From Myxococcales bacterium (GTDB lineage: Bacteria; Myxococcota_A; Polyangia; Polyangiales; Houyiibacteriaceae), in NCBI GenBank assembly GCA_019637115.1, contig JAHBWH010000034.1:1-55745 (forward strand): a stretch of 55,745 nucleotides of DNA, written 5' to 3'. The notes beneath the pieces were generated by a model. That model was not told the origin of the DNA and searched no databases. It saw nothing but the letters and a program-made list of their open reading frames with translations. Each line of letters opens with the position of its first letter. Positions within the stretch are counted from its first letter, which is position 1. Shown piece after piece: positions 1 to 55,745 of the stretch. A program made the position numbers and the translations under genes.

Positions 1-36
1 GCCGCCGGGGTCCGAGAGCAGATCCTGCACGCCTGA
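1..36 (+). CDS. C-terminal tail of an upstream gene (partial)
   Basis: An open frame runs from the window edge to a TGA and would encode the last eleven residues of a protein (ending EQILHA). It is too short to identify. The sequence after the stop is a GC-rich spacer with a short direct repeat (CGGGCAGCGCAGCG, about positions 87-116) and no other coding signal before the next gene. The edge truncation makes this tentative. Confidence 0.3.
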   Translation, partial: AAGVREQILHA

Positions 37-201
37 GCTGCGGCGACTGGTCGGACCACGCGCGCGCGCGGGCGGCAGCGACGCGGGCAGCGCAGCGGCG
101 CGGGCAGCGCAGCGGGACTTCGTGTCTTGGTTGGGCTTCGTGGTATGGGATGCTCTCGGGTGTTGAATCACCCGCTCGGCTCTGCCGTCGGAGGTCACGT
201 C

Positions 202-1212
202 GTGCGCGCATGGACATCGACGCTGTTCGTCCTGCTCCTCGGAGCGGCCTCGCCGGCGATGGCGCAGCGGACGTTCTCGGCCGTCGCCGAGCGCGCGAGC
301 GAGGTGCCCGGAGATTGGCGCCGCTTCATCGCGCCGCTGTTCCAGGCCTGCGAGGGCGCGAACCGGCGCACCTGCGAGGCGACGCGACGCCGTGACCAAC
401 GCACCCTCCGCACCGGCAGCTGGCTGATGTCGATCCCAGCGGCCGAGCACGTCGAGATCGGCCCCTACGAGGCGGTGCGCGAGGGCTTCCTCGTCCGTGT
501 CCCCGACCTCGTGCTCCGCACCCCGGATGGGTGGCTGACGACCGCCACACCGCGCGACGGGGTCCTGCCTGTCGGGGTGCTCGCCGAGCGCTTCTTCGTC
601 GTCCCCCCCGACCGCGCCGAGCGCTTCTTCGGCCGCAACGATCCCGCACGCCTCCGCCTGCGCATGGTCTTCCGCGTCGGACGAGAGTGGGCGGTCGGCT
701 CACGACGCGGCGTCACCATCGAGGTGAGCGCGGTGCAGGTCTACAACGAGAGCACTGGCAACGTCCTCGTCGACTCACTCGCCGATCCTCCGGCCCCACC
801 CGGCGGCGCCGAGCGCCTCGACGGCCGAATCCAGGTCTGGGACCGATCGCAGCTGCGCGAGGCACGCTGGCGCGCCCCCGACGGCACGCCGGTGCTCTTC
901 TCCGTGCGCGTCGATCCCGCCGAAGGCGACGCGCAGACGCCCGTCTTGCTCGAGACCCGAGGGGTCGTCTCACGAGAGGTCGGCCGCTTCCGGGCGCCCT
1001 GCTGCGAAGCCACTCTGGCGCTCATCCCTCGGGGCGACGACGTGATGGTCGTCTTCACCGAGCGCCGCCCCTCGGCCGAGCATCCGGGCCGCGGGCGCGT
1101 CGAGCTCTTCCAGTGGCGCAACGGAGCCTTCGTGCGCCGCACTGCGTGGGAGGGCAGCAACGCCGAATCGCCGCCCGCGTGGATCACCGACCCAGACGCC
1201 CCGCTACCCTAG
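202..1212 (+). CDS. Secreted protein of unknown function
   Basis: A 336-residue protein with a clear N-terminal signal peptide (VRAWTSTLFVLLLGAASPAMA, cleaved about residue 21). I chose the GTG start because a strong GGAGG lies at 190-194, seven bases upstream. The in-frame TTG at 127 would put 25 unrelated residues ahead of the signal peptide. The mature part is rich in beta-type segments and has cysteines around an EGANRRTCEATRRR stretch and a CCEATLAL stretch, so it is probably a periplasmic or exported beta-rich protein. I do not recognise a family. It converges on the next gene, and a dispersed repeat begins at its stop codon. GC-rich third positions support real coding. Confidence 0.8.
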   Translation: MRAWTSTLFVLLLGAASPAMAQRTFSAVAERASEVPGDWRRFIAPLFQACEGANRRTCEATRRRDQRTLRTGSWLMSIPAAEHVEIGPYEAVREGFLVRVPDLVLRTPDGWLTTATPRDGVLPVGVLAERFFVVPPDRAERFFGRNDPARLRLRMVFRVGREWAVGSRRGVTIEVSAVQVYNESTGNVLVDSLADPPAPPGGAERLDGRIQVWDRSQLREARWRAPDGTPVLFSVRVDPAEGDAQTPVLLETRGVVSREVGRFRAPCCEATLALIPRGDDVMVVFTERRPSAEHPGRGRVELFQWRNGAFVRRTAWEGSNAESPPAWITDPDAPLP

Positions 1213-1260
1213 CGTCCAGGCCGCCGATACCCAGAACGAACTTCGGGTTGGGGACACTGG
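1212..1260 (-). repeat. Dispersed repeat, copy 1
   Basis: Read on the minus strand this matches CCCCAACCCGAAGTTCGT and continues through GGGTATCGGCGGCC. The same core occurs at 19948-19974, 55321-55369 and 55461-55486. This copy fills the gap between two convergent genes and begins at the upstream stop codon. It pairs best with the 55321 copy, over roughly 40 nt. Confidence 0.7.
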
Positions 1261-1267
1261 CCGCGCC

Positions 1268-1717
1268 TCATCCCGCGCGGCGGAGCAGGAAGAAGAAGAG
1301 GTCCCCCTCGCCTTCCCCGCGCTCGAGCCCGCCGAGGCCGAGGCAGAGATCCGCGCTCAGCGGCTTCACCTCGTCGTAGAGGTGGCCGCGGACGGGGAGC
1401 CTCGAGACGTCGTAGCGCAGCCGTAGGGTCTCCGCGTCGCGCCAACGCGAACGACCAGCCTCGACCCGGAAGCGCCCGACTCGCAGACGCGGATGCACGA
1501 AGAACCACACGCGGCGGTCGAAGTCGATGCCGAAGCGGAGCCGCTCGAAGGGCACGATCACCCATCGCTCGGCGGTCGGCCGCGTCGCGGCCGCGTCGAC
1601 TCGGTGGAGAACCTCTCCTTCGAATCGCCCCGACGGGCGCGGACCGAGCGGCGCCTCACGGAAGATGCGCTCGAGCTCCGCGAGCGTGCAGCTCCTCAGC
1701 GAGTCGACCGTCTCCAT
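1268..1717 (-). CDS. Hypothetical protein, 149 aa
   Basis: A soluble-looking protein with no signal peptide or membrane helix. The central part alternates hydrophobic and charged residues (ERWVIVPFERLRFGIDF, then RRVWFFVHPRLRVGRF) as in a beta-sheet fold, and the C-terminus is glycine-rich followed by DLFFFLLRRAG. The start gives MVD-free METVDSLRSC with no convincing Shine-Dalgarno. It lies convergent to the secreted protein gene and divergent from the radical SAM gene, which starts 95 bases beyond its start codon. I recognise no family. Coding is supported by codon use and by the lack of a better frame on either strand. Confidence 0.7.
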   Translation of the reverse strand: METVDSLRSCTLAELERIFREAPLGPRPSGRFEGEVLHRVDAAATRPTAERWVIVPFERLRFGIDFDRRVWFFVHPRLRVGRFRVEAGRSRWRDAETLRLRYDVSRLPVRGHLYDEVKPLSADLCLGLGGLERGEGEGDLFFFLLRRAG

Positions 1718-1812
1718 GCGCCGAGTATGGGCCCGCCCGGCGCGCCGACAACGCCTTGATCGCGATCACGAAAGCCGAACGCCGCTCACGCTAGGAACGG
1801 AGAGGCCCCCCA

Positions 1813-2892
1813 ATGACCCACCTCTTCACCGCGCTCGAGGTCACCCGCAACCTCATCTCCGCTCGCCTCGGCCGCGGTCACCCGCTCTACCTCGTCCACG
1901 CCCTCACGGCTCGCTGCAACGCGCGGTGCGGTTTCTGCGCCTGGAACCCGGACTTCTACGACCCACGCGATCAGCTCTCGACCCCACACATCGAGGCGCT
2001 CTACACCGAGGCGCGACGCGCGGGCTTCGTTGGGGTCTCCATCTGGGGCGGCGAGCCCCTCCTGCACCGCGACTTCGAGCGCGTCGCGCGCCACGCGCAC
2101 GGCCTGGGTCTCGCGACGAACATGGTCACGAACGGCTTCCTCCTCGAGAAGAAGCTCGACGCGGTGCTCCCCAACATCGACCGCATCGCCATCTCGGTCG
2201 ACCACCCCTCCCCGGCCCACGACGCCTTGCGGAAGATCGACGGCCTCTTCGGGCGCATCGTCTCCGCGACGAAGGCGATCCGCGCGCGAGCGCCGGACAA
2301 GCCCATCGTGTGGGTCTGCACTCTGCAGCGGGCCAACGTGGACCCCGCGACGCTCCGCGAGCTGGCGCGGTGGACGCGCCGCCTCGGCGTGCTCGGCATC
2401 TACAACGCCCTCCGCGAAGAGGCTGGCGCGCCCGACCAGCGCGACGCGGGCATCGAGCGCTTCGTCCCCACCCAAGCGGAGCTCACACGCGCGTTCGAGA
2501 CCCTGCGCGAGCTCAAGCGGGAGGGCTACCCCATCCTCAACTCCTTCACGCACCTCGACATGATGCGAGCCGGGCCTCCGGTCTACCGATGCCATTGGCC
2601 GAAGCTGATGTTGCCCGTCGAGGCCAACGGCGACGTCGTGGACTGTCAGCATTGGGGTACGCGACCGCTCGGCAACGTCCAGGACACCCCCTTCGCCGAG
2701 CTCCTGCGGCACCCGCGCCTGCGCGCGCTCGCGGGCCCCGAGGGTGAGGCTTGCCACCGCTGCGTCTCGATCCATCGGGTCGAGATCTCGGAGGTCTGCT
2801 CCGGGAACCTGGAGCCGATTCGGTCGTGGGCGATGCTCCGCAAGACCGCGCTCCGACGCGCCGAGGCCGAGGCCCCCGACGCTCGCCACTGA
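1813..2892 (+). CDS. Radical SAM/SPASM-like protein
   Basis: A 359-residue radical SAM enzyme. The CNARCGFC motif (C35-x3-C39-x2-C42) would bind the [4Fe-4S] cluster that cleaves S-adenosylmethionine. The following SIWGGEP is the SAM-binding GGE motif. The C-terminal third has a set of cysteines (YRCHWP, DCQHWG, CHRCVS, EVCSG) that resembles a SPASM or twitch auxiliary-cluster region. A GGAGAGG Shine-Dalgarno lies seven bases before the ATG. Family knowledge links such proteins to peptide maturation, cofactor synthesis and other radical chemistry. No precursor peptide or partner enzyme is visible nearby, so the substrate is unknown. Confidence 0.9.
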   Translation: MTHLFTALEVTRNLISARLGRGHPLYLVHALTARCNARCGFCAWNPDFYDPRDQLSTPHIEALYTEARRAGFVGVSIWGGEPLLHRDFERVARHAHGLGLATNMVTNGFLLEKKLDAVLPNIDRIAISVDHPSPAHDALRKIDGLFGRIVSATKAIRARAPDKPIVWVCTLQRANVDPATLRELARWTRRLGVLGIYNALREEAGAPDQRDAGIERFVPTQAELTRAFETLRELKREGYPILNSFTHLDMMRAGPPVYRCHWPKLMLPVEANGDVVDCQHWGTRPLGNVQDTPFAELLRHPRLRALAGPEGEACHRCVSIHRVEISEVCSGNLEPIRSWAMLRKTALRRAEAEAPDARH

Positions 2893-3041
2893 AGCCCACC
2901 CCCGACGGGCCTTCGGAGCTACGAGAGGCGCTCTCATGTCGGCGTGGTCGCCCGCGTCAGCACGCAAGGGGCGCCACTGGCCAGCGAGCCGGAGGACGCC
3001 GAGCGAACGAACCGCGGCGACAGCCCCTCGAAGGAAGCTGA

Positions 3042-3047
3042 TACGCT
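3042..3047 (+). promoter_or_regulatory. Putative -10 box TACGCT, leaderless start
   Basis: TACGCT ends nine bases before the ATG at 3057 and no Shine-Dalgarno is present. Transcription starting about 7 nt past a -10 box would begin at or next to the start codon. No good -35 was seen. It is part of the recurring TAnnnT pattern in this window. Confidence 0.35.
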
Positions 3048-3056
3048 CGGGCGCGC

Positions 3057-3752
3057 ATGAGCGAAGACTTCGTGATCTCTCTCGGGGTGTCCGCGTTCTT
3101 CCTCCTCGTCTTCGTCACGATCGGCTACGCGCTCTGGTGGATCTTCTCCACGACCCGGCGGATCCGCGCGCGGCTCCGACGCAGCCCGATCGTCGAGCTC
3201 GCCGCGGCCCCACACGAGGAGGACGTGCGCGTCGTCGGCCAGGTCGAGCGCCACGAGACCGTGCTGACCGCCCCCATCACCGGGCGCCCGTGCGTGCTCT
3301 GGCACGTCACGGTGCTCGAGCAGAGAGGCAAGACGATGGACACGGTCCTCGAGCGGACGGCCTTCGTCGACTTCGCGCTCCGCGACGAGAGCGGACACGC
3401 CATCGTGCGGCCGATGCTCGTGACCCACCTGCTCCAGCGCGACGGGCAGGCCAAGTCGGGGATCTTCGCGGAGCCGACCCCCCGCATCGAGGCGTTCCTC
3501 CACGAGCACGGGATCTCGACCCGCGGCATCATCTTCAACAAGACGATGCGTTTTCAGGAGGCGGTGGTGGAGCTCGGAGAGCGCGTCAGCGTGCTCGCGC
3601 GCGCGCGCTGGGAGCACGACCCCGACGCCCCCACCGCGCCCGGTGAAGGCTACCGCGACGTTCGCCAGCCCAAGCGACTCATCCTGCAGACGCCGCCCAG
3701 CGAGCCGATGATCGTGAGCGACGAGCCGCGCATGACACATCGCGCTCGATGA
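3057..3752 (+). CDS. Membrane-anchored GIDE-like domain protein
   Basis: A 231-residue protein with one N-terminal membrane helix (about residues 5-29, ending YALWWIF) followed by an Arg-rich stop-transfer segment. The soluble part contains VVGQVERHETVLTAPITGRP followed by a Cys and a Trp. This resembles the GIDE domain, known from the mitochondrial ligase MUL1/MAPL and from bacterial and archaeal membrane proteins. There is no RING finger, so ubiquitin ligase activity is not implied. The C-terminus is polar and probably cytoplasmic. The SIR2-family gene follows 180 bases downstream on the same strand; whether they work together is unknown. The family call rests on motif memory only. Confidence 0.7.
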   Translation: MSEDFVISLGVSAFFLLVFVTIGYALWWIFSTTRRIRARLRRSPIVELAAAPHEEDVRVVGQVERHETVLTAPITGRPCVLWHVTVLEQRGKTMDTVLERTAFVDFALRDESGHAIVRPMLVTHLLQRDGQAKSGIFAEPTPRIEAFLHEHGISTRGIIFNKTMRFQEAVVELGERVSVLARARWEHDPDAPTAPGEGYRDVRQPKRLILQTPPSEPMIVSDEPRMTHRAR

Positions 3753-3871
3753 CGCCCAGGCGCGGGTGCTGCGAGACCTCTGTGTGACCACCTCCGCGGC
3801 ATCGGCTCACGGCTCCCGCGGTTCGTTCGAGGCGACAAACGCCTGGCGTGCGGCAGAGCCCCCGGAAGAGA

Positions 3872-3900
3872 CACGGGCAACGGCAAGGGCAAGGGCACCA
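3872..3900. repeat. Short GGGCAA hexamer tract
   Basis: About five degenerate units of GGGCAA/GGCAAC lie between the GIDE-like gene and the SIR2 gene. It is one of the minor hexamer tracts in this window. Confidence 0.5.
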
Positions 3901-3932
3901 CGGTGCGCCGCCCCGCGCGATGACACACCCCC

Positions 3933-5765
3933 GTGGATCATGAGAGCGTGCCCCCGTCGATGACGCTCCTCTCGCTCCGCACCGCCGCTGCCCGCATCCG
4001 CGAAACGCGCCGCGCGGCCCGGCCACGCGCGCGCCACGGCGCGCCGAGCCCGTATTTCTTCGTCTGCGGCGCTGGCATCTCCGTCCCCTCGGTTCCCCTC
4101 GCGTGGCAGATCCAAGAGGCCTGCCGCGAACGCGCGATCTCGCTCGGCCTCGCCACTGGCGAGGCCCCGACCGACGCCGCCGGGGCCTACTCGTACTGGC
4201 TCGAGCAGGCCTTCCCCGACCCCGACCAGCGCCGCGCGTACTTCCGTGGCGCGATCGAGGGCAAGCCGCTCACCGACGCCAACCTGCGGCTCGCGCACCT
4301 GCTCGCCGACGGCGCGCTCACGAGCTTCCTCGTCACGCCAAACTTCGACGACTTCGTCAGCCGGGCTCTGCAGCTCTTCGGGCGCTCCAGCGTCGTCTGC
4401 GACCACCCCGCGACCAGCGCGCGCGTCGACCTCGACGCGAGCGATCCGCAGGTCGTGCACGTGCACGGGACCTACTGGTTCTACGACCTCGTGAACACCG
4501 ACGCGGAGATCCGCGCGCGCGCGAGCGGCATGCGCGACGGCCCCGGCATGGGCGAGCTGCTCGGCGATCTGCTCCGCGCGCGTGTCCCCCTGGTCGTCGG
4601 CTACTCGGGCTGGGAGGGTGACGTCATCATGACGGCGCTCCGCGCGCGGCTGACGGCCGGCGCGCTCCGCCATCAGCTCTATTGGTTCTGCTACAGCCGC
4701 GCAGCCTACGAAGCGCTCCCCGCGTGGCTGCGCGAGCACCCGAACGCCTGCTTCGTACTCGGCGAGAGCGACGCCGCGCTGCCGGCCGACCAGGTCTTCG
4801 ACGAGCTCCTGCGTGTCTTCGAGGTCGACGCACCCCCGCTCACTCGGGATCCCCTCGCCTTCTACGCCGATCAGCTCCGCCGCTGGGCGCCCGTTCGCCC
4901 CGCCACCGCGACCCCGGACCCGTATTTCTTCGAGGACGTGATCCGCCGACTCGAGCGCGCGTCGCGTCTCCTCGGCGACGACGCGCGAAAGATCGAGCCC
5001 GCGCTCGAGCAGATCCGCGACGCCATCCGGCGCGGACGCTATGGCCTCGCCGCGAAGCGCGCGAACGCGATCGAGCTCAAGCCGCTGCGCATGGAGCAGC
5101 TCCGGCGGCTTCTCGAGGCGCTGTGGGCCGCTGTCTCGCGCGGCGGCCGCACACCGAAGGAGGAGCTCGAGCTCCACGCGGCGTTCCTGCGGATCGTCGA
5201 CGAGCGCCCACGCGCGCCGGTCGAGAAGGGCCGGCTCGCGGGGGTGCTCATCGCGCGCGCCGCCGCGCACCTGGCCAGCGGCGCCGCCGACGCCGCTCGC
5301 GCGGCGGTGTCCGACGCGCGCGCGCGCCTCGGGCCCGAGCTCGAGAAGATGCCGCGCGCGCGACATCGCCTCGCACGGCTCGAAGCCCGCGCGCTGCTCG
5401 CCGCCGATCGGCGCGAGGAAGCGCTCGCGATCTACGACGCGCTCGAGACCCGCTTCGCGCGGGCGGTCGAGCCACGTCTGCGGGCGAGCGTCGCGAGCGC
5501 CGGCCGAGAGCGCGCCGAGCTCCTCATCGGGCTCGGTCGCGCCGACGACGCCCTCGCAGCGCTCGACCGCCAGGTGGGGCGCCTCGACGAGAGCATCGAG
5601 CCGCGCCTCGTGCGCGAGCTCGCGGCGACGCTCGAGGCGCGCGCCGCGCTCCGGCGCGCGCGAGGCGATGACGCAGGCGCCGACGAGGACGGGGCGAGAG
5701 CCACCGCCCTCCGCGAGGAGCTCCCGCCAAACGGTACGCTGCGGCCCCCGGTCCTCGACCCCTGA
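3933..5765 (+). CDS. SIR2-family NAD-binding protein with helical-repeat C-terminus
   Basis: A 610-residue protein. The N-terminal half carries the SIR2 signature in order: FFVCGAGISVPS (NAD-binding GAGxS, about residues 43-53), TPNFDDFVSRAL (equivalent of TxNYDxL), VVHVHGTYW (catalytic His region) and GYSGWEGDVI. All key positions look intact. The C-terminal 300 residues are Ala/Arg/Leu/Glu-rich helices with a TPR-like rhythm (for example EEALAIYDALETRFARAVEP and DDALAALDRQVGRLDE). SIR2 domains fused to repeat domains occur in bacterial antiphage NAD-depletion systems but also in housekeeping deacylases. No partner effector, phage gene or toxin is adjacent. The start is GTG 3933 or ATG 3960. 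Confidence 0.85.
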   Translation: MDHESVPPSMTLLSLRTAAARIRETRRAARPRARHGAPSPYFFVCGAGISVPSVPLAWQIQEACRERAISLGLATGEAPTDAAGAYSYWLEQAFPDPDQRRAYFRGAIEGKPLTDANLRLAHLLADGALTSFLVTPNFDDFVSRALQLFGRSSVVCDHPATSARVDLDASDPQVVHVHGTYWFYDLVNTDAEIRARASGMRDGPGMGELLGDLLRARVPLVVGYSGWEGDVIMTALRARLTAGALRHQLYWFCYSRAAYEALPAWLREHPNACFVLGESDAALPADQVFDELLRVFEVDAPPLTRDPLAFYADQLRRWAPVRPATATPDPYFFEDVIRRLERASRLLGDDARKIEPALEQIRDAIRRGRYGLAAKRANAIELKPLRMEQLRRLLEALWAAVSRGGRTPKEELELHAAFLRIVDERPRAPVEKGRLAGVLIARAAAHLASGAADAARAAVSDARARLGPELEKMPRARHRLARLEARALLAADRREEALAIYDALETRFARAVEPRLRASVASAGRERAELLIGLGRADDALAALDRQVGRLDESIEPRLVRELAATLEARAALRRARGDDAGADEDGARATALREELPPNGTLRPPVLDP

Positions 5766-5800
5766 GCCGCCGTTCGGCGCGGCCACGGCAAGCGCCCAAA

Positions 5801-5829
5801 GTGTCCGTGTCTGGGTCCGTGTCTGGGTC
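5801..5829. repeat. GTGTCC/GGGTCC repeat tract
   Basis: A degenerate 14-bp direct repeat built of GTGTCTGGGTCC-type hexamers lies 36 bp after the SIR2 stop codon. It is the first of two low-complexity tracts in a 376-bp gap. Confidence 0.5.
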
Positions 5830-5907
5830 GCGCGACGAAGCAGCGCTTCACTGTGGTGAAGCCTCGCGCGCTCCTATCCCCCGCGGAACCGACGGACGTT
5901 CCTGGTC

Positions 5908-5937
5908 GCGCACGGGCACGCGCACGCGCACGCGCAC
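5908..5937. repeat. GCGCAC hexamer tract
   Basis: Five near-perfect GCGCAC units. The rest of the 5766-6141 gap holds degenerate CCACGCGACGA-type repeats and no convincing gene. The open frames crossing it are Arg/Thr/Pro-rich and use no ordinary start context. Confidence 0.6.
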
Positions 5938-6141
5938 GTGGACGTCCACGCGACGGACCGCTCCGCGCGTCGAGCCGCCCCTGCGCGACGAGCCACCCCC
6001 ACGCGACGATCCCGACGAGCCGCGACCGCCCACACGGCACACGTCGGCACGCATCACACGAGCGAAGCCGCAGAACTCCCGCAATTCACGCCCGGCACGG
6101 CTCGTGCTTTTGGGCCATGGCGCAGAAGGAGCTCACTGATC

Positions 6142-6744
6142 ATGTCGCGCACCCACCTCGCCACGCTCGTCCTCGCGCTCGCCTCTCCGCTGGCGATCCA
6201 CGCCTGCACCGCGCACCACACGCGAGATGCCGCCGTCGAGGCCGCGATCTCGTCCGTGACCCTCGGCGAGGGTTGCCACGACGACGACGCGCGCCTCGGC
6301 GCGCCGCCGCCCGCTGCCAGCGACGCGGGCGTGGGCTTCGCGCCAGAGCTCTGCGACGCCGAAGGTGGCTGCGGGGGATATTGCCGTCGCACGACCGTCC
6401 AGCTCGCGATCGACTCCGACGAGCACGACCTGAGCGTGCCCTTCGAGGTCGTGTCGATCCGGCTCCGCACGATGGGCGGCGCGGTCGTCGACACGCTCGA
6501 TCCGCGCCGCGTGCACCGCTTCGACGGCGAGCGCTACGTCGAGTGGGATCAGCGCGTCGCGCCGGGCGAGAGCTTGCAGGTCTCCTACGAGACCTCCTCG
6601 CCGGACTGGATCGCCATCGGCGGCGGCAACTCCAGGTCGACCTACGGGATGAGCTTCCGCGTCGAGATGGTCGTCCTCGTCGACGGCGTCGAGCGCACCC
6701 TCTCGTTCTCGCCGGCCAGCCGCGAGCCCGAGGTCGTCACCTGA
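6142..6744 (+). CDS. Predicted lipoprotein, beta-rich, unknown function
   Basis: A 200-residue exported protein. The signal sequence MSRTHLATLVLALASPLAIHAC ends at a possible lipobox Cys, although the His at -2 is unusual, so it could instead be a normal secreted protein. An AAGGAG Shine-Dalgarno sits ten bases upstream and fixes this ATG over a longer Arg/Thr-rich upstream frame. The mature part has paired cysteines (EGCHDDD, LCDAEGGCGGYC) and then a beta-sandwich-like region (VPFEVVSIRLRTMGG, GESLQVSYETSS). A strong hairpin follows 67 bp downstream. I recognise no family. Confidence 0.8.
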   Translation: MSRTHLATLVLALASPLAIHACTAHHTRDAAVEAAISSVTLGEGCHDDDARLGAPPPAASDAGVGFAPELCDAEGGCGGYCRRTTVQLAIDSDEHDLSVPFEVVSIRLRTMGGAVVDTLDPRRVHRFDGERYVEWDQRVAPGESLQVSYETSSPDWIAIGGGNSRSTYGMSFRVEMVVLVDGVERTLSFSPASREPEVVT

Positions 6745-6811
6745 CTTCGCTCCGCTTCTCTCCACCACCACGACCACGACCACCTGTCTCCATCGCCACA
6801 CCACCACACCG

Positions 6812-6847
6812 CATCGACGGGGCAGCGTCTTCGCTGCCCCGTCGATG
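6812..6847 (+). terminator. Perfect 16-bp-stem hairpin
   Basis: CATCGACGGGGCAGCG is followed by a TCTT loop and the exact reverse complement. There is no T-run, so it is not a classical intrinsic terminator, but its place after a stop codon suits a terminator or 3'-end stabilising hairpin. A second GC-rich inverted repeat lies near 6872-6889. Confidence 0.5.
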
Positions 6848-6945
6848 CACGTCCTGGGCTCGATCCGCGGGGCGGGCGACGCCGCCCGCTTCGGCCCTCG
6901 CGCGTCCGCTCGACCCGAGGTGAGGCGCGTGACAACGCTACCTCG

Positions 6946-8301
6946 ATGACGATGCGAAGCGATCCTCGGCGCGCCGCCGTACTCACCGCGCTCCTCGTGG
7001 CGTGCGGAAGCGGCGAGCGCACCGCGCCAACGCCCGAGCCCCCGGCCCCGCCAGCAGACCCGCTCGCTGGCCTCGAGGCGTGGTCCAACGACTGGGTGCT
7101 CGCCCACGCGCCACGTTATCTCGAGGACCCCGCCGCGCGCCGCGCCGCGCTCGAAGCGTCGCTGACGAACCACGAGAACCTCTACTCGCAGACCCGCCTC
7201 GGCGCGTACGGCCACGGCCGCCGCGGCTGGGACAGCCTCCCGGAGTGGCGGCCGCGGGTGCGCGCGATCGACGCCGAGCTGGCGACGAAGCTCGCGAGCG
7301 GCGAGCGCCCCTCTCTCGACGAGACGCCGGCGTTCGGTGAGGGCGAGCGCCCGAGCCGCTGGGATGAGTGGGTCACCCTCGGCCGCCGCGTCTTCTACGA
7401 GCTGCCGCTACGCAGCGAGCCCTTCTGGCAAGCGGCGCTCACCGACGCTTCGCGCGCGGAGGCGCTCGGGGTCGAGCGCGGCCCCGACGGCAGCTTCCCC
7501 GGGCTCGTGTGGATGCGCGACGTCGACGGACGCGACACGGTCGGCATCACCTGCGCGCTCTGCCACGTCGCCCGCGCCCCCGTGGGCGACGCGCTCGTCG
7601 AGGGTCGCGCGCGCCGGCGCCTCGACTACGGCCAGGCCCGCGTCGCGTACTACGAGGGACGCGGCCAGGCGATCGAGGACGAGGTGCGCGCGCGGTGGGA
7701 GAGCTGGGGCCCCGGTCGCGCCGACGTGCTCGAGGACGTGGCGGACGTCCCCGTCGCGATCCCGGACCTCTGGGGCCTTCGCGACCAGCGCCTGCTGACG
7801 CAAGCGGGGACGCTGAAGCACCACGATCCGCTGGCGCTCGCGATTCGCCAAGAGACCCAGTACATCCAGGCCAACCATCACCAGACGCGCCCGCCGCGCG
7901 AGCTGATGTTCGCGCTCACGCTGTACCTCTACAGCATCACCCCTCCCCCCGCGCGGCCCTTCGACGGCCGGACGAACGACCGCCTGCGTGGCGCGATGCT
8001 CTTCACCGATCACTGCGCGCGATGCCACTCGAACGCCGTCGCGGGAGGCGACGAGCTCGTGCCCCTCGACGAGATCGGGACCGATCCCGAGCTCGCGTCG
8101 GGCGGCGCGCGCGGCACCGGAGGCTACCGGCCCGCCCCGCTCCTGCGCATCGCGGACGCGGGGCCGTACCTCCACCACGGCTCCGTGGCGTCCCTCGAGG
8201 AGCTGCTCTCGGGCGACCGCGAGGAGCCCGGCCACCGCTTCGGCGTCGACCTCGACGAGCACGAGCGCGCGCTGCTTCTCGCCTACCTGATGAGCCGCTG
8301 A
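6946..8301 (+). CDS. Di-haem c-type cytochrome lipoprotein (MauG/CcpA-like)
   Basis: A 451-residue lipoprotein: ALLVAC lipobox with Cys20, then a Pro/Ala-rich spacer. Two haem-attachment motifs are present, CALCH (203-207) and CARCH (about 357-361), which matches the di-haem cytochrome c peroxidase/MauG superfamily in architecture. The C-terminal HHGSVASLEELLSG resembles the segment after the second haem in such proteins. It probably works in electron transfer or peroxide reduction in the periplasm. Its partner is unknown. ATG 6952 is an equally possible start, and there is no Shine-Dalgarno. A 39-bp tandem repeat begins 3 bp after the stop codon. Confidence 0.85.
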   Translation: MTMRSDPRRAAVLTALLVACGSGERTAPTPEPPAPPADPLAGLEAWSNDWVLAHAPRYLEDPAARRAALEASLTNHENLYSQTRLGAYGHGRRGWDSLPEWRPRVRAIDAELATKLASGERPSLDETPAFGEGERPSRWDEWVTLGRRVFYELPLRSEPFWQAALTDASRAEALGVERGPDGSFPGLVWMRDVDGRDTVGITCALCHVARAPVGDALVEGRARRRLDYGQARVAYYEGRGQAIEDEVRARWESWGPGRADVLEDVADVPVAIPDLWGLRDQRLLTQAGTLKHHDPLALAIRQETQYIQANHHQTRPPRELMFALTLYLYSITPPPARPFDGRTNDRLRGAMLFTDHCARCHSNAVAGGDELVPLDEIGTDPELASGGARGTGGYRPAPLLRIADAGPYLHHGSVASLEELLSGDREEPGHRFGVDLDEHERALLLAYLMSR

Positions 8302-8303
8302 CG

Positions 8304-8470
8304 GCGGGCTCGCGCGCGCACCAGCGGACTCGAGCGCCGCACGCGGGCTCGCCGCGCGCACCAGCGGACTCGCGCGCCGCGCGCGGGCTCGCGCGCGCAC
8401 CAGCGGAATCGAGCGCCGCGCGCGGACTCGCACGCGCACCAGCGGACTCGAGCCCCGCACGCAGGCTCGT
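8304..8470. repeat. 39-bp tandem repeat, about 4.2 copies
   Basis: Units start GCGGGCTCG and contain CACCAGCGGACTCGAG. They fall at 8304-8342, 8343-8382 (40 bp), 8383-8421, 8422-8460 and a partial copy after that. The array starts immediately after the cytochrome stop codon and fills most of the gap to the convergent gene. Frames across it are low complexity and I do not call a gene. Confidence 0.8.
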
Positions 8471-8556
8471 CGCGGCCGAGCGCGCCCGCCGACGCCGGGC
8501 GAACGCCGACGGCGCTTGAACGCGCGATGCCACGCGGCGCGTAGGAGCCGGAGGGC

Positions 8557-9036
8557 TCAACCGCCGCGGGGTGGCCGCGTGCCGTTGAAGGCCTGCCGGT
8601 TGGTGCAGGTGTTGTAGACGCCGCACTCGGGGAGGCCGTTGGTGCGCGCGTACCAGCGGAGCTCACCCGTCAGCAGATCACCCTCGAGGTCGGCGCTCAG
8701 GTCGATCATCAGCGTGTAGGCGCACGAGCCCTCGGACCCCGCGCGCCCCGTGAGCGTGGCGTCGACATGGTCGCCGCTGATCGTGCCCTGGAAGGTGTGC
8801 GCTCCGACCACCACGTCGAGGTAGGTCCGCGCGAGCCCCTGCACGTCCACCGTGGCCTCGGCCTCGCGCTGCGTGATCACGATGGTCGACGTCGAGGTCT
8901 CGCCCACCGTCCACCCCATCACGCCGCACTCATTGGCGCCGTTGGTCAGGTTGATCGTGTAGGTACCGGCGAAGTCCGCGGGCGACGAACCGCAGCTGGC
9001 GAGCAAACAAGCGAACGAGCAAACGAGAGCACGCAT
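8557..9036 (-). CDS. Small lipoprotein, beta-barrel/lipocalin-like
   Basis: A 159-residue lipoprotein: signal MRALVCSFACLLASC with lipobox LASC, then GSSPADFAGTYTINL. A GGAGGT Shine-Dalgarno six bases upstream fixes the start and excludes the long upstream open frame, which runs through the hexamer repeat tract. The mature part alternates short beta segments (TIVITQREAEATVDVQG, TFQGTISGDHVDATLTG) and has paired cysteines (NECGV, GSCAY, ECGVYNTC). The DFAGTYTINLT opening resembles small lipocalin-type periplasmic proteins. No specific family or ligand can be named. Confidence 0.85.
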   Translation of the reverse strand: MRALVCSFACLLASCGSSPADFAGTYTINLTNGANECGVMGWTVGETSTSTIVITQREAEATVDVQGLARTYLDVVVGAHTFQGTISGDHVDATLTGRAGSEGSCAYTLMIDLSADLEGDLLTGELRWYARTNGLPECGVYNTCTNRQAFNGTRPPRGG

Positions 9037-9223
9037 CGGGACACCTCCGCGACCTTGGATTCTACCGCACCTCGCCAGCTTCCGCGGTGACGTCGGGACC
9101 TCCGCGCGGCCGCGCTCGTGAGCACGAGCAGGCCCATCGCGAGATCCAGGCGTGGCGGTGCGCCGTGACCAGCGACTCGACGCGGGAGCATCCGCCCGCG
9201 GGGGACGCACCCTCACGTCGCGT

Positions 9224-9814
9224 TCAACGCGCGAGCAAGAGGGAGAGCGGGATGCACGCGCAGGTGCCGAGCAGGATGAACAGGACGAGCAGGGTGCTGA
9301 CGAGCCCCGGTGTGCTGAGCGGCTCTTTCGCCGGCGCCGGCTCCCACGGCGCAAGCAGCCGTCGCGCGATGAACAGGAAGATGGGGTAGTAGACCGCGCC
9401 CCAGATCCGCGTCCCCGAGTAAGAGACGGCGCGCTGAGCGTCGCGTACGGCGGGGATGAAGAACGTACCGAGGTCGGACCACGGCTTGCGCGCCGCGCGC
9501 GCCCACGCGGTCTCGTCGACGTGATCGGCCAAGTACACCGCGAGGTAGACGCGCCCCTTCTGGAACCCGGCCGGAAGACCGCTCGGGTCGAGCGAGTCGG
9601 CGTTCTTGACGAGCCAGCGCGCGTCCTCACCGATCCCCTCCGCGTCGACCCTCGCGCAACGGCGCACGACCACGACGATCGTGAGCTTCGTGAACATGCA
9701 CTCCCAGTGCCATTTCGAGCGCACGGCCACGAACGACGTCGCGTCCTCGGCGAGCACACGAAACCCGAGGCGCAGCAGCTCCGCCTTTCGGGCGCCGAGG
9801 TCGAGGGTGTCCAT
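9224..9814 (-). CDS. Hypothetical protein with C-terminal membrane helices
   Basis: A 196-residue protein with a soluble N-terminal domain (about residues 1-130, mixed alpha/beta, containing TKLTIVVVVRR and GRVYLAVYLADHVDE) and two hydrophobic segments near the C-terminus (IWGAVYYPIFLFIARRLL and LVSTLLVLFILLGTCACIPL). It is probably an inner-membrane protein with a cytoplasmic domain. The ATG has no Shine-Dalgarno, but TAGCGT lies seven bases upstream, which fits a leaderless transcript. Upstream is the GTCCGA repeat tract shared with the divergent TetR gene. I recognise no family. Confidence 0.75.
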   Translation of the reverse strand: MDTLDLGARKAELLRLGFRVLAEDATSFVAVRSKWHWECMFTKLTIVVVVRRCARVDAEGIGEDARWLVKNADSLDPSGLPAGFQKGRVYLAVYLADHVDETAWARAARKPWSDLGTFFIPAVRDAQRAVSYSGTRIWGAVYYPIFLFIARRLLAPWEPAPAKEPLSTPGLVSTLLVLFILLGTCACIPLSLLLAR

Positions 9815-9821
9815 GCGCGCG

Positions 9822-9827
9822 ACGCTA
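9822..9827 (-). promoter_or_regulatory. Putative -10 box TAGCGT
   Basis: On the minus strand TAGCGT precedes the ATG at 9814 by seven bases with no Shine-Dalgarno. It is an example of the TAnnnT leaderless pattern. Confidence 0.35.
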
Positions 9828-9904
9828 CCAGGCGCCGAGAGCGACGCGAAGCAGAACTCGGCGCGGCGAGCGAGCGCCCGCGGATGACGCGCGCTCCCTC
9901 GTAC

Positions 9905-10024
<120 letters not shown>

Positions 10025-10079
10025 CGGCGAGCCGCAGAGCCCCCGATGGGCAGGGCGCAGCGGGCGGGTTGCGGCTTGC

Positions 10080-10093
10080 CTACCAGATGGTAG
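10080..10093. promoter_or_regulatory. TetR operator-like palindrome 1
   Basis: CTACC-AGAT-GGTAG is a perfect 5-bp-arm palindrome with a 4-bp centre, 25 bp upstream of the TetR start codon. The second site is centred exactly 22 bp away, about two helical turns, so dimers would bind on the same DNA face. Confidence 0.6.
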
Positions 10094-10101
10094 ACAGACA
10101 C

Positions 10102-10115
10102 CAACCAATCGGTAG
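10102..10115. promoter_or_regulatory. TetR operator-like palindrome 2
   Basis: CAACC-AATC-GGTAG is the same motif with one arm mismatch. It ends two bases before the ATG at 10118, leaving no room for a Shine-Dalgarno. A repressor here would block both the promoter and the 5' end of a leaderless message. Autoregulation of the TetR/acyl-CoA dehydrogenase operon is the natural inference. Confidence 0.6.
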
Positions 10116-10117
10116 AC

Positions 10118-10786
10118 ATGCCACCCAACGACCCCACGCCCTCGGTCCGCGACAGCCTCCTCGACGAGGCGACGCGTCGCTTCGCCGCGCAGGGCTTCGG
10201 CGGGACCTCCCTGCAGGTCATCGCGGACGGCGTGGGCATCCGGAAGGCGTCGCTGCTCTACCACTTCCCCTCGAAAGACGCGCTCCGCGACGCCGTGCTC
10301 GAGCGGCTCCTCGCGCGCTGGAACGCGCTGCTTCCCGGCCTGCTGCTCGCGGCGTCCGAGGGTGGAGCGCCGCGCCGCGACCGCTTCGCGCGCGTCATGG
10401 AGGCGCTCACCAGCTTCTTCCTCGAAGACGCCGACCGCGCGCGCGTGCTGCTCCGCGAGATCCTCGACCGCCCCGACGCCTTCCGTGCGCTCCTCGCGCG
10501 CCACGTCCGGCCCTGGATCGTCATCGTGGCCGAGCAGCTCGAGGCCGCGAAGGCCGACGGCGCCGTCCACGAGGACGCGGACCCCGAAGCCTACGCGGTG
10601 CAGGTGCTGCACCTCGTCGTCGGCGGGATCGCGGTGATGGACGCCACGAGCGCGCTCCTCGACGCGCCGCCCGAGCGCGCGCGTGCGCGCTTCGAGGTCG
10701 AGCTGATGCGGATCGTGCGCGCGGCGATCTTCCGCCCGCAAGAGCGGAACACGAAGAAGATTCGGCAAGCAGGGGTGAGACGATGA
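10118..10786 (+). CDS. TetR-family transcriptional regulator
   Basis: A 222-residue regulator. The N-terminal helix-turn-helix (about residues 10-58) is classical: DEATRRFAAQGFGGTSLQVI, then IRKASLLYHFPSKDALRDAV. The rest is the helical ligand-binding and dimerisation domain. Its stop overlaps the next start by four bases (ATGA), so it is co-translated with an acyl-CoA dehydrogenase. This suggests it senses an acyl-CoA or fatty acid and controls its own operon, as FadR- or PsrA-type TetR proteins do. Two TACC/GGTA palindromes sit right at its start. The ligand is inferred only from the neighbour. Confidence 0.93.
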   Translation: MPPNDPTPSVRDSLLDEATRRFAAQGFGGTSLQVIADGVGIRKASLLYHFPSKDALRDAVLERLLARWNALLPGLLLAASEGGAPRRDRFARVMEALTSFFLEDADRARVLLREILDRPDAFRALLARHVRPWIVIVAEQLEAAKADGAVHEDADPEAYAVQVLHLVVGGIAVMDATSALLDAPPERARARFEVELMRIVRAAIFRPQERNTKKIRQAGVRR

Positions 10787-12705
10787 GCTTCTACAAGGAC
10801 AACGAGGATCTTCAGTTCTACGTCGAGCGCGCGATCGAGTGGGATCGGCTCATCGAGCTGACCGAGCGGCGCTTCGTCGACCCGGAAGGGCCGAGCGACG
10901 TCGCCGAAGCACGCGCGCTCTACCGCGACGTCATGAGCCTCGTCGGGGAGCTCGCCGCGAACGAGATCGCGTCACGCTCCGCGACCATCGACGCGCAGGG
11001 CGTCCACCTCGGCGCCGACGGTGAGGTCGTCTTCCCGAAGGAGCTCGACCGCATCATGAAGACGATCGCGGACCTCGAGCTCCACGGCCTCACGGTCCCG
11101 CGCGAGCTCGGCGGGATGAACGCGCCGATGCTCGTCTACTTCCTGAACAGCGAGATGCTCGGTCGAGCCGACGTCTCCGTCATGGCCCACCACGGCTTCC
11201 ATGGTGGGATGGCGATGGCCCTGCTCCTCTTCTCCCTGCGCGAGGGCACCACGACGATCGACCCGGAGACCGGCCGCGTGCTCGAGACGCGCTTCCGCGA
11301 CGCGATCGGGGAGATCGTGCGCGGCGAGGCCTGGGGCTGCATGGACATCACCGAGCCCGACGCGGGCAGCGACATGGCCGCCCTGCGCGCCGTCGGCGAG
11401 CAGGACGCGGACGGCCGGTGGACGGTGACCGGCGAGAAGATCTTCATCACCTCCGGCCACGGCAAGTGGCACTTCGTCATCGCGCGCACGGAGCCCGCGG
11501 GCAGCTCGGACGATCCGATGGCCGGCCTGAAGGGGCTCTCGTTCTTCCTGGTGAAGGCCTACGAAGACCGCCCCGACGGAACCCGCGAGCGCTACGTGAA
11601 GCTCAGCCGCGTCGAAGAGAAGATGGGCCACCACGGCTCGGCCACCTGCGGCCTCGTCTTCGAGCGCGCGCCCGCCGAGCTCCTCGGCCAACGCGGCGAG
11701 GGCTTCCGCTACATGCTCACGCTGATGAACAACGCACGGATCGGCGTCGGCTTCGAGTGCCTCGGCCTGTGCGAGGCGGCCTATCGCAAGGCGCGCGACT
11801 ACGCCGCCGAGCGGCGCTCGATGGGCAAGACGATCGACCGCCACGAGATGATCGCCGACATGCTCGACGAGATGGAGGCCGACGTCGTCGCGCTTCGGGC
11901 GATGGCGGTGATGGCGTGCTGGCACGAGGAGTTCGCCCACAAGCTCCAGCTCGCGATCGATCACTACGGCGGGCTCAGCGGCGAGGAGCGCGAGGCGGCC
12001 CAGCGCGAGCTGAAGCGTCACCAGCGAAAGGCGCGCCGCATCACGCCGCTGCTCAAATACTTCGGCGCCGAGAAGGCGGTGGAGATGAGCCGCCGGTGCG
12101 TCCAGATCCATGGCGGGAACGGCTACATCGTGGAGTACGGCGCCGAGAAGCTGCTCCGCGACGCGATGGTGATGCCCATCTACGAGGGCACGAGCCAGAT
12201 CCAATCGCTCATGGCGATGAAGGACACGCTCCAGGGCATCCTGAAGAACCCGCGCCGCTTCGTGCGTCAGACCACGCAGGCCCGCTGGCGCGCGCTCTCG
12301 GCGCGCGATCCGCTCGACCGACGGGTCGCGAAGCTGCAGTCCCTCTCGTTCGGCGTGCAGCGACACCTCGTCCTCCGGACGGCGGGCGACAAGGCCAAGG
12401 GCCTCGGTGGCAAGCCGATGACGGAGTGGCCGAGCGCCTTCCTCGAGAACTGGGACCCGAAGCGAGACTTCGCCTTCGCGATGCTTCACGCGGAGCGCCT
12501 CACGAAGATCCTCACGGACGTCGTGATCGCCGAGCTGCTCCTCGAGCAAGCGACCCGCTTCCCCGAGCGTCGCCCTCACCTCGAGCGGCACCTCGAGCGG
12601 GCGGAGCTCCGCTGCGCCGCCCTCGAGCGCGAGATCCTGGAGTCTGGCGAGCGCCTCTTGCGCAAGCTCGGTCGACTCGACCCGCACGCCGAAGCCGCCG
12701 AGTGA
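10783..12705 (+). CDS. Acyl-CoA dehydrogenase family protein
   Basis: A 640-residue flavoprotein, longer than the roughly 380-residue classical enzymes. It has [17 protein letters not shown] and [15 protein letters not shown] (FAD/substrate region of the middle domain), [12 protein letters not shown] and IYEGTSQIQ, whose Glu (about 468) is at the catalytic-base position of short- and medium-chain enzymes. The last 150 residues form an extra helical domain, as in large acyl-CoA dehydrogenases. It would catalyse alpha,beta-oxidation of an acyl-CoA with FAD. The ATG overlaps the TetR stop. The GC-rich array at its 3' end incorporates its own stop codon. Confidence 0.93.
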
Positions 12706-12751
12706 CGCCGGCTGACGACGCCGGCTGACGACGCCGGCTGACGACGCCGAC
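12703..12751. repeat. 13-bp tandem array over the stop codon
   Basis: Units of TGACGACGCCGGC follow one another. The first, shortened copy begins with the TGA stop codon of the acyl-CoA dehydrogenase, so the stop triplet itself is duplicated in the array. The units could fold into GCCGGC hairpins. The remaining 12752-13149 gap holds the hexamer tract and no gene. Confidence 0.75.
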
Positions 12752-12811
12752 GGGACCAGCTGCCCACGAACGGGCCCCGTTCACGTCCGCGCACCCGTGC
12801 TCGACGGCGCG

Positions 12812-13018
<207 letters not shown>

Positions 13019-13149
13019 CTCCGACGCAGCGCGGACGCGGACTCGGCGACGCGCTCGAGGGCGCGCAGCAACGCGTGCGAGCGTGAGCCCTCGCACGCTC
13101 GCGGCGGCCTACGATGGACGGTGCCCTTCGACTGAGGCACGAGCCTGAG

Positions 13150-13956
13150 ATGACCTCTCGACATGGCTTCGCGCTCCTCTCGATCCTCGCCCTCCTCGCC
13201 GCGTGCGGAGACGACGACGCGCCCACCGACACCGACGCCGGCATGACCGAGATGGACGCCGACATGATGGAGCCAGACGCCGGGATGACGATCGAGCCGG
13301 TGTGCTCCGAGCCGACCCCGGTCCCCTGCGAGGACGAGTCGGTGCTCGAGCTCGCGCTCTTCGCGCCGCCGAACCCCGCGATGATCACCAACACGGCCGA
13401 CGGAGACGGCTGGCTCACCCACGTCGACGCGACGGGCGGCGGCTTCAACCCGACGCTGAGCTACGTCTACGCGCGCTTCACGGACGAGGGCCTCGTGCGG
13501 GTCGACGTCGGCGACGAGGACGCCTTCGGCTCGATGGACTGGGACATCGCCTTCCGTCGCTTCGTGATCCGCCTCAACAGCGGCGTCTCGGGCCCGAGCT
13601 GCGTCTCCGCCGCCCGCACCGGCGCGGCGACCGAGTACGACACGCTCGACGCCGTCCCCGCGGGGCTCGACTATCGCGTCGAGGAGTACTTCACGCCGAC
13701 GTGTGACTTCGTCCCCGACGGATCGGGCCTGATGTCGCCCGGCACCGCGCTGCAGAGCTTCTGGCGCTACCCTGGCTGCGTCCAGATGACGAACAACGTC
13801 TACATCGTGCGCCTGGCGGACGGCCGGCAGCTCAAGATGACGGTCCTCTCCTATTACGAGCCCGAGGCGCAGGCGACCTGCGACGCGACCGGCAGCGCGC
13901 CGATGCCGAACGGCTCGGGCAACATCCGCCTCCGCTGGGAGCTGCTGACGCCGTGA
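13150..13956 (+). CDS. HmuY-like lipoprotein
   Basis: A 268-residue lipoprotein: MTSRHGFALLSILALLAAC with an LAAC lipobox, then an acidic spacer (GDDDAPTDTDAGMTEMDAD). The core has MDWDIAFRRFVIRLNSGVSG, the W-D-(I/L)-A-F-x-R...N-S/G-G-x-S-G pattern of the HmuY haem-binding family. Family knowledge suggests capture of haem or another porphyrin-like ligand at the cell surface. The ligand here is unproven. I chose the ATG at the signal peptide over an upstream ATG at 13114. Its stop overlaps the next gene's GTG by four bases. A TonB-dependent receptor lies about 9 kb away, not in this operon. Confidence 0.85.
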   Translation: MTSRHGFALLSILALLAACGDDDAPTDTDAGMTEMDADMMEPDAGMTIEPVCSEPTPVPCEDESVLELALFAPPNPAMITNTADGDGWLTHVDATGGGFNPTLSYVYARFTDEGLVRVDVGDEDAFGSMDWDIAFRRFVIRLNSGVSGPSCVSAARTGAATEYDTLDAVPAGLDYRVEEYFTPTCDFVPDGSGLMSPGTALQSFWRYPGCVQMTNNVYIVRLADGRQLKMTVLSYYEPEAQATCDATGSAPMPNGSGNIRLRWELLTP

Positions 13957-15590
13957 GCGCCCCCGAGGGATCTCGAGCGCGAACCCTTCGGCCGTCCGAC
14001 GGCGCGCGCGGGCCACGCGTACGTCGTGGCCACCTTCGCTCGCCCGAGGGCGAAGCCTGGGATCACGTCGAGGACACACACGCACGAAGGCCCCGACGCC
14101 ACGGCGCTCGTCGGCGCGCGCTCGGCGCCTTGGCTGGGCTCGCGTGGCTCGCAGCGCTCGGATCCCCCGACACGGCCGCCGCCGATCGCCCGGACACGCC
14201 CGGCACGACCGAGCTCTTCCGCTACGAGGCGGAAGACATCGTCGAGTCGCACCCCTCTCCGGGCGGCGCGTTCCGAGTCCACTTCACCCGCCTCGGCGTC
14301 CACGCGGTGCCCGCGCGCGACGACGACGAGTCGGGCGTGCCCGACCACGTGGAGCGGGTCGCGGAGATCTACGACGAGGTCCTCGCCTTCTATCGCGAGC
14401 TCGGCTTCCGCGCGCCGCTCAGCGATGCCTCCATCGTCGACAACGGCGGCGACGACCGCTTCGACGTCTACCTGCTCGACTTCGGCGGCAGCGCCGACGG
14501 CGCGTTCCGCACGGACGCATGCGGGGTCGACGGCGCGCGACCGACGCAATGCGTGGGCTTCATGGTCCAGGAGAACGACTTCGTCGGCTACGGCTACCCG
14601 ACGGTGACCTACGCGAGCCGCCTGCTCGCGAGCCACGAGCTCTTCCACGCGGTGCAGGCGGCGTATCACGCGGGCCGCGGCAGCGTGCTCGGCGAGGGCA
14701 CCGCCGTCTGGGCGAGCAAGGTCTTCGACGCGACGCTGCGCGACCTCGAGCACTTCGCGCGTGGTTACCTCGACAACACCGACCGCCCGATCGACCGGCC
14801 GCTGCCCGGGCCCATCGACCCCTTCAGCTACGGCACCGGCATCTTCTTTCGCTTCCTCGAGGAGCGCTACGAGCCAGACCTCATCCGCGCCCTCTGGGAG
14901 GGGACCGAGACCGAGGAGTGGATGCCCGCGCTCGATGGGCTCCTGATGCTCGACCACGGCACGTCCTTCGGCGAGGCCTTCCGCGAGTTCGCCGAGTGGA
15001 ACCTCTTCACGGGGCCGCGGGCCGACACCACGCGCGCCTATTCGGACGGCGCGCGCTTCCCGCTCGTGAAGACCACGGCCGTCACGCTGCCGCACCGGGC
15101 GCCCGCGCTGCGGGTCTTCCACGCCTCGGCGCACTACTTCGTCGCGCCCCCCGCCGGGCGCGGACCCGTCACGGCGGCGCTCGTCGGCGACGCGGAGGGC
15201 CTCGAGCTCTTCCTCGCGCTGCGCCGCCTCGACGAGATCACGCTCGTGAGCCCAGGCGCCGACGCGTCGATGGCGAACGAGGTCATCGCCGTCGTCGTCA
15301 ACCCTTCGCTCGCAGGGAGCGCTCGACGCCCCGACCTCTGCTTCGGCGGCCTCGCCGAGGTCGAGGCCTGCGTCGCTGCCTCGACCGTCACCCCCGACGC
15401 CGGCGTCGAGCTCCCCGACGCCGGCATGCCCGACAGCTCCCCTGACACGGGGTTCCCCGACGACGAGCCCGACGCGCCGAAGGGCTGCAGTTGCCGCACG
15501 CTGCGCGGCGACGACGGACCGGGCGCCCTCCTGCTCCTGCTCGCCACCCTCGCGCTCCGCCGCCGCTCGGGCGACCGCTCGGCGCCCTGA
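13953..15590 (+). CDS. Putative secreted zinc metalloprotease with MYXO-CTERM-like tail
   Basis: A 545-residue protein. A long Arg-rich n-region leads into RRRALGALAGLAWLAALGS, a probable signal sequence. The catalytic-type motif SHELFHAVQ (HExxH, about residue 228) is followed by EGTAVW, whose Glu could be the third zinc ligand, as in the myxobacterial MXAN_6640-type putative proteases. A Pro/Asp-rich linker near residue 500 leads to GCSCRTLRGDDGPG, a hydrophobic helix and RRRSGD, resembling the MYXO-CTERM sorting signal. The GTG start overlaps the HmuY-like stop (GTGA), and no other in-frame start before the signal sequence is plausible. Co-expression suggests cell-surface nutrient acquisition. 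Confidence 0.85.
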   Translation: MSAPEGSRARTLRPSDGARGPRVRRGHLRSPEGEAWDHVEDTHARRPRRHGARRRALGALAGLAWLAALGSPDTAAADRPDTPGTTELFRYEAEDIVESHPSPGGAFRVHFTRLGVHAVPARDDDESGVPDHVERVAEIYDEVLAFYRELGFRAPLSDASIVDNGGDDRFDVYLLDFGGSADGAFRTDACGVDGARPTQCVGFMVQENDFVGYGYPTVTYASRLLASHELFHAVQAAYHAGRGSVLGEGTAVWASKVFDATLRDLEHFARGYLDNTDRPIDRPLPGPIDPFSYGTGIFFRFLEERYEPDLIRALWEGTETEEWMPALDGLLMLDHGTSFGEAFREFAEWNLFTGPRADTTRAYSDGARFPLVKTTAVTLPHRAPALRVFHASAHYFVAPPAGRGPVTAALVGDAEGLELFLALRRLDEITLVSPGADASMANEVIAVVVNPSLAGSARRPDLCFGGLAEVEACVAASTVTPDAGVELPDAGMPDSSPDTGFPDDEPDAPKGCSCRTLRGDDGPGALLLLLATLALRRRSGDRSAP

Positions 15591-15615
15591 GCGGGCCTCG
15601 TGACGAACGAGCCAT

Positions 15616-15659
15616 GACGAACGAGCCGTGGATCCACGTGGATCCACGGCTCGTTCGTC
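15616..15659. terminator. Perfect 44-bp palindrome, bidirectional terminator candidate
   Basis: The arms run GACGAACGAGCCGTGGATCC to the centre at ACGT and back without a mismatch. Half of one arm is also duplicated directly upstream (15602-15613). It lies between two convergent genes, which fits a bidirectional transcription stop despite the absence of T-runs. It contains two BamHI-type GGATCC sites. Confidence 0.6.
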
Positions 15660-15696
15660 GGCGCACGCATGGGGAGCCGCGCGGCTCCCGCGTCCG

Positions 15697-16098
15697 TCAC
15701 TCGACGACTTCGTACGCCTTGGACGCGAGCTCGCGGCCCTCGGCGTCATAGACGACGCAGCGGAAGCTGCCGGTCGCCCGCGTGCCGCCGCGCGCGACGG
15801 TGCGGAAGCGCGGGCGAGCCGGCACCTGCAGCTCGAAGCCACGCGAGGTCGCGCCTTCGCGCACGAAGGCGACACGAATCGACGTCGCCTCGCGGGACGG
15901 GTTGGCGAGGCGGACGGTGGCGAAGATCGTTCCGTCCGAGCGCGAGAAGCGCTCGGTCGGCGAGACCGGCTCGCCGTTCTCGAGCGCCGTCGAGAGCACG
16001 AGCTCGGTGACCTCGAGCCCCCCCGACCCCTCCTGCGCCGCCAAGGGCACGACGAGGGCGAGCGAGAGCGCGAGACTGATGATGGTTCGTCGAAGCAT
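15697..16098 (-). CDS. Small secreted protein, DUF2914-like
   Basis: A 133-residue protein with signal peptide MLRRTIISLALSLALVVPLA, cleaved before AQEG. GGGAGG lies about eight bases before this ATG, so the upstream extension is rejected. The mature part (ELVLSTALENGEPVSPTERF, TIFATVRLANPS, SRGFELQVPARPRFRTVARG, YEVVE) has the rhythm of the DUF2914 beta-sandwich family seen in myxobacteria. Its biochemical role is unknown. It is convergent with the metalloprotease gene across the 44-bp palindrome and divergent from the membrane protein that follows. Confidence 0.8.
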   Translation of the reverse strand: MLRRTIISLALSLALVVPLAAQEGSGGLEVTELVLSTALENGEPVSPTERFSRSDGTIFATVRLANPSREATSIRVAFVREGATSRGFELQVPARPRFRTVARGGTRATGSFRCVVYDAEGRELASKAYEVVE

Positions 16099-16328
16099 TC
16101 GGTTCCTCCCTGATGAACTCCCAGGGCGAGCTTGCACCGCGCGGACCAGCATGGAAACCCGAGGGCAACCCGACGCCTCCCGAGTCACGTCAGCCACGCC
16201 CCCGTGTCCGCTGGTGGCCACGCCTCGGAGGGAGCCCGCTCATGGAAGGTTCGCGCTCGTCGAGACGTAGCTCGGGGTGCGACGCTCGTCCCCCACACGC
16301 CGAGCAGCGACCTCGAGGAGCAGCGACG

Positions 16329-16733
16329 ATGAAGCCATCCCCGCCCGCGCACGAACGACTCGGCCCCGTCGCGTGGCTGCTGATCGGGCTCGACGGCGCG
16401 CTCGTCGCGGCGCTGGTCTTCATGGCGCTGCTCTGGGCGCCGGCTTGGCGCGAGGTCTTCGCCGATTTCGGTGGTGCGCTACCCCTCTTCTCGCGTGTGG
16501 TGCTCTCCGCGGCCTGGCTCTGGTCTTGCGTGGGCGCGGTGCTCGTGATGATCGGGGCCGGCGTCAGGAGCGTACCTCGGCGTCATCTCTGGCTCGCGCT
16601 CGCGCTCGTCGTCGGGAGCGCGAGCTTGCTCGCGACCATCGCGGGCATCTACATGCCCATCTTCGATCTCGCGGGGCCCGTCGAAGAGACGGAGCTCTCG
16701 CGCTTGCGCCGAGCGAGCGTCGTCGTCGGGTGA
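16329..16733 (+). CDS. Small three-helix membrane protein
   Basis: A 134-residue integral membrane protein with hydrophobic segments at about residues 13-35 (VAWLLIGLDGALVAALVFMA), 54-80 (VVLSAAWLWSCVGAVLVMIG) and 87-112. The N-terminus is short and the C-terminus charged. GAGGAG sits eight bases before the ATG and decides the start. It is convergent with the vWA lipoprotein gene, with 17 bp between the stops. I recognise no family. Confidence 0.75.
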   Translation: MKPSPPAHERLGPVAWLLIGLDGALVAALVFMALLWAPAWREVFADFGGALPLFSRVVLSAAWLWSCVGAVLVMIGAGVRSVPRRHLWLALALVVGSASLLATIAGIYMPIFDLAGPVEETELSRLRRASVVVG

Positions 16734-16750
16734 CCTCGCGACCGCCGCGC

Positions 16751-17866
16751 TCAGATGAGGGGGCCCGGGCAGCCGAAGTCGACGTCGACGCTCACGACCG
16801 TCCCGCCTTGGAGCCTGGTGCACTCGGGCCCGTAGAAGGTGATGGTGTTCGTGGCCGCGTCGTAATCCCAGCCGCTCGTTCGCGCTTCGTTGCGTGGGAT
16901 CAGCGGCCCGCCGTCGAAGCGCACCTGAAAGAGCCGCGGGTCTCGGGTCGGTCCGGAGAGCTCGACGGTGCAGCTCGGCGGGATGATCGCGGCCGCGATC
17001 ATCTCGAGCGCGCGGCGGAGCTCGGCGTCCGAGCGCGCGTTGTAGGGCGTCCCCGTGCCACCCGCGGCGGCCATCCGGTTCAGCGCCGTCCCGCCGCCCG
17101 TGAAGTCCGCGCCGAAGCCGAGGACGTACGTGCGAACCCCGGCGGCGAAGAGCGCCTCGATCGCGGCGACGGTCTCGTCGACCGTCTCCTCCGTGCCGCC
17201 GTCCGGGAGCGGGGCGCCGCAGTTCGGCAAGCCGTCGGTCGCGAGCAGCACGTACTGCCCGATCGGGTTCACCTCGCGCGGCGCGTAGTAGCTGCGGGCC
17301 GCGTCGATGGACGTGTGGGTCGGCGTCGCCCCCTGATGGCGGAGCGCGCAAGAGAAGGTGTCGGTCGTCAACCCGTTCAGCGTGGTGGTGATAGCGCTCG
17401 CGTTCCGCGGCGCGATCGGGTTGCGCACGGTCCCGGCGCCGCAGGTGTTGTCCGACGGGAAGAGCATCATCCCGAAGTTGATCCGCGCCTCGAACGCGCT
17501 GACGACGTCGGTCAGCGCGCGCTGCATGATCAACATCTTCGACTCGCCGCCCGGGACGAGGCCGACCCCGAGGCACATCGAGCCCGAGATGTCGACCGTG
17601 AGCAGCATGTCGGGCGGGTCGCCGATGATCGCCGTCTCGACCGGCGACGCGAGGTCACAGCCCGCGTCGACCATCGGCCCCGCGTCGGACCACGGCGGCG
17701 GCGGCCCCGCGTCGAAGTGCACGACCCCGCCCCCATCCTCGCCCGACGCGCCACCGTCGGGCGCGCCGCCCCCGCCACCGTCGCGCGCCCCGCCTCGACC
17801 GCCGCCCGGCGACGCCCCGCACGCGAGGGAGATCAACGCGGAGACGAGAATGAACGAAATTCGCAT
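16751..17866 (-). CDS. vWA-domain lipoprotein
   Basis: A 371-residue lipoprotein: MRISFILVSALISLAC, then a Gly/Asp-rich spacer. The von Willebrand factor A domain begins with MLLTVDISGSM, where DISGS is the metal-ion-dependent adhesion site. VLLATDGLPN provides the later Asp. There are several cysteines, probably disulphides (SMCLG, NTCGAG, FSCALR). After the vWA fold (to about residue 290) comes a C-terminal beta region (CTVELSGPTRDPRLFQVRF). It probably mediates metal-dependent protein binding at the cell surface. The start could also be the GTG at 17881. Neither start has a Shine-Dalgarno, but TATAAG precedes the ATG by six bases. Confidence 0.9.
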   Translation of the reverse strand: MRISFILVSALISLACGASPGGGRGGARDGGGGGAPDGGASGEDGGGVVHFDAGPPPPWSDAGPMVDAGCDLASPVETAIIGDPPDMLLTVDISGSMCLGVGLVPGGESKMLIMQRALTDVVSAFEARINFGMMLFPSDNTCGAGTVRNPIAPRNASAITTTLNGLTTDTFSCALRHQGATPTHTSIDAARSYYAPREVNPIGQYVLLATDGLPNCGAPLPDGGTEETVDETVAAIEALFAAGVRTYVLGFGADFTGGGTALNRMAAAGGTGTPYNARSDAELRRALEMIAAAIIPPSCTVELSGPTRDPRLFQVRFDGGPLIPRNEARTSGWDYDAATNTITFYGPECTRLQGGTVVSVDVDFGCPGPLI

Positions 17867-17947
17867 ACGGAGCTTATACACCGTGGGCGGGGCGGTGGGG
17901 TGTCCACGCAGGAGGCGAAAGGACCCGCTCGAGGAAGCCCCCGAGAC

Positions 17948-17967
17948 GGAGCGCTCTGGAGCGCTCC
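17948..17967 (-). terminator. Near-palindromic hairpin GGAGCGCTC/GAGCGCTCC
   Basis: A 9-bp perfect stem with a TG centre, 18 bp downstream of the stop of the following minus-strand lipoprotein and upstream of the vWA gene. It has no T-run. It may separate the two transcripts. Confidence 0.45.
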
Positions 17968-17984
17968 GGCGCGTGGGCCTGCGC

Positions 17985-18854
17985 TCAGATCCACAAGATG
18001 ATCCCGAGCGCGGGCGTCACCACCGCGCCTCTCGCGTCGATGTCGTCCCGCATCGACGCGCCGCTCATCTGCAGGTCGACCTCGGCGCGCACGCGGGCGT
18101 GCGCGACCGTCAGCTCGAACGCGACCCAGAAGCGCGACGAGCCGACCGCGATGCCCACCTGTCCCGCGAGGTAGAGCACCGAGCCGCTCATCGTCAGGGG
18201 CGCCTCGGCGCGGCACGGCGCGTCGCGGGGGGCGTCGAGGCAGACCGCGATGTCGCTCGCGACCCGCGACCAAACCAGCTTCGGCCCCGCCCAGAGGTGG
18301 ATCCAACGGCGGCTGAAGCCGACCGTGAGCGGGACGGCGAGGTCGAAGCGCCGGAAGCGCTCGATCCGCGCGCGGTCGGTGATCCGGTCGAGCGGGAAGG
18401 CGCCGAACGAGCCGTCGAGCTGCAACCCGAGCGCGCCGTAGATCCCGGGCGCCATGCGCAGCCACTGGACGCGGAGCCCTCCGCCCGCGCTCGTGCTCCG
18501 CACGCGCGCGTCGAGCTCGAGGCGCTTCGAGAGCCCCACGGCGAGCGCGAGCTGCGCGTCGACCGAAGGAGGCTGCGCCAGGGCCGCGCCCGCGATGGTG
18601 GCGATCTCGCGCACCTGCTCGGGGTTCGGCCGCCGGCTCATGCCGCGCAGCCCCTCGAGCTCCTCGCGCACCTCTCCGGGGAGCCCCGTGGGCGGCGTGA
18701 GCTGGATCGAGCTCGTCGCCGAGACGTGCCCCGCGGGCACGAGCCGCGCGGGCTGCATGCTCGTGAGGGACGTCGAGCACCCAGCGACCGACGCGACCAG
18801 CGCCGCCACCAGCGTGAGCTGGTGGGCAGACCGCCGGTGTGCGCGTCCTCGCAT
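17985..18854 (-). CDS. Outer-membrane beta-rich lipoprotein
   Basis: A 289-residue lipoprotein. I chose the ATG that starts the signal peptide (MRGRAHRRSAHQLTLVAALV, then VAGC lipobox). Upstream in-frame codons to 18941 would only add an Arg-rich leader. The mature part contains amphipathic strands (LALAVGLSKRLELDARVR, GALGLQLDGSF, VPLTVGFSRRWIHLWAG, LAGQVGIAVGSSRFWVAFEL) and ends in a hydrophobic strand with ILWI, as outer-membrane barrels often do. Its function is unknown. Confidence 0.75.
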   Translation of the reverse strand: MRGRAHRRSAHQLTLVAALVASVAGCSTSLTSMQPARLVPAGHVSATSSIQLTPPTGLPGEVREELEGLRGMSRRPNPEQVREIATIAGAALAQPPSVDAQLALAVGLSKRLELDARVRSTSAGGGLRVQWLRMAPGIYGALGLQLDGSFGAFPLDRITDRARIERFRRFDLAVPLTVGFSRRWIHLWAGPKLVWSRVASDIAVCLDAPRDAPCRAEAPLTMSGSVLYLAGQVGIAVGSSRFWVAFELTVAHARVRAEVDLQMSGASMRDDIDARGAVVTPALGIILWI

Positions 18855-19032
18855 CCGACGACGCTTTGCGAGCGGCGTGCCACGACGAAACTCCAACGCT
18901 TCTCGGGGAGTTCGCGGCAAAGTGACTCGGTCCACTGGCACAACCCGCGCCAGGACATGCGTCGACGGCTCCGAGCAGGGCGAGGTCGGCGGGGGCGAGA
19001 GGCAGCCCCGAGACCCGCCCGATCAGGGGACG

Positions 19033-19587
19033 TCACTCGGGAGGGTCGACCGCTTCGCCCGGCCCGCTCTCCACATGAATCGAGGCCGGGCCCGCTGCCA
19101 CGATGAAGAGCCACATCCCGAGAGACGCCAACGCGACGCGCCGCGCGGGCGAGTCCGCGGGGACGAGACGGAGCGGGGGCGCGTCCTCCGGCACCCCCTG
19201 CACGATGCCGTCGGCGCCTACTGACAGGGTGTGCTCGCCGACGCGGAGCGCATCGCCGTCGAGCTGCGCTAGCATGACGCCGTCCGCAGTGCGGAGGACC
19301 CCCTCCGCGGTGACCTGCAGGCGCAACGTCCCCTCGTCGTCGACGAAGTCACCGTCGGTGCTCCAGCGGCCGAAGGGTCGCCCGCTGACGCTCATCGCCC
19401 CGTCCGCAGCGATCTCGATCCCGTCGTTGTCGGCATCGAGCACGCCGACAGGCGCGAAGACGAAGGTCGGCGCCGCGCGTTCTTCACCAGTGGACACGAT
19501 CGACGCGGGGGCCGACTCGGGCTCGGGACCGCCGCACGCGAGGAGCGGCGCAACCACGAGGACTCTCAACTTGCTGTGCACATTCAT
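19033..19587 (-). CDS. Small lipoprotein, repetitive beta structure
   Basis: A 184-residue lipoprotein: MNVHSKLRVLVVAPLLAC, then GGPEPES. An AGGGAG-type Shine-Dalgarno lies close upstream. The mature region consists of short repeated hairpin-like units (DGIEIAADGAMSVSGRPFGR, EGVLRTADGVMLAQLDGDAL, EHTLSVGADGIVQG), suggesting a small beta-solenoid or barrel. A hydrophobic segment (ALASLGMWLFIVAAG) lies near the C-terminus. No family is recognised. Confidence 0.75.
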   Translation of the reverse strand: MNVHSKLRVLVVAPLLACGGPEPESAPASIVSTGEERAAPTFVFAPVGVLDADNDGIEIAADGAMSVSGRPFGRWSTDGDFVDDEGTLRLQVTAEGVLRTADGVMLAQLDGDALRVGEHTLSVGADGIVQGVPEDAPPLRLVPADSPARRVALASLGMWLFIVAAGPASIHVESGPGEAVDPPE

Positions 19588-20067
19588 CCTACGTCTCCCT
19601 GGTTATGAGTGGCGCGCCGCGTCCCAGGGACGCATCGAGTCGAAGTGACGACTCGCGCCCGAACTCCGATTGAGACGCGCCGCGCGGACGCGGCCTTCGG
19701 TCGACACGAGGTCGGCGCGCCGCTCGGTGTACTCGTCGCCACCCCACGGCCGAGCCTACACGACCCGACCCGGCATGCGCTAGTGGTGCTCGGCGGAACG
19801 GTACCGGCGAGGATTCGGCGTCGCTCGGCGGTCCGAATCGACGAAGGACATGCAGAACATATTCGAAGAGATAGGCCGAAGGCCGGTCGGGCCGCCGAGC
19901 GGCGCCGAGGACCGGCGCTAACGGATCGTCAGTTTCGCCAAGCACCGCTAGTGCCCCAACCCGAAGTTCGTTCCGGGTCCTTGCCACAGGAGTCTTGGCA
20001 ACCTCCACGGCCAATCGAGTAACCCACCGTCGCTACGCTTTCGGGCGCCGCGAAGAGGCGAACGAGT
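19588..20067. other. Non-coding stretch
   Basis: Both strands have open frames here, but neither reads like protein (Arg/Pro/Ala-rich, no start context). A relatively AT-rich patch (about 19840-19880) and a dispersed repeat are the only structure I see. It adjoins gene remnants and may itself be decayed sequence. Confidence 0.5.
19948..19974 (+). repeat. Dispersed repeat, copy 2
   Basis: CTAGTGCCCCAACCCGAAG continues into TTCGTTCC and matches the core found at 1233-1260, 55321-55346 and 55461-55486. Here it is far from any intact gene. Confidence 0.7.
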
Positions 20068-20358
20068 TCAATCGGGAACGACGCACACCCGCGCGGGGGG
20101 CTGAGGTCCTGCGCCGCAGTCGAGGAGGTCGACGCCCCAGCAATGGACCGCACCGTCCTCGTCGATCGCACAGCTCGCTTCACGCCCCAGGGCCACCCAC
20201 GCCCACGTCCCCTCCAGTGGGACCGCCGGCACCACGACGGCCGTCCCGATCGCCGCGTCGACGTGATTGGCGCCATTGTTTCCCCAGCACCAGAGCACCC
20301 GCGCCTCACTGAGCGCGCAGCCGTGGCCGACGCCGAGCGCCAACGCTCCGGCCGCCAC
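20068..20358 (-). pseudogene. RCC1-repeat protein fragment
   Basis: The minus-strand frame reads LGVGHGCALSEARVLWCWG, then about 40 residues later LGREASCAIDEDGAVHCWG. This matches the G-x-H/E-x-C-A-L...CWG pattern of RCC1/BNR-type repeats common in myxobacterial secreted proteins. Only about two repeats remain, with no signal peptide or plausible start, and the frame stops right after the second. Intact relatives have many repeats over 300 or more residues. An adjacent frame just upstream (TLSEGTEMIA) may be the continuation, which would imply a frameshift. Confidence 0.6.
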
Positions 20359-20420
20359 TCGCCACCTGGGCGCACCGTCGCCGATCGTGCGATCATCTCG
20401 GTGCCCTCGGACAGCGTCAC

Positions 20421-20987
20421 GGAGCGGCGGCCGCGTTCGTCGTCGTCCGTCCGGACGGCACCGAGCGCCGACTCTCACCAGGGCGACCTTTCGAACTCCC
20501 GGTCGTGGACGGGGGCAACCGCGTTGGTGCGCTCTTGGCGGAGCTCGCCCTCCGAGGAAGCGATGACGAGGCGGCCGTGTTCGGTCGAGTGTATGGCTTC
20601 ACCGACTTGGCCGACCTCCATCGGGGCGCCCGCGACGTGCTCTACCACCGCGCTCGCAAGGCGCTCGGTGACCTCGCCACGCTGCACCGTAAGGACGGGC
20701 GGATAGAGCTCCGGCCTCGGGCGGCGTTTTGTTTCGGCGACCCGCGCTGCGAGCCCGACGACGACGTGGAGACCCTACGGGCGGTCGCCGCGCGAGGCGT
20801 CGTGAGCGTCAAGGAGCTGGCCGCGACGCTCGGAGTCCCGGACCGCACCGCCCAGGACGTGCTCAAGCGGCTCGTCGAGGAGGGCGCTTTGGCGGCCGAG
20901 CAGGAAGGTCGACGCAAGGTCTACCGCCTCGAGGATACGACCTTCCGTGAGCCCACGTTCGTCGGCGCCAGGGAACTGACGCGCTGA
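20421..20987 (+). pseudogene. 5'-truncated regulator-like gene with winged helix
   Basis: A coding-like frame reads FVVVRPDGTERRLSPGRPFE, then ALLAELALRGSDDEAAVFGR. It ends in a winged-helix-like region (VSVKELAATLGVPDRTAQDV, then LKRLVEEGALAAEQEGRRKV). The first usable start is GTG 20505, but protein-like sequence clearly continues upstream of it without a start codon. The 5' end therefore seems lost where the frame meets the oppositely oriented RCC1 fragment. From GTG 20505 a 160-residue protein could still be made. A DNA-binding role is inferred from the helix-turn-helix pattern only. Confidence 0.55.
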
Positions 20988-21184
20988 TGGGAGCCGGGCC
21001 CGATCGGAGCCCCCGAGGAACCCTCAACGTAGGCCTCGTGACCCACGCCATCGGGCCCGTCCATTCCGCGACCCTCACGATCGGTAGCGAGTTCGCGTCT
21101 TCGGGTTCGGGCTGCTCCTCCTCCAGCGGTCGGCTCGCGCTCGTGTGCGGCTTCGAGGTGACCATTCCACTTGACCGAGCGTGA
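20987..21184 (+). CDS. Possible small ORF, 65 aa
   Basis: The ATG overlaps the preceding TGA by one base (TGATGG), suggesting translational coupling. The product includes TLNVGLVTHAIGPVHSATLT and a Ser-rich stretch and ends in VTIPLDRA. Third-position GC is about 75%, lower than the neighbours. It may be a decayed 3' end of the truncated gene or a chance frame. Confidence 0.3.
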   Translation: MGAGPDRSPRGTLNVGLVTHAIGPVHSATLTIGSEFASSGSGCSSSSGRLALVCGFEVTIPLDRA

Positions 21185-21202
21185 CCGCGCTCGTCCGCGG
21201 CC

Positions 21203-21219
21203 TGAGCGCTCAGCGCCGA
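21203..21219. repeat. TGAGCGCTCA palindrome, copy A
   Basis: CTGAGCGCTCAGCGCCG overlaps the stop codon of the LysR-type gene. The same 17-mer recurs at 24709-24725, on the far side of the receptor gene. The palindromic core is TGAGCGCTCA. Confidence 0.6.
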
Positions 21220-22157
21220 CGCGAAGGCCGACGGGCCTCATCCGCGCCCGAGGCGGCCTCGAGCGGGCGTAACGCCACGCGCGCGTGCTCGCAGATGGCG
21301 ACCACGCCAGGCAGCCGGACACGCCGCTCGGTGCTCACGGCGTAGAACCGCTCCCGGAGCTCTCGTACCCGACCGAAGACGTGCAGGTCGTACCGACGAC
21401 GCACGTGCGTCGCGATGAGCGTCGGCGCAGCGAGCACGCCATGCCCCGCGCTCGCGAACGCCTTGGCGAGCGCGCTGTCCTGGACCTCGGCCACGATCGA
21501 GGGCTCGAGCCCGTGGCGCTCGAGCCAAGGATCGAGGACGCGGCGCAACGTCGCGTCCGAGGTCGGGACGATGAGCGGCGCCTGGTCGAGGCTCTTCGGA
21601 AAGCCACGCCTCAGACGCCGAGCCAACGCCGCCGTCGCGAAGAAGCTGACGTCGCTCTCACCGAGCGGGTGGTTGTACGCCTTCACGCCGGACGCCGCCG
21701 GCAGCGGCGCGTCCGTGAGCACGACGTCCAGATCGTGGGTCGCCAACCGCCCGATCAACCTCTCGAAATGATCCTCGGCGCAGACGAGGCGCAGCCCGAG
21801 CTGGAGCGCGGGCTCGAGCAGGACGAGCCCGACCAGCTTCGGGATCGCGCTCGAGAGCCCGACGCGCAGCGCGGGGCGCTCGACCGCGTGCCCACGCAGG
21901 GCCGTCATCATCTCTCGGCCGAGCCCGAAGATCTCGGAGGCGTAGCGATGAACCAGGTGCCCGGTCTCCGTCAGCACCAGCCGCCGTCCGCTGCGATCGA
22001 AGAGCGGCACCCCGAGGCTCTCCTCGAGCTGTCGAATCTGTCCGCTCACCGTCGAGTGCGAGAGCCGGAGGATCTTCGCCGCGGGCACGATGCCCCCCTC
22101 GCGCACGACGAGGTGGAAGTAGAGGAGGTGATGGTAGTTGAGCCACTCGAACGTCAT
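21210..22157 (-). CDS. LysR-family regulator, NhaR-like
   Basis: A 315-residue regulator. The N-terminal winged helix-turn-helix reads LNYHHLLYFHLVVREGGIVP, then LRLSHSTVSGQIRQLEESLG and VPLFDRSGRRLVLTETG. The opening LNYHHLLYF is typical of NhaR-type LysR proteins. The remaining 240 residues are the effector-binding domain. The ATG lies 35 bp downstream of the TonB-receptor stop on the same strand, so it probably shares that transcript and may control it. The effector (sodium, pH, iron or another signal) cannot be told. I rejected the long upstream open frame as a shadow of the receptor gene. Confidence 0.9.
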   Translation of the reverse strand: MTFEWLNYHHLLYFHLVVREGGIVPAAKILRLSHSTVSGQIRQLEESLGVPLFDRSGRRLVLTETGHLVHRYASEIFGLGREMMTALRGHAVERPALRVGLSSAIPKLVGLVLLEPALQLGLRLVCAEDHFERLIGRLATHDLDVVLTDAPLPAASGVKAYNHPLGESDVSFFATAALARRLRRGFPKSLDQAPLIVPTSDATLRRVLDPWLERHGLEPSIVAEVQDSALAKAFASAGHGVLAAPTLIATHVRRRYDLHVFGRVRELRERFYAVSTERRVRLPGVVAICEHARVALRPLEAASGADEARRPSRRR

Positions 22158-22192
22158 GGTCGCTTGCTCGCGCGCGGCGTCGCACCCCGAGC

Positions 22193-24664
22193 CTACCTCG
22201 TGAGCGCCGACGGCGAGGTCGTTTCGTCGGTCGCGGGCGGCGCGTCCGCGGCGCTCCGCCGCCAATCGAAGGCGAACGAGAGCACCGCCATGACCTGCCT
22301 CGGCGGGCCCGCCGCGAAGTGACGTTCGGGGCGCGAGGTGTCGACCGGAGCGTCGTCGAGGCGCGAGACGTACTCGAGCTCCCGCTCGCGGTAGCGCGCG
22401 TCGAAGAGGTTGTGGGCCACGAGCTCGAGCTCCAAGAAGCGCCACCCGAGGCGCACGGAAGCGTCCAGCACGCTGAGGGGCCTCGACCACGCGCCGCTCG
22501 GGAGCGGCCGTCGGCCGAGGACGGATCCGCCGACCGCGACCCCGAGGTGCGCGCGCTCGCGGGCGAGCCTCACCTCCCGCCGGAGCACGACGTCGTAGCG
22601 TCCCGCCCATCGCGGCACGAAGGGCACGCGAGGCCCGCGCGCGAGCGCGAGCGGGCTCGCGTCGTCGTCCACCTGGTGGGCCTCGTTCCACGCCAAGCTC
22701 CCTCGGAGCTCGACCCAACCCTCGAAGACCATGCGCGTCTGCAGGAAGCCCCCGAAGCGATGCGTCGCGGGGACGAGCACGTCTCGCCCGCTGCGGAGGT
22801 CGAAGAACGGGTCCGGGTCGACGCGCGCCCAGAACGTCCCGAGGCGCCCATCGAAGGCGAAACCCCGGAACGTCCGCTCCACGTGCGCGGGAGGCTCCCA
22901 GCTCCGGAGAAAGAGCCGCAGCCCGGACTCCACCGTGCGCGCGCTCGTCAGCGGCGCGCGCTCGCCGTCCTGCCGCGCCCAGCTCTCGGCCGGCCGCGCG
23001 CCGAGCCCAACGCTGGTCGTCCACGCGAGCGCAGAGGCCGCCGCATCCCAGAGCGCGATCCGGAGACTCGCGCGCGGCAGCACGGCCACCGCGCCGCCGT
23101 CGGTCGATGCAGCGCGCTCCTCCTCGATCCCCATGAGGTCCTCGGTCGAGAACGAGAACCCAGCGACGCGGACGCCTCCTCGGAGCGCGACCCGGCCGAC
23201 CTGGAAGGTGCCTCCCGCGTGCCCGCCCACGTGGGTGAGCGCGAAGGTTCGGTCGAAGGCCACGGCGTAGGGCGTCGTCGTCTCCCAGCCGAGCTGCAAC
23301 GCGCGCGCCTCACCGCGGTCGTGTCGCGTGAGCAGCCCGACCTCCAGCGCTTGCGTCGCGCCCCGCCACGATCGCTCGGCCACGTAGTCGGCGCGCATCC
23401 CGAGCCCCACCCCCTCGGTGCGCAGGTCGAGGGCGTCGCCGCGCGGATCGAAGAGCCTGAACGTCGTGTTCTCGCGTACCCGATGCCTCCGGAGCTGCCC
23501 CCAAGCCCGCACGTCGAGTCGCTGCCCCTCCGCGCGGTGATGGGCCCCGAGGAGCATGAAGTGCCGCGAAGCGCGCGCTCCTTGCGTGGGGTCGTGCGCG
23601 CAGACGTAGAGCGCGTCGATCCCGTCTCCGCAGGCCGCCTCCGCGGCGTCCTGGCGCAAGAGCCCGGCGGACTCGTACGCGAGCGCGTGGCTCCCCACCA
23701 AGACCGACCACCCGAGACGCTCTCCGCCGCCCCCCCAGCGCGCGAGGCTCCGGACGTTCCAATGAGCGCGGTGCGCCCCGAACCCGGCGCCGGTCTGCAC
23801 CTCGAAGGCGACGAAGTCGTCCGCGCCGGACGACCGCCCCTCGCGCCCCGAGCTCCAGAGGAGCAGCGCGCGCCGCCGCCGATATTCGCCCGCCGCGCCC
23901 GTCACGCGCAGCCCCGCGCGCTCGGCCCCGAGGCGAAGCTCGACGGTCCCCGCGAGCGCGAAATCACCCTGGGCGACGTCGAAGGTGCCCGGGCGAGCCC
24001 GCAAGCGGTCGACCAGCTCTGGGATCACGAACTGCAGATCCGCATGCCCGTGGGCGTAGAGGTTCGACGGCTCGTTGATCGGCATCCCCTCCACGAGCAC
24101 CTCGAGATCGCGCCCGGCGCCGGCGTCGAAGCCTCGGAAGAACACCGTCGGCGCCGCCCCCTCGCCGCCCGGGCGCTCGAGGACGGCGCCGGGGAGCAGC
24201 GTGAGGAGGTCCGCCGCGTGGAAGCGCGGCACGTCCCGCAGACCCGCGACCTCGATCTCCTCCTCGGAGGTCGCGGTGACGCGAGGGCGCGCGACGCCAT
24301 CCGTCTCGGTCCCAGGCGGTGGCGTGAGCGGAGGCTCGCGCGGATGGGACGTCGACGCTCGCGCGGGCGGGACGTCGACGACGAGCTGGCGCCGACGCTC
24401 CACGCCTCCCTCGCGCGGCGTGGGCGCGAAACGGAGGGCGCTCGCGTGGCGGATGGCCTCCGCCGCGACGAGCGCGGGCGCCCGACCGATGACCGCGACC
24501 TGGGCCACCCGCCCCTCCGCGTCGAGCTCGACCTCGAGGCGCACGCGCCCGCCCTCGCCCGCGGGCCTGGGGGCCGACGCCTCGATGCCTCGGGTCGAGG
24601 TCGCGACGCCGGTCTCCTGAGCCTCCGCCCGGATCCAGGCGGCCAGCGTCGCCAAGCAGATCAT
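22193..24664 (-). CDS. TonB-dependent receptor with N-terminal TonB C-terminal-like domain
   Basis: An 823-residue outer-membrane receptor. After a hydrophobic start (MICLATLAAWIRAEAQE), residues about 38-100 (VRLEVELDAEGRVAQVAVIG, HASALRFAPTPREGG) resemble the TonB C-terminal domain. Then come a possible TonB box (EEIEVAGL) and a plug (FFRGFDAGAGRDLEVLVEGM, INEPSNLYAHGHADLQFVIP; about residues 140-230). The rest is a 22-strand-type barrel ending near LSFAFDW with a short tail. Substrate could be a metal chelate, haem or vitamin. The start is uncertain: GTG 24667 or a GTG near 24735 would add an Arg-rich n-region and make a better signal peptide. Confidence 0.9.
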   Translation of the reverse strand: MICLATLAAWIRAEAQETGVATSTRGIEASAPRPAGEGGRVRLEVELDAEGRVAQVAVIGRAPALVAAEAIRHASALRFAPTPREGGVERRRQLVVDVPPARASTSHPREPPLTPPPGTETDGVARPRVTATSEEEIEVAGLRDVPRFHAADLLTLLPGAVLERPGGEGAAPTVFFRGFDAGAGRDLEVLVEGMPINEPSNLYAHGHADLQFVIPELVDRLRARPGTFDVAQGDFALAGTVELRLGAERAGLRVTGAAGEYRRRRALLLWSSGREGRSSGADDFVAFEVQTGAGFGAHRAHWNVRSLARWGGGGERLGWSVLVGSHALAYESAGLLRQDAAEAACGDGIDALYVCAHDPTQGARASRHFMLLGAHHRAEGQRLDVRAWGQLRRHRVRENTTFRLFDPRGDALDLRTEGVGLGMRADYVAERSWRGATQALEVGLLTRHDRGEARALQLGWETTTPYAVAFDRTFALTHVGGHAGGTFQVGRVALRGGVRVAGFSFSTEDLMGIEEERAASTDGGAVAVLPRASLRIALWDAAASALAWTTSVGLGARPAESWARQDGERAPLTSARTVESGLRLFLRSWEPPAHVERTFRGFAFDGRLGTFWARVDPDPFFDLRSGRDVLVPATHRFGGFLQTRMVFEGWVELRGSLAWNEAHQVDDDASPLALARGPRVPFVPRWAGRYDVVLRREVRLARERAHLGVAVGGSVLGRRPLPSGAWSRPLSVLDASVRLGWRFLELELVAHNLFDARYRERELEYVSRLDDAPVDTSRPERHFAAGPPRQVMAVLSFAFDWRRSAADAPPATDETTSPSALTR

Positions 24665-24708
24665 CACGTGGACCGCGGGGGTTGACCGGGCCGACCGCGC
24701 CGACCGCG

Positions 24709-24725
24709 CTGAGCGCTCAGCGCCG
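24709..24725. promoter_or_regulatory. TGAGCGCTCA palindrome, copy B (possible operator)
   Basis: The identical 17-mer to 21203-21219, here extended to the 18-bp palindrome GCGCTGAGCGCTCAGCGC, lies about 45 bp upstream of the receptor start. Its position suits a regulator site for the receptor/LysR operon. A terminator for the TerB-like gene is excluded by orientation. Confidence 0.4.
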
Positions 24726-24842
24726 CGTTCGATCACGAGCTCGGTCGCGACGTGCGCCGGAGCGCGCCCACGCGCGTCACGCCGACCGCCGCGACGCTGC
24801 TTCGCGTCGACGCCCCCGCGCCGACCCGCGACGCAACGCCGC

Positions 24843-25304
24843 TCACGAGGGCTCCCCCGCCTCGGCGACGAGGTGGACGAGGATCCCCGCGTAGCGCTCG
24901 CGCCAACCGCCGACGAACCGGACACCGAGCGCATAGACGTTGTCCTCGACGCGCACGCGCTCTTCCTCGCCGAGCTCGAGGATGCGCTGCAGCGCGCGGA
25001 GGAGGTCGCGCTCGCGCCGGTCGAGCACGCCGTCGGCCAGCGCCATCCAGACCGCGGAGGCGTAGACCGCGACGCGCCCCTCGGGGCTGATCGCGTGCGC
25101 GGGTAGACGTCGCAGGCGCTGGCGGCGCAAGAGCCGCTCGGAGCGGAGGGCGTCCGCGACCCCGAGGACCTGCGCCGCGGTGCGCGCGACCGTGACCTCG
25201 TCGACGTGGAGCGTCCCATCCGCCCAGGCGACACAAGACATCGCGTGGAGGCAGGCGGCGCGATCCGTGAGGGAGAGCACTTCGGAGGGCTTCAGGTCCA
25301 TCAT
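24843..25304 (-). CDS. TerB-like helical protein
   Basis: A 153-residue all-helical protein. It has two copies of the TerB-type motif: VAWADGTLHVDEVTVARTAA and WMALADGVLDRRERDLLRAL, each with an A-D-G acidic turn before a helix. TerB-like domains occur in tellurite-resistance and membrane-associated stress modules, and acidic turns can bind metal. No ter genes are nearby. The start is uncertain: ATG 25304 (MMDLKPSEV), 25301 or 25331, none with a good Shine-Dalgarno. It is divergent from the lipase gene, and a relatively AT-rich spacer (25340-25380) between them may hold promoters. Confidence 0.75.
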   Translation of the reverse strand: MMDLKPSEVLSLTDRAACLHAMSCVAWADGTLHVDEVTVARTAAQVLGVADALRSERLLRRQRLRRLPAHAISPEGRVAVYASAVWMALADGVLDRRERDLLRALQRILELGEEERVRVEDNVYALGVRFVGGWRERYAGILVHLVAEAGEPS

Positions 25305-25442
25305 GGGCTCAGCATCGAGCCCTGTTCGCATGTCGTCACTACCGGAACTTTCGCTCTTGAACGTCGGTATTACCAACATGTCGCAGCCGACGCCGAGCCG
25401 CATGTTCCGAGCAGGCGACGACGCCCGCGCCCGGACGAAGCC

Positions 25443-26720
25443 ATGCCCCTCCGCCACGCTCGCATCTGCCTCATCGCATCGGTCGCGCTGCTCTTCGGCG
25501 GCTGCCACCGGGTCCACACGCTGCAACGGCAGGCGTCGAAGCTCGAGCGCTACGTCACGATCACGGGCGAGATCCAGCTCCCGACGCGCGCGCTCCGCTC
25601 CGTCGAGGACGGGGCGACGATCGTGGTGCAGCTCTTGCGGCCCGGGCGAGCCCCCGACGCGCCGGGCGAGGTCGTCGCGCGCGCCGTGCTCTTCGCGCCC
25701 GGCTCGTTCCAGTTCACCGTCCCCCCCGCACGCTACGCGGTCGTCGGCTTCGTGGACGAGGACGGCGGGCTCGGCCTCGACGCGGACGAGTGGAGATCAC
25801 CCGCCACCCCGTGGCGCGACGAGCCCGTCGAGCTGCAGATCGAGGAGCCCACGCGGACTCCCTGGCGACAGAGCGTCCTGCGACGCCCGTACGAGCTCGG
25901 GACGATCGCGGATCTGGATGACCCGCGCTTCGGCGCGGACTCCGGCGCCTTCGGCATCTTCCAGCCGCTCCGGTGGTCTCGGCGCTTCCCGATGGGCATC
26001 TTCTTCACCGAGCCGTGGGACCCCGACCGGGTCCCCGTCCTCTTCGTGTACGGGATGGGGGGCCACCCGCAGCAGCTGCGCCCGTGGATGGAGCAGCTCG
26101 ACCGCAGCCGATACCAGGCGTGGTTCGTCCACTACCCGACGGGTTTGCCGCTCGAGCTCGTCGCCGAGTGGCTCTCGCGCGGGCTCGACGAGCTCTACGC
26201 GCGCCACGACTTCGAGGGCCTCTGCGTGGTCGCCCACAGCATGGGCGGTCTGATCGCGCGCGCCACGCTCGGACGGCACGAGGACGACTCGTACCTGCGA
26301 GGGCTGACGACGGTGGCCACGCCCTTCGGCGGGGTGCCGAGCGCCGCGTTCGGCGTCTGGTGGTCCCCCGCGACCGCGCCCGCCTGGCACGACGTCTCTC
26401 CCGAGAGCGCGTTCTTGTCGCGCCTCTTCGAGCGCTCGGGTCCCCGCCAGGCCCAGCGGGATCTCGTCTTCCTCTTCCAACCCGGGCGCACCTCGGACGG
26501 CGTCGTGCACCTGTCGAGCCAGATGCGCGACGAGGCGCAGGCCGAGAGCCAGCGCGTGGCGGGCTTCCCGCTGGGGCACGCGGAGGTCCTCGAGTCACGG
26601 GAGGTCTGGCGCTTCGTCGAGGAGGGGCTCGCTCGCTGCGCCGTCCCGCGCGCGCCAGTCGCGGCGTCGTCGCTGCCGTCCGCGGCCGCATCATCTACGA
26701 CCTCGGCTCCGCCGCACTGA
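25443..26720 (+). CDS. Lipoprotein alpha/beta hydrolase (lipase-like)
   Basis: A 425-residue lipoprotein: MPLRHARICLIASVALLFGGC with an FGGC lipobox. A beta-rich domain (residues about 35-150) precedes an alpha/beta-hydrolase fold: VPVLFVYGMGGHPQQ (oxyanion region), VVAHSMGGLIARATL (nucleophile elbow AHSMG, Ser about 265), TTVATPFGG and a late GHAEVLESREVW that may hold the catalytic His. This order is typical of PGAP1/LipA-like triacylglycerol lipases. The product would act at the outer membrane on lipids or other esters. The N-terminal domain may handle substrate recognition. It is not coupled to its neighbours. Confidence 0.88.
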   Translation: MPLRHARICLIASVALLFGGCHRVHTLQRQASKLERYVTITGEIQLPTRALRSVEDGATIVVQLLRPGRAPDAPGEVVARAVLFAPGSFQFTVPPARYAVVGFVDEDGGLGLDADEWRSPATPWRDEPVELQIEEPTRTPWRQSVLRRPYELGTIADLDDPRFGADSGAFGIFQPLRWSRRFPMGIFFTEPWDPDRVPVLFVYGMGGHPQQLRPWMEQLDRSRYQAWFVHYPTGLPLELVAEWLSRGLDELYARHDFEGLCVVAHSMGGLIARATLGRHEDDSYLRGLTTVATPFGGVPSAAFGVWWSPATAPAWHDVSPESAFLSRLFERSGPRQAQRDLVFLFQPGRTSDGVVHLSSQMRDEAQAESQRVAGFPLGHAEVLESREVWRFVEEGLARCAVPRAPVAASSLPSAAASSTTSAPPH

Positions 26721-26733
26721 TGAGGCCGCCGAC

Positions 26734-27312
26734 GTGAACGAGAACTTCGCGACGCTCTTCGACGCCTTCGACCAGCTGTTGGTCCGTGACGACACGACGA
26801 TCACGGTGGCGGGCGGCGACTGCGAGCAGCTCCGTGTCGCGCTCCGACGCCTCGACGCGCGCCGCATCGCCGGCAACGCGACCGTCCGGGTCGAGTTCGC
26901 CCCCGGGACCTTCGCCTGCCCGGACCCGATCGAGCTCCGCCACCCGGACGGAGATCGAGTCCACCTCGTCGGGACCGGTGCCGACCGAGACGACATGACC
27001 CTGACGTTCCCCGCTGGCAGCGACGGCCTCGTCATCCGAAGCGCCCTCGGTCGGATCGAGAACCTCGTGCTGACGAGCAGCGGCGACGTCGCGATGGGTG
27101 GCCTCGGCGTCCACGTGTCGGGTGGGCGCGTGCACGTGCAGGGGGTGACCGTCCACGGCTTCCAGGCTGGCTTCCGCGTCGTCTCGGGCGCGCTGACCGC
27201 TGAGAACGTGACGCTCCGCGGGAACCGGCTCGGCGCTTCGGTCCTCCGCGGCGGCCAGCTGACCGCGACCGAGATCGTGGGCCGGCGCGAGGAGCTGAAT
27301 CGCGGTCCAGGG
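26734..27312 (+). pseudogene. Fragment of a parallel beta-helix surface protein
   Basis: The frame starts at GTG with VNENFATLFDAFDQLLVRDD, a motif that normally lies inside larger surface or fibre-like proteins. It runs into beta-helix-like repeats (RVHLVGTGADRDDMTLTFPA, RIENLVLTSSGDVAMGGLGV, RVHVQGVTVHGFQAGFRVVS). After about TEIVGRREELNRG the frame becomes Arg-rich noise to a distant stop at 27678. No signal peptide is present. It seems truncated at both ends. Confidence 0.6.
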
Positions 27313-27360
27313 TCGTTCATCAGGGCGGCGCCGGGATGTACCGGTCGGCGCTCGTCTCGC

Positions 27361-27579
27361 TCAGCGACAGCCGTCCTGGATCGCCTGCACGGTGGCCCGG
27401 CACTCGTTCGCGGGGACGATCCCCGCCGAGGGCAGCGGCGTGACGGTGGCGCCGTCTCGCGTCGTGCAGGTCGCGGACCGTCCGTCGCCCTGGACGGCGC
27501 AGCCGCGGCTGCGACAGAGCGAACGCAGCGCGGCGTCGTTGCAGTTGACCCCGTCCTGACGCGGCGCGCGCCGAGCCTG
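27361..27579 (-). pseudogene. Cys-rich protein fragment
   Basis: A minus-strand frame bounded by stops reads DGVNCNDAALRSLCRSRGCA, then SATCTTRDGATVTPLPSAG and ends in QAIQDGCR. The regular cysteines and normal composition look like the C-terminal end of an exported Cys-rich protein. It has no start codon or signal sequence, so it is probably a remnant. Confidence 0.5.
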
Positions 27580-27586
27580 CTACGCT

Positions 27587-27816
27587 GTGCGCGGGCAAGG
27601 AAGAGAGGCGTGCTGCTGGGGCAACCTCTGCGCAACCCCCGCGTGCGCCGCCGCCGCCTCGTTGCCGCATGGGTGTAACGTCCGTGGCTGCCCGGAGGGC
27701 GAGCGCTCCGTCGTCGACCCGGCGGCGGGCGCGCGCCGTCGAGCTGCGAGTGCAGCGAAGGCGGCGTCTGGAACTGCACGCGCGACTGCGGCGGCGGTGT
27801 CTGCGTCGCGGAGTAG
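27587..27816 (+). pseudogene. Frameshifted Cys-rich protein fragment
   Basis: One frame reads CCWGNLCATPACAAAASLPH, then GCNVRGCPEGERSVVDPAAG. A different frame continues with PSSCECSEGGVWNCTRDCGG and ends GVCVAE at a TAG. Joining them needs a one-base indel near 27735 and gives a typical myxobacterial Cys-rich domain end. A TACGCT -10-like box directly precedes the GTG at 27587. Confidence 0.55.
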
Positions 27817-27910
27817 CCGATGGCAGATCGGCGAAGCGGTCGACCGGGAGGAGGCGTTCATGAGCGTGCTGCGGTCGGCCGCGGAGCCACCGCGAGCGGA
27901 TCGGAGGTCC
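27817..27910. other. Spacer with a stranded start signal
   Basis: GGGAGGAGG followed by ATG at 27860 is a very good ribosome-binding site and start. The frame beyond is only antisense to the helicase gene. It may be the surviving 5' end of a deleted gene. Confidence 0.35.
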
Positions 27911-30900
27911 TCAGCCCGCCGCGAGCCGTCGAAAGAGCGTCTCGCCGGCGCGGACGAAGCCCGCGTCGAGCAGCGCGGGCGCGAGGCGCGAGGCGCTGGC
28001 GGGCTCTCCGTCGAGGTGCGTGAGCTCCACGCCGGCCCCACCGCGACGCCCTCTCGGCAGCCCCTCCCCCCGGCCGAGCGCCTCCGCGAGCGCGCGGAGG
28101 GCGCGCCCACGCTCCGGCTCCGAGTCGGGCAGGAAGGTCGTCACCCGCCGCCCGCCTCGCGCGAGCGAGGCGACGAGCCTCCCCTCGAAGAGCACGACCC
28201 GCGCGCCCGCCTGCCGCTTCGGCGGCTCGCCGGCCTCGGCCCGAGGCCAGCCGAGCGCCGCGCCCCAGACGTTCGCGGGGTCGTCCGCCGCGAGCACCCG
28301 CGCCGGCTCGGCGCGGGCGTCGTCGCGGTGCGCGCGCAGCCGGTCCTCGCAGCCAGGCAACGCGAACTGCGCCGCGCCGAGCCCATCGACGAAGTGCCCG
28401 CGGCGCACCTTCCCCACGTCCTCCATCGCCCGCAGCACCGGGTAGACCGCGCTGAACCCACCCGGCACCCCCATCGCCTGGAGCTCCGCGTGCACGCCCT
28501 CCCGGAGGAGCACGCCGTGCCGCTCGAGGAGCTGCGTCGAGAGCGCCTCGAGCCGCGCGGTGGTGTCCGTCGACGCCGCGGGAAGCCGCGACCACCGGCC
28601 CTCCGTCCCAGGCGGCCCGACGACCCCGCGCCCCGTGAAGCGTCGCGCGGGGCGCGCCCCACGCTGCGTAGGAGCCCGCCGCGAGCGCAGCGGCGCGAGC
28701 GTGTCGTTCGTCACCTCCCCGCACCACACGAGATCCCAGAGGGCGTCCGCCACCTCCGCGGGCATGCGCCCCGTCTCGGCGACGAGATCGCGGAAGAAGA
28801 CCGCGCCCCGCCCCGCGAGGATCGCGCGGAGCGCGGCGTCGAGCTCGCAGCCTTCCTCGCGCTCCCGGGCGATCGGCGCGAGCAGCGGATAGTGGTCCGA
28901 GAGGTAGAGCGCGACGCGGCCGTCCTTCTCGCCGAGCGGCTGGAGGCCGCGCCAGACCACCTCCCCCGACGCGCAGAGCTCGTCGAGGTCGCGCGGGTCG
29001 AACGAGGCGAGCCGCGCGGGCAAGACGCGGGCCTCGAGGTCGCTCGCGGGGATGGGCACGCCCTGCAGCTGCTCGATCACCTGCGCGAGCGCGTCGACGC
29101 CGCGGCGGGCGCTCCCCACGCCGTGCCACGCGAGCACGAAGCGCTGGTACGCGGCGACGTCGACCGCCTCGACCTCGGCGCGTAGCTTGGCGAGCGATCG
29201 CCGCTTGATGCGCCGGAGCACCTCGACGTCGCAATACTCGACGGCGCCGACGTGGCCTCGCTCTCGCACCAACGCGAGCGGCAAGAGCTCGCCCTTCGTG
29301 AGCCGCCCCGCGTCGACGAGCCGCTCGAGCGCCTCCCGCACGGGCGCGACGCCGAGCCCGAGCCGCGCCGCGCACGCCTCGGCGACGAAGGGCCCGTGCG
29401 TGCGCGCGTAGCGGCCCACGAGCTCCCCGAGCGGATCGCGCGCGGGCTCCAGCAGCGTCTGCGGCAGCCCGCGCGGCGGCACGACGCCGAGCGCGTCTCG
29501 GTACCGCGCCACGTCCTCGACGGCGAGGAGCCGCGGCTCGCCGGCGATGCGCACCTCGACGATCCGCCGCGCGTCGAGGAGTGACGCGATCCAGCGGTCG
29601 AGCGCGCCATCGAGCGCGGCGTCACGGCCCACGCCGCCGCCTCGTTCGGTGCGCGCGCGGAGCGCGTCAGGTCCGAGCGCGGCGTCACGGCCCACGCCGC
29701 CGCCTCGTTCGGCGCGCGCGCGGAGCGCGTCAGGTCCGAGCGCCGCGCCATCGGGCTCGGAGGCCTCGGCGAGCTCGGCCGCGACTCCGAGCGCGCCCTC
29801 CTCGTCGCGCCCACGCTCGGACGCCTTGGCGAGCTCGGCCGCGGCTCCGAGCGCGCCCTCCTCGCCACGCCCGCGCTCGGAGGCCCCGGCGAGCTCGGCC
29901 CGGCTCCGGTCGCCGAGCGCGAGCAAGCGATCGTGTACGTCGTCCTCGCAGGCGAGCGGGCGATCGAGGCGAAGCAGCGCGCGCTCCACCTCGCGAACGG
30001 CGTCGACGTCGAGGAGCTCGCGCAGCTCGGGCTCGCCGAGCAGCGCCCGCAGCTGCGTGTGGTCGAGCGTCAGCGCCTGCGCGCGGCGCTCGGCGAGGGG
30101 CGCGTCCCCCTCGTAGAGGAAGCTCGCGACGAAGTGGAAGAGCAGCGCCGCCGCGAAGGGCGAGGGCTGCCGTGTCTCGACCGAGCGCACGCGGATCTTC
30201 CGAGCGCGTACGTCGCGCAGGATCGAGACGAGCCCGGAGAGATCGAAGACGTCGCGCAGCACCTCGCGATACGTCTCGAGCAGGATGGGGAAGTCCGGGA
30301 TCTCGGAGGCCACCTGCAGGAGCTGCGCGCTCTTCCTGCGCTGCACGAAGAGCGGCGTGCGCTGCCCCGGGCGCCGCCGCGGCAAGAGCAGCGCGCGGGC
30401 GGCGTTCTCGCGGAAACGCGCCGCGAAGAGCGAGGTCTGGCCGACACGCGCGGTGACCAGCGCCTCGACCTCGTCGGGGTCGGGCAGGAAGAACGTGTCG
30501 TCGGGCGGGTCGTCGACGTCGGGGAAACGGAAGACGACGCCGTCGTCCGAGCAGAGGACGTCGACGTCGAGCCCGCGGTCACGCGCCAGCAGCGCTTGGA
30601 CGGCCTGCGACCACGGGGCGTGCACGGGCGCGCCGAAGGGAGAGAGCAGCGCGACGACGTGGTCGCCGAGCTCGTCTCGGAAACGCTCGATCACGATCCG
30701 GCGATCGGTCGGGACCTCGGAGGCCTCCGCCTGCTCGCGCAGGTAGCGGACGAGGTTCTCTGCCGCGAGCGCGTCGAGGCCATGGTGCGCGACGAGCGTC
30801 GCGGTCGCGTCGCGGTCCGAGCGCCTGGCGAGGTCGCGCGCCAGCTCGCCGACCGCGCGACCGAAGTCGAGCGGCCGGCCCAGGCCATCACCACGCCAGA

Positions 30901-32965
30901 AGGGCATCTTTCCCGGCTCGCCCGGCGCGGGGCTGACGAGCACCCGGTCGTGGGTGATCTCCTCGATGCGCCAAGAGCTCGCGCCGAGCCGGAAGACCTC
31001 GCCCGGCTGCGACTCGAAGACCATCTCCTCGTCGAGCTCGCCGACGCGGATGGGCTTGTCCTGCCCCGCCAAGAAGACGCCGTAGAGGCCGCGATCCGGG
31101 ATCGTCCCGGCGTTCGCGATCGCGAGCATGCGCGCGCCCTTGCGCGGCGTGAGCGTCCCCGCGAGCCGATCGTAGGTGACGCGCGGCCGCAGCTCACCGA
31201 AGCGCTCGCTCGGGTATCGCCCGCTCAAGAGATCGAGCACGCCCTCGAAGCTCCGGCGAGGCAGCTCCACGAAGGGCGCCGCGCCGCGAACGAGCTGGTA
31301 GGCCTCGTCGACGCTCACGCGGCCGCGCTCGACCATGAGCGCGACGAGCTGCTGCGCGAGCACGTCGAGCGGGTTGCGCGCGTAGTAGGTGGCCTCGACG
31401 TGGCCCTCGCGGACGTGCCGCACGACCGCGGCGCAGGCGAGGAGGTCGCCGCGGAACTTCGGAAAGATGCGTCCGTGGCTCGTCGCGCCGACCTGATGCC
31501 CCGCGCGGCCGATGCGCTGGATCCCCGACGCGACGCTCGGGGGCGCCTCGACCTGGATCACGAGGTCGACCGCGCCGATGTCGATGCCGAGCTCGAGCGA
31601 GCTGGTCGAGACGATCGCGGGGAGCACGCCGCGCTTGAGCTGGTCCTCGATCTCCGCGCGCGCGTCCTTCGCGAGCGAGCCGTGGTGAGCGCGGCAGATC
31701 GGCTCCCCCGCCAGGTCGTTCAGCGCCGCCGCGAGCCGCTCGGCGAGCCTCCGGCTGTTGACGAAGATCATCGTCGAGCGGTGGGTGCGGATGAGCGCGA
31801 CGAGCCGCGGGTGGATGGCGGTCCAGAGGCTCGGCCGGTGGGGCGTGGACACACCTTCGGGGTCGATGGTTTCGCTGGTGTGTCGGTCTCCGTGTCCGTG
31901 TCCGTGTCCGAGTTCGTGTTCGTCTCCGTGTCGGGGTCCGAGTCCGGGTCCGAGTTCGTGTTCGTCTCCGTGTCGGGGTCCGAGTCCGGGTCCGGGTCCG
32001 TCTCCGAGTCTGGGCCCGCGGCCGTCTCCGAGTCCGTGTCCAGGTGCGTCTCCGGGGCCGTCTCCGAGTCCGTGTCCAGGTCCGTCTCCGAGTCTGGGCC
32101 CGCGGCCGTCTCCTCCGGCGTCGAGGCTCGGGACGTCGCCGAAGACGTGGGATGCGTCGTAGCGACCGACCGCCTCGCTCCCCAGCCGAGCCATATCCTC
32201 CACGGGCACCTCGACCCGGATGTCGAAGTCCTTGCGCTGGCCCGCGTCGAGGATCGTCACCGGTCGCGGCGCGCCGTCGACGAAGCCGCCGAGGAAGCGC
32301 GCGACCTCGTCGAGCGGGCGCTGCGTGGCCGAGAGCCCGACGCGCTGCATCGGCGCGGGCGCGCCCGCGGCGGCGCGCAGCGCCTCGAGACGCTCGAGCG
32401 AGAGCGCGAGGTGGGCGCCGCGTTTGGTGGGGACGAGGTTGTGGATCTCGTCGACGATGAGGGTCTCGACCCGCGCGAGCGTCGCGCCCGCGCGCGAGCC
32501 GAGCATCAGGTAGAGCGACTCGGGGGTGGTGATGAGGATCTCGGGGGGCTCGCGGCGGAGGCGCTCACGCTCGGCGGCGGGCGTGTCGCCGCTGCGGATC
32601 CCCACCGAGACCTCGCGCGCCGCCACGCCCTCCCGGGCCGCCACGGCACGGATCCCCGCGAGCGGCGCGCGGAGGTTGCGCTCGATGTCGACCCCGAGCG
32701 CCTTCAAGGGCGTGACGTAGAGGACCCGGACACCGGGCTCGGAGGGTTTGGGACCGAAGCAGAGTCGATCGACCGCGACGAGGAAGGCGCTGAGCGTTTT
32801 GCCCGAACCGGTCGGGGCCAGCAGCAGGGTCGAGTCGCCGAGGCCGTCGCAACCGTCGCGCCTCGCGAGCACCGGCCAGGCCTTCGACTGCGCGAGGGTG
32901 GGCGCCTCGAAGCTCGATTCGAACCAGCGGCGCGTGCAGGGGTGCGCGAAGTCGAGGGCGCTCAT
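27911..32965 (-). CDS. lhr: Lhr-type large ATP-dependent helicase
   Basis: About 1684 residues, longer than the roughly 1500 usual for Lhr. RecA1: Walker A APTGSGKT (50-57), motif Ib TTPES, DEIH (172-175), SATQRP. RecA2: MIFVNSRRLAE, STSSLELGIDIGAVDLVIQV and QRIGRAGHQ. Winged-helix and beta-barrel regions follow, then a long C-terminal region (from about residue 880), which in Lhr resembles the AlkZ glycosylase fold. The enzyme would unwind DNA or RNA-DNA hybrids in repair. Two in-frame insertions are made of tandem repeats: residues about 285-360 between the RecA domains and about 1023-1118 in the C-terminal part. Starts up to 32995 are possible, none with a Shine-Dalgarno. Confidence 0.93.
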   Translation of the reverse strand: MSALDFAHPCTRRWFESSFEAPTLAQSKAWPVLARRDGCDGLGDSTLLLAPTGSGKTLSAFLVAVDRLCFGPKPSEPGVRVLYVTPLKALGVDIERNLRAPLAGIRAVAAREGVAAREVSVGIRSGDTPAAERERLRREPPEILITTPESLYLMLGSRAGATLARVETLIVDEIHNLVPTKRGAHLALSLERLEALRAAAGAPAPMQRVGLSATQRPLDEVARFLGGFVDGAPRPVTILDAGQRKDFDIRVEVPVEDMARLGSEAVGRYDASHVFGDVPSLDAGGDGRGPRLGDGPGHGLGDGPGDAPGHGLGDGRGPRLGDGPGPGLGPRHGDEHELGPGLGPRHGDEHELGHGHGHGDRHTSETIDPEGVSTPHRPSLWTAIHPRLVALIRTHRSTMIFVNSRRLAERLAAALNDLAGEPICRAHHGSLAKDARAEIEDQLKRGVLPAIVSTSSLELGIDIGAVDLVIQVEAPPSVASGIQRIGRAGHQVGATSHGRIFPKFRGDLLACAAVVRHVREGHVEATYYARNPLDVLAQQLVALMVERGRVSVDEAYQLVRGAAPFVELPRRSFEGVLDLLSGRYPSERFGELRPRVTYDRLAGTLTPRKGARMLAIANAGTIPDRGLYGVFLAGQDKPIRVGELDEEMVFESQPGEVFRLGASSWRIEEITHDRVLVSPAPGEPGKMPFWRGDGLGRPLDFGRAVGELARDLARRSDRDATATLVAHHGLDALAAENLVRYLREQAEASEVPTDRRIVIERFRDELGDHVVALLSPFGAPVHAPWSQAVQALLARDRGLDVDVLCSDDGVVFRFPDVDDPPDDTFFLPDPDEVEALVTARVGQTSLFAARFRENAARALLLPRRRPGQRTPLFVQRRKSAQLLQVASEIPDFPILLETYREVLRDVFDLSGLVSILRDVRARKIRVRSVETRQPSPFAAALLFHFVASFLYEGDAPLAERRAQALTLDHTQLRALLGEPELRELLDVDAVREVERALLRLDRPLACEDDVHDRLLALGDRSRAELAGASERGRGEEGALGAAAELAKASERGRDEEGALGVAAELAEASEPDGAALGPDALRARAERGGGVGRDAALGPDALRARTERGGGVGRDAALDGALDRWIASLLDARRIVEVRIAGEPRLLAVEDVARYRDALGVVPPRGLPQTLLEPARDPLGELVGRYARTHGPFVAEACAARLGLGVAPVREALERLVDAGRLTKGELLPLALVRERGHVGAVEYCDVEVLRRIKRRSLAKLRAEVEAVDVAAYQRFVLAWHGVGSARRGVDALAQVIEQLQGVPIPASDLEARVLPARLASFDPRDLDELCASGEVVWRGLQPLGEKDGRVALYLSDHYPLLAPIAREREEGCELDAALRAILAGRGAVFFRDLVAETGRMPAEVADALWDLVWCGEVTNDTLAPLRSRRAPTQRGARPARRFTGRGVVGPPGTEGRWSRLPAASTDTTARLEALSTQLLERHGVLLREGVHAELQAMGVPGGFSAVYPVLRAMEDVGKVRRGHFVDGLGAAQFALPGCEDRLRAHRDDARAEPARVLAADDPANVWGAALGWPRAEAGEPPKRQAGARVVLFEGRLVASLARGGRRVTTFLPDSEPERGRALRALAEALGRGEGLPRGRRGGAGVELTHLDGEPASASRLAPALLDAGFVRAGETLFRRLAAG
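29612..29737. repeat. Two 63-bp tandem repeats inside lhr
   Basis: Units 29612-29674 and 29675-29737 are nearly identical and keep frame. On the coding strand they encode LGPDALRARxERGGGVGRDA twice (21-residue units). Confidence 0.85.
29757..29895. repeat. 60-bp tandem repeats inside lhr
   Basis: About 2.3 copies of a 60-bp unit encode SERGRGEEGALGAAAELA-type 20-residue repeats. They lie next to the 63-bp array, so this part of the helicase has expanded twice. Confidence 0.75.
31884..32112. repeat. TCCGTG-type hexamer tract inside lhr
   Basis: About 38 degenerate hexamers (TCCGTG, TCCGAG, TCCGGG, TCTCCG). A 42-bp block is duplicated exactly (31910-31951 and 31952-31993), and longer segments around GTCTCCGAGTCTGGG recur near 32001 and 32084. 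On the coding strand it reads as a Gly/Asp/Pro/His stretch (GDGPGHGLGDGPGDAPG) between the two RecA domains. The unit length keeps frame. Confidence 0.9.
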
Positions 32966-33051
32966 CGCCATCAGCATGGCACGGACGTGTGACACCCCGT
33001 CCGGCCGCCCACCTCGTCGAGGGTCCGTGACCCGATCGGGGCCCTCGATGG

Positions 33052-33057
33052 TACCGT
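33052..33057 (+). promoter_or_regulatory. Putative -10 box TACCGT, leaderless start
   Basis: TACCGT ends six bases before the ATG at 33064 with no Shine-Dalgarno. GTGACC at 33027-33032 could be a weak -35 (19-bp spacer). Confidence 0.35.
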
Positions 33058-33063
33058 CCCTCG

Positions 33064-34158
33064 ATGCAGCGACTCTTCTTGGCCTCGATGGCTCTGGTCG
33101 TGCTCGGGTGCGGTGACGACGACACCTCCGGCGACGCGGACGCGGCGCGCGACGCGGCCCCCCTAGCCGACGCCGCGCCCTCGGACGCCGCGCCGGTCGA
33201 CGCAGACCTCACTGACGTCGGGGCCAACGTCGACCCCGATGGTGGCGCCGACGCGGGCGGGCCGCCGCCCCGATGCCCCGCAGGCTCGGAGTCGCTGACC
33301 TTGTCCCTCGACGGCGCGCGCCTCGAGCGGGTGCCCGGCGTGCCGGTCCGCGACGGCTTCGCGGACGGCTGGGCGGTCGTCGAGGGGCCAGTGTGGGCGC
33401 GCGGCGCGCTCTACGTGACGCACTTCCCCGGCGGCGCCACGCCCCCCGCTCGGATCTACCGTGTCGCGGAGGGATCCGTCTCCGTGGTCGCGCCGAGCGC
33501 CGGCACCAACGGCCTCGCCCTCGGGACCGACGGCCGCCTCTACGGCGGACGCCACGCCGACGGCTCGATCTCCGTCTTCGACTGGGACGACCTGAGCGCG
33601 CCGCCGACACCCGTCGTGCGCACGTACGCTGGCGCGCGCTTCAACAGCCCCAACGATCTCGCCTTCCGCTCCGACGGCCACCTCTACTTCACCGACCCCG
33701 ACTGGCAGGCGCCAGCGACGCGCCCGCAGACGGCCGAGCGCGCCTACCACGTGACGCCCGACGGGAGCGTGACGCCCATCGACGGCGCCCCGAACAAGCC
33801 GAACGGCGTCACGCTCTCGCTCGACGAGTCGTCGCTCTTCATCAGCGGCCAGAACGGCCTCCGCCGCTTCGACCTCGGCGCAGACGGCGCGGTGGTTGGT
33901 CGTGGGATGAACGTGCCCGCCGTCTCGGGTGGCCTCGACGGCATGGGCCTCGACTGCGCCGGCAACCTCTACGTGACGGGCGGCGGCCGCGTGACCGTGC
34001 TCAACCCCGCCCTCGAGCGCATCGGGCAGCTCGACGCGCCCGGCGCGACGAACGTCGCGTTCGGCGGAGAGGACGGCAGGACGCTCTACGTCACCGCCCT
34101 CGGCGACGACCCTGGGCTCTACCACGTCCGCCTGAACGTCCCTGGCCTCCCCTACTGA
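33064..34158 (+). CDS. SMP-30/gluconolactonase-like lipoprotein
   Basis: A 364-residue lipoprotein: MQRLFLASMALVVLGC, then GDDD and a long Asp/Ala spacer. The domain is a six-bladed beta-propeller of the SMP-30/gluconolactonase/LRE type: VVEGPVWARGALYVTHFPGG, TNGLALGTDGRLYGGRHADG, NSPNDLAFRSDGHLYFTDPD, KPNGVTLSLDESSLFIS and GGLDGMGLDCAGNLYVTGGG. The E, N and D positions that bind metal in this family (EGP, NGL/SPND, DG) seem present. It would hydrolyse a lactone or related ester in the periplasm or at the surface. It is divergent from lhr, 98 bp away. Confidence 0.9.
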   Translation: MQRLFLASMALVVLGCGDDDTSGDADAARDAAPLADAAPSDAAPVDADLTDVGANVDPDGGADAGGPPPRCPAGSESLTLSLDGARLERVPGVPVRDGFADGWAVVEGPVWARGALYVTHFPGGATPPARIYRVAEGSVSVVAPSAGTNGLALGTDGRLYGGRHADGSISVFDWDDLSAPPTPVVRTYAGARFNSPNDLAFRSDGHLYFTDPDWQAPATRPQTAERAYHVTPDGSVTPIDGAPNKPNGVTLSLDESSLFISGQNGLRRFDLGADGAVVGRGMNVPAVSGGLDGMGLDCAGNLYVTGGGRVTVLNPALERIGQLDAPGATNVAFGGEDGRTLYVTALGDDPGLYHVRLNVPGLPY

Positions 34159-34234
34159 GGCGGGCCGAACCCGCGTCGGTGGCCCGCCGCCCCACGCGTT
34201 TGACGCGCCCATCGGGCACGCCCACGATCGAGTC

Positions 34235-35098
34235 ATGGGAGGGTTTCGCAAGCAACGTCGGCTCGGCGCTTGGCGCGCGCTCTCGCTCCATACGTGGGAG
34301 CGGCCGGCGGACCCGACCGTCTACGGGATCCTCGAGCTCGACGCGACGAACGCGCTCGCCTACGTCGAGGGCGCGAGAGAGGCGACGGCCCTGCACGTCA
34401 CGATCACGCACCTGGTCGGCAAGGCCGTCGCCCTCGCCATCGCCGCCTGCCCCGACGTGAACGCGGTCATCCGTCGCGGCCGACACATCTACGTGCGCGA
34501 CACCGTGGACGTGTTCTTCCAGATCGCGCTCGACGGCGGCAAGGATCTGGCGGGCGCGAAGGTGAGCCGCGCGAACGAGAAGAGCGTCGGCGAGATCGCG
34601 ACGGAGCTCGCCGACCGCTCGGCGCGCGTACGCGCTCACCGCGACCGCGACATCGGGCGGCCGCAGGCCCTCCTCGCGCGCCTGCCGAGCGCGGTGCGTG
34701 GCGCGGCGATGCGCACGACCGAGTGGCTGACCTACGATCTGGGCCTCGATCTCCGCACCGTCGGCATCCCCTACGACTCGTTCGGGAGCGCGATGGTCAC
34801 GAACGTCGGCATGTTCGGCTTGCCCCTCGGCTTCGCGCCGCTCGTCCCCTTCTCGCGCACCCCGATCTTGCTGACCCTCGGCGCCATCACGGACAAGCCC
34901 GTCGCGATCGATGGCGAGGTCCACGTGCGGCCGGTCCTGCCGATCGGCGCGACCTTCGACCATCGCCTACTCGACGGCCACCAGGCGGGCCAGCTCGCCC
35001 AGCGCTTCACGGCCGTTCTTCGAGATCCCGTGTCCCACCTCGGACCGACCGCCGCGGCCGCCCTCTCCGATCGAGCGCCCCTCGGATCGACGCCCTGA
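34235..35098 (+). CDS. Stand-alone 2-oxoacid dehydrogenase E2-type acyltransferase
   Basis: A 287-residue protein that is only the catalytic (chloramphenicol acetyltransferase-like) domain of an E2 component. The active-site motif FDHRLLDGHQAGQLAQRF (DHRxxDG, His about 244) is intact. The lipoyl domain and the E1/E3-binding domain of true E2 proteins are missing, and no E1 or E3 gene is near. It may acylate another substrate from acyl-CoA, or work with lipoyl proteins encoded elsewhere. Residues 1-40 (RRLGAWRALSLHTWERPADP) are unlike the usual E2 linker. There is no obvious Shine-Dalgarno. The phosphofructokinase gene follows 190 bp later. Confidence 0.85.
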   Translation: MGGFRKQRRLGAWRALSLHTWERPADPTVYGILELDATNALAYVEGAREATALHVTITHLVGKAVALAIAACPDVNAVIRRGRHIYVRDTVDVFFQIALDGGKDLAGAKVSRANEKSVGEIATELADRSARVRAHRDRDIGRPQALLARLPSAVRGAAMRTTEWLTYDLGLDLRTVGIPYDSFGSAMVTNVGMFGLPLGFAPLVPFSRTPILLTLGAITDKPVAIDGEVHVRPVLPIGATFDHRLLDGHQAGQLAQRFTAVLRDPVSHLGPTAAAALSDRAPLGSTP

Positions 35099-35228
35099 CG
35101 GGCCGACGAAATTCGCTCCCGAGTCGACCCACGGGCTACGTGTCGCTGCTCCTCGGCGAGGACACGCGCCCGGCCCTCGACACCCACCCGCCGACGACGG
35201 CCCCCCTCTTTCCAACAGATGTCCAAAA

Positions 35229-35250
35229 CGTAACTCTTACGTGAGTTACG
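35229..35250. promoter_or_regulatory. Inverted repeat upstream of pfk
   Basis: CGTAACTC, six bases, then GAGTTACG: a perfect 8-bp-arm inverted repeat in an unusually AT-rich patch. It ends 24 bp before the putative -10 box of the phosphofructokinase gene, about where an operator overlapping -35 would be. Confidence 0.45.
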
Positions 35251-35274
35251 GCTGGCTCGCGTCGCGATCCGAGG

Positions 35275-35280
35275 TAGGCT
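35275..35280 (+). promoter_or_regulatory. Putative -10 box TAGGCT
   Basis: TAGGCT ends eight bases before the ATG at 35289 and no Shine-Dalgarno is at the proper distance. It is another case of the TAnnnT leaderless pattern. Confidence 0.35.
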
Positions 35281-35288
35281 CCCCGGTG

Positions 35289-36572
<1,284 letters not shown>

Positions 36573-36594
36573 CGGTAGGCGCGCCGCGGGCTTC

Positions 36595-36650
36595 GAGCCG
36601 CTGCCTGCGAGCCGCTGCCTGCGAGCCGCTGCCTGCGACCCGCTGCCTAC
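36595..36650. repeat. 14-bp tandem array, four copies
   Basis: GAGCCGCTGCCTGC is repeated three times exactly and once with two changes. It begins 22 bp after the pfk stop and ends 35 bp before the stop of the convergent YbjN-like gene. Confidence 0.8.
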
Positions 36651-36684
36651 GGGGAGAAGAGCGCGCGCGTCGGCGCCCTCGAGC

Positions 36685-37077
36685 TCAGCTCGCCGCGGCC
36701 GCGCGGAGCGTCCTGCGGTGCTTGACCGCCTGGGCGACGAGCCCCTCGAGGGCGGCGCGGATCTCGCTGTAGTCGAGCGACTCGGTCGGCAGCTCGACCG
36801 TGAGGATCACATCCCCGTCCTCGTCGTACGCGAACTTCACCTGGTGCATGTCGCGGTTCATGCGCAGCAGCCAGCGCGCGAGCTCGAAGGAGTTGTCCCC
36901 CTTCGTCGAGAGGAAGGGCACGACGCTGCCGACGAGCCAATGCTCCTGCAGGCGGAGGTAGACGACGACCTCGCCCTCCTCGGTGGCGTGCGAGCAACGA
37001 AACGTCGCGGCGCCGTGGTCGACGGCGCCCCAGCCGAGGGTGGCCAAATGTTTGCGAAGCGCGCTCTCGTCGAGCAT
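36685..37077 (-). CDS. YbjN/T3SS-chaperone-fold protein
   Basis: A 130-residue soluble protein: MLDESALRKHLATLGW, then EEGEVVVYLRLQEHWLVGSV, FELARWLLRMNRDMHQVKFA, GDVILTVELPTESLDYSEIR and AALEGLVAQAVKHRRTLRAA. The order alpha-beta-beta-alpha-beta-alpha and the LTVELPTESLDY segment match the YbjN/type III chaperone-like fold, usually a regulator or chaperone. No secretion genes are near. The ATG has GAGGG seven bases upstream, although that stretch doubles as a possible -10. GTG 37098 is an alternative start. Confidence 0.75.
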   Translation of the reverse strand: MLDESALRKHLATLGWGAVDHGAATFRCSHATEEGEVVVYLRLQEHWLVGSVVPFLSTKGDNSFELARWLLRMNRDMHQVKFAYDEDGDVILTVELPTESLDYSEIRAALEGLVAQAVKHRRTLRAAAAS

Positions 37078-37083
37078 GGCCGG

Positions 37084-37112
37084 ACCCTCGGTCACCACCG
37101 CCGCGCTGTCAA
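37084..37112 (-). promoter_or_regulatory. Putative promoter TTGACA-17-GAGGGT
   Basis: A perfect -35 (TTGACA, 37112-37107) and GAGGGT (37089-37084) are separated by 17 bp. GAGGGT ends six bases before the ATG at 37077, so the transcript would be almost leaderless. It is the best -35 match seen in the window. Confidence 0.45.
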
Positions 37113-37249
37113 CCGCGCATCGACCTCGGGGGTGTCGCTCGGCGCGTCGATCGGAATGTCGAGCGGCGTGTCGCTCGGCATGTCGCCCGGCAGGGCGCTC
37201 AGCCTCGGCGTGCTGCCGAGCCGTGCAACGGTGGCTCTATCTCAATCAA

Positions 37250-37465
37250 TCAATCGATCGGCCGCCACCCAGTCACTCGGATCACGTCACCGACCATCCC
37301 GATCGTCACCTCGGCCCCCGCGTCGCGCGCTCCCTCGACCTCCGCGCGCAGGCCGTCGCGCCGGAGCGCCTCGGGCGCGTCGAGCAGCTCGACGGTCTCG
37401 CCCGCGTCCGTGACGAGCGCCCAGAGGCCCCCTTCGATACCCAGCTTCCGAATCGTCCCTCGCAT
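37250..37465 (-). CDS. Small beta-rich protein, 71 aa
   Basis: MRGTIRKLGIEGGLWALVTD, then AGETVELLDAPEALRRDGLR, AEVTIGMVGDVIRVTGWRPI. The glycine-turn pattern (IEGGLWxL, dG, V-x-G-x-V-I) resembles small five-stranded barrel or DUF5818-type proteins that occur beside larger genes. There is no signal peptide or Shine-Dalgarno. Codon use looks genuine. It is divergent from the next gene, 87 bp away. The gap to the YbjN-like gene holds degenerate GTCGCTCGGC-type repeats. Confidence 0.65.
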   Translation of the reverse strand: MRGTIRKLGIEGGLWALVTDAGETVELLDAPEALRRDGLRAEVEGARDAGAEVTIGMVGDVIRVTGWRPID

Positions 37466-37540
37466 GGACACAGCGTGCGCCGAATGGCGCGCGAGGGCCA
37501 CCGTGGACCCGAGGGACGTGCCGCGGGCGGACGATCCACG

Positions 37541-37546
37541 TATTCT
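37541..37546 (+). promoter_or_regulatory. Putative -10 box TATTCT, leaderless start
   Basis: TATTCT ends six bases before the GTG at 37553, with no Shine-Dalgarno. The same box is before the CAP gene. Confidence 0.35.
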
Positions 37547-37552
37547 TCGTGG

Positions 37553-37897
37553 GTGGCCGGTTGGGAAACCCTCCTCGCGGCGTTTGGAGGCGTCGTGCTC
37601 GGGTTGGGCGCCGGGGTCGCGCTGCAGCGCGGCCGCGAGCGCGCGCTGCAGCGCCAGCTGCGAGAGCACGCCATCCACTTGCGCCGCTTCGTGATCCCCG
37701 TCCTCGAAGAGCGCGCCAGCGCGCTGGCGTTGCCGGAGTCGGAGCGGCACCGAGACGTCGACGATCCCCTCGAGCTCACGGTACGGCTCTCGGCGAGCCT
37801 CCGAGCGACCGGAGAGCGCGCCTCCCTCCCCTTCACGGACACCCTCGAGTCACCGGCGGTCAGCGCCGAGCGCGAGCGCCCGCGCCAGCTTGGGTGA
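37553..37897 (+). CDS. Short membrane-anchored protein, 114 aa
   Basis: VAGWETLLAAFGGVVLGLGA forms a single N-terminal membrane helix, followed by a charged Arg/Glu-rich helix (GRERALQRQLREHAIHLRRF) and a polar tail (ERHRDVDDPLELTVRLSASL). It is probably anchored in the inner membrane with a cytoplasmic helical domain. The GTG start is supported only by the helix and by the TATTCT box. No family is recognised. Confidence 0.6.
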   Translation: MAGWETLLAAFGGVVLGLGAGVALQRGRERALQRQLREHAIHLRRFVIPVLEERASALALPESERHRDVDDPLELTVRLSASLRATGERASLPFTDTLESPAVSAERERPRQLG

Positions 37898-38058
37898 GGC
37901 GGCTGCGAGGCGTCATGGAGCCGGGGGCGAGCTCCGCGCGCCTTTGTGAACGCGGCCCGCCGGGCACGCGCACACCACGCACACCAGCGCGCCGTCGCCC
38001 AAACGAGCGAGACGCGTCCACGAGTTCATGGCCGTGGTCGAGAGTCGCGCGCTCGCGT

Positions 38059-38064
38059 TACCCT
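38059..38064 (+). promoter_or_regulatory. Putative -10 box TACCCT, leaderless start
   Basis: TACCCT ends six bases before the GTG at 38071. The bases between (CTCGAG) hold no Shine-Dalgarno. Confidence 0.3.
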
Positions 38065-38070
38065 CTCGAG

Positions 38071-38496
38071 GTGAGCTCCGTAGAGGATGACGTGAAGGCG
38101 GCGAACGAGGCGTTCTATCGCGCGTTCCGCGACCGCGACGTCGCCGCGATGGAGCGGCTCTGGGCGGAGCGCGCGCCGGTCGCCTGCATGCACCCCGGCA
38201 TGACCGTCGTCGTCGGGCGGGCCGAGGTCCTGCGGAGCTGGCGCGGGCTGCTCGGCCACCCTCAGGCGCCGAGCCTCGCGTGCAGCCACGTCCGGGTGCA
38301 CGTGCTCGGCTCGTCGGCGTACGTGACCTGCCTCGAAGGCAACGAGGGCCAGCCTCCGAAGCTGATCGCCACGAACGTCTTCACCCTGGAGGACGGCCGC
38401 TGGCGGCTCGTGCACCACCAGGCAGGGCCGCTCTCTCCGAGCTCGCAGCCGACCGAGCCCGAGGCGCCGTCCGAGGATCCCTACCGCTTCAACTGA
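38071..38496 (+). CDS. SnoaL/NTF2-like protein
   Basis: A 141-residue cone-shaped NTF2/SnoaL-like fold: VKAANEAFYRAFRDRDVAAM, ERLWAERAPVACMHPGMTVV, VGRAEVLRSWRGLL, then SSAYVTCLEGNEGQPPKLIA, TNVFTLEDGRWRLVHHQAGP. It is typical of small ketosteroid-isomerase-like proteins of unknown substrate (calcium/calmodulin kinase II association-type). The C-terminal 20 residues are Pro/Ser/Glu-rich. The ABC exporter operon starts 84 bp downstream on the same strand, but nothing ties the two functionally. Confidence 0.85.
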   Translation: MSSVEDDVKAANEAFYRAFRDRDVAAMERLWAERAPVACMHPGMTVVVGRAEVLRSWRGLLGHPQAPSLACSHVRVHVLGSSAYVTCLEGNEGQPPKLIATNVFTLEDGRWRLVHHQAGPLSPSSQPTEPEAPSEDPYRFN

Positions 38497-38565
38497 GAGC
38501 CAAGTCGTTCTGGCGGGCCTCCCGGACCCCATCGCGCGGCAGTGGCGCTCCGTCGCGCCTCCGAC

Positions 38566-38571
38566 TAGGGT
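38566..38571 (+). promoter_or_regulatory. Putative -10 box TAGGGT for ABC operon
   Basis: TAGGGT ends nine bases before the ATG at 38581 with no Shine-Dalgarno. It would give a leaderless first gene in the exporter operon. Confidence 0.35.
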
Positions 38572-38580
38572 CCGCCGGCG

Positions 38581-39447
38581 ATGACCATCCGGGATCTCGG
38601 CTACCGCCCGTACGAAGGCGAGCGCTTGCCCGCCTCGCACAACACCTGGGTGATGCTCCGCCACGGCCTCAGCCGCGCGTGGGGCTCGTGGCTGGTGAAG
38701 ATCGCCGCCTTCCTCGGCTGGGTGCCGCCGATCCTGACGATGGCGTGGGTCGCGTTCCACTGGTGGCTCTCGCAGCAGGCCGCCCAGGCGGGCATGGCGG
38801 GCGAGATCGAGGCGCTCGATGGCGGCGACCTCATCCACTCGCTCTACGGCTGGCAGCTCTGGACCTTCGGCCTGATGATCACGCTCGGCGCCGGCGCGTC
38901 CGCCATCAGCGAGGACCTGAGCTTCAAGGCCTTCCCCTTCTATTTCGCCAAGCCCGTCACGCCTCCCCAGTACCTCCTCGGGCGCGTGCTCGCGGTCGGG
39001 ATCTGGCTCTTCTCGATCCTCTTCATCCCCGGCTTCTTGCTCGTGCTCATCCTCGTCGGCGCCGCGCCCGAGGGCGGCCGGCTCGAGGCGCTCGGGCTCT
39101 TCTTGCCCGCCCTCATCCACGCGGGCCTGATCGCCACCGTCTGCGCGGTCGGCTCGGTGGGTGTGTCGGCGTTCTCGACGAGCCGCGCGCTGACCATGAG
39201 CGCGTGGATCCTGCTCTTCATCGTCCCGTGGGTGCTCGCCACCATCGTCACCGAGGTCGGCGAGTGGCCGTGGTTGAAGCTCGCCTCCATCCCGGCGCTC
39301 CTCGCGGTGGTCGGCGACGCGCTCTTCAAGGTGAGCCGTGACGACGGCCTCGGCTGGTACCACGCCCTCCCCGTGCTCGCCGTCGTCGTCTTCGGCGGGC
39401 TCTCGCTCGCGATGCGCCAGCTCCGCAACGCCGAGGTGATCACATGA
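38581..39447 (+). CDS. ABC-2 type transporter permease
   Basis: A 288-residue permease with six predicted helices, the first near residues 39-65 (LVKIAAFLGWVPPILTMAWV). SEDLSFKAFPFYFAKPVTPP is the cytoplasmic segment before helix 3 that recurs in ABC-2 permeases (SR/KPVxRxxyllgK). It is the first gene of a coupled three-gene operon, overlapping the ATPase start by four bases. It and the third gene would form the channel. Such NosY-like sets export lipids, peptides or small molecules. The substrate is unknown. Confidence 0.9.
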   Translation: MTIRDLGYRPYEGERLPASHNTWVMLRHGLSRAWGSWLVKIAAFLGWVPPILTMAWVAFHWWLSQQAAQAGMAGEIEALDGGDLIHSLYGWQLWTFGLMITLGAGASAISEDLSFKAFPFYFAKPVTPPQYLLGRVLAVGIWLFSILFIPGFLLVLILVGAAPEGGRLEALGLFLPALIHAGLIATVCAVGSVGVSAFSTSRALTMSAWILLFIVPWVLATIVTEVGEWPWLKLASIPALLAVVGDALFKVSRDDGLGWYHALPVLAVVVFGGLSLAMRQLRNAEVIT

Positions 39448-40523
39448 GCACACCGTCGCAAGACGAGGGCGCCAGCATCCGCGCCGTCCGGCTGACCAAA
39501 TGGTACGGGCGCGTCACCGCGCTGCAGGACGTGTCGCTGCACCTCGGGCCGGGCCTGTGGGGTCTGCTCGGGCCGAACGGCTCCGGCAAGACCACCTTCA
39601 TGCGGCTCGTGGCCGGCCAGCTGAAGTCCGCCATCGGCGACGTCTTCGTCTGCGGCAAGCGCCCCTTCGCCAACCCCGAGGCCCTGCGGCGCATCGGCTT
39701 CTGCCCCGAGGCGGACGCCATGTACGACGAGCTCACGGGGCTCGAGCACGTCGCCACGCTCGCGGAGCTCAGCGGCTTCTCCGCCAAGGAGGCCAAGGAG
39801 CGCGCCGCCGACGCGCTCGAGCGCTTCGGCCTGAAGGAGGCGATGGAGCGCAAGGTCGGCGGCTACAGCCGCGGCATGCGCCAGCGCGTGAAGCTCGCGC
39901 AGTCGGTCGTGCACGATCCCGAGGTGATCCTCCTCGACGAGCCGCTCACCGGCACCGATCCGAGCTCGCGCCAGATGATCCTCGGCGAGATCAAGCGGCG
40001 GGCCGACGCGGGCGCCGTGGTGCTCTTCTCGACGCACGTCCTCCCCGAGATCGAAGCGACGACCGACCAGGTCCTGCTGATCGCGCGCGGCCAGCTCGTC
40101 GCTCAAGGGCGGGTGCACGAGATCCGCAGCCTGCTCGAGGAGCACCCGCACCACGTGCGGGTGATCACCCCCGAGCCGCGCCGGCTCGCCGCGCTCGTGG
40201 TCGGCGTCGAGGGCATCGTCGGGATGCAGTTCGCGCCCTACGGCGTCGAGCTGATGACCTACGATCCCGACGCCACCTACCGCGTCATCGCGGAGAAGGT
40301 CGTCGAGGCGAACGTCCCCGTCGAGTCGATCACGAGCCCGGACGCGAGCCTCGAGGCGCTCTTCCACTACCTCGTCGAGCGCAGCAGCCACGGGGCGGGG
40401 ACGGGCTCCGACGCCGCCGTCGGCCGCGCCCGCATGATGATGAGCGGCCCGCAAGGGGCCACGCCCGCGCCGAGCGCGGGTGGCTACCAAGGTCAGGTCC
40501 AAGGTCCCGGAGGCGCCGCATGA
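39444..40523 (+). CDS. ABC transporter ATP-binding protein
   Basis: A 359-residue ATPase: Walker A GPNGSGKTT (about 43-51), Q-loop region FCPEADAMYDELT, signature YSRGMRQRVKLAQ (about 141-153), Walker B VILLDEPLTGTD and H-loop STHVLPE. About 130 residues follow the nucleotide-binding domain, with a Gly-rich C-terminus. GAGGTG six bases upstream and the ATGA overlap with the first permease show coupled translation. It powers the two flanking permeases. The C-terminal region (after about residue 220) may be regulatory, as in other ABC-2 ATPases. Confidence 0.95.
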   Translation: MSTPSQDEGASIRAVRLTKWYGRVTALQDVSLHLGPGLWGLLGPNGSGKTTFMRLVAGQLKSAIGDVFVCGKRPFANPEALRRIGFCPEADAMYDELTGLEHVATLAELSGFSAKEAKERAADALERFGLKEAMERKVGGYSRGMRQRVKLAQSVVHDPEVILLDEPLTGTDPSSRQMILGEIKRRADAGAVVLFSTHVLPEIEATTDQVLLIARGQLVAQGRVHEIRSLLEEHPHHVRVITPEPRRLAALVVGVEGIVGMQFAPYGVELMTYDPDATYRVIAEKVVEANVPVESITSPDASLEALFHYLVERSSHGAGTGSDAAVGRARMMMSGPQGATPAPSAGGYQGQVQGPGGAA

Positions 40524-41365
40524 GCAAGAAGGCCGCCGACACCCCCGCCCGCGTCGGGCCCCCCGCCGCGCCCGGCTTCGGCCACAGCTTCGCGGTCGTC
40601 TTCCGCACGCAGATCCGTCGCCTCGTCCGCGGACGGAAGCTGCGGCTCGGGCTGATCTCGACCGCGCTCGTGCTCTTCGCCGTGGTCGCCGCGCGCTACG
40701 CCAGCCAGCGCGACGTCGGCGCGGAGCGCGCACGGGAGCTCGCCGCCGAGGCGGTGGAGAACGGCTTCAGCTGGGGCTTCTTCAAGCTGCTGGTGTTCCT
40801 CTTGCCGTTCCTCTTCACGAGCGGCGCCATCGCCGAGGAGGTCGAGAGCCGCACCTTCGCGTACGTCGCGTCCCGCCCCGTGAGCCGTCCGGCGCTCGCG
40901 CTCGGCAAGTGGGCCGCCGGCGCCACGCTCACGGTCGCGCTCCTCGTCGGCAGCGGCCTCGTCATGCACCTCGCGTCGCTCGCGACGGATCCCGCGACGC
41001 TCGTCGACGCGTTCCCGAGCACGCTGAAGACGCTCGGCGCGCTGGCGCTGCTCGGCATCTGCTACTCGGCGATCTGCATGCTCTGGGGGTCGATGGTCCC
41101 CGAGGCCGCAGGGATCGTCTCGGCCCTCTACCTCGGCATCGTCGAGTGGCTCCTCAGCTTCGGCCCGGGCTCGATCCGCTGGGTGTCCATGAACTACGTC
41201 GGTCGACGCCTCGCTGGCCTCGAGCCTGGCGGCATCCTCCCGGAGATCGCCCCCGAGGTCGATCCGCTCCTCGGCGTGGGGCTCATCAGCGGCCTCACCG
41301 TGGTCTTCCTCCTCTTCTCGGTGTTGGTGGTGCAGCTCAGCGAGTATCGCTTCGGTCACGCCTGA
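40520..41365 (+). CDS. ABC-2 type transporter permease
   Basis: A 281-residue permease with about six helices (LGLISTALVLFAVVAARY, FFKLLVFLLPFLFTSGAIAE, LGALALLGICYSAICML, LISGLTVVFLLFSVLVVQL). EEVESRTFAYVASRPVSRPA is the conserved cytoplasmic segment. It overlaps the ATPase by four bases, with GGAGG six bases upstream. Together with the first permease and the ATPase it forms a heterodimeric exporter. Residues 1-30 are a cytoplasmic, Ala/Pro-rich extension. A 13-bp tandem array follows 24 bp after the stop. Confidence 0.9.
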   Translation: MSKKAADTPARVGPPAAPGFGHSFAVVFRTQIRRLVRGRKLRLGLISTALVLFAVVAARYASQRDVGAERARELAAEAVENGFSWGFFKLLVFLLPFLFTSGAIAEEVESRTFAYVASRPVSRPALALGKWAAGATLTVALLVGSGLVMHLASLATDPATLVDAFPSTLKTLGALALLGICYSAICMLWGSMVPEAAGIVSALYLGIVEWLLSFGPGSIRWVSMNYVGRRLAGLEPGGILPEIAPEVDPLLGVGLISGLTVVFLLFSVLVVQLSEYRFGHA

Positions 41366-41389
41366 GGCCGACGCCTGCGTCCGACGCTC

Positions 41390-41438
41390 GACACCGTCCG
41401 CCGACACCGTCCGCCGACACCGTCCGCCGACACCGCGA
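41390..41438. repeat. 13-bp tandem array after the ABC operon
   Basis: GACACCGTCCGCC occurs three times with a partial fourth copy. It lies 24 bp beyond the exporter operon stop and grades into degenerate GCGACGCxGTCCG units. Confidence 0.75.
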
Positions 41439-41500
41439 CGCAGTCCGGCGACGCCGTCCGCGTGCCCCCTCGCGGGGCCGCGTGGTACATGCCTGCTTCG

Positions 41501-43024
41501 ATGCGCATCGACCTCCCGGCCCGACGATCGGAACGAGCCTCCGCGCTCGTCCTCGCGCTCCTCGTGCTCGGCGCCCCCACCGCCCTCGCCGACGACTGGA
41601 CGGGCGCGTGGCGCGCGGGTCCGCTCGAGATCCAGAACCAGATCGGGAGCTGGGGCCCCGACTGCCCCGCGCGGCTCCCCGCTACGCAGACGGAGCCCGG
41701 CGGCGACGTCCAGGTGCGGCAGAGCGGCGACCAGCTGACCTTCACGGGCGCCGTCCGCGGCGCGACGAACCAATGCTGGAGCAGTCGGCCTGGCCTGCGG
41801 CGGGCGTCCACCACCTACCAAGACGGACGCTGGACGACCGTCTGCCGCACCTCGCCCGACGACGCCCAGGGCGAGGACGGCACCTATCGCTGGCGCGCGG
41901 CGGGCGATTCGCAGCTCATCTTCGAAGAGACGACGCGATGGAATTGGCGCCTCGCGCAGTCGCATTGTGTCGCGACCCGGACGGCGCGGCGCACGCTGAC
42001 CCGTGTCGGCGCGCCGGTCGCCGCGGTCACGATGACCCCGGAGCCGACGCCCACCGAGCCCGCCGAGACCTGCACCCCCGGGCCCGCCGCGCGGGTGCGC
42101 CTCACCCCGACCGAAGAGACCATCGCCCCTGGCGGGCAGGTCTGCGTGCAGGCGCGCGTCGTCGACGCCCGCAATTGCCGCGTGCCGAACGCGCCGATCA
42201 GCTACTCCCTCGTGCGCCCGAGCGGCGCGCGCGGCGGCACGTTCGAGGGGCGCTGCTTCACCGCGCCGGCGGCGGCCGCCGAGGCCGAGGGGACCTTTCG
42301 GATCGTCGCGACCAGCGGCGCGCTCCGGGCCGAGACCGTCGTGGTCGTCGAGACCGAGGATCTGACCGCGCTGACCGCGCGGCGGCTGCGCGAGGCGGGC
42401 GCGACGGGCGCGACCGGCCCAGCGGAGGCCGCGGGCGGATCGGGGGTCGCGGCGCGCGCGCTCGGCGAGGGAGGCATCGCCCCGGCCGCGTGGATCGGTG
42501 GGGGCGTCGGGCTCTTGCTCGTCCTCGGTGTCGTCTTCCTCGCGCTCGGCCGCCGGCGCGCGTCGCCCGCCAAGTCGGCGCCCGCCGAGCTCGACGACAT
42601 CCCGTCGGGGGCCCCCGCTGCGGCGCCGAGCCCGAGCGCGCCGGCCTCGGCCTCCATCGTCGCGGGCCCCGTCGCCACCGCCGCGCCCACGCCGCCGCCG
42701 AAGCGGGTCTGCCCGACGTGCGGTCAAGTCAACGATCGCGGCGCGCAGTTCTGCCCGCACGACGGGGCGACGCTGCTCGATCCCGAGGATCCGAAGCTCC
42801 GCGCGCGAGGGATGATCTGCCCGACGTGCCGACGCGGCTATCCGGCCGACGCGCGGCGATGCAACCACGACGGCGACGAGCTCGAGCCCTACGCGCTCTT
42901 CAGCGCCCGCCAGAAGCACGCCGCGGACGCCGGCAAGAAGGTCTGCCCCGTGTGCGGCACGACCTACGACGCCGACGTGGTGTTCTGCGGCAAGGACGGC
43001 GCGTCCCTCCAGACGCTGAACTAG
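41501..43024 (+). CDS. Exported/membrane protein with triple zinc-ribbon tail
   Basis: A 507-residue protein: signal peptide (residues 1-30, ERASALVLALLVLGAPTALA), a beta-rich region (about 31-320) with an Ig-like stretch (ARVRLTPTEETIAPGGQVCV), a membrane helix (IGGGVGLLLVLGVVFLALG, about 330-350), then a Pro/Ala linker. Three zinc-ribbons follow: CPTCGQVNDRGAQFCPHDG, CPTCRRGYPADARRCNHDG and CPVCGTTYDADVVFCGKDG. The signal peptide plus one helix would put the ribbons in the cytoplasm and the Ig-like part outside. That is an inside-out link of envelope and cytosol. ATG 41489 is an alternative start. Function unknown. Confidence 0.85.
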   Translation: MRIDLPARRSERASALVLALLVLGAPTALADDWTGAWRAGPLEIQNQIGSWGPDCPARLPATQTEPGGDVQVRQSGDQLTFTGAVRGATNQCWSSRPGLRRASTTYQDGRWTTVCRTSPDDAQGEDGTYRWRAAGDSQLIFEETTRWNWRLAQSHCVATRTARRTLTRVGAPVAAVTMTPEPTPTEPAETCTPGPAARVRLTPTEETIAPGGQVCVQARVVDARNCRVPNAPISYSLVRPSGARGGTFEGRCFTAPAAAAEAEGTFRIVATSGALRAETVVVVETEDLTALTARRLREAGATGATGPAEAAGGSGVAARALGEGGIAPAAWIGGGVGLLLVLGVVFLALGRRRASPAKSAPAELDDIPSGAPAAAPSPSAPASASIVAGPVATAAPTPPPKRVCPTCGQVNDRGAQFCPHDGATLLDPEDPKLRARGMICPTCRRGYPADARRCNHDGDELEPYALFSARQKHAADAGKKVCPVCGTTYDADVVFCGKDGASLQTLN

Positions 43025-43128
43025 TGGCCCCACCCCAAGGGCTCGTCAGGCATCCCCTGGCGGGCTCCCGCGCGTGGCACGAGAGCTCGGCCGTTTTCGC
43101 GAGCCGCCCGCCGAACGACGCGCTGCGA

Positions 43129-43165
43129 GGGGAGGCGCGGAGGGATCGCTCCCCACGTATTTTTT
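43129..43165 (+). terminator. Weak intrinsic terminator
   Basis: GGGGAG and CTCCCC can pair around a 14-base loop, or GGGA-TCGC-TCCC as a smaller hairpin. A T6 run follows after six bases (TTTTTT at 43160-43165). T-runs are rare in this GC-rich window. Confidence 0.45.
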
Positions 43166-43247
43166 GCCCTCCGAGCCAATTCGCGGCGCCCGACCGTGTC
43201 TCTGAAGCACAACGAGTCGACAACTCCGCGTCGAGGCCAGGCAAAGG

Positions 43248-43277
43248 TTGATCGCGGCGGGTCGGCGCGACTATCAT
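43248..43277 (+). promoter_or_regulatory. Putative sigma-70 promoter for the GltJ-like gene
   Basis: TTGATC (43248-43253) and TATCAT (43272-43277) are 18 bp apart, and the start codon is 59 bp further on with an AGGGG Shine-Dalgarno. Unlike many neighbours, this gene therefore has an ordinary leader. Confidence 0.5.
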
Positions 43278-43335
43278 CGCGAACCGCTTGCGGAAACGGG
43301 CCCTCCCGTCGCACCTCACAAGGGGCAAACCGTCC

Positions 43336-45081
43336 ATGAAGATCGTCTGTGACAACTGCGGAGCCAAGTACTCGATCGCCGACGAGAAGGTCGCCGGCAA
43401 GGTCTTCAAGATCCGCTGCAAGAAGTGCACACACGTCATCGTCGTCCGTGGCGACCAGGTCGCCGAGGGCGAGCAGGCCGCCGCCGCGCAGGGCTTCGAC
43501 TACGGCGGAGAGGCCGTGTGGCACGTCGTCGTCGATGGAGACCAGCAGGGTCCCTTCTCGCCCGATCAGCTCGCGGCGATGATGACGGAAGGCACGATCG
43601 ACTGGGAGGCCTACGTCTGGAAGGAAGGCTTCGACGGCTGGAAGCCGGCGCGGGACATCCCCGAGCTGGTCACCGCCATCAGCGGAGAGCCGGCGCAGGA
43701 CGACGCAGGGGGCGGCGCGTTCGGGGCGGCGGCTGCTGGCGGCGATCTGGGTGAGGATCCCTTCGCGGGCGCCGCGGCCGCGAGCCCGTTCGGACAGGTC
43801 GACGCCTTCGGCGCCGCGCCCGCCGCGCGCGCGTCGAGCGACGCGGGCGCGGACCTCTTCGCGCAATCCGATCCGGCGAGCAGCCCCTTCGGCGGCGGCG
43901 TCGACGACGACGTCGTGGCGTCGACCCCGAGCCCGCGGGTCTCGGCCGAGCAGGCCTCGATGACCGGCCAGCGCAACGAGAATTCGGTGCTCTTCTCGCT
44001 CTCGAACCTCCAGGCGCTCGCCACGGGCGGGCCCGCGAGCGGCCCGAGCGCGCCCACGCCGCTCGCCAGCAGCGGCCCCAAGGCCGGCCACGCGACGGGC
44101 GAGGGGTCCGGCCTCATCGACATCCGCGCGCTCGCGAGCGCGACGGCCTCGACGGGTTCGGGCGGCGCCGGTCGCACGGGTGAGAAGGCCGCCCCCGACG
44201 ACCTCCTCTCGATCGGCGGCTCCGGCGGCCTCGGCTCCTCGCTCGGCGCGCCCGTGCTCGCCCCCGTGGCAGCCGAGCCGGAGAAGGACAACAAGCCCCT
44301 CATCATCGGGCTCTCGGTCGCTGGCGTCGCCGTCGTCGGCCTCATCGTGGCGCTCGTCGTCATCCTGACCCGGCCGTCCGAGCCCGTCGCGGCGGTCGCG
44401 ACGGGCGCCGCGCCGCAGGCTGCGGGCGGAGAGCTCGCGAACCCGAACGCCGCCACGCCATCGCCTGCGGCCGCGACGGCGATCGAGGCGGCCGTCCCAG
44501 CACCTGCGGCGGCCGCCCCGACGGCGATGGCCGAGGAGGCCGCGGCCGCGGACTCGGACTCGGACTCGAGCGCGAGCGGGAGCAGCAGCGGCTCGGGCTC
44601 CCGAGGCAGCTCGGCCATGCGAGATCGCGGCGGGTCGGCGTCGGCGCCTGCCGCCCGCTCCACCTCGATGGACAGCGCGCCCGCCGCCGCGGCCGCCCCT
44701 GCCGCGATGACGGGCATGGCCTCGGGTAGCATCGACGACCTCCTCGACCGCGCGCTTGGCGGCGGAGGCACCCCGATGGCGAGCGCCATGGCCGCTGCTG
44801 CGCCGGCCGCGATGTCGAACCTCCCCGACCAGCCCTCCCCCAACGAGGTGCGGAGCGCGCTGCAGGGCGTCGCGCGGCAGGTGCAGAGCTGCGGTGGCGG
44901 CTCGGCCGGCGTGGCGACGGCGGCCATCACCTTCGCGAACACGGGCCGCGTCAGCAACGTGAACGTCACGGGCGTGCCGCCAGCGGTGCAGTCCTGCGTC
45001 GCCCGCGGCGTCCGCAACGCCCGCGTCTCGCCCTTCTCTCGCCCCACGCTGAACGTGAACTTCCCGTTCCGCGTTCAGTGA
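43336..45081 (+). CDS. GltJ/AgmX-like protein: zinc ribbon, GYF, TM, AgmX/PglI domain
   Basis: A 581-residue protein. C5-x2-C8...C28-x2-C31 form an N-terminal zinc ribbon (MKIVCDNCGAKY). Residues about 60-105 match a GYF domain (WHVVVDGDQQGPFSPDQLAA, then WKEGFDGWKPARDI). A long disordered Ala/Gly/Ser region leads to one membrane helix (IIGLSVAGVAVVGLIVALVV, about 319-344) and a periplasmic low-complexity linker with DSDSDSSASG. The end (EVRSALQGVARQVQSCGGGS, then VPPAVQSCVARGVRNARVSP) resembles the AgmX/PglI C-terminal domain. In M. xanthus this order belongs to GltJ, whose zinc ribbon and GYF face the cytoplasm and regulate gliding machinery. No other glt or agl gene is here. Confidence 0.9.
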   Translation: MKIVCDNCGAKYSIADEKVAGKVFKIRCKKCTHVIVVRGDQVAEGEQAAAAQGFDYGGEAVWHVVVDGDQQGPFSPDQLAAMMTEGTIDWEAYVWKEGFDGWKPARDIPELVTAISGEPAQDDAGGGAFGAAAAGGDLGEDPFAGAAAASPFGQVDAFGAAPAARASSDAGADLFAQSDPASSPFGGGVDDDVVASTPSPRVSAEQASMTGQRNENSVLFSLSNLQALATGGPASGPSAPTPLASSGPKAGHATGEGSGLIDIRALASATASTGSGGAGRTGEKAAPDDLLSIGGSGGLGSSLGAPVLAPVAAEPEKDNKPLIIGLSVAGVAVVGLIVALVVILTRPSEPVAAVATGAAPQAAGGELANPNAATPSPAAATAIEAAVPAPAAAAPTAMAEEAAAADSDSDSSASGSSSGSGSRGSSAMRDRGGSASAPAARSTSMDSAPAAAAAPAAMTGMASGSIDDLLDRALGGGGTPMASAMAAAAPAAMSNLPDQPSPNEVRSALQGVARQVQSCGGGSAGVATAAITFANTGRVSNVNVTGVPPAVQSCVARGVRNARVSPFSRPTLNVNFPFRVQ

Positions 45082-45154
45082 AGGTTCCCAAGCGGAACGT
45101 GGTCGCCCACGAGATGCTTCGGGAGTCTGGCGCGAGCCAGATGACGTAACGAGA

Positions 45155-45181
45155 GGCCCCCGCCAAGGGGGCCTTTTTTTC
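45155..45181 (+). terminator. Rho-independent terminator
   Basis: GGCCCCC, loop GCCAA, GGGGGCC, then eight Ts. This is the only textbook intrinsic terminator I see in the window. It ends the GltJ-like transcript 74 bp after the stop codon. Confidence 0.92.
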
Positions 45182-45299
45182 GACCGCGTCGGGGGACTCC
45201 CTGTCCCCATTTGTCCCGTCGAGGTGTATTATTCCTGCTCACCGGTTATTCTATCGTTCGAGGGCACCACGCCCCCAACGTCGAACCGATACGGACACC

Positions 45300-46268
45300 G
45301 TGCGCGCGCTTCGACTCTCACTCCTCCTCCTCGCGGCTTCGAGCTTCTCGTCGGCTCACGCGCAGAGCGCCGAGCAGACGAACGCCGAGGCGTCCGATCG
45401 CGTCGCCACGGGCGACGCCGTCCAGAACCGGCAGACCGCCGCGCAAGCGTACGATCGCGCGGCGTCGCTCTATGTCGCCGGCGAGTTCGCGCAGGCCGGG
45501 CAGTGGTTCATGACCGCGTACCGGCTCGCGCCCTCTCGCGCGGCGCTGGTGCAGGCGGTCCGCTCCTACCAGCGCAGCGGCGACCTGCTGCGCGCGGGCA
45601 CGCTCGCGCTGCTCCTCGGCGAGTCGTACCCCAACGACGCCGCGGCGACCGAGCTCGCGACCCAGCTCATCGAGGAGGCCGGGCGCCGCGCAATCTTCAT
45701 GACGGTCGAGTGCGACGGCTGCACGGTCGAGGTCGACGGCCGACTCCTCGGGACCCAGGGCGCGTTCCTGCGCTCGGGGCAGAGCCACCGCTTGATCGCC
45801 CACTTCGGCGACGTGGCCGTCGAGCGAGAGGTCCGCGGGGCCGACGGAGAGCAGGTCGTCGTGGCGATCGAGCGGCCCGCCGAGGCGACGGTCGACCAGA
45901 CGCCCACCGACGAGACACCGACCAGCGAGGACCCCGCGCCAGCGCGGAGGCGCGGCCTCTCACCGCATTATTTCGTGACGGGGGTGATCACCACCGCCGC
46001 CCTCGGGGGGCTGACCGTGTGGTCGGGGCTGAACACGCTCTCCGGCGTCGACGCCTACGAGGCCAACCCAACCCAAGAGGCCTACGACCGCGGGGTTCGC
46101 CGCGAGCGGCGCACGAACGCCTTCATCGGCCTCACCGCCGCCGCCGCCGTGACGACCGCCGTGCTGGCGATCCTCACGAACTTCAAGGGAGACGACGCGC
46201 CCCGCACCCGCGCCGCGATCGCGCCGACCGCCAACGGCGCCATCTTCGTCCTGGAGGGATCGCTATGA
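45300..46268 (+). CDS. TPR/PEGA-domain envelope protein
   Basis: A 322-residue protein with signal peptide VRALRLSLLLLAASSFSSAH, cleaved before AQS. Residues about 45-115 are TPR-like helices (YDRAASLYVAGEFAQAGQWF, ALVQAVRSYQRSGDLLRAG). Then comes a PEGA-type beta repeat (CDGCTVEVDGRLLGTQGAFL, VAVEREVRGADGEQVVVAIE). Two hydrophobic segments follow (HYFVTGVITTAALGGLTV; FIGLTAAAAVTTAVLAIL). It is the first gene of a run whose starts all overlap the previous stops, so it probably assembles with the kinase. PEGA domains are typical of surface-associated myxobacterial proteins. No clear Shine-Dalgarno precedes the GTG. Confidence 0.88.
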   Translation: MRALRLSLLLLAASSFSSAHAQSAEQTNAEASDRVATGDAVQNRQTAAQAYDRAASLYVAGEFAQAGQWFMTAYRLAPSRAALVQAVRSYQRSGDLLRAGTLALLLGESYPNDAAATELATQLIEEAGRRAIFMTVECDGCTVEVDGRLLGTQGAFLRSGQSHRLIAHFGDVAVEREVRGADGEQVVVAIERPAEATVDQTPTDETPTSEDPAPARRRGLSPHYFVTGVITTAALGGLTVWSGLNTLSGVDAYEANPTQEAYDRGVRRERRTNAFIGLTAAAAVTTAVLAILTNFKGDDAPRTRAAIAPTANGAIFVLEGSL

Positions 46269-47899
46269 GCCCCCCGAGCATGAACGACGGACCGCCCACG
46301 GGCTCGCTGCAGGCCGTCAGCCCCGTCCTGCCCGGCGTGGGCGGGCTTCCCTCGGCCTTCCTCGGCCGCTACCAGCTCCTCGCGAAGCTCGCGTCGGGCG
46401 GCATGGCGACGGTGTACCTGGGCCGCATCGCGGCCGTCGCCGGCTTCGATCGGCGGGTCGCCATCAAGGTGCTGCACCCGCACCTCTCCGAGGACCCGAA
46501 CGTCCGCGCGATGTTCCTCGACGAGGCGCGGCTCGCAGCGCAGATCCGACACCCGAACGTCATCCCGGTCACCGACGTCGGGGACGACCCGCAGCACGGC
46601 ACCTTCCTCGTGATGGACTACGTGGAGGGGCTGGACCTCTCGCAGATCATCCGGGGCGCGCTGAAGAAGCGCGCGCGCATCTCTCCACCAGTCGTGCTGC
46701 GGATCGTCAGCGACCTGCTCGCCGGCCTGGGCGCCGCGCACGAGCTCCACGGCCCGCATGGCGAGCCGCTCTTCGTCGTGCACCGCGACGTCTCCCCGCA
46801 CAACATCCTCGTCGGCACCGACGGCATCGCGCGCATCACGGACTTCGGCATCGCGAAGGCCGAGGGGCGCCTGTCCTCGACCAAAACCGGGCAGCTCAAG
46901 GGCAAGCTCGCGTACATGCCCCCGGAGCGCTTCGGCAAGGGCGGCGAGCGCATCGACGACGCGCGCGGCGATCTCTTCGGCGCCGCCATCGTCCTTTGGG
47001 AGGCGCTGACCGGACAGCGGCTCTTCCGTGGCGAGGACGACATCGACACCGTGCGCAAGGTCCTCGAGGCGCCGATCCAGCGGGTGTCGGAGATCCACCC
47101 TGAGCTCGCGCCGCTGGACGACGTGGTGCTCCGCGGGCTCGCGCGCGACCCGGCCGAGCGCTTCCAGACCGCCGCCGAGTTTCGCACCGCGCTCGAGCAG
47201 GCGGCGCCGAAGGTCGGAGGCGTCGCGCGCCCCGAGCAGGTCACGGCGCTGATGAAGGCGCTCATCGGGACGACGCTCGAGCAGCAGCGCGCGTCGGTCC
47301 TCTCGGCGGTGAAGATGGCCGAGGACGCCGCGACGACCGCCGGTTTTCCGCCCCACGACGAGCTCTCGACGCCGAGCGCGACGCCCTACCCACCGATGCA
47401 GAACCACGCGCGCATCTGGCAGCTCGCCGCGATCGGGCTGCTGATCGTCGTGGTCGGCCTCGGCGCCTACCTGGCGGGCCGCGGGGAGCCCGAGGCCCCA
47501 CCCATGACGATCATCGCGGCGCCCGCGGCGGAGACGACCCCGACGATCCGGAGCACGCCCGAGCCGACCGACCCCACGACTGCGGCCGTCGCGGACAGCG
47601 CGGTGGCCGCCGGGGCACCGACGGAGCCGAGCACGCCGAGCCCGTCCGCGACCGCCAGCACCGCGGTCGGCGCGCCGCAGCTCGGCGAGACCGCCGAGGG
47701 CGCAAGCGAAGGCGCAGGCGAGGACGCGCCGTCGGAGACCTCGAGACCGCGCGACGTCCGCCGTCCCCCCGTTCGCCCTGGACCCGTGGCCCAGACGATG
47801 GAGCCGGCGAGGGTCGAGACGCCGACGCCGACGCCCACGCCGACGCCGACGACGATGCGCAACGACGACGCCGTGCTCGAGAACCCTTATGCGCAGTAG
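46265..47899 (+). CDS. Transmembrane Ser/Thr protein kinase (Hanks type)
   Basis: A 544-residue kinase: glycine loop KLASGGMATVYLG (41-53), VAIK Lys68, HRDVSPHNILV (about 173-183), DFGIAKA (about 193), a P+1-like region LKGKLAYMPPERFGKGGERI and DLFGAAIVLWEALTGQRLF. The catalytic loop has Ser for the usual Lys (HRDxSPxN), a variant common in myxobacterial kinases and thought active. A membrane helix (IWQLAAIGLLIVVVGLGAYL, about 382-404) leads to a periplasmic Pro/Thr/Ala-rich tail ending TPTPTPTPTPTT. GGAGGG lies six bases upstream and the start overlaps the PEGA gene stop. It probably phosphorylates cytoplasmic targets in response to an envelope signal. Confidence 0.95.
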   Translation: MSPPSMNDGPPTGSLQAVSPVLPGVGGLPSAFLGRYQLLAKLASGGMATVYLGRIAAVAGFDRRVAIKVLHPHLSEDPNVRAMFLDEARLAAQIRHPNVIPVTDVGDDPQHGTFLVMDYVEGLDLSQIIRGALKKRARISPPVVLRIVSDLLAGLGAAHELHGPHGEPLFVVHRDVSPHNILVGTDGIARITDFGIAKAEGRLSSTKTGQLKGKLAYMPPERFGKGGERIDDARGDLFGAAIVLWEALTGQRLFRGEDDIDTVRKVLEAPIQRVSEIHPELAPLDDVVLRGLARDPAERFQTAAEFRTALEQAAPKVGGVARPEQVTALMKALIGTTLEQQRASVLSAVKMAEDAATTAGFPPHDELSTPSATPYPPMQNHARIWQLAAIGLLIVVVGLGAYLAGRGEPEAPPMTIIAAPAAETTPTIRSTPEPTDPTTAAVADSAVAAGAPTEPSTPSPSATASTAVGAPQLGETAEGASEGAGEDAPSETSRPRDVRRPPVRPGPVAQTMEPARVETPTPTPTPTPTTMRNDDAVLENPYAQ

Positions 47900-49106
47900 C
47901 CCTTCGCTTTCGACCACGTCCGCGCTCGCGCTGCTCGCCCTCGCTGCGGGCTGCAACGTCTACGACCCCGCCTTCCTGAACCGCGACGGCGGCGTCGACG
48001 GCGGCGACCCCAACACCGACGGCGGCGGCGGCATGGACGCAGACGTGGACGGCGGCATGGACGCTGGCGACACGGACGTGGACGGGGGCGCGGACGCAGG
48101 CGACGCGAGCATGGACGCGGGCGACGGCGGCATCGTCGTGTGCGAGGACCTCAAGCACCCCCCCGCGGCGCCCGAAGGAGAGCCGTCCGGCGACCGCACG
48201 CTCATCTTCGCCCTGCGCGACCCGATCCTCGACCAGCAGATGCCGGGCGCACGACATTGGTCGAGCGTCGGCTACGACCTCGACGGGCTCTGCACGTCCG
48301 GGCTCGGCTCGCACCCATGCGTCCCGCCGAGCGGCGATGCGCCGCCCGTCGACGGTGCGCGCGGCGTCGACAACGTCATGGGCTCGGCGATCTGGCCGGC
48401 CATCATCGCGGTCGATTCGAACTTCGAGTTCCGCATCGACGACCGCATGCGACGCGGCGAAGGGCTCCTCGTCCGCATCCAAGGTTGGAACGGCATGGAC
48501 GACGATCCGGAGGTCACCGTGACCCTGGCCTCGACCGTCATGGATGACGACGGCATCACCCCTCCCCCGACGCCCCGCTGGGACGGGACCGACACCTTCC
48601 TCCCGATGTACGAGATGTTCCACGACGCCGAGGGAGATCAGCCGATCTTCCTCGACACCGAGGCCTATGTCCGCGATCGGGTGGTCGTCGCTCGGCTCCC
48701 GGTCGGGGAGCTCGCGCTGCCTTGGGGCCGACGAGAAGCCCAGTGGTGGCTCCGGCTCGCCGGGGCCCACCTCGTCGGACGGATTCGAGCTGACGAGCAG
48801 CGGCTCGAGAACGTCGTGCTCTTCGGCCGGTACGACCCCTACGACCTCTACACCACCCTCGACGAGTTCGGCACCTTCGACACCGACCGGACCCTCTGCG
48901 GCGGCACGCGCGAGCGCCGCGACCTCGAGGACCTCATCGCGTCGATGATGGACATCCGCCTCGACCCGACCGCCTCCGATCCGGACGCCACGTGCGACGC
49001 CCTGAGCTTCGCGCTCGGCTTCACGGGGTATCGCGGACAGTGGGGCCCCCTCTGGTCGAACATCATCTTCGGTGCCCCCACGTGTCGTGATACTCCCTTC
49101 CCATGA
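47889..49106 (+). CDS. Lipoprotein with Asp/Gly-rich spacer
   Basis: A 405-residue lipoprotein: LALLALAAGC lipobox, then NVYDPAFLNRDGGVDGGDPN and a long Asp/Gly spacer to about residue 88. The folded part is beta-rich with several Trp and Cys residues (HWSSVGYDLDGLCTSGLGSH, MGSAIWPAIIAVDSNFEFRI, LLVRIQGWNGMDDDPEVTVT). The start lies 11 bp inside the kinase gene and the stop overlaps the next start, so all four genes are coupled. Family unknown. I infer a surface partner of the kinase or of the outer-membrane barrel. Confidence 0.85.
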   Translation: MRSSPSLSTTSALALLALAAGCNVYDPAFLNRDGGVDGGDPNTDGGGGMDADVDGGMDAGDTDVDGGADAGDASMDAGDGGIVVCEDLKHPPAAPEGEPSGDRTLIFALRDPILDQQMPGARHWSSVGYDLDGLCTSGLGSHPCVPPSGDAPPVDGARGVDNVMGSAIWPAIIAVDSNFEFRIDDRMRRGEGLLVRIQGWNGMDDDPEVTVTLASTVMDDDGITPPPTPRWDGTDTFLPMYEMFHDAEGDQPIFLDTEAYVRDRVVVARLPVGELALPWGRREAQWWLRLAGAHLVGRIRADEQRLENVVLFGRYDPYDLYTTLDEFGTFDTDRTLCGGTRERRDLEDLIASMMDIRLDPTASDPDATCDALSFALGFTGYRGQWGPLWSNIIFGAPTCRDTPFP

Positions 49107-49711
49107 AGGCGTTCACGACCCGCGTCGGCGCGTTGGCGCTCGTCGCCCTCGGACTCTCCTCGCTCGCTCCAGCGTCCGCCGCCGCGGAGGACAAGACACG
49201 CGTCTCCTTGTACTTCGCGCTCGGCGCGGGGGGACAGTCCACCGCGCGTGTCGAAGGCCGCTCCACGAGCGGTGGCCTCGACCCGACGCTCGGCGCCGGC
49301 CTCCGCCTCGAGTACCTGGTGCTCGAGTACCTCGCGATCGGCGGGATGTTCGAGATGGGTGGCTACAAATACGATGGCCGCTCGCGTGAGGCCGACCTCT
49401 ACTTCGACTTCGACGCTTGGGTGAAGGGCCGCTACGTCTTCGACCTCGGCTCGTTGAAGCTCGAGGCCTACCTCGGCCTTCCCTTCGGGCTGACCGCCTT
49501 CCGGCCTGACCGCGCCGACAACGAGGTCGGGTTCAACACCGGCCTGCTCGGCGGCGCCTCGCTGCTCTTCGACCGCTTCGCGCTCTTCGCCGAGCTCGGC
49601 TGGCGCCGACGCCAGTTCCGGAGGAGCGAGTCGATCTTCGGCATCGACATCGTCGCGCGGGTCTTCACGAACCAGCTCGCGATGCACTTCGGCGCGACCG
49701 TGTTCTTCTGA
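49103..49711 (+). CDS. Outer-membrane beta-barrel protein
   Basis: A 202-residue protein with signal peptide MKAFTTRVGALALVALGLSS, cleaved after ASAAAE. The rest alternates amphipathic strands (RVSLYFALGAGGQSTARVEG, LRLEYLVLEYLAIGGMFEMG, WVKGRYVFDLGSLKLEAYLG, RFALFAELGWRRRQFRR) and ends HFGATVFF with a C-terminal Phe, the outer-membrane assembly signal. About eight strands are likely (OmpA/OmpW size). It is the last of the coupled kinase operon. Its transcript may end in the GTCCGA tract downstream. Confidence 0.88.
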   Translation: MKAFTTRVGALALVALGLSSLAPASAAAEDKTRVSLYFALGAGGQSTARVEGRSTSGGLDPTLGAGLRLEYLVLEYLAIGGMFEMGGYKYDGRSREADLYFDFDAWVKGRYVFDLGSLKLEAYLGLPFGLTAFRPDRADNEVGFNTGLLGGASLLFDRFALFAELGWRRRQFRRSESIFGIDIVARVFTNQLAMHFGATVFF

Positions 49712-49721
49712 GTCGAGCGAC

Positions 49722-49766
49722 CGAGTCCGAGTCCGAGTCCGAGAGTCCGAGTCTGAATCCGAGTCC
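49722..49766. repeat. Short GAGTCC hexamer tract
   Basis: Seven degenerate GAGTCC units start 11 bp after the barrel gene stop. Confidence 0.7.
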
Positions 49767-49809
49767 CTTGGCGGACGAGGGGGGCTCACGCTCCTGTCCC
49801 GACATCGGT

Positions 49810-49815
49810 TATTCT
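49810..49815 (+). promoter_or_regulatory. Putative -10 box TATTCT for the CAP gene
   Basis: CGGTTATTCT also occurs at 45243-45252, upstream of the kinase operon. Here it ends eight bases before the ATG at 49824, so a leaderless transcript is likely. Confidence 0.4.
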
Positions 49816-49823
49816 CGTCGGCC

Positions 49824-50984
49824 ATGCGGTCATGGATCGGGTCCGTAGGGCTGTGCGCCGCGCTCGCGGCGTGCACGGGGACGCTCACGTCGACCGAGCC
49901 GGGCCTGCAGGGGCGAGAGGACGCGGGCAGCGTCACGACCGACGCCGCGCTCGATGCTTCGACCGCACTGGACGCGGAGCTCGCCGACGCCTCGGGCGAG
50001 GACGCTTCGACGGCGGCCGACGCGGGCGTCGACGCCGGCCCGACCGATCCGTGCACGGGCGTGAGCTGCGGCGCGGGGGCCGAGTGCGACCCGCGCACGC
50101 GCGCCTGCGCGTGCCGACCGGGCTTCGTCGACGACGGCACGGGCTGCGTCGCGCCTCCCCCGGGCGACCCAGGCACCCGCTCCGACGACGAGGTCTGCGC
50201 GGCCTGGCGCGAAGGGCAGATCGAGAACGGCTCTCCCGCGTGGACCGGCGACGGAACGACGTGCGGCCCGGGGACGATGTCGTTCGAGGGCATCGAGGAC
50301 ACGCTCCGCCGCATCAACGTCTACCGCTGGCTCGCGGGCCTGCCACCGGTCGTCGACCAGCCGAGCGAGCACGCCGCGCAGATGGAGTGCGCGGCGATGA
50401 TGAGCGCGAATGGCCAGCTCTCGCACTCTCCGCCGATGAGCTGGAGCTGCTACACGGCCGGGGGCGCGGGCGCCGCGGGTCGCTCGAACATCGCGCTCGG
50501 CTACGGGACGCCGGGCGCCGCCATCGCGGGCTACATGCTCGACCGCAACGTCGAGAGCCTCGGCCACCGCCGCTGGATCCTCACACCGCGGCTCGGCCGC
50601 GTGGGCATCGGCTTCAGCTCGTCGGGCGGCCGACCGGGCCAATGCCTCAGCGTCTTCGACGGAAGTGGGCCTGGCAGCGACCGACGCTGGACCGCCTATC
50701 CGAACCAAGGGCCCGCGCCGATCGAGCTCACGACCGGCGAGTGGTCCTTCCAGGCGCACGGCGTATCGTTCACGGGGTCGACGAGCGCAACGGTCACGCG
50801 CCTCTCCGACGGAGAGACGATGGCGGTGATGACCCGTCGCCTCGGCGGCGGCGGCCTCATGCCGACCCTCGCGATGACACGCCAAGGATGGAACGCGGAG
50901 GCTGGCGAGACCTACCGCGTCACCATCACGGAGCTCAGCGACGGTGAGCTGAGCTACGACGTCCAGGTCGTGAGCTGCCGCTGA
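49824..50984 (+). CDS. CAP (SCP/PR-1)-domain lipoprotein with EGF-like module
   Basis: A 386-residue lipoprotein: SVGLCAALAAC lipobox, then an Asp/Ala-rich spacer. Residues about 75-112 form an EGF-like unit (CTGVSCGAGAECDPRTRACA, then CRPGFVDDGTGC). A CAP/SCP-like domain follows: INVYRWLAGLPPVVDQPSEH, AAQMECAAMMSANGQLSHSP, NVESLGHRRWILTPRLGRVG. His residues in the H/HRRW region and before NGQLSHSP may bind metal. The last 90 residues look like a beta-sandwich. CAP proteins occur in secreted bacterial proteins of varied or unknown role. The EGF-like module hints at protein binding outside the cell. Confidence 0.88.
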   Translation: MRSWIGSVGLCAALAACTGTLTSTEPGLQGREDAGSVTTDAALDASTALDAELADASGEDASTAADAGVDAGPTDPCTGVSCGAGAECDPRTRACACRPGFVDDGTGCVAPPPGDPGTRSDDEVCAAWREGQIENGSPAWTGDGTTCGPGTMSFEGIEDTLRRINVYRWLAGLPPVVDQPSEHAAQMECAAMMSANGQLSHSPPMSWSCYTAGGAGAAGRSNIALGYGTPGAAIAGYMLDRNVESLGHRRWILTPRLGRVGIGFSSSGGRPGQCLSVFDGSGPGSDRRWTAYPNQGPAPIELTTGEWSFQAHGVSFTGSTSATVTRLSDGETMAVMTRRLGGGGLMPTLAMTRQGWNAEAGETYRVTITELSDGELSYDVQVVSCR

Positions 50985-51002
50985 TCCGGACGCACGCACG
51001 AC

Positions 51003-52412
51003 TTAGAGGAAGGGCTGGCCGAGGAAGAGCGCCGCGTTGCGGTAGCGTGGCAGGACGCGCGTCTCCTGCGCGTGGGGACGCGCGCTCGCGATCCGCGCGT
51101 CGACCGCCGCCTCGAGCGTCCGCGCGAGCCCCTCGTCGTAGACCTCGACACCGATCTCGAAATTGAGCCGCAGGCTGCGTGGGTCCCAGTTCGGGCTGCC
51201 GACGAAGGACCACGCGCCGTCGACGACGAGGAGCTTCGCGTGATCGAAGGGCGGCGGCGTCCGCCAGACGTGCACGTTCTGGAGCGAGCGATCGAGCAGG
51301 TGCTGCGTCGCCCAGTCGACGAAGCGCAGGTTCCCCTGCGCAGGGACCACCACGTCGACACGCACGCCTCGACGCGCCGCCGTCTCGAGCGCGGCGACGA
51401 GCGGCGCGTCGGGGAGGAAGTAGGGGGTGACCACCGCGATTCGATGGCGCGCCTCACCGAGCGCCGCGAACATCGCGTTCCATGCGCGGTCGAGGTCGTC
51501 GTCGGGGCCGTCGGTGACCACGCGGCAGCGCGCCTCGCCGGCCTCGTGCTCCTCGGCCTCGTAGGCGTGCTCGAAGTGCTCCCCCGTCGCGAAGAGCCAG
51601 TCCTCGGCGAAGGCCTCGCCGAGCTGCCGCGCGACGGGGCCCTCGAAGCGGAAGTGGTAGTCGCGCGTCGGGCTGCGCGGCTCACCTCCGAGCACGTGAT
51701 CGGGGCGGATGTTCAGCCCGCCCGCGAAGCCGACCCGTCCGTCCACGACGAGCACCTTCCGGTGGTTGCGCAGGTTCGCGTACGGCCAGCGCCACGGCGG
51801 GAAGGCGGGCATGAAGCGCCGCGCCTTCACCCCGCGCCGCGCGAGCGCCTTCGTGATCGCGGGCGTGCCGTAGCGCTCACCCGCCGCGTCGACGAGGACG
51901 CGCACCTCGACGCCGCGCGCGACCGCGTCGGAGAGGGCGAGCACGAAGTCCTCCCCCGGCCCCGCGAGCTCGAAGATGTACGTCTGAAAGGCGATCGTGC
52001 GCTCGGCCGCCCGGATGGCGGCGAGCATCGCCGGGTAGGCCTGGTCCCCGTCCGCGAGCGCCTCGACCGCGTTGCCGCCGACCAGCGGACGGCGGCTGAT
52101 CGCGCCGATGGCGCGCGCGAGCGGCGAGAGGTCGCCGACGTCCTCGGCGCTCACCGCGAACTCGCTCGAGCGCCGGTGCTCGGCGGGCACCGCGTCGCGC
52201 ATCGCGAGCACACGCCGGCGGATGCGGTTGATGCCGAGCAGCAGGTAGAGGATCACGCCGATGAAGGGCGAGAGCCAAGCGAGCGCGATCCAGCTCAGCG
52301 TCGACCGCGGCTCGCTCCGCGTGGCGAGCGCGTGCAGCGTGACGAGCACCGCAGACGCGAGCGCGAGGATCGCGAGCGCGAGCTGCAGGAGCGTGGTGGT
52401 CTCCTCGTCCAT
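51003..52412 (-). CDS. Cardiolipin synthase-like phospholipase D
   Basis: A 469-residue protein. Two N-terminal membrane helices (LLQLALAILALASAVLVTLH; WIALAWLSPFIGVILYLLLG) are followed by the IRRR segment typical of cardiolipin synthases. Both HKD motifs are present: NHRKVLVVDGRVGFAGGLNI (about residue 214) and FDHAKLLVVDGAWSFVGSPN (about residue 388). It would join two phosphatidylglycerols, or a phosphatidyl group and an alcohol, in the inner membrane. The start is ATG 52412; ATG 52427 with AAGGGG just upstream is an alternative. It converges on the CAP gene with 18 bp between stops. Confidence 0.93.
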   Translation of the reverse strand: MDEETTTLLQLALAILALASAVLVTLHALATRSEPRSTLSWIALAWLSPFIGVILYLLLGINRIRRRVLAMRDAVPAEHRRSSEFAVSAEDVGDLSPLARAIGAISRRPLVGGNAVEALADGDQAYPAMLAAIRAAERTIAFQTYIFELAGPGEDFVLALSDAVARGVEVRVLVDAAGERYGTPAITKALARRGVKARRFMPAFPPWRWPYANLRNHRKVLVVDGRVGFAGGLNIRPDHVLGGEPRSPTRDYHFRFEGPVARQLGEAFAEDWLFATGEHFEHAYEAEEHEAGEARCRVVTDGPDDDLDRAWNAMFAALGEARHRIAVVTPYFLPDAPLVAALETAARRGVRVDVVVPAQGNLRFVDWATQHLLDRSLQNVHVWRTPPPFDHAKLLVVDGAWSFVGSPNWDPRSLRLNFEIGVEVYDEGLARTLEAAVDARIASARPHAQETRVLPRYRNAALFLGQPFL

Positions 52413-52513
52413 TCCCCGTGGGACCATCGCCCCTTCGGGTGAGCGGAGCAAGGTGAGCGAGGGTGCACGGGGGCGGGGCGCCCGCGCGCAACGCGGCTGC
52501 CCGTCGGGGACGC

Positions 52514-53611
52514 TTACCCGAAGATGTCTCGGAAGGTCACGAGCACGAGCACGCAGAGCAAGAAGACGATGCCCACCATGTGCACCACCGCCTCGAAGCG
52601 CTCGTTCGGGCGGCGGCGGGTGATCACCTCGAAGCCGAGGAAGGTCAGGCGGCCCCCGTCGAGGGCGGGCAGGGGCAAGAGGTTGAAGAGGCCGAGCGCC
52701 GTCGACAGGAGCGCGAGCACGGCGAAGAAATCCGTCGGCCCGCTCTGCGCGGCGTGGCCGATCATCTTGCCCATCGCGACGGGGCCGCCGAGCTGCGACG
52801 TGTCGGCGTCCTTCACCATCTTCGCGATGCCCTCGAGCTGCACCACGGTGAGCTTCCACGGGAAGGTGATCGCGGTGCGTGCGGCCTCCCCGACGTCGAA
52901 GGCGACGTAGACGGGCTCGGGGGGCACCGCGCCGACGCCGATCCGCCCCACGCCGTCGTCGCCGAGGGCGGGCGTCATCGTGACCGTGAAGCGCTCTCCC
53001 TCGCGCTCGATGCCGTAGACCGTCTCTTGCCCGCCTCGCGCCGCGGTCACCTCGATGAGATCGTTCACGTTGCGGATCGGGCGCCCGTTCGCCTCGTAGA
53101 AGACGTCGCCGACCTGGACGCCGGCCGCGACGGCGACGCCGTCGTCGAGCACCGTGCCGACCGTCATGGGCTCGGCGGGGGCGGCGGGCTCTGCCCGCGG
53201 ATCGTCGGGGGTGAGCAGGGTGAGCCAGCGCTGCGGCCAACCCGCGAGGCCGATGGCGAAGACGATCAACGACGCGCAGAGGTAATTCGCGAACGGACCG
53301 GCCGCGATGGTCACGATGCGCGCCAGCACGCTCTTGTTGCCGAAGAGCTCCGGGTCGTCGGGATCGACGTCCTCGTGCGGGTTCATGCCCGCGATCTGCA
53401 CGTAGGCGAGGAAGGGGATCGCGGCGACTTGGAAGACGGTCGGGCTCCCCTTCGGCTGGTATTTGAAGAGCGTCGGGCCGAAGCCGATCGAGTACCGCAG
53501 GACGCGCATCTTGAAGGCGCGGGCGGCGAGGTAATGCCCCGACTCGTGCACGATCACGAGGACCGAGATGCCGAGGATGATGAGGACGATGTCGAGGGGG
53601 CCGAGGCTCAC
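52514..53611 (-). CDS. rseP: Site-2 zinc metalloprotease, RseP-like
   Basis: A 365-residue integral membrane protease. HEXXH is HESGH (residues 22-26) in the first helix (LGISVLVIVHESGHYLAARA). The C-terminal LFNLLPLPALDGGRLTFLGF gives the LDG motif with the third zinc ligand Asp. One PDZ domain lies between (VGTVLDDGVAVAAGVQVGDV, then FYEANGRPIRNVNDLIEVTA). Length suits RseP/MmpA-type proteases, which cut anti-sigma factors or signal peptides in the membrane. No anti-sigma gene is nearby. The GTG start has TACTCT six bases upstream and no Shine-Dalgarno, so it is probably leaderless. Confidence 0.93.
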   Translation of the reverse strand: MSLGPLDIVLIILGISVLVIVHESGHYLAARAFKMRVLRYSIGFGPTLFKYQPKGSPTVFQVAAIPFLAYVQIAGMNPHEDVDPDDPELFGNKSVLARIVTIAAGPFANYLCASLIVFAIGLAGWPQRWLTLLTPDDPRAEPAAPAEPMTVGTVLDDGVAVAAGVQVGDVFYEANGRPIRNVNDLIEVTAARGGQETVYGIEREGERFTVTMTPALGDDGVGRIGVGAVPPEPVYVAFDVGEAARTAITFPWKLTVVQLEGIAKMVKDADTSQLGGPVAMGKMIGHAAQSGPTDFFAVLALLSTALGLFNLLPLPALDGGRLTFLGFEVITRRRPNERFEAVVHMVGIVFLLCVLVLVTFRDIFG

Positions 53612-53617
53612 CGCGAC

Positions 53618-53623
53618 AGAGTA
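53618..53623 (-). promoter_or_regulatory. Putative -10 box TACTCT for rseP
   Basis: On the minus strand TACTCT ends six bases before the GTG start codon. CTCGAC lies 17 bp further up as a weak -35. Confidence 0.4.
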
Positions 53624-53675
53624 ACCGCTCCACCCGGGAGGTCGAGCGCTCTTGTCGGCCGGGCCCGAGGGCGGC

Positions 53676-55352
53676 TCAGCGGGCCGTCGCGGGGAAGAAA
53701 CGCTCGTTCCCGGGCGAGCGCACCAGGAGCGCGTAGTCGCCCACGGGGAGCTCCTGCGGGACGCCCACGTTCACGTCCCAGCGCCCTTCGGGGCCCGTGA
53801 CCGTGACGCCGAGCAGGCGCTCGATCGGGCCTCGGGCGTGCACCTCCACGCGGAGCCCCTCGACGCCGAGCCCGTCTGGGTCCAGCGCGCGCCCATGAAG
53901 GGTGAGCCGTCGGCCACGGAACACCTCGAAGGCGCGACCCTCCACCGTCAGCCGCAGCGGGCGCGCGTGGGGCCGTGGGCCGTGGATCGAGGCCGCCGGC
54001 CCTGGAGGCGACGCGCTCCCGCTGGGGCTCGCGGCCGAGGGAGCGCTCGCCTCCGAGGGACGAGTCGAGGCGGGCGGCAGGTCGAGCGGGTCGCTCATCG
54101 GGGCGGGGCTTCGGGCGGCGATCTCTCGGTAGGCCCGCACGTAGGGCTCGGGCCGCGGGAGGACGTCGTCGCCGAGCGGGCGGTGCGGGGGGCGGTCTTG
54201 GGTGCCGTGCGCGTCGAGACCGGCGGCCGAGCCGCCGAGGTCGATGCGCAGCCAGCCCGGCACGTCCGCCGCGGTCGGCACCTTCACCTCGACCCACGCG
54301 TGGGCTTCGTTCTGCACGAAGCGCGCGGGCAGCCCGAGCGCGTGCGCCGTGATGACGAAGGGATAGGCGCGGTGCCGGCAGACGCCCTTCATGCCGCGCG
54401 CGAGGTCGAGGAAGATGTTGCCCGTCGAGGGTGGCGGCTCGTCCGACTCGACGAAGCTGCGGAAGTGCTCGACCAAGAGCGGGAGCGTGCGGCGGTAGGA
54501 GGCGCCGGGCGAGAGGCCGAGCTCGCGGGCGAAGCGCAGCGCGTCCGCTCTCACGCGCGGGTCGAGCGGGAAGACCTCGTCCGCGTAGAGATCGGAGGGC
54601 AGATCGGGCAGCTCGTCGCGGCGGAAGTAGTCGCGCGGGGCGTCCGTGAGGAAGATGAGGCGCACCTCGTCGCGCACGCCTGGCGGCGCCGAGGCGAAGA
54701 AGCTTCCGGCGAGGTCGCGGTGGATCTCGATATCCACCTCGTCGTCGCCGACGCCGAGCCGCTCGGTGCGGAGCGTCAGGATGCGCGACTCGGGGGAGAC
54801 CGAGGGCAGCGGCACGAGGGCGCCGTGGCGGAAGTCGAGCACCACGTTGCCCCAGAACCGGTCGCGCGGGCGGCCGTCGGGGGCAGGCGCGAGGGCGCCC
54901 TCGACGGGCACACGCTCAGTCTGCAGCGAGGACACCCCGAGGACCGGGGTGCCGTCGGAGGCGACGACGGCGTCGAGGGCGGAGATGCGCTTGAAGGGTG
55001 CGATGGTCGGGGTGAAGACCGCGAAGTAGCCGACGCTCTCCTCGAGCGAGGTGATGCGGTCGGGGCGGAAAGTCGGCGAGCGACGACCCGCGGTCTCGCG
55101 CCCACGGCCGGAGCCGGGCAAGGCGCTCATCGCCTGCTCGTTCGCGCGGCGGGCGCCGCCCGTCGGGGCCGTGAGGATCGCGTCGTCGTAGACCAGGGCG
55201 GCGGGCTCGCCGCCGCGACCGAGGATCGTCTCGAGCTCCTCATCGCCGGCGTCGGGCACGTACTCGTGGAGGACTCCGTCGGCGCGGGCGACGAGGGCGA
55301 AGGCGAAGCCGACGAGCACGAGCGCCCCCAACCCGAAGCTCGTTCCGGGCAT
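53676..55352 (-). CDS. Transglutaminase-like domain protein with N-terminal membrane helix
   Basis: A 558-residue protein. MPGTSFGLGALVLVGFAFAL is a signal-anchor. A large N-terminal region (to about 270) precedes the transglutaminase-like core: LARGMKGVCRHRAYPFVITA (Cys about 323), VQNEAHAWVEVKVP (His about 349) and WLRIDLGGSAAG (Asp about 370), an intact Cys-His-Asp triad. A Pro/Ser linker and a C-terminal Ig-like or beta-sandwich module (VEGRAFEVFRGRRLTLHGRA) follow. Such proteins are periplasmic cysteine proteases, amidases or cross-linkers. The start region is itself a copy of the dispersed repeat, so ATG 55352 may be recent. The rseP gene begins 64 bp after its stop. Confidence 0.85.
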   Translation of the reverse strand: MPGTSFGLGALVLVGFAFALVARADGVLHEYVPDAGDEELETILGRGGEPAALVYDDAILTAPTGGARRANEQAMSALPGSGRGRETAGRRSPTFRPDRITSLEESVGYFAVFTPTIAPFKRISALDAVVASDGTPVLGVSSLQTERVPVEGALAPAPDGRPRDRFWGNVVLDFRHGALVPLPSVSPESRILTLRTERLGVGDDEVDIEIHRDLAGSFFASAPPGVRDEVRLIFLTDAPRDYFRRDELPDLPSDLYADEVFPLDPRVRADALRFARELGLSPGASYRRTLPLLVEHFRSFVESDEPPPSTGNIFLDLARGMKGVCRHRAYPFVITAHALGLPARFVQNEAHAWVEVKVPTAADVPGWLRIDLGGSAAGLDAHGTQDRPPHRPLGDDVLPRPEPYVRAYREIAARSPAPMSDPLDLPPASTRPSEASAPSAASPSGSASPPGPAASIHGPRPHARPLRLTVEGRAFEVFRGRRLTLHGRALDPDGLGVEGLRVEVHARGPIERLLGVTVTGPEGRWDVNVGVPQELPVGDYALLVRSPGNERFFPATAR

Positions 55353-55369
55353 CCGCGGCCAAGGACGCG
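55321..55369 (+). repeat. Dispersed repeat, copy 3 (over a start codon)
   Basis: CCCCCAACCCGAAGCTCG, then TTCCGGGCATCCGCGGCC. It covers the first codons of the transglutaminase-like gene, so its reverse complement encodes MPGTSFGLGAL. It lies about 110 bp from an oppositely oriented copy. Confidence 0.7.
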
Positions 55370-55460
55370 GATCTCGCTCTCCGACCTCCTCGAATAGGCT
55401 TCGGCCTGCCCAACGCCTGCGCGGCAAACGACCTCCACGCCGATCATCCACGGCAACCTG

Positions 55461-55486
55461 GGACGAACTTCGGGTTGGGGGCACTG
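55461..55486 (-). repeat. Dispersed repeat, copy 4
   Basis: On the plus strand it reads GGACGAACTTCGGGTTGGGG, then GCACTGG: the core in reverse orientation to copy 3. Confidence 0.7.
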
Positions 55487-55683
55487 GCGTTGGGGGCACG
55501 GGCACCACGCGCGTGCTCCGAGAGCGCGCGTCGCGAGCGTCGAACCTCCGGGGGGCTTGCACGCGGGAAGCGTAGCCGCTTCTCAGCGCGGAGGTGAGCG
55601 CTCGCGAGCGCTCCGACCCACCTGGCGGTTCCGCCACCCTCCGCCCGCCAATCCGCCAGGAACGCCGAGCTCGCCGCCAGAGT

Positions 55684-55739
55684 CGCCAAGGTTGGCGGGC
55701 CGATTCTTCGAGAGAAACGCGGTCTCCGCCAGAGACCGC
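55684..55739. repeat. Two short hairpins
   Basis: CGCCAAGGTTGGCG (55684-55697, 6-bp arms) and GCGGTCTC/GAGACCGC with a five-base loop (55719-55739). Purpose unknown. Confidence 0.45.
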
Positions 55740-55745
55740 CGCCGT

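Follow-up and report, generated by a model that had tools for sequence, protein, structure and literature searches.

Several families of short tandem repeats are dispersed in bacterial genomes. The GGGNATC heptamers of Xanthomonas and Nostoc are scattered, vary in copy number, lie for the most part outside genes and are depleted in coding DNA; their preference for four units has been tied to G-quadruplexes (PMC4692102). The TAACTGA heptamers of Beggiatoaceae and cyanobacteria include a few copies inside open reading frames, which survive mainly at the periphery of the protein (PMC4679880). At the protein level, the passages considered here of a survey of low-complexity regions (LCRs) place myxobacteria in four of the top five positions for LCR enrichment among bacteria and discuss slippage as a source; these passages neither trace LCRs to one hexamer family nor describe the case of lhr presented below (PMC6821194).

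We analyzed a stretch of 55,745 nucleotides of a Myxococcales genome (hereafter the window), in which a hexamer satellite runs in frame through lhr, the gene of a large helicase-related protein. Dispersed short tandem repeats are already known in bacteria, and this case is of the same kind, with a frame-neutral unit. Like the GGGNATC repeats, the satellite consists of one short GC-rich unit, dispersed in the genome in variable copy number and mostly extragenic. However, it is a hexamer found in tens of units, no unusual folding is predicted for it, and in-frame coding arrays are common. An assignment of the tract to the GGG quadruplex type, i.e., the Xanthomonas/Nostoc heptamer with its four-unit preference, was rejected, as the unit is CNCGGA/TCCGNG and the tract has about 37 units. 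Like the TAACTGA repeats (PMC4679880), the satellite is dispersed, short, and in part read through in open reading frames. Unlike them, it is a frame-neutral hexamer whose consensus is free of stops in every frame, and in conserved enzymes some of its arrays are found between domains. The frame-neutral unit is what enables the satellite to enter such enzymes. The genome-wide pattern is more interesting than the lhr insert itself. The case is a clear instance in bacteria of a single microsatellite family that expands within coding sequence throughout a genome, and it offers a natural experiment on the loops and reading frames that a proteome will tolerate. It is also a warning, since automatic annotation of such genomes can miss or fragment genes that contain arrays, and assemblies break at arrays.

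The hexamer tract and its host protein

The product of lhr is assigned to Lhr on the basis of its domains, its C-terminal winged helices and its invariant motifs. The families PF00270, PF00271, PF19306 and PF08494 score above their gathering thresholds; a DEAD and Helicase_C core is followed by WH_Lhr and DEAD_assoc, which is the domain order of Lhr, and the Lhr winged-helix families PF19306, PF23234, PF23235 and PF23236 are all present. The frame has a strong coding signal over its 1694 codons (Table 1). GSGKT, DEIH, SAT, QRIGRAGH and all other columns that are invariant across 45 Lhr cores are retained (G54-K57-T58, D173-E174-H176, S213-A214-T215 and Q484-R485-G487-R488-H491, in the numbering of the trimmed sequence). 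The nearest PDB entries are 7lhl and 5v9x, both of Mycobacterium smegmatis Lhr, and residues 1132-1683 match 7lhl with phmmer. As a member of the family, this protein would be expected to have 3'-5' translocase and repair activities.

Table 1. Positions in the window of lhr, its domains and inserts, and of the satellite arrays
Feature	Position	Strand	Details
lhr, large helicase-related protein, 1694 aa	27911..32995	-	single unbroken frame, GTG start
RecA1 (DEAD, PF00270, residues 35-226)	32318..32893	-	domain match
RecA2 (Helicase_C, PF00271, residues 401-499)	31499..31795	-	domain match
RecA1-RecA2 linker, 120 residues (269-388)	31832..32191	-	median 21 in 44 relatives
TCCGNG hexamer satellite, ~37 units	31880..32113	+	lhr sense strand CNC GGA = [HRPL]-G
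Exact duplication, 42-bp period	31906..31994	+	47 identical bases at lag 42 (31906-31952 vs 31948-31994)
Second internal duplication	31995..32112	+	34 bases, lag 84 (31995-32028 vs 32079-32112); 26 bases, lag 36
Second in-frame tandem-repeat insert, 60- and 63-bp units, residues ~1042-1122	29611..29908	-	found by TRF; lacking in the relatives compared
Pure TCCGAG/TCCGCG array	9905..10023	+	intergenic
Related hexamer array (CTCGGT/CGCGGA units)	12812..13046	-	between called genes
Short CCGAGT array	49710..49766	+	directly after frame ending near 49708

A first reading of the sequence alone (the sequence-only reading) had proposed a tract of TCCGTG/TCCGAG-type hexamers at positions 31884-32112, and three approaches agree on it. 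Identity at lag 6 is 0.68 in this interval against 0.34 window-wide. TRF reports a period of 12 with 17 copies (31889-32094) and a period of 42 with 2.6 copies (31894-32001). Finally, head-to-tail 6-bp units exceed chance, as expected of a hexanucleotide microsatellite: the window has 40 matches to three TCCGWG units (at most 2 mismatches) when 0.12 are expected from dinucleotide shuffles. Read in phase from position 31889, the tract starts with TCCGTG TCCGTG TCCGTG TCCGAG TTCGTG TTCGTC and comprises 37 units, with a consensus TCCGNG in which base five is free. The exactly duplicated 42-bp block of the same reading is present, and the identity in fact extends over a few more bases (Table 1). 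All duplication steps in the tract (36, 42 and 84 bp) are multiples of 6.

In the protein, the tract corresponds approximately to residues 295-371, between the DEAD and Helicase_C matches, as had been proposed. Its translation of 76 residues (Gly 28, Pro 10, Asp 9, His 9, Leu 8, Arg 7, Glu 4, Ala 1) is indeed rich in Gly, Asp, Pro and His, with Leu and Arg frequent too. The free base of the unit falls on the second position of the codon CNC (His, Arg, Pro or Leu), where changes are nonsynonymous. The entropy of this base is 1.73 bits in the lhr tract versus 1.88 in the intergenic arrays, and that of the third codon bases is 0.30 versus 0.35 and 0.70 versus 1.17. This pattern supports upkeep at the level of DNA rather than of protein, and the comparison of unit-position entropies between the lhr tract and the intergenic arrays gave no sign of selection on the peptide of the insert. 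We also found no indication of an unusual nucleic-acid structure: the predicted folding of either DNA strand, or of the RNA, is not stronger than that of shuffled sequences (z between about +0.8 and +1.0), and there was no Rfam match in 27500-33500.

The distance between the RecA1 and RecA2 anchors is 120 residues, compared with a median of 21 and a range of 8-65 in 44 relatives. This loop of Lhr apparently accommodates some 100 additional residues. In an AlphaFold model built from the 45-sequence alignment, the pLDDT is about 30 throughout the insert and 84-93 in the surrounding residues; the insert is predicted to be fully disordered and the helicase core to fold normally. The domains and the fold appear to be common to this product, to M. 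smegmatis Lhr (5V9X, 7LHL) and to Escherichia coli Lhr, and the modelled core aligns to 5v9x over 747 residues (Z 48.0, rmsd 2.4). In M. smegmatis Lhr, however, the flanks PVPDMANLDNN and SIWPDVEERIV are practically adjacent, whereas here they are separated by the long linker, and the product bears in addition a second repeat insert near residues 1042-1122. Judging from the alignment and the model, the insert lies in a naturally variable linker between the RecA folds and inside neither of them. The claim that the satellite had invaded the helicase core thus holds as regards the in-frame expansion of a genome-wide satellite, but not as regards the core. The protein resembles an intact Lhr whose RecA1/RecA2 hinge contains a long floppy loop, a picture compatible with a tolerated insertion.

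The satellite in the genome and in other genes

The sequence-only reading had noted a like satellite between genes elsewhere in the window, and three arrays bear this out (Table 1). At the genome level, we searched for four consecutive TCCGWG units with up to 2 mismatches, using the reversed pattern as a control. The 8.9-Mb source genome has 2125 matches and the control none. Within the family, G007 has 206 matches, G008 has 134, and the others have 0-31. The distribution across 115 genomes of the order is patchy, with zero matches in most and 95-373 in a few; the expansion of the satellite across the order has been sporadic and probably occurred several times. In G035, a 4.3-Mb genome from another family of this order, there are 2263 matches, as many as in the source genome at half the size, and its expansion is likely independent. 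Arrays are often near contig ends, as in contigs C13, C19, C27, C148, C221 and C416 of the source genome. The draft assembly seems to break at arrays, which makes the array counts lower bounds.

To place lhr among the hosts of the satellite, we classified arrays in a 1.86-Mb sample of the genome that was not selected for arrays. Of 37 classifiable TCCGNG arrays, 12 run in frame through genes and 25 do not or are ambiguous, where in-gene status rests on gene calls from a simple codon-usage script. About one third of the sampled arrays are therefore in genes, and lhr is not special as a host. Array-bearing proteins include a RecD-like helicase, an MMPL transporter, a HEAT/cNMP-binding protein and an RCC1 protein, to which an array-selected sample adds an alpha-amylase and an AMP-binding/reductase enzyme. 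Several of the in-gene arrays are located between or outside recognised domains. The array of the RecD-like helicase is absent from G007, G002, G031 and G032, and that of the HEAT/cNMP-binding protein from the last three.

The in-gene arrays show a bias in their reading frame: 10 of 12 are in Ser-x or x-Asp frames, when one third is expected (binomial p 0.0005). Without locus L168, really a Pro-Ala tract, the proportion is 9 of 11 (p 0.0014). The array of L188 (Arg-Thr) is probably outside its gene, whose domain begins at residue 501. The bias is suggestive, in this small sample, of filtering by peptide chemistry. The lhr tract is the exception, with its Gly-rich [HRPL]-G frame. Periods that are multiples of 3 are found in 58 of 60 in-gene arrays and 121 of 203 others, a comparison that we did not count in support: an array is classed as in-gene only if its frame is unbroken, which makes the comparison partly circular.

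Origin of the lhr insert

The sequence-only reading had named absence from relatives as a sign of recent expansion. In the comparison of lhr genes, the hexamer repeat is missing from G002, G031 and G032, which belong to other genera of the family, and from the Sandaracinaceae MAGs MED-G138 and ACE_MYX11. In G001, from yet another genus of the family, the same loop carries TCCGAC/CCCGAC hexamers on the sense strand, encoding Ser-Asp and Pro-Asp. This run differs in orientation and frame, and to judge by its sequence the loop was probably hit independently. We therefore rejected an insert ancestral to the family, given both the genomes without it and the different, oppositely oriented unit in G001. 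An 18-bp unit is present three times at the same loop in lhr of Sorangium So ceGT47, and is absent from two other Sorangium strains. These comparisons point to the RecA1-RecA2 loop of Lhr as a permissive site that is used repeatedly. The only genome of the same genus compared here, G007, is silent on the date of the hexamer insert: its contig C99 breaks off at residue 867 of lhr, before reaching the hexamer site, and the N-terminus of lhr was not found. It does cover the stretch of the second insert, which is absent from it and from six other relatives. The simplest reading is that, since the split between the two species of the genus, this lhr would have acquired one tandem insert or more.

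The explanation we favor, with a probability of about 0.85, is that the tract is a slippage-driven and tolerated expansion, at a permissive loop of Lhr, of the TCCGNG satellite amplified in this species. Growth would have proceeded by whole hexamers and by blocks, in line with the duplications observed, and replication slippage or unequal recombination would have driven it. In Myxococcus xanthus, the measured mutation rates of simple tandem repeats are far above those of other sites (PMC11069108), so that slippage is a plausible driver. The reading frame is kept because 6 is a multiple of 3, the loop would tolerate the expansion because the length of this connection already varies widely in relatives, and the helicase fold is predicted to be unaffected by the extra residues. 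Arrays are mostly intergenic, and purifying selection would leave those in genes only where frame and fold survive. The occurrence of in-gene arrays mostly in favored frames, and in several cases between or outside domains, fits such a purging of harmful insertions, and not a selected function. The arrays themselves may have been seeded by the copying of satellite DNA between loci.

The position of the insert, exactly at the hinge of the two motor domains, and the gain of repeats in the same loop by two other lineages are what one would expect of a selected, length-tunable linker, which would alter RecA1-RecA2 closure or add a Gly/His/Asp-rich contact surface. This suggestion of the sequence-only reading finds no support in the comparison with the intergenic arrays and is very improbable: variability in the unit peaks at a nonsynonymous base, with an entropy about as in these arrays, and the third positions are no freer than there. 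Furthermore, the same satellite is found in unrelated genes, the loop repeats of other genera encode quite different peptides, and insert-free Lhr is the rule. We give as little chance to a decaying lhr, in which the repeat would mark relaxed selection toward a pseudogene. The gene does have two separate repeat inserts and a peptide composition that is unusual relative to the other in-gene arrays, but both inserts keep the single open frame, the coding signal is strong, and every column invariant across the 45 cores is retained. Satellite reads from elsewhere might also have been collapsed or joined into lhr by the assembly, a draft of 434 contigs where arrays are often at contig ends. Yet such an artefact is hardly credible: the tract is imperfect, has internal duplications of its own and lies in the middle of its contig, at 31.9 of 55.7 kb, and it leaves the frame intact and connects two halves of a single orthologous gene. 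A broader scenario can be added to the tolerated expansion, where one hexamer family serves as a scattered supply of disordered segments that repeatedly seed permissive loops of conserved enzymes, including the Lhr hinge, are filtered by frame, and in some cases later become linkers; it seems to us unlikely.

Some loci outside the window have peculiarities of their own. In L280 (contig C236 of G007), a (SDTV)n repeat takes the place of the hexamer array in the orthologue of the AMP-binding enzyme, and the frame of this orthologue begins at that point, where the contig ends. In L201:3842-7798 (contig C416 of the source genome), alpha-amylase and radical SAM/SPASM domains are in one open frame, parts of which are separated by a Val-Ser-Asp-Ser hexamer array; this may reflect a fusion or a missed frame break. 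Finally, L232:4831-5091 has about 31 copies of a 9-bp unit, which translate into a Val-Leu-Leu repeat within an open frame with coding-like flanks.
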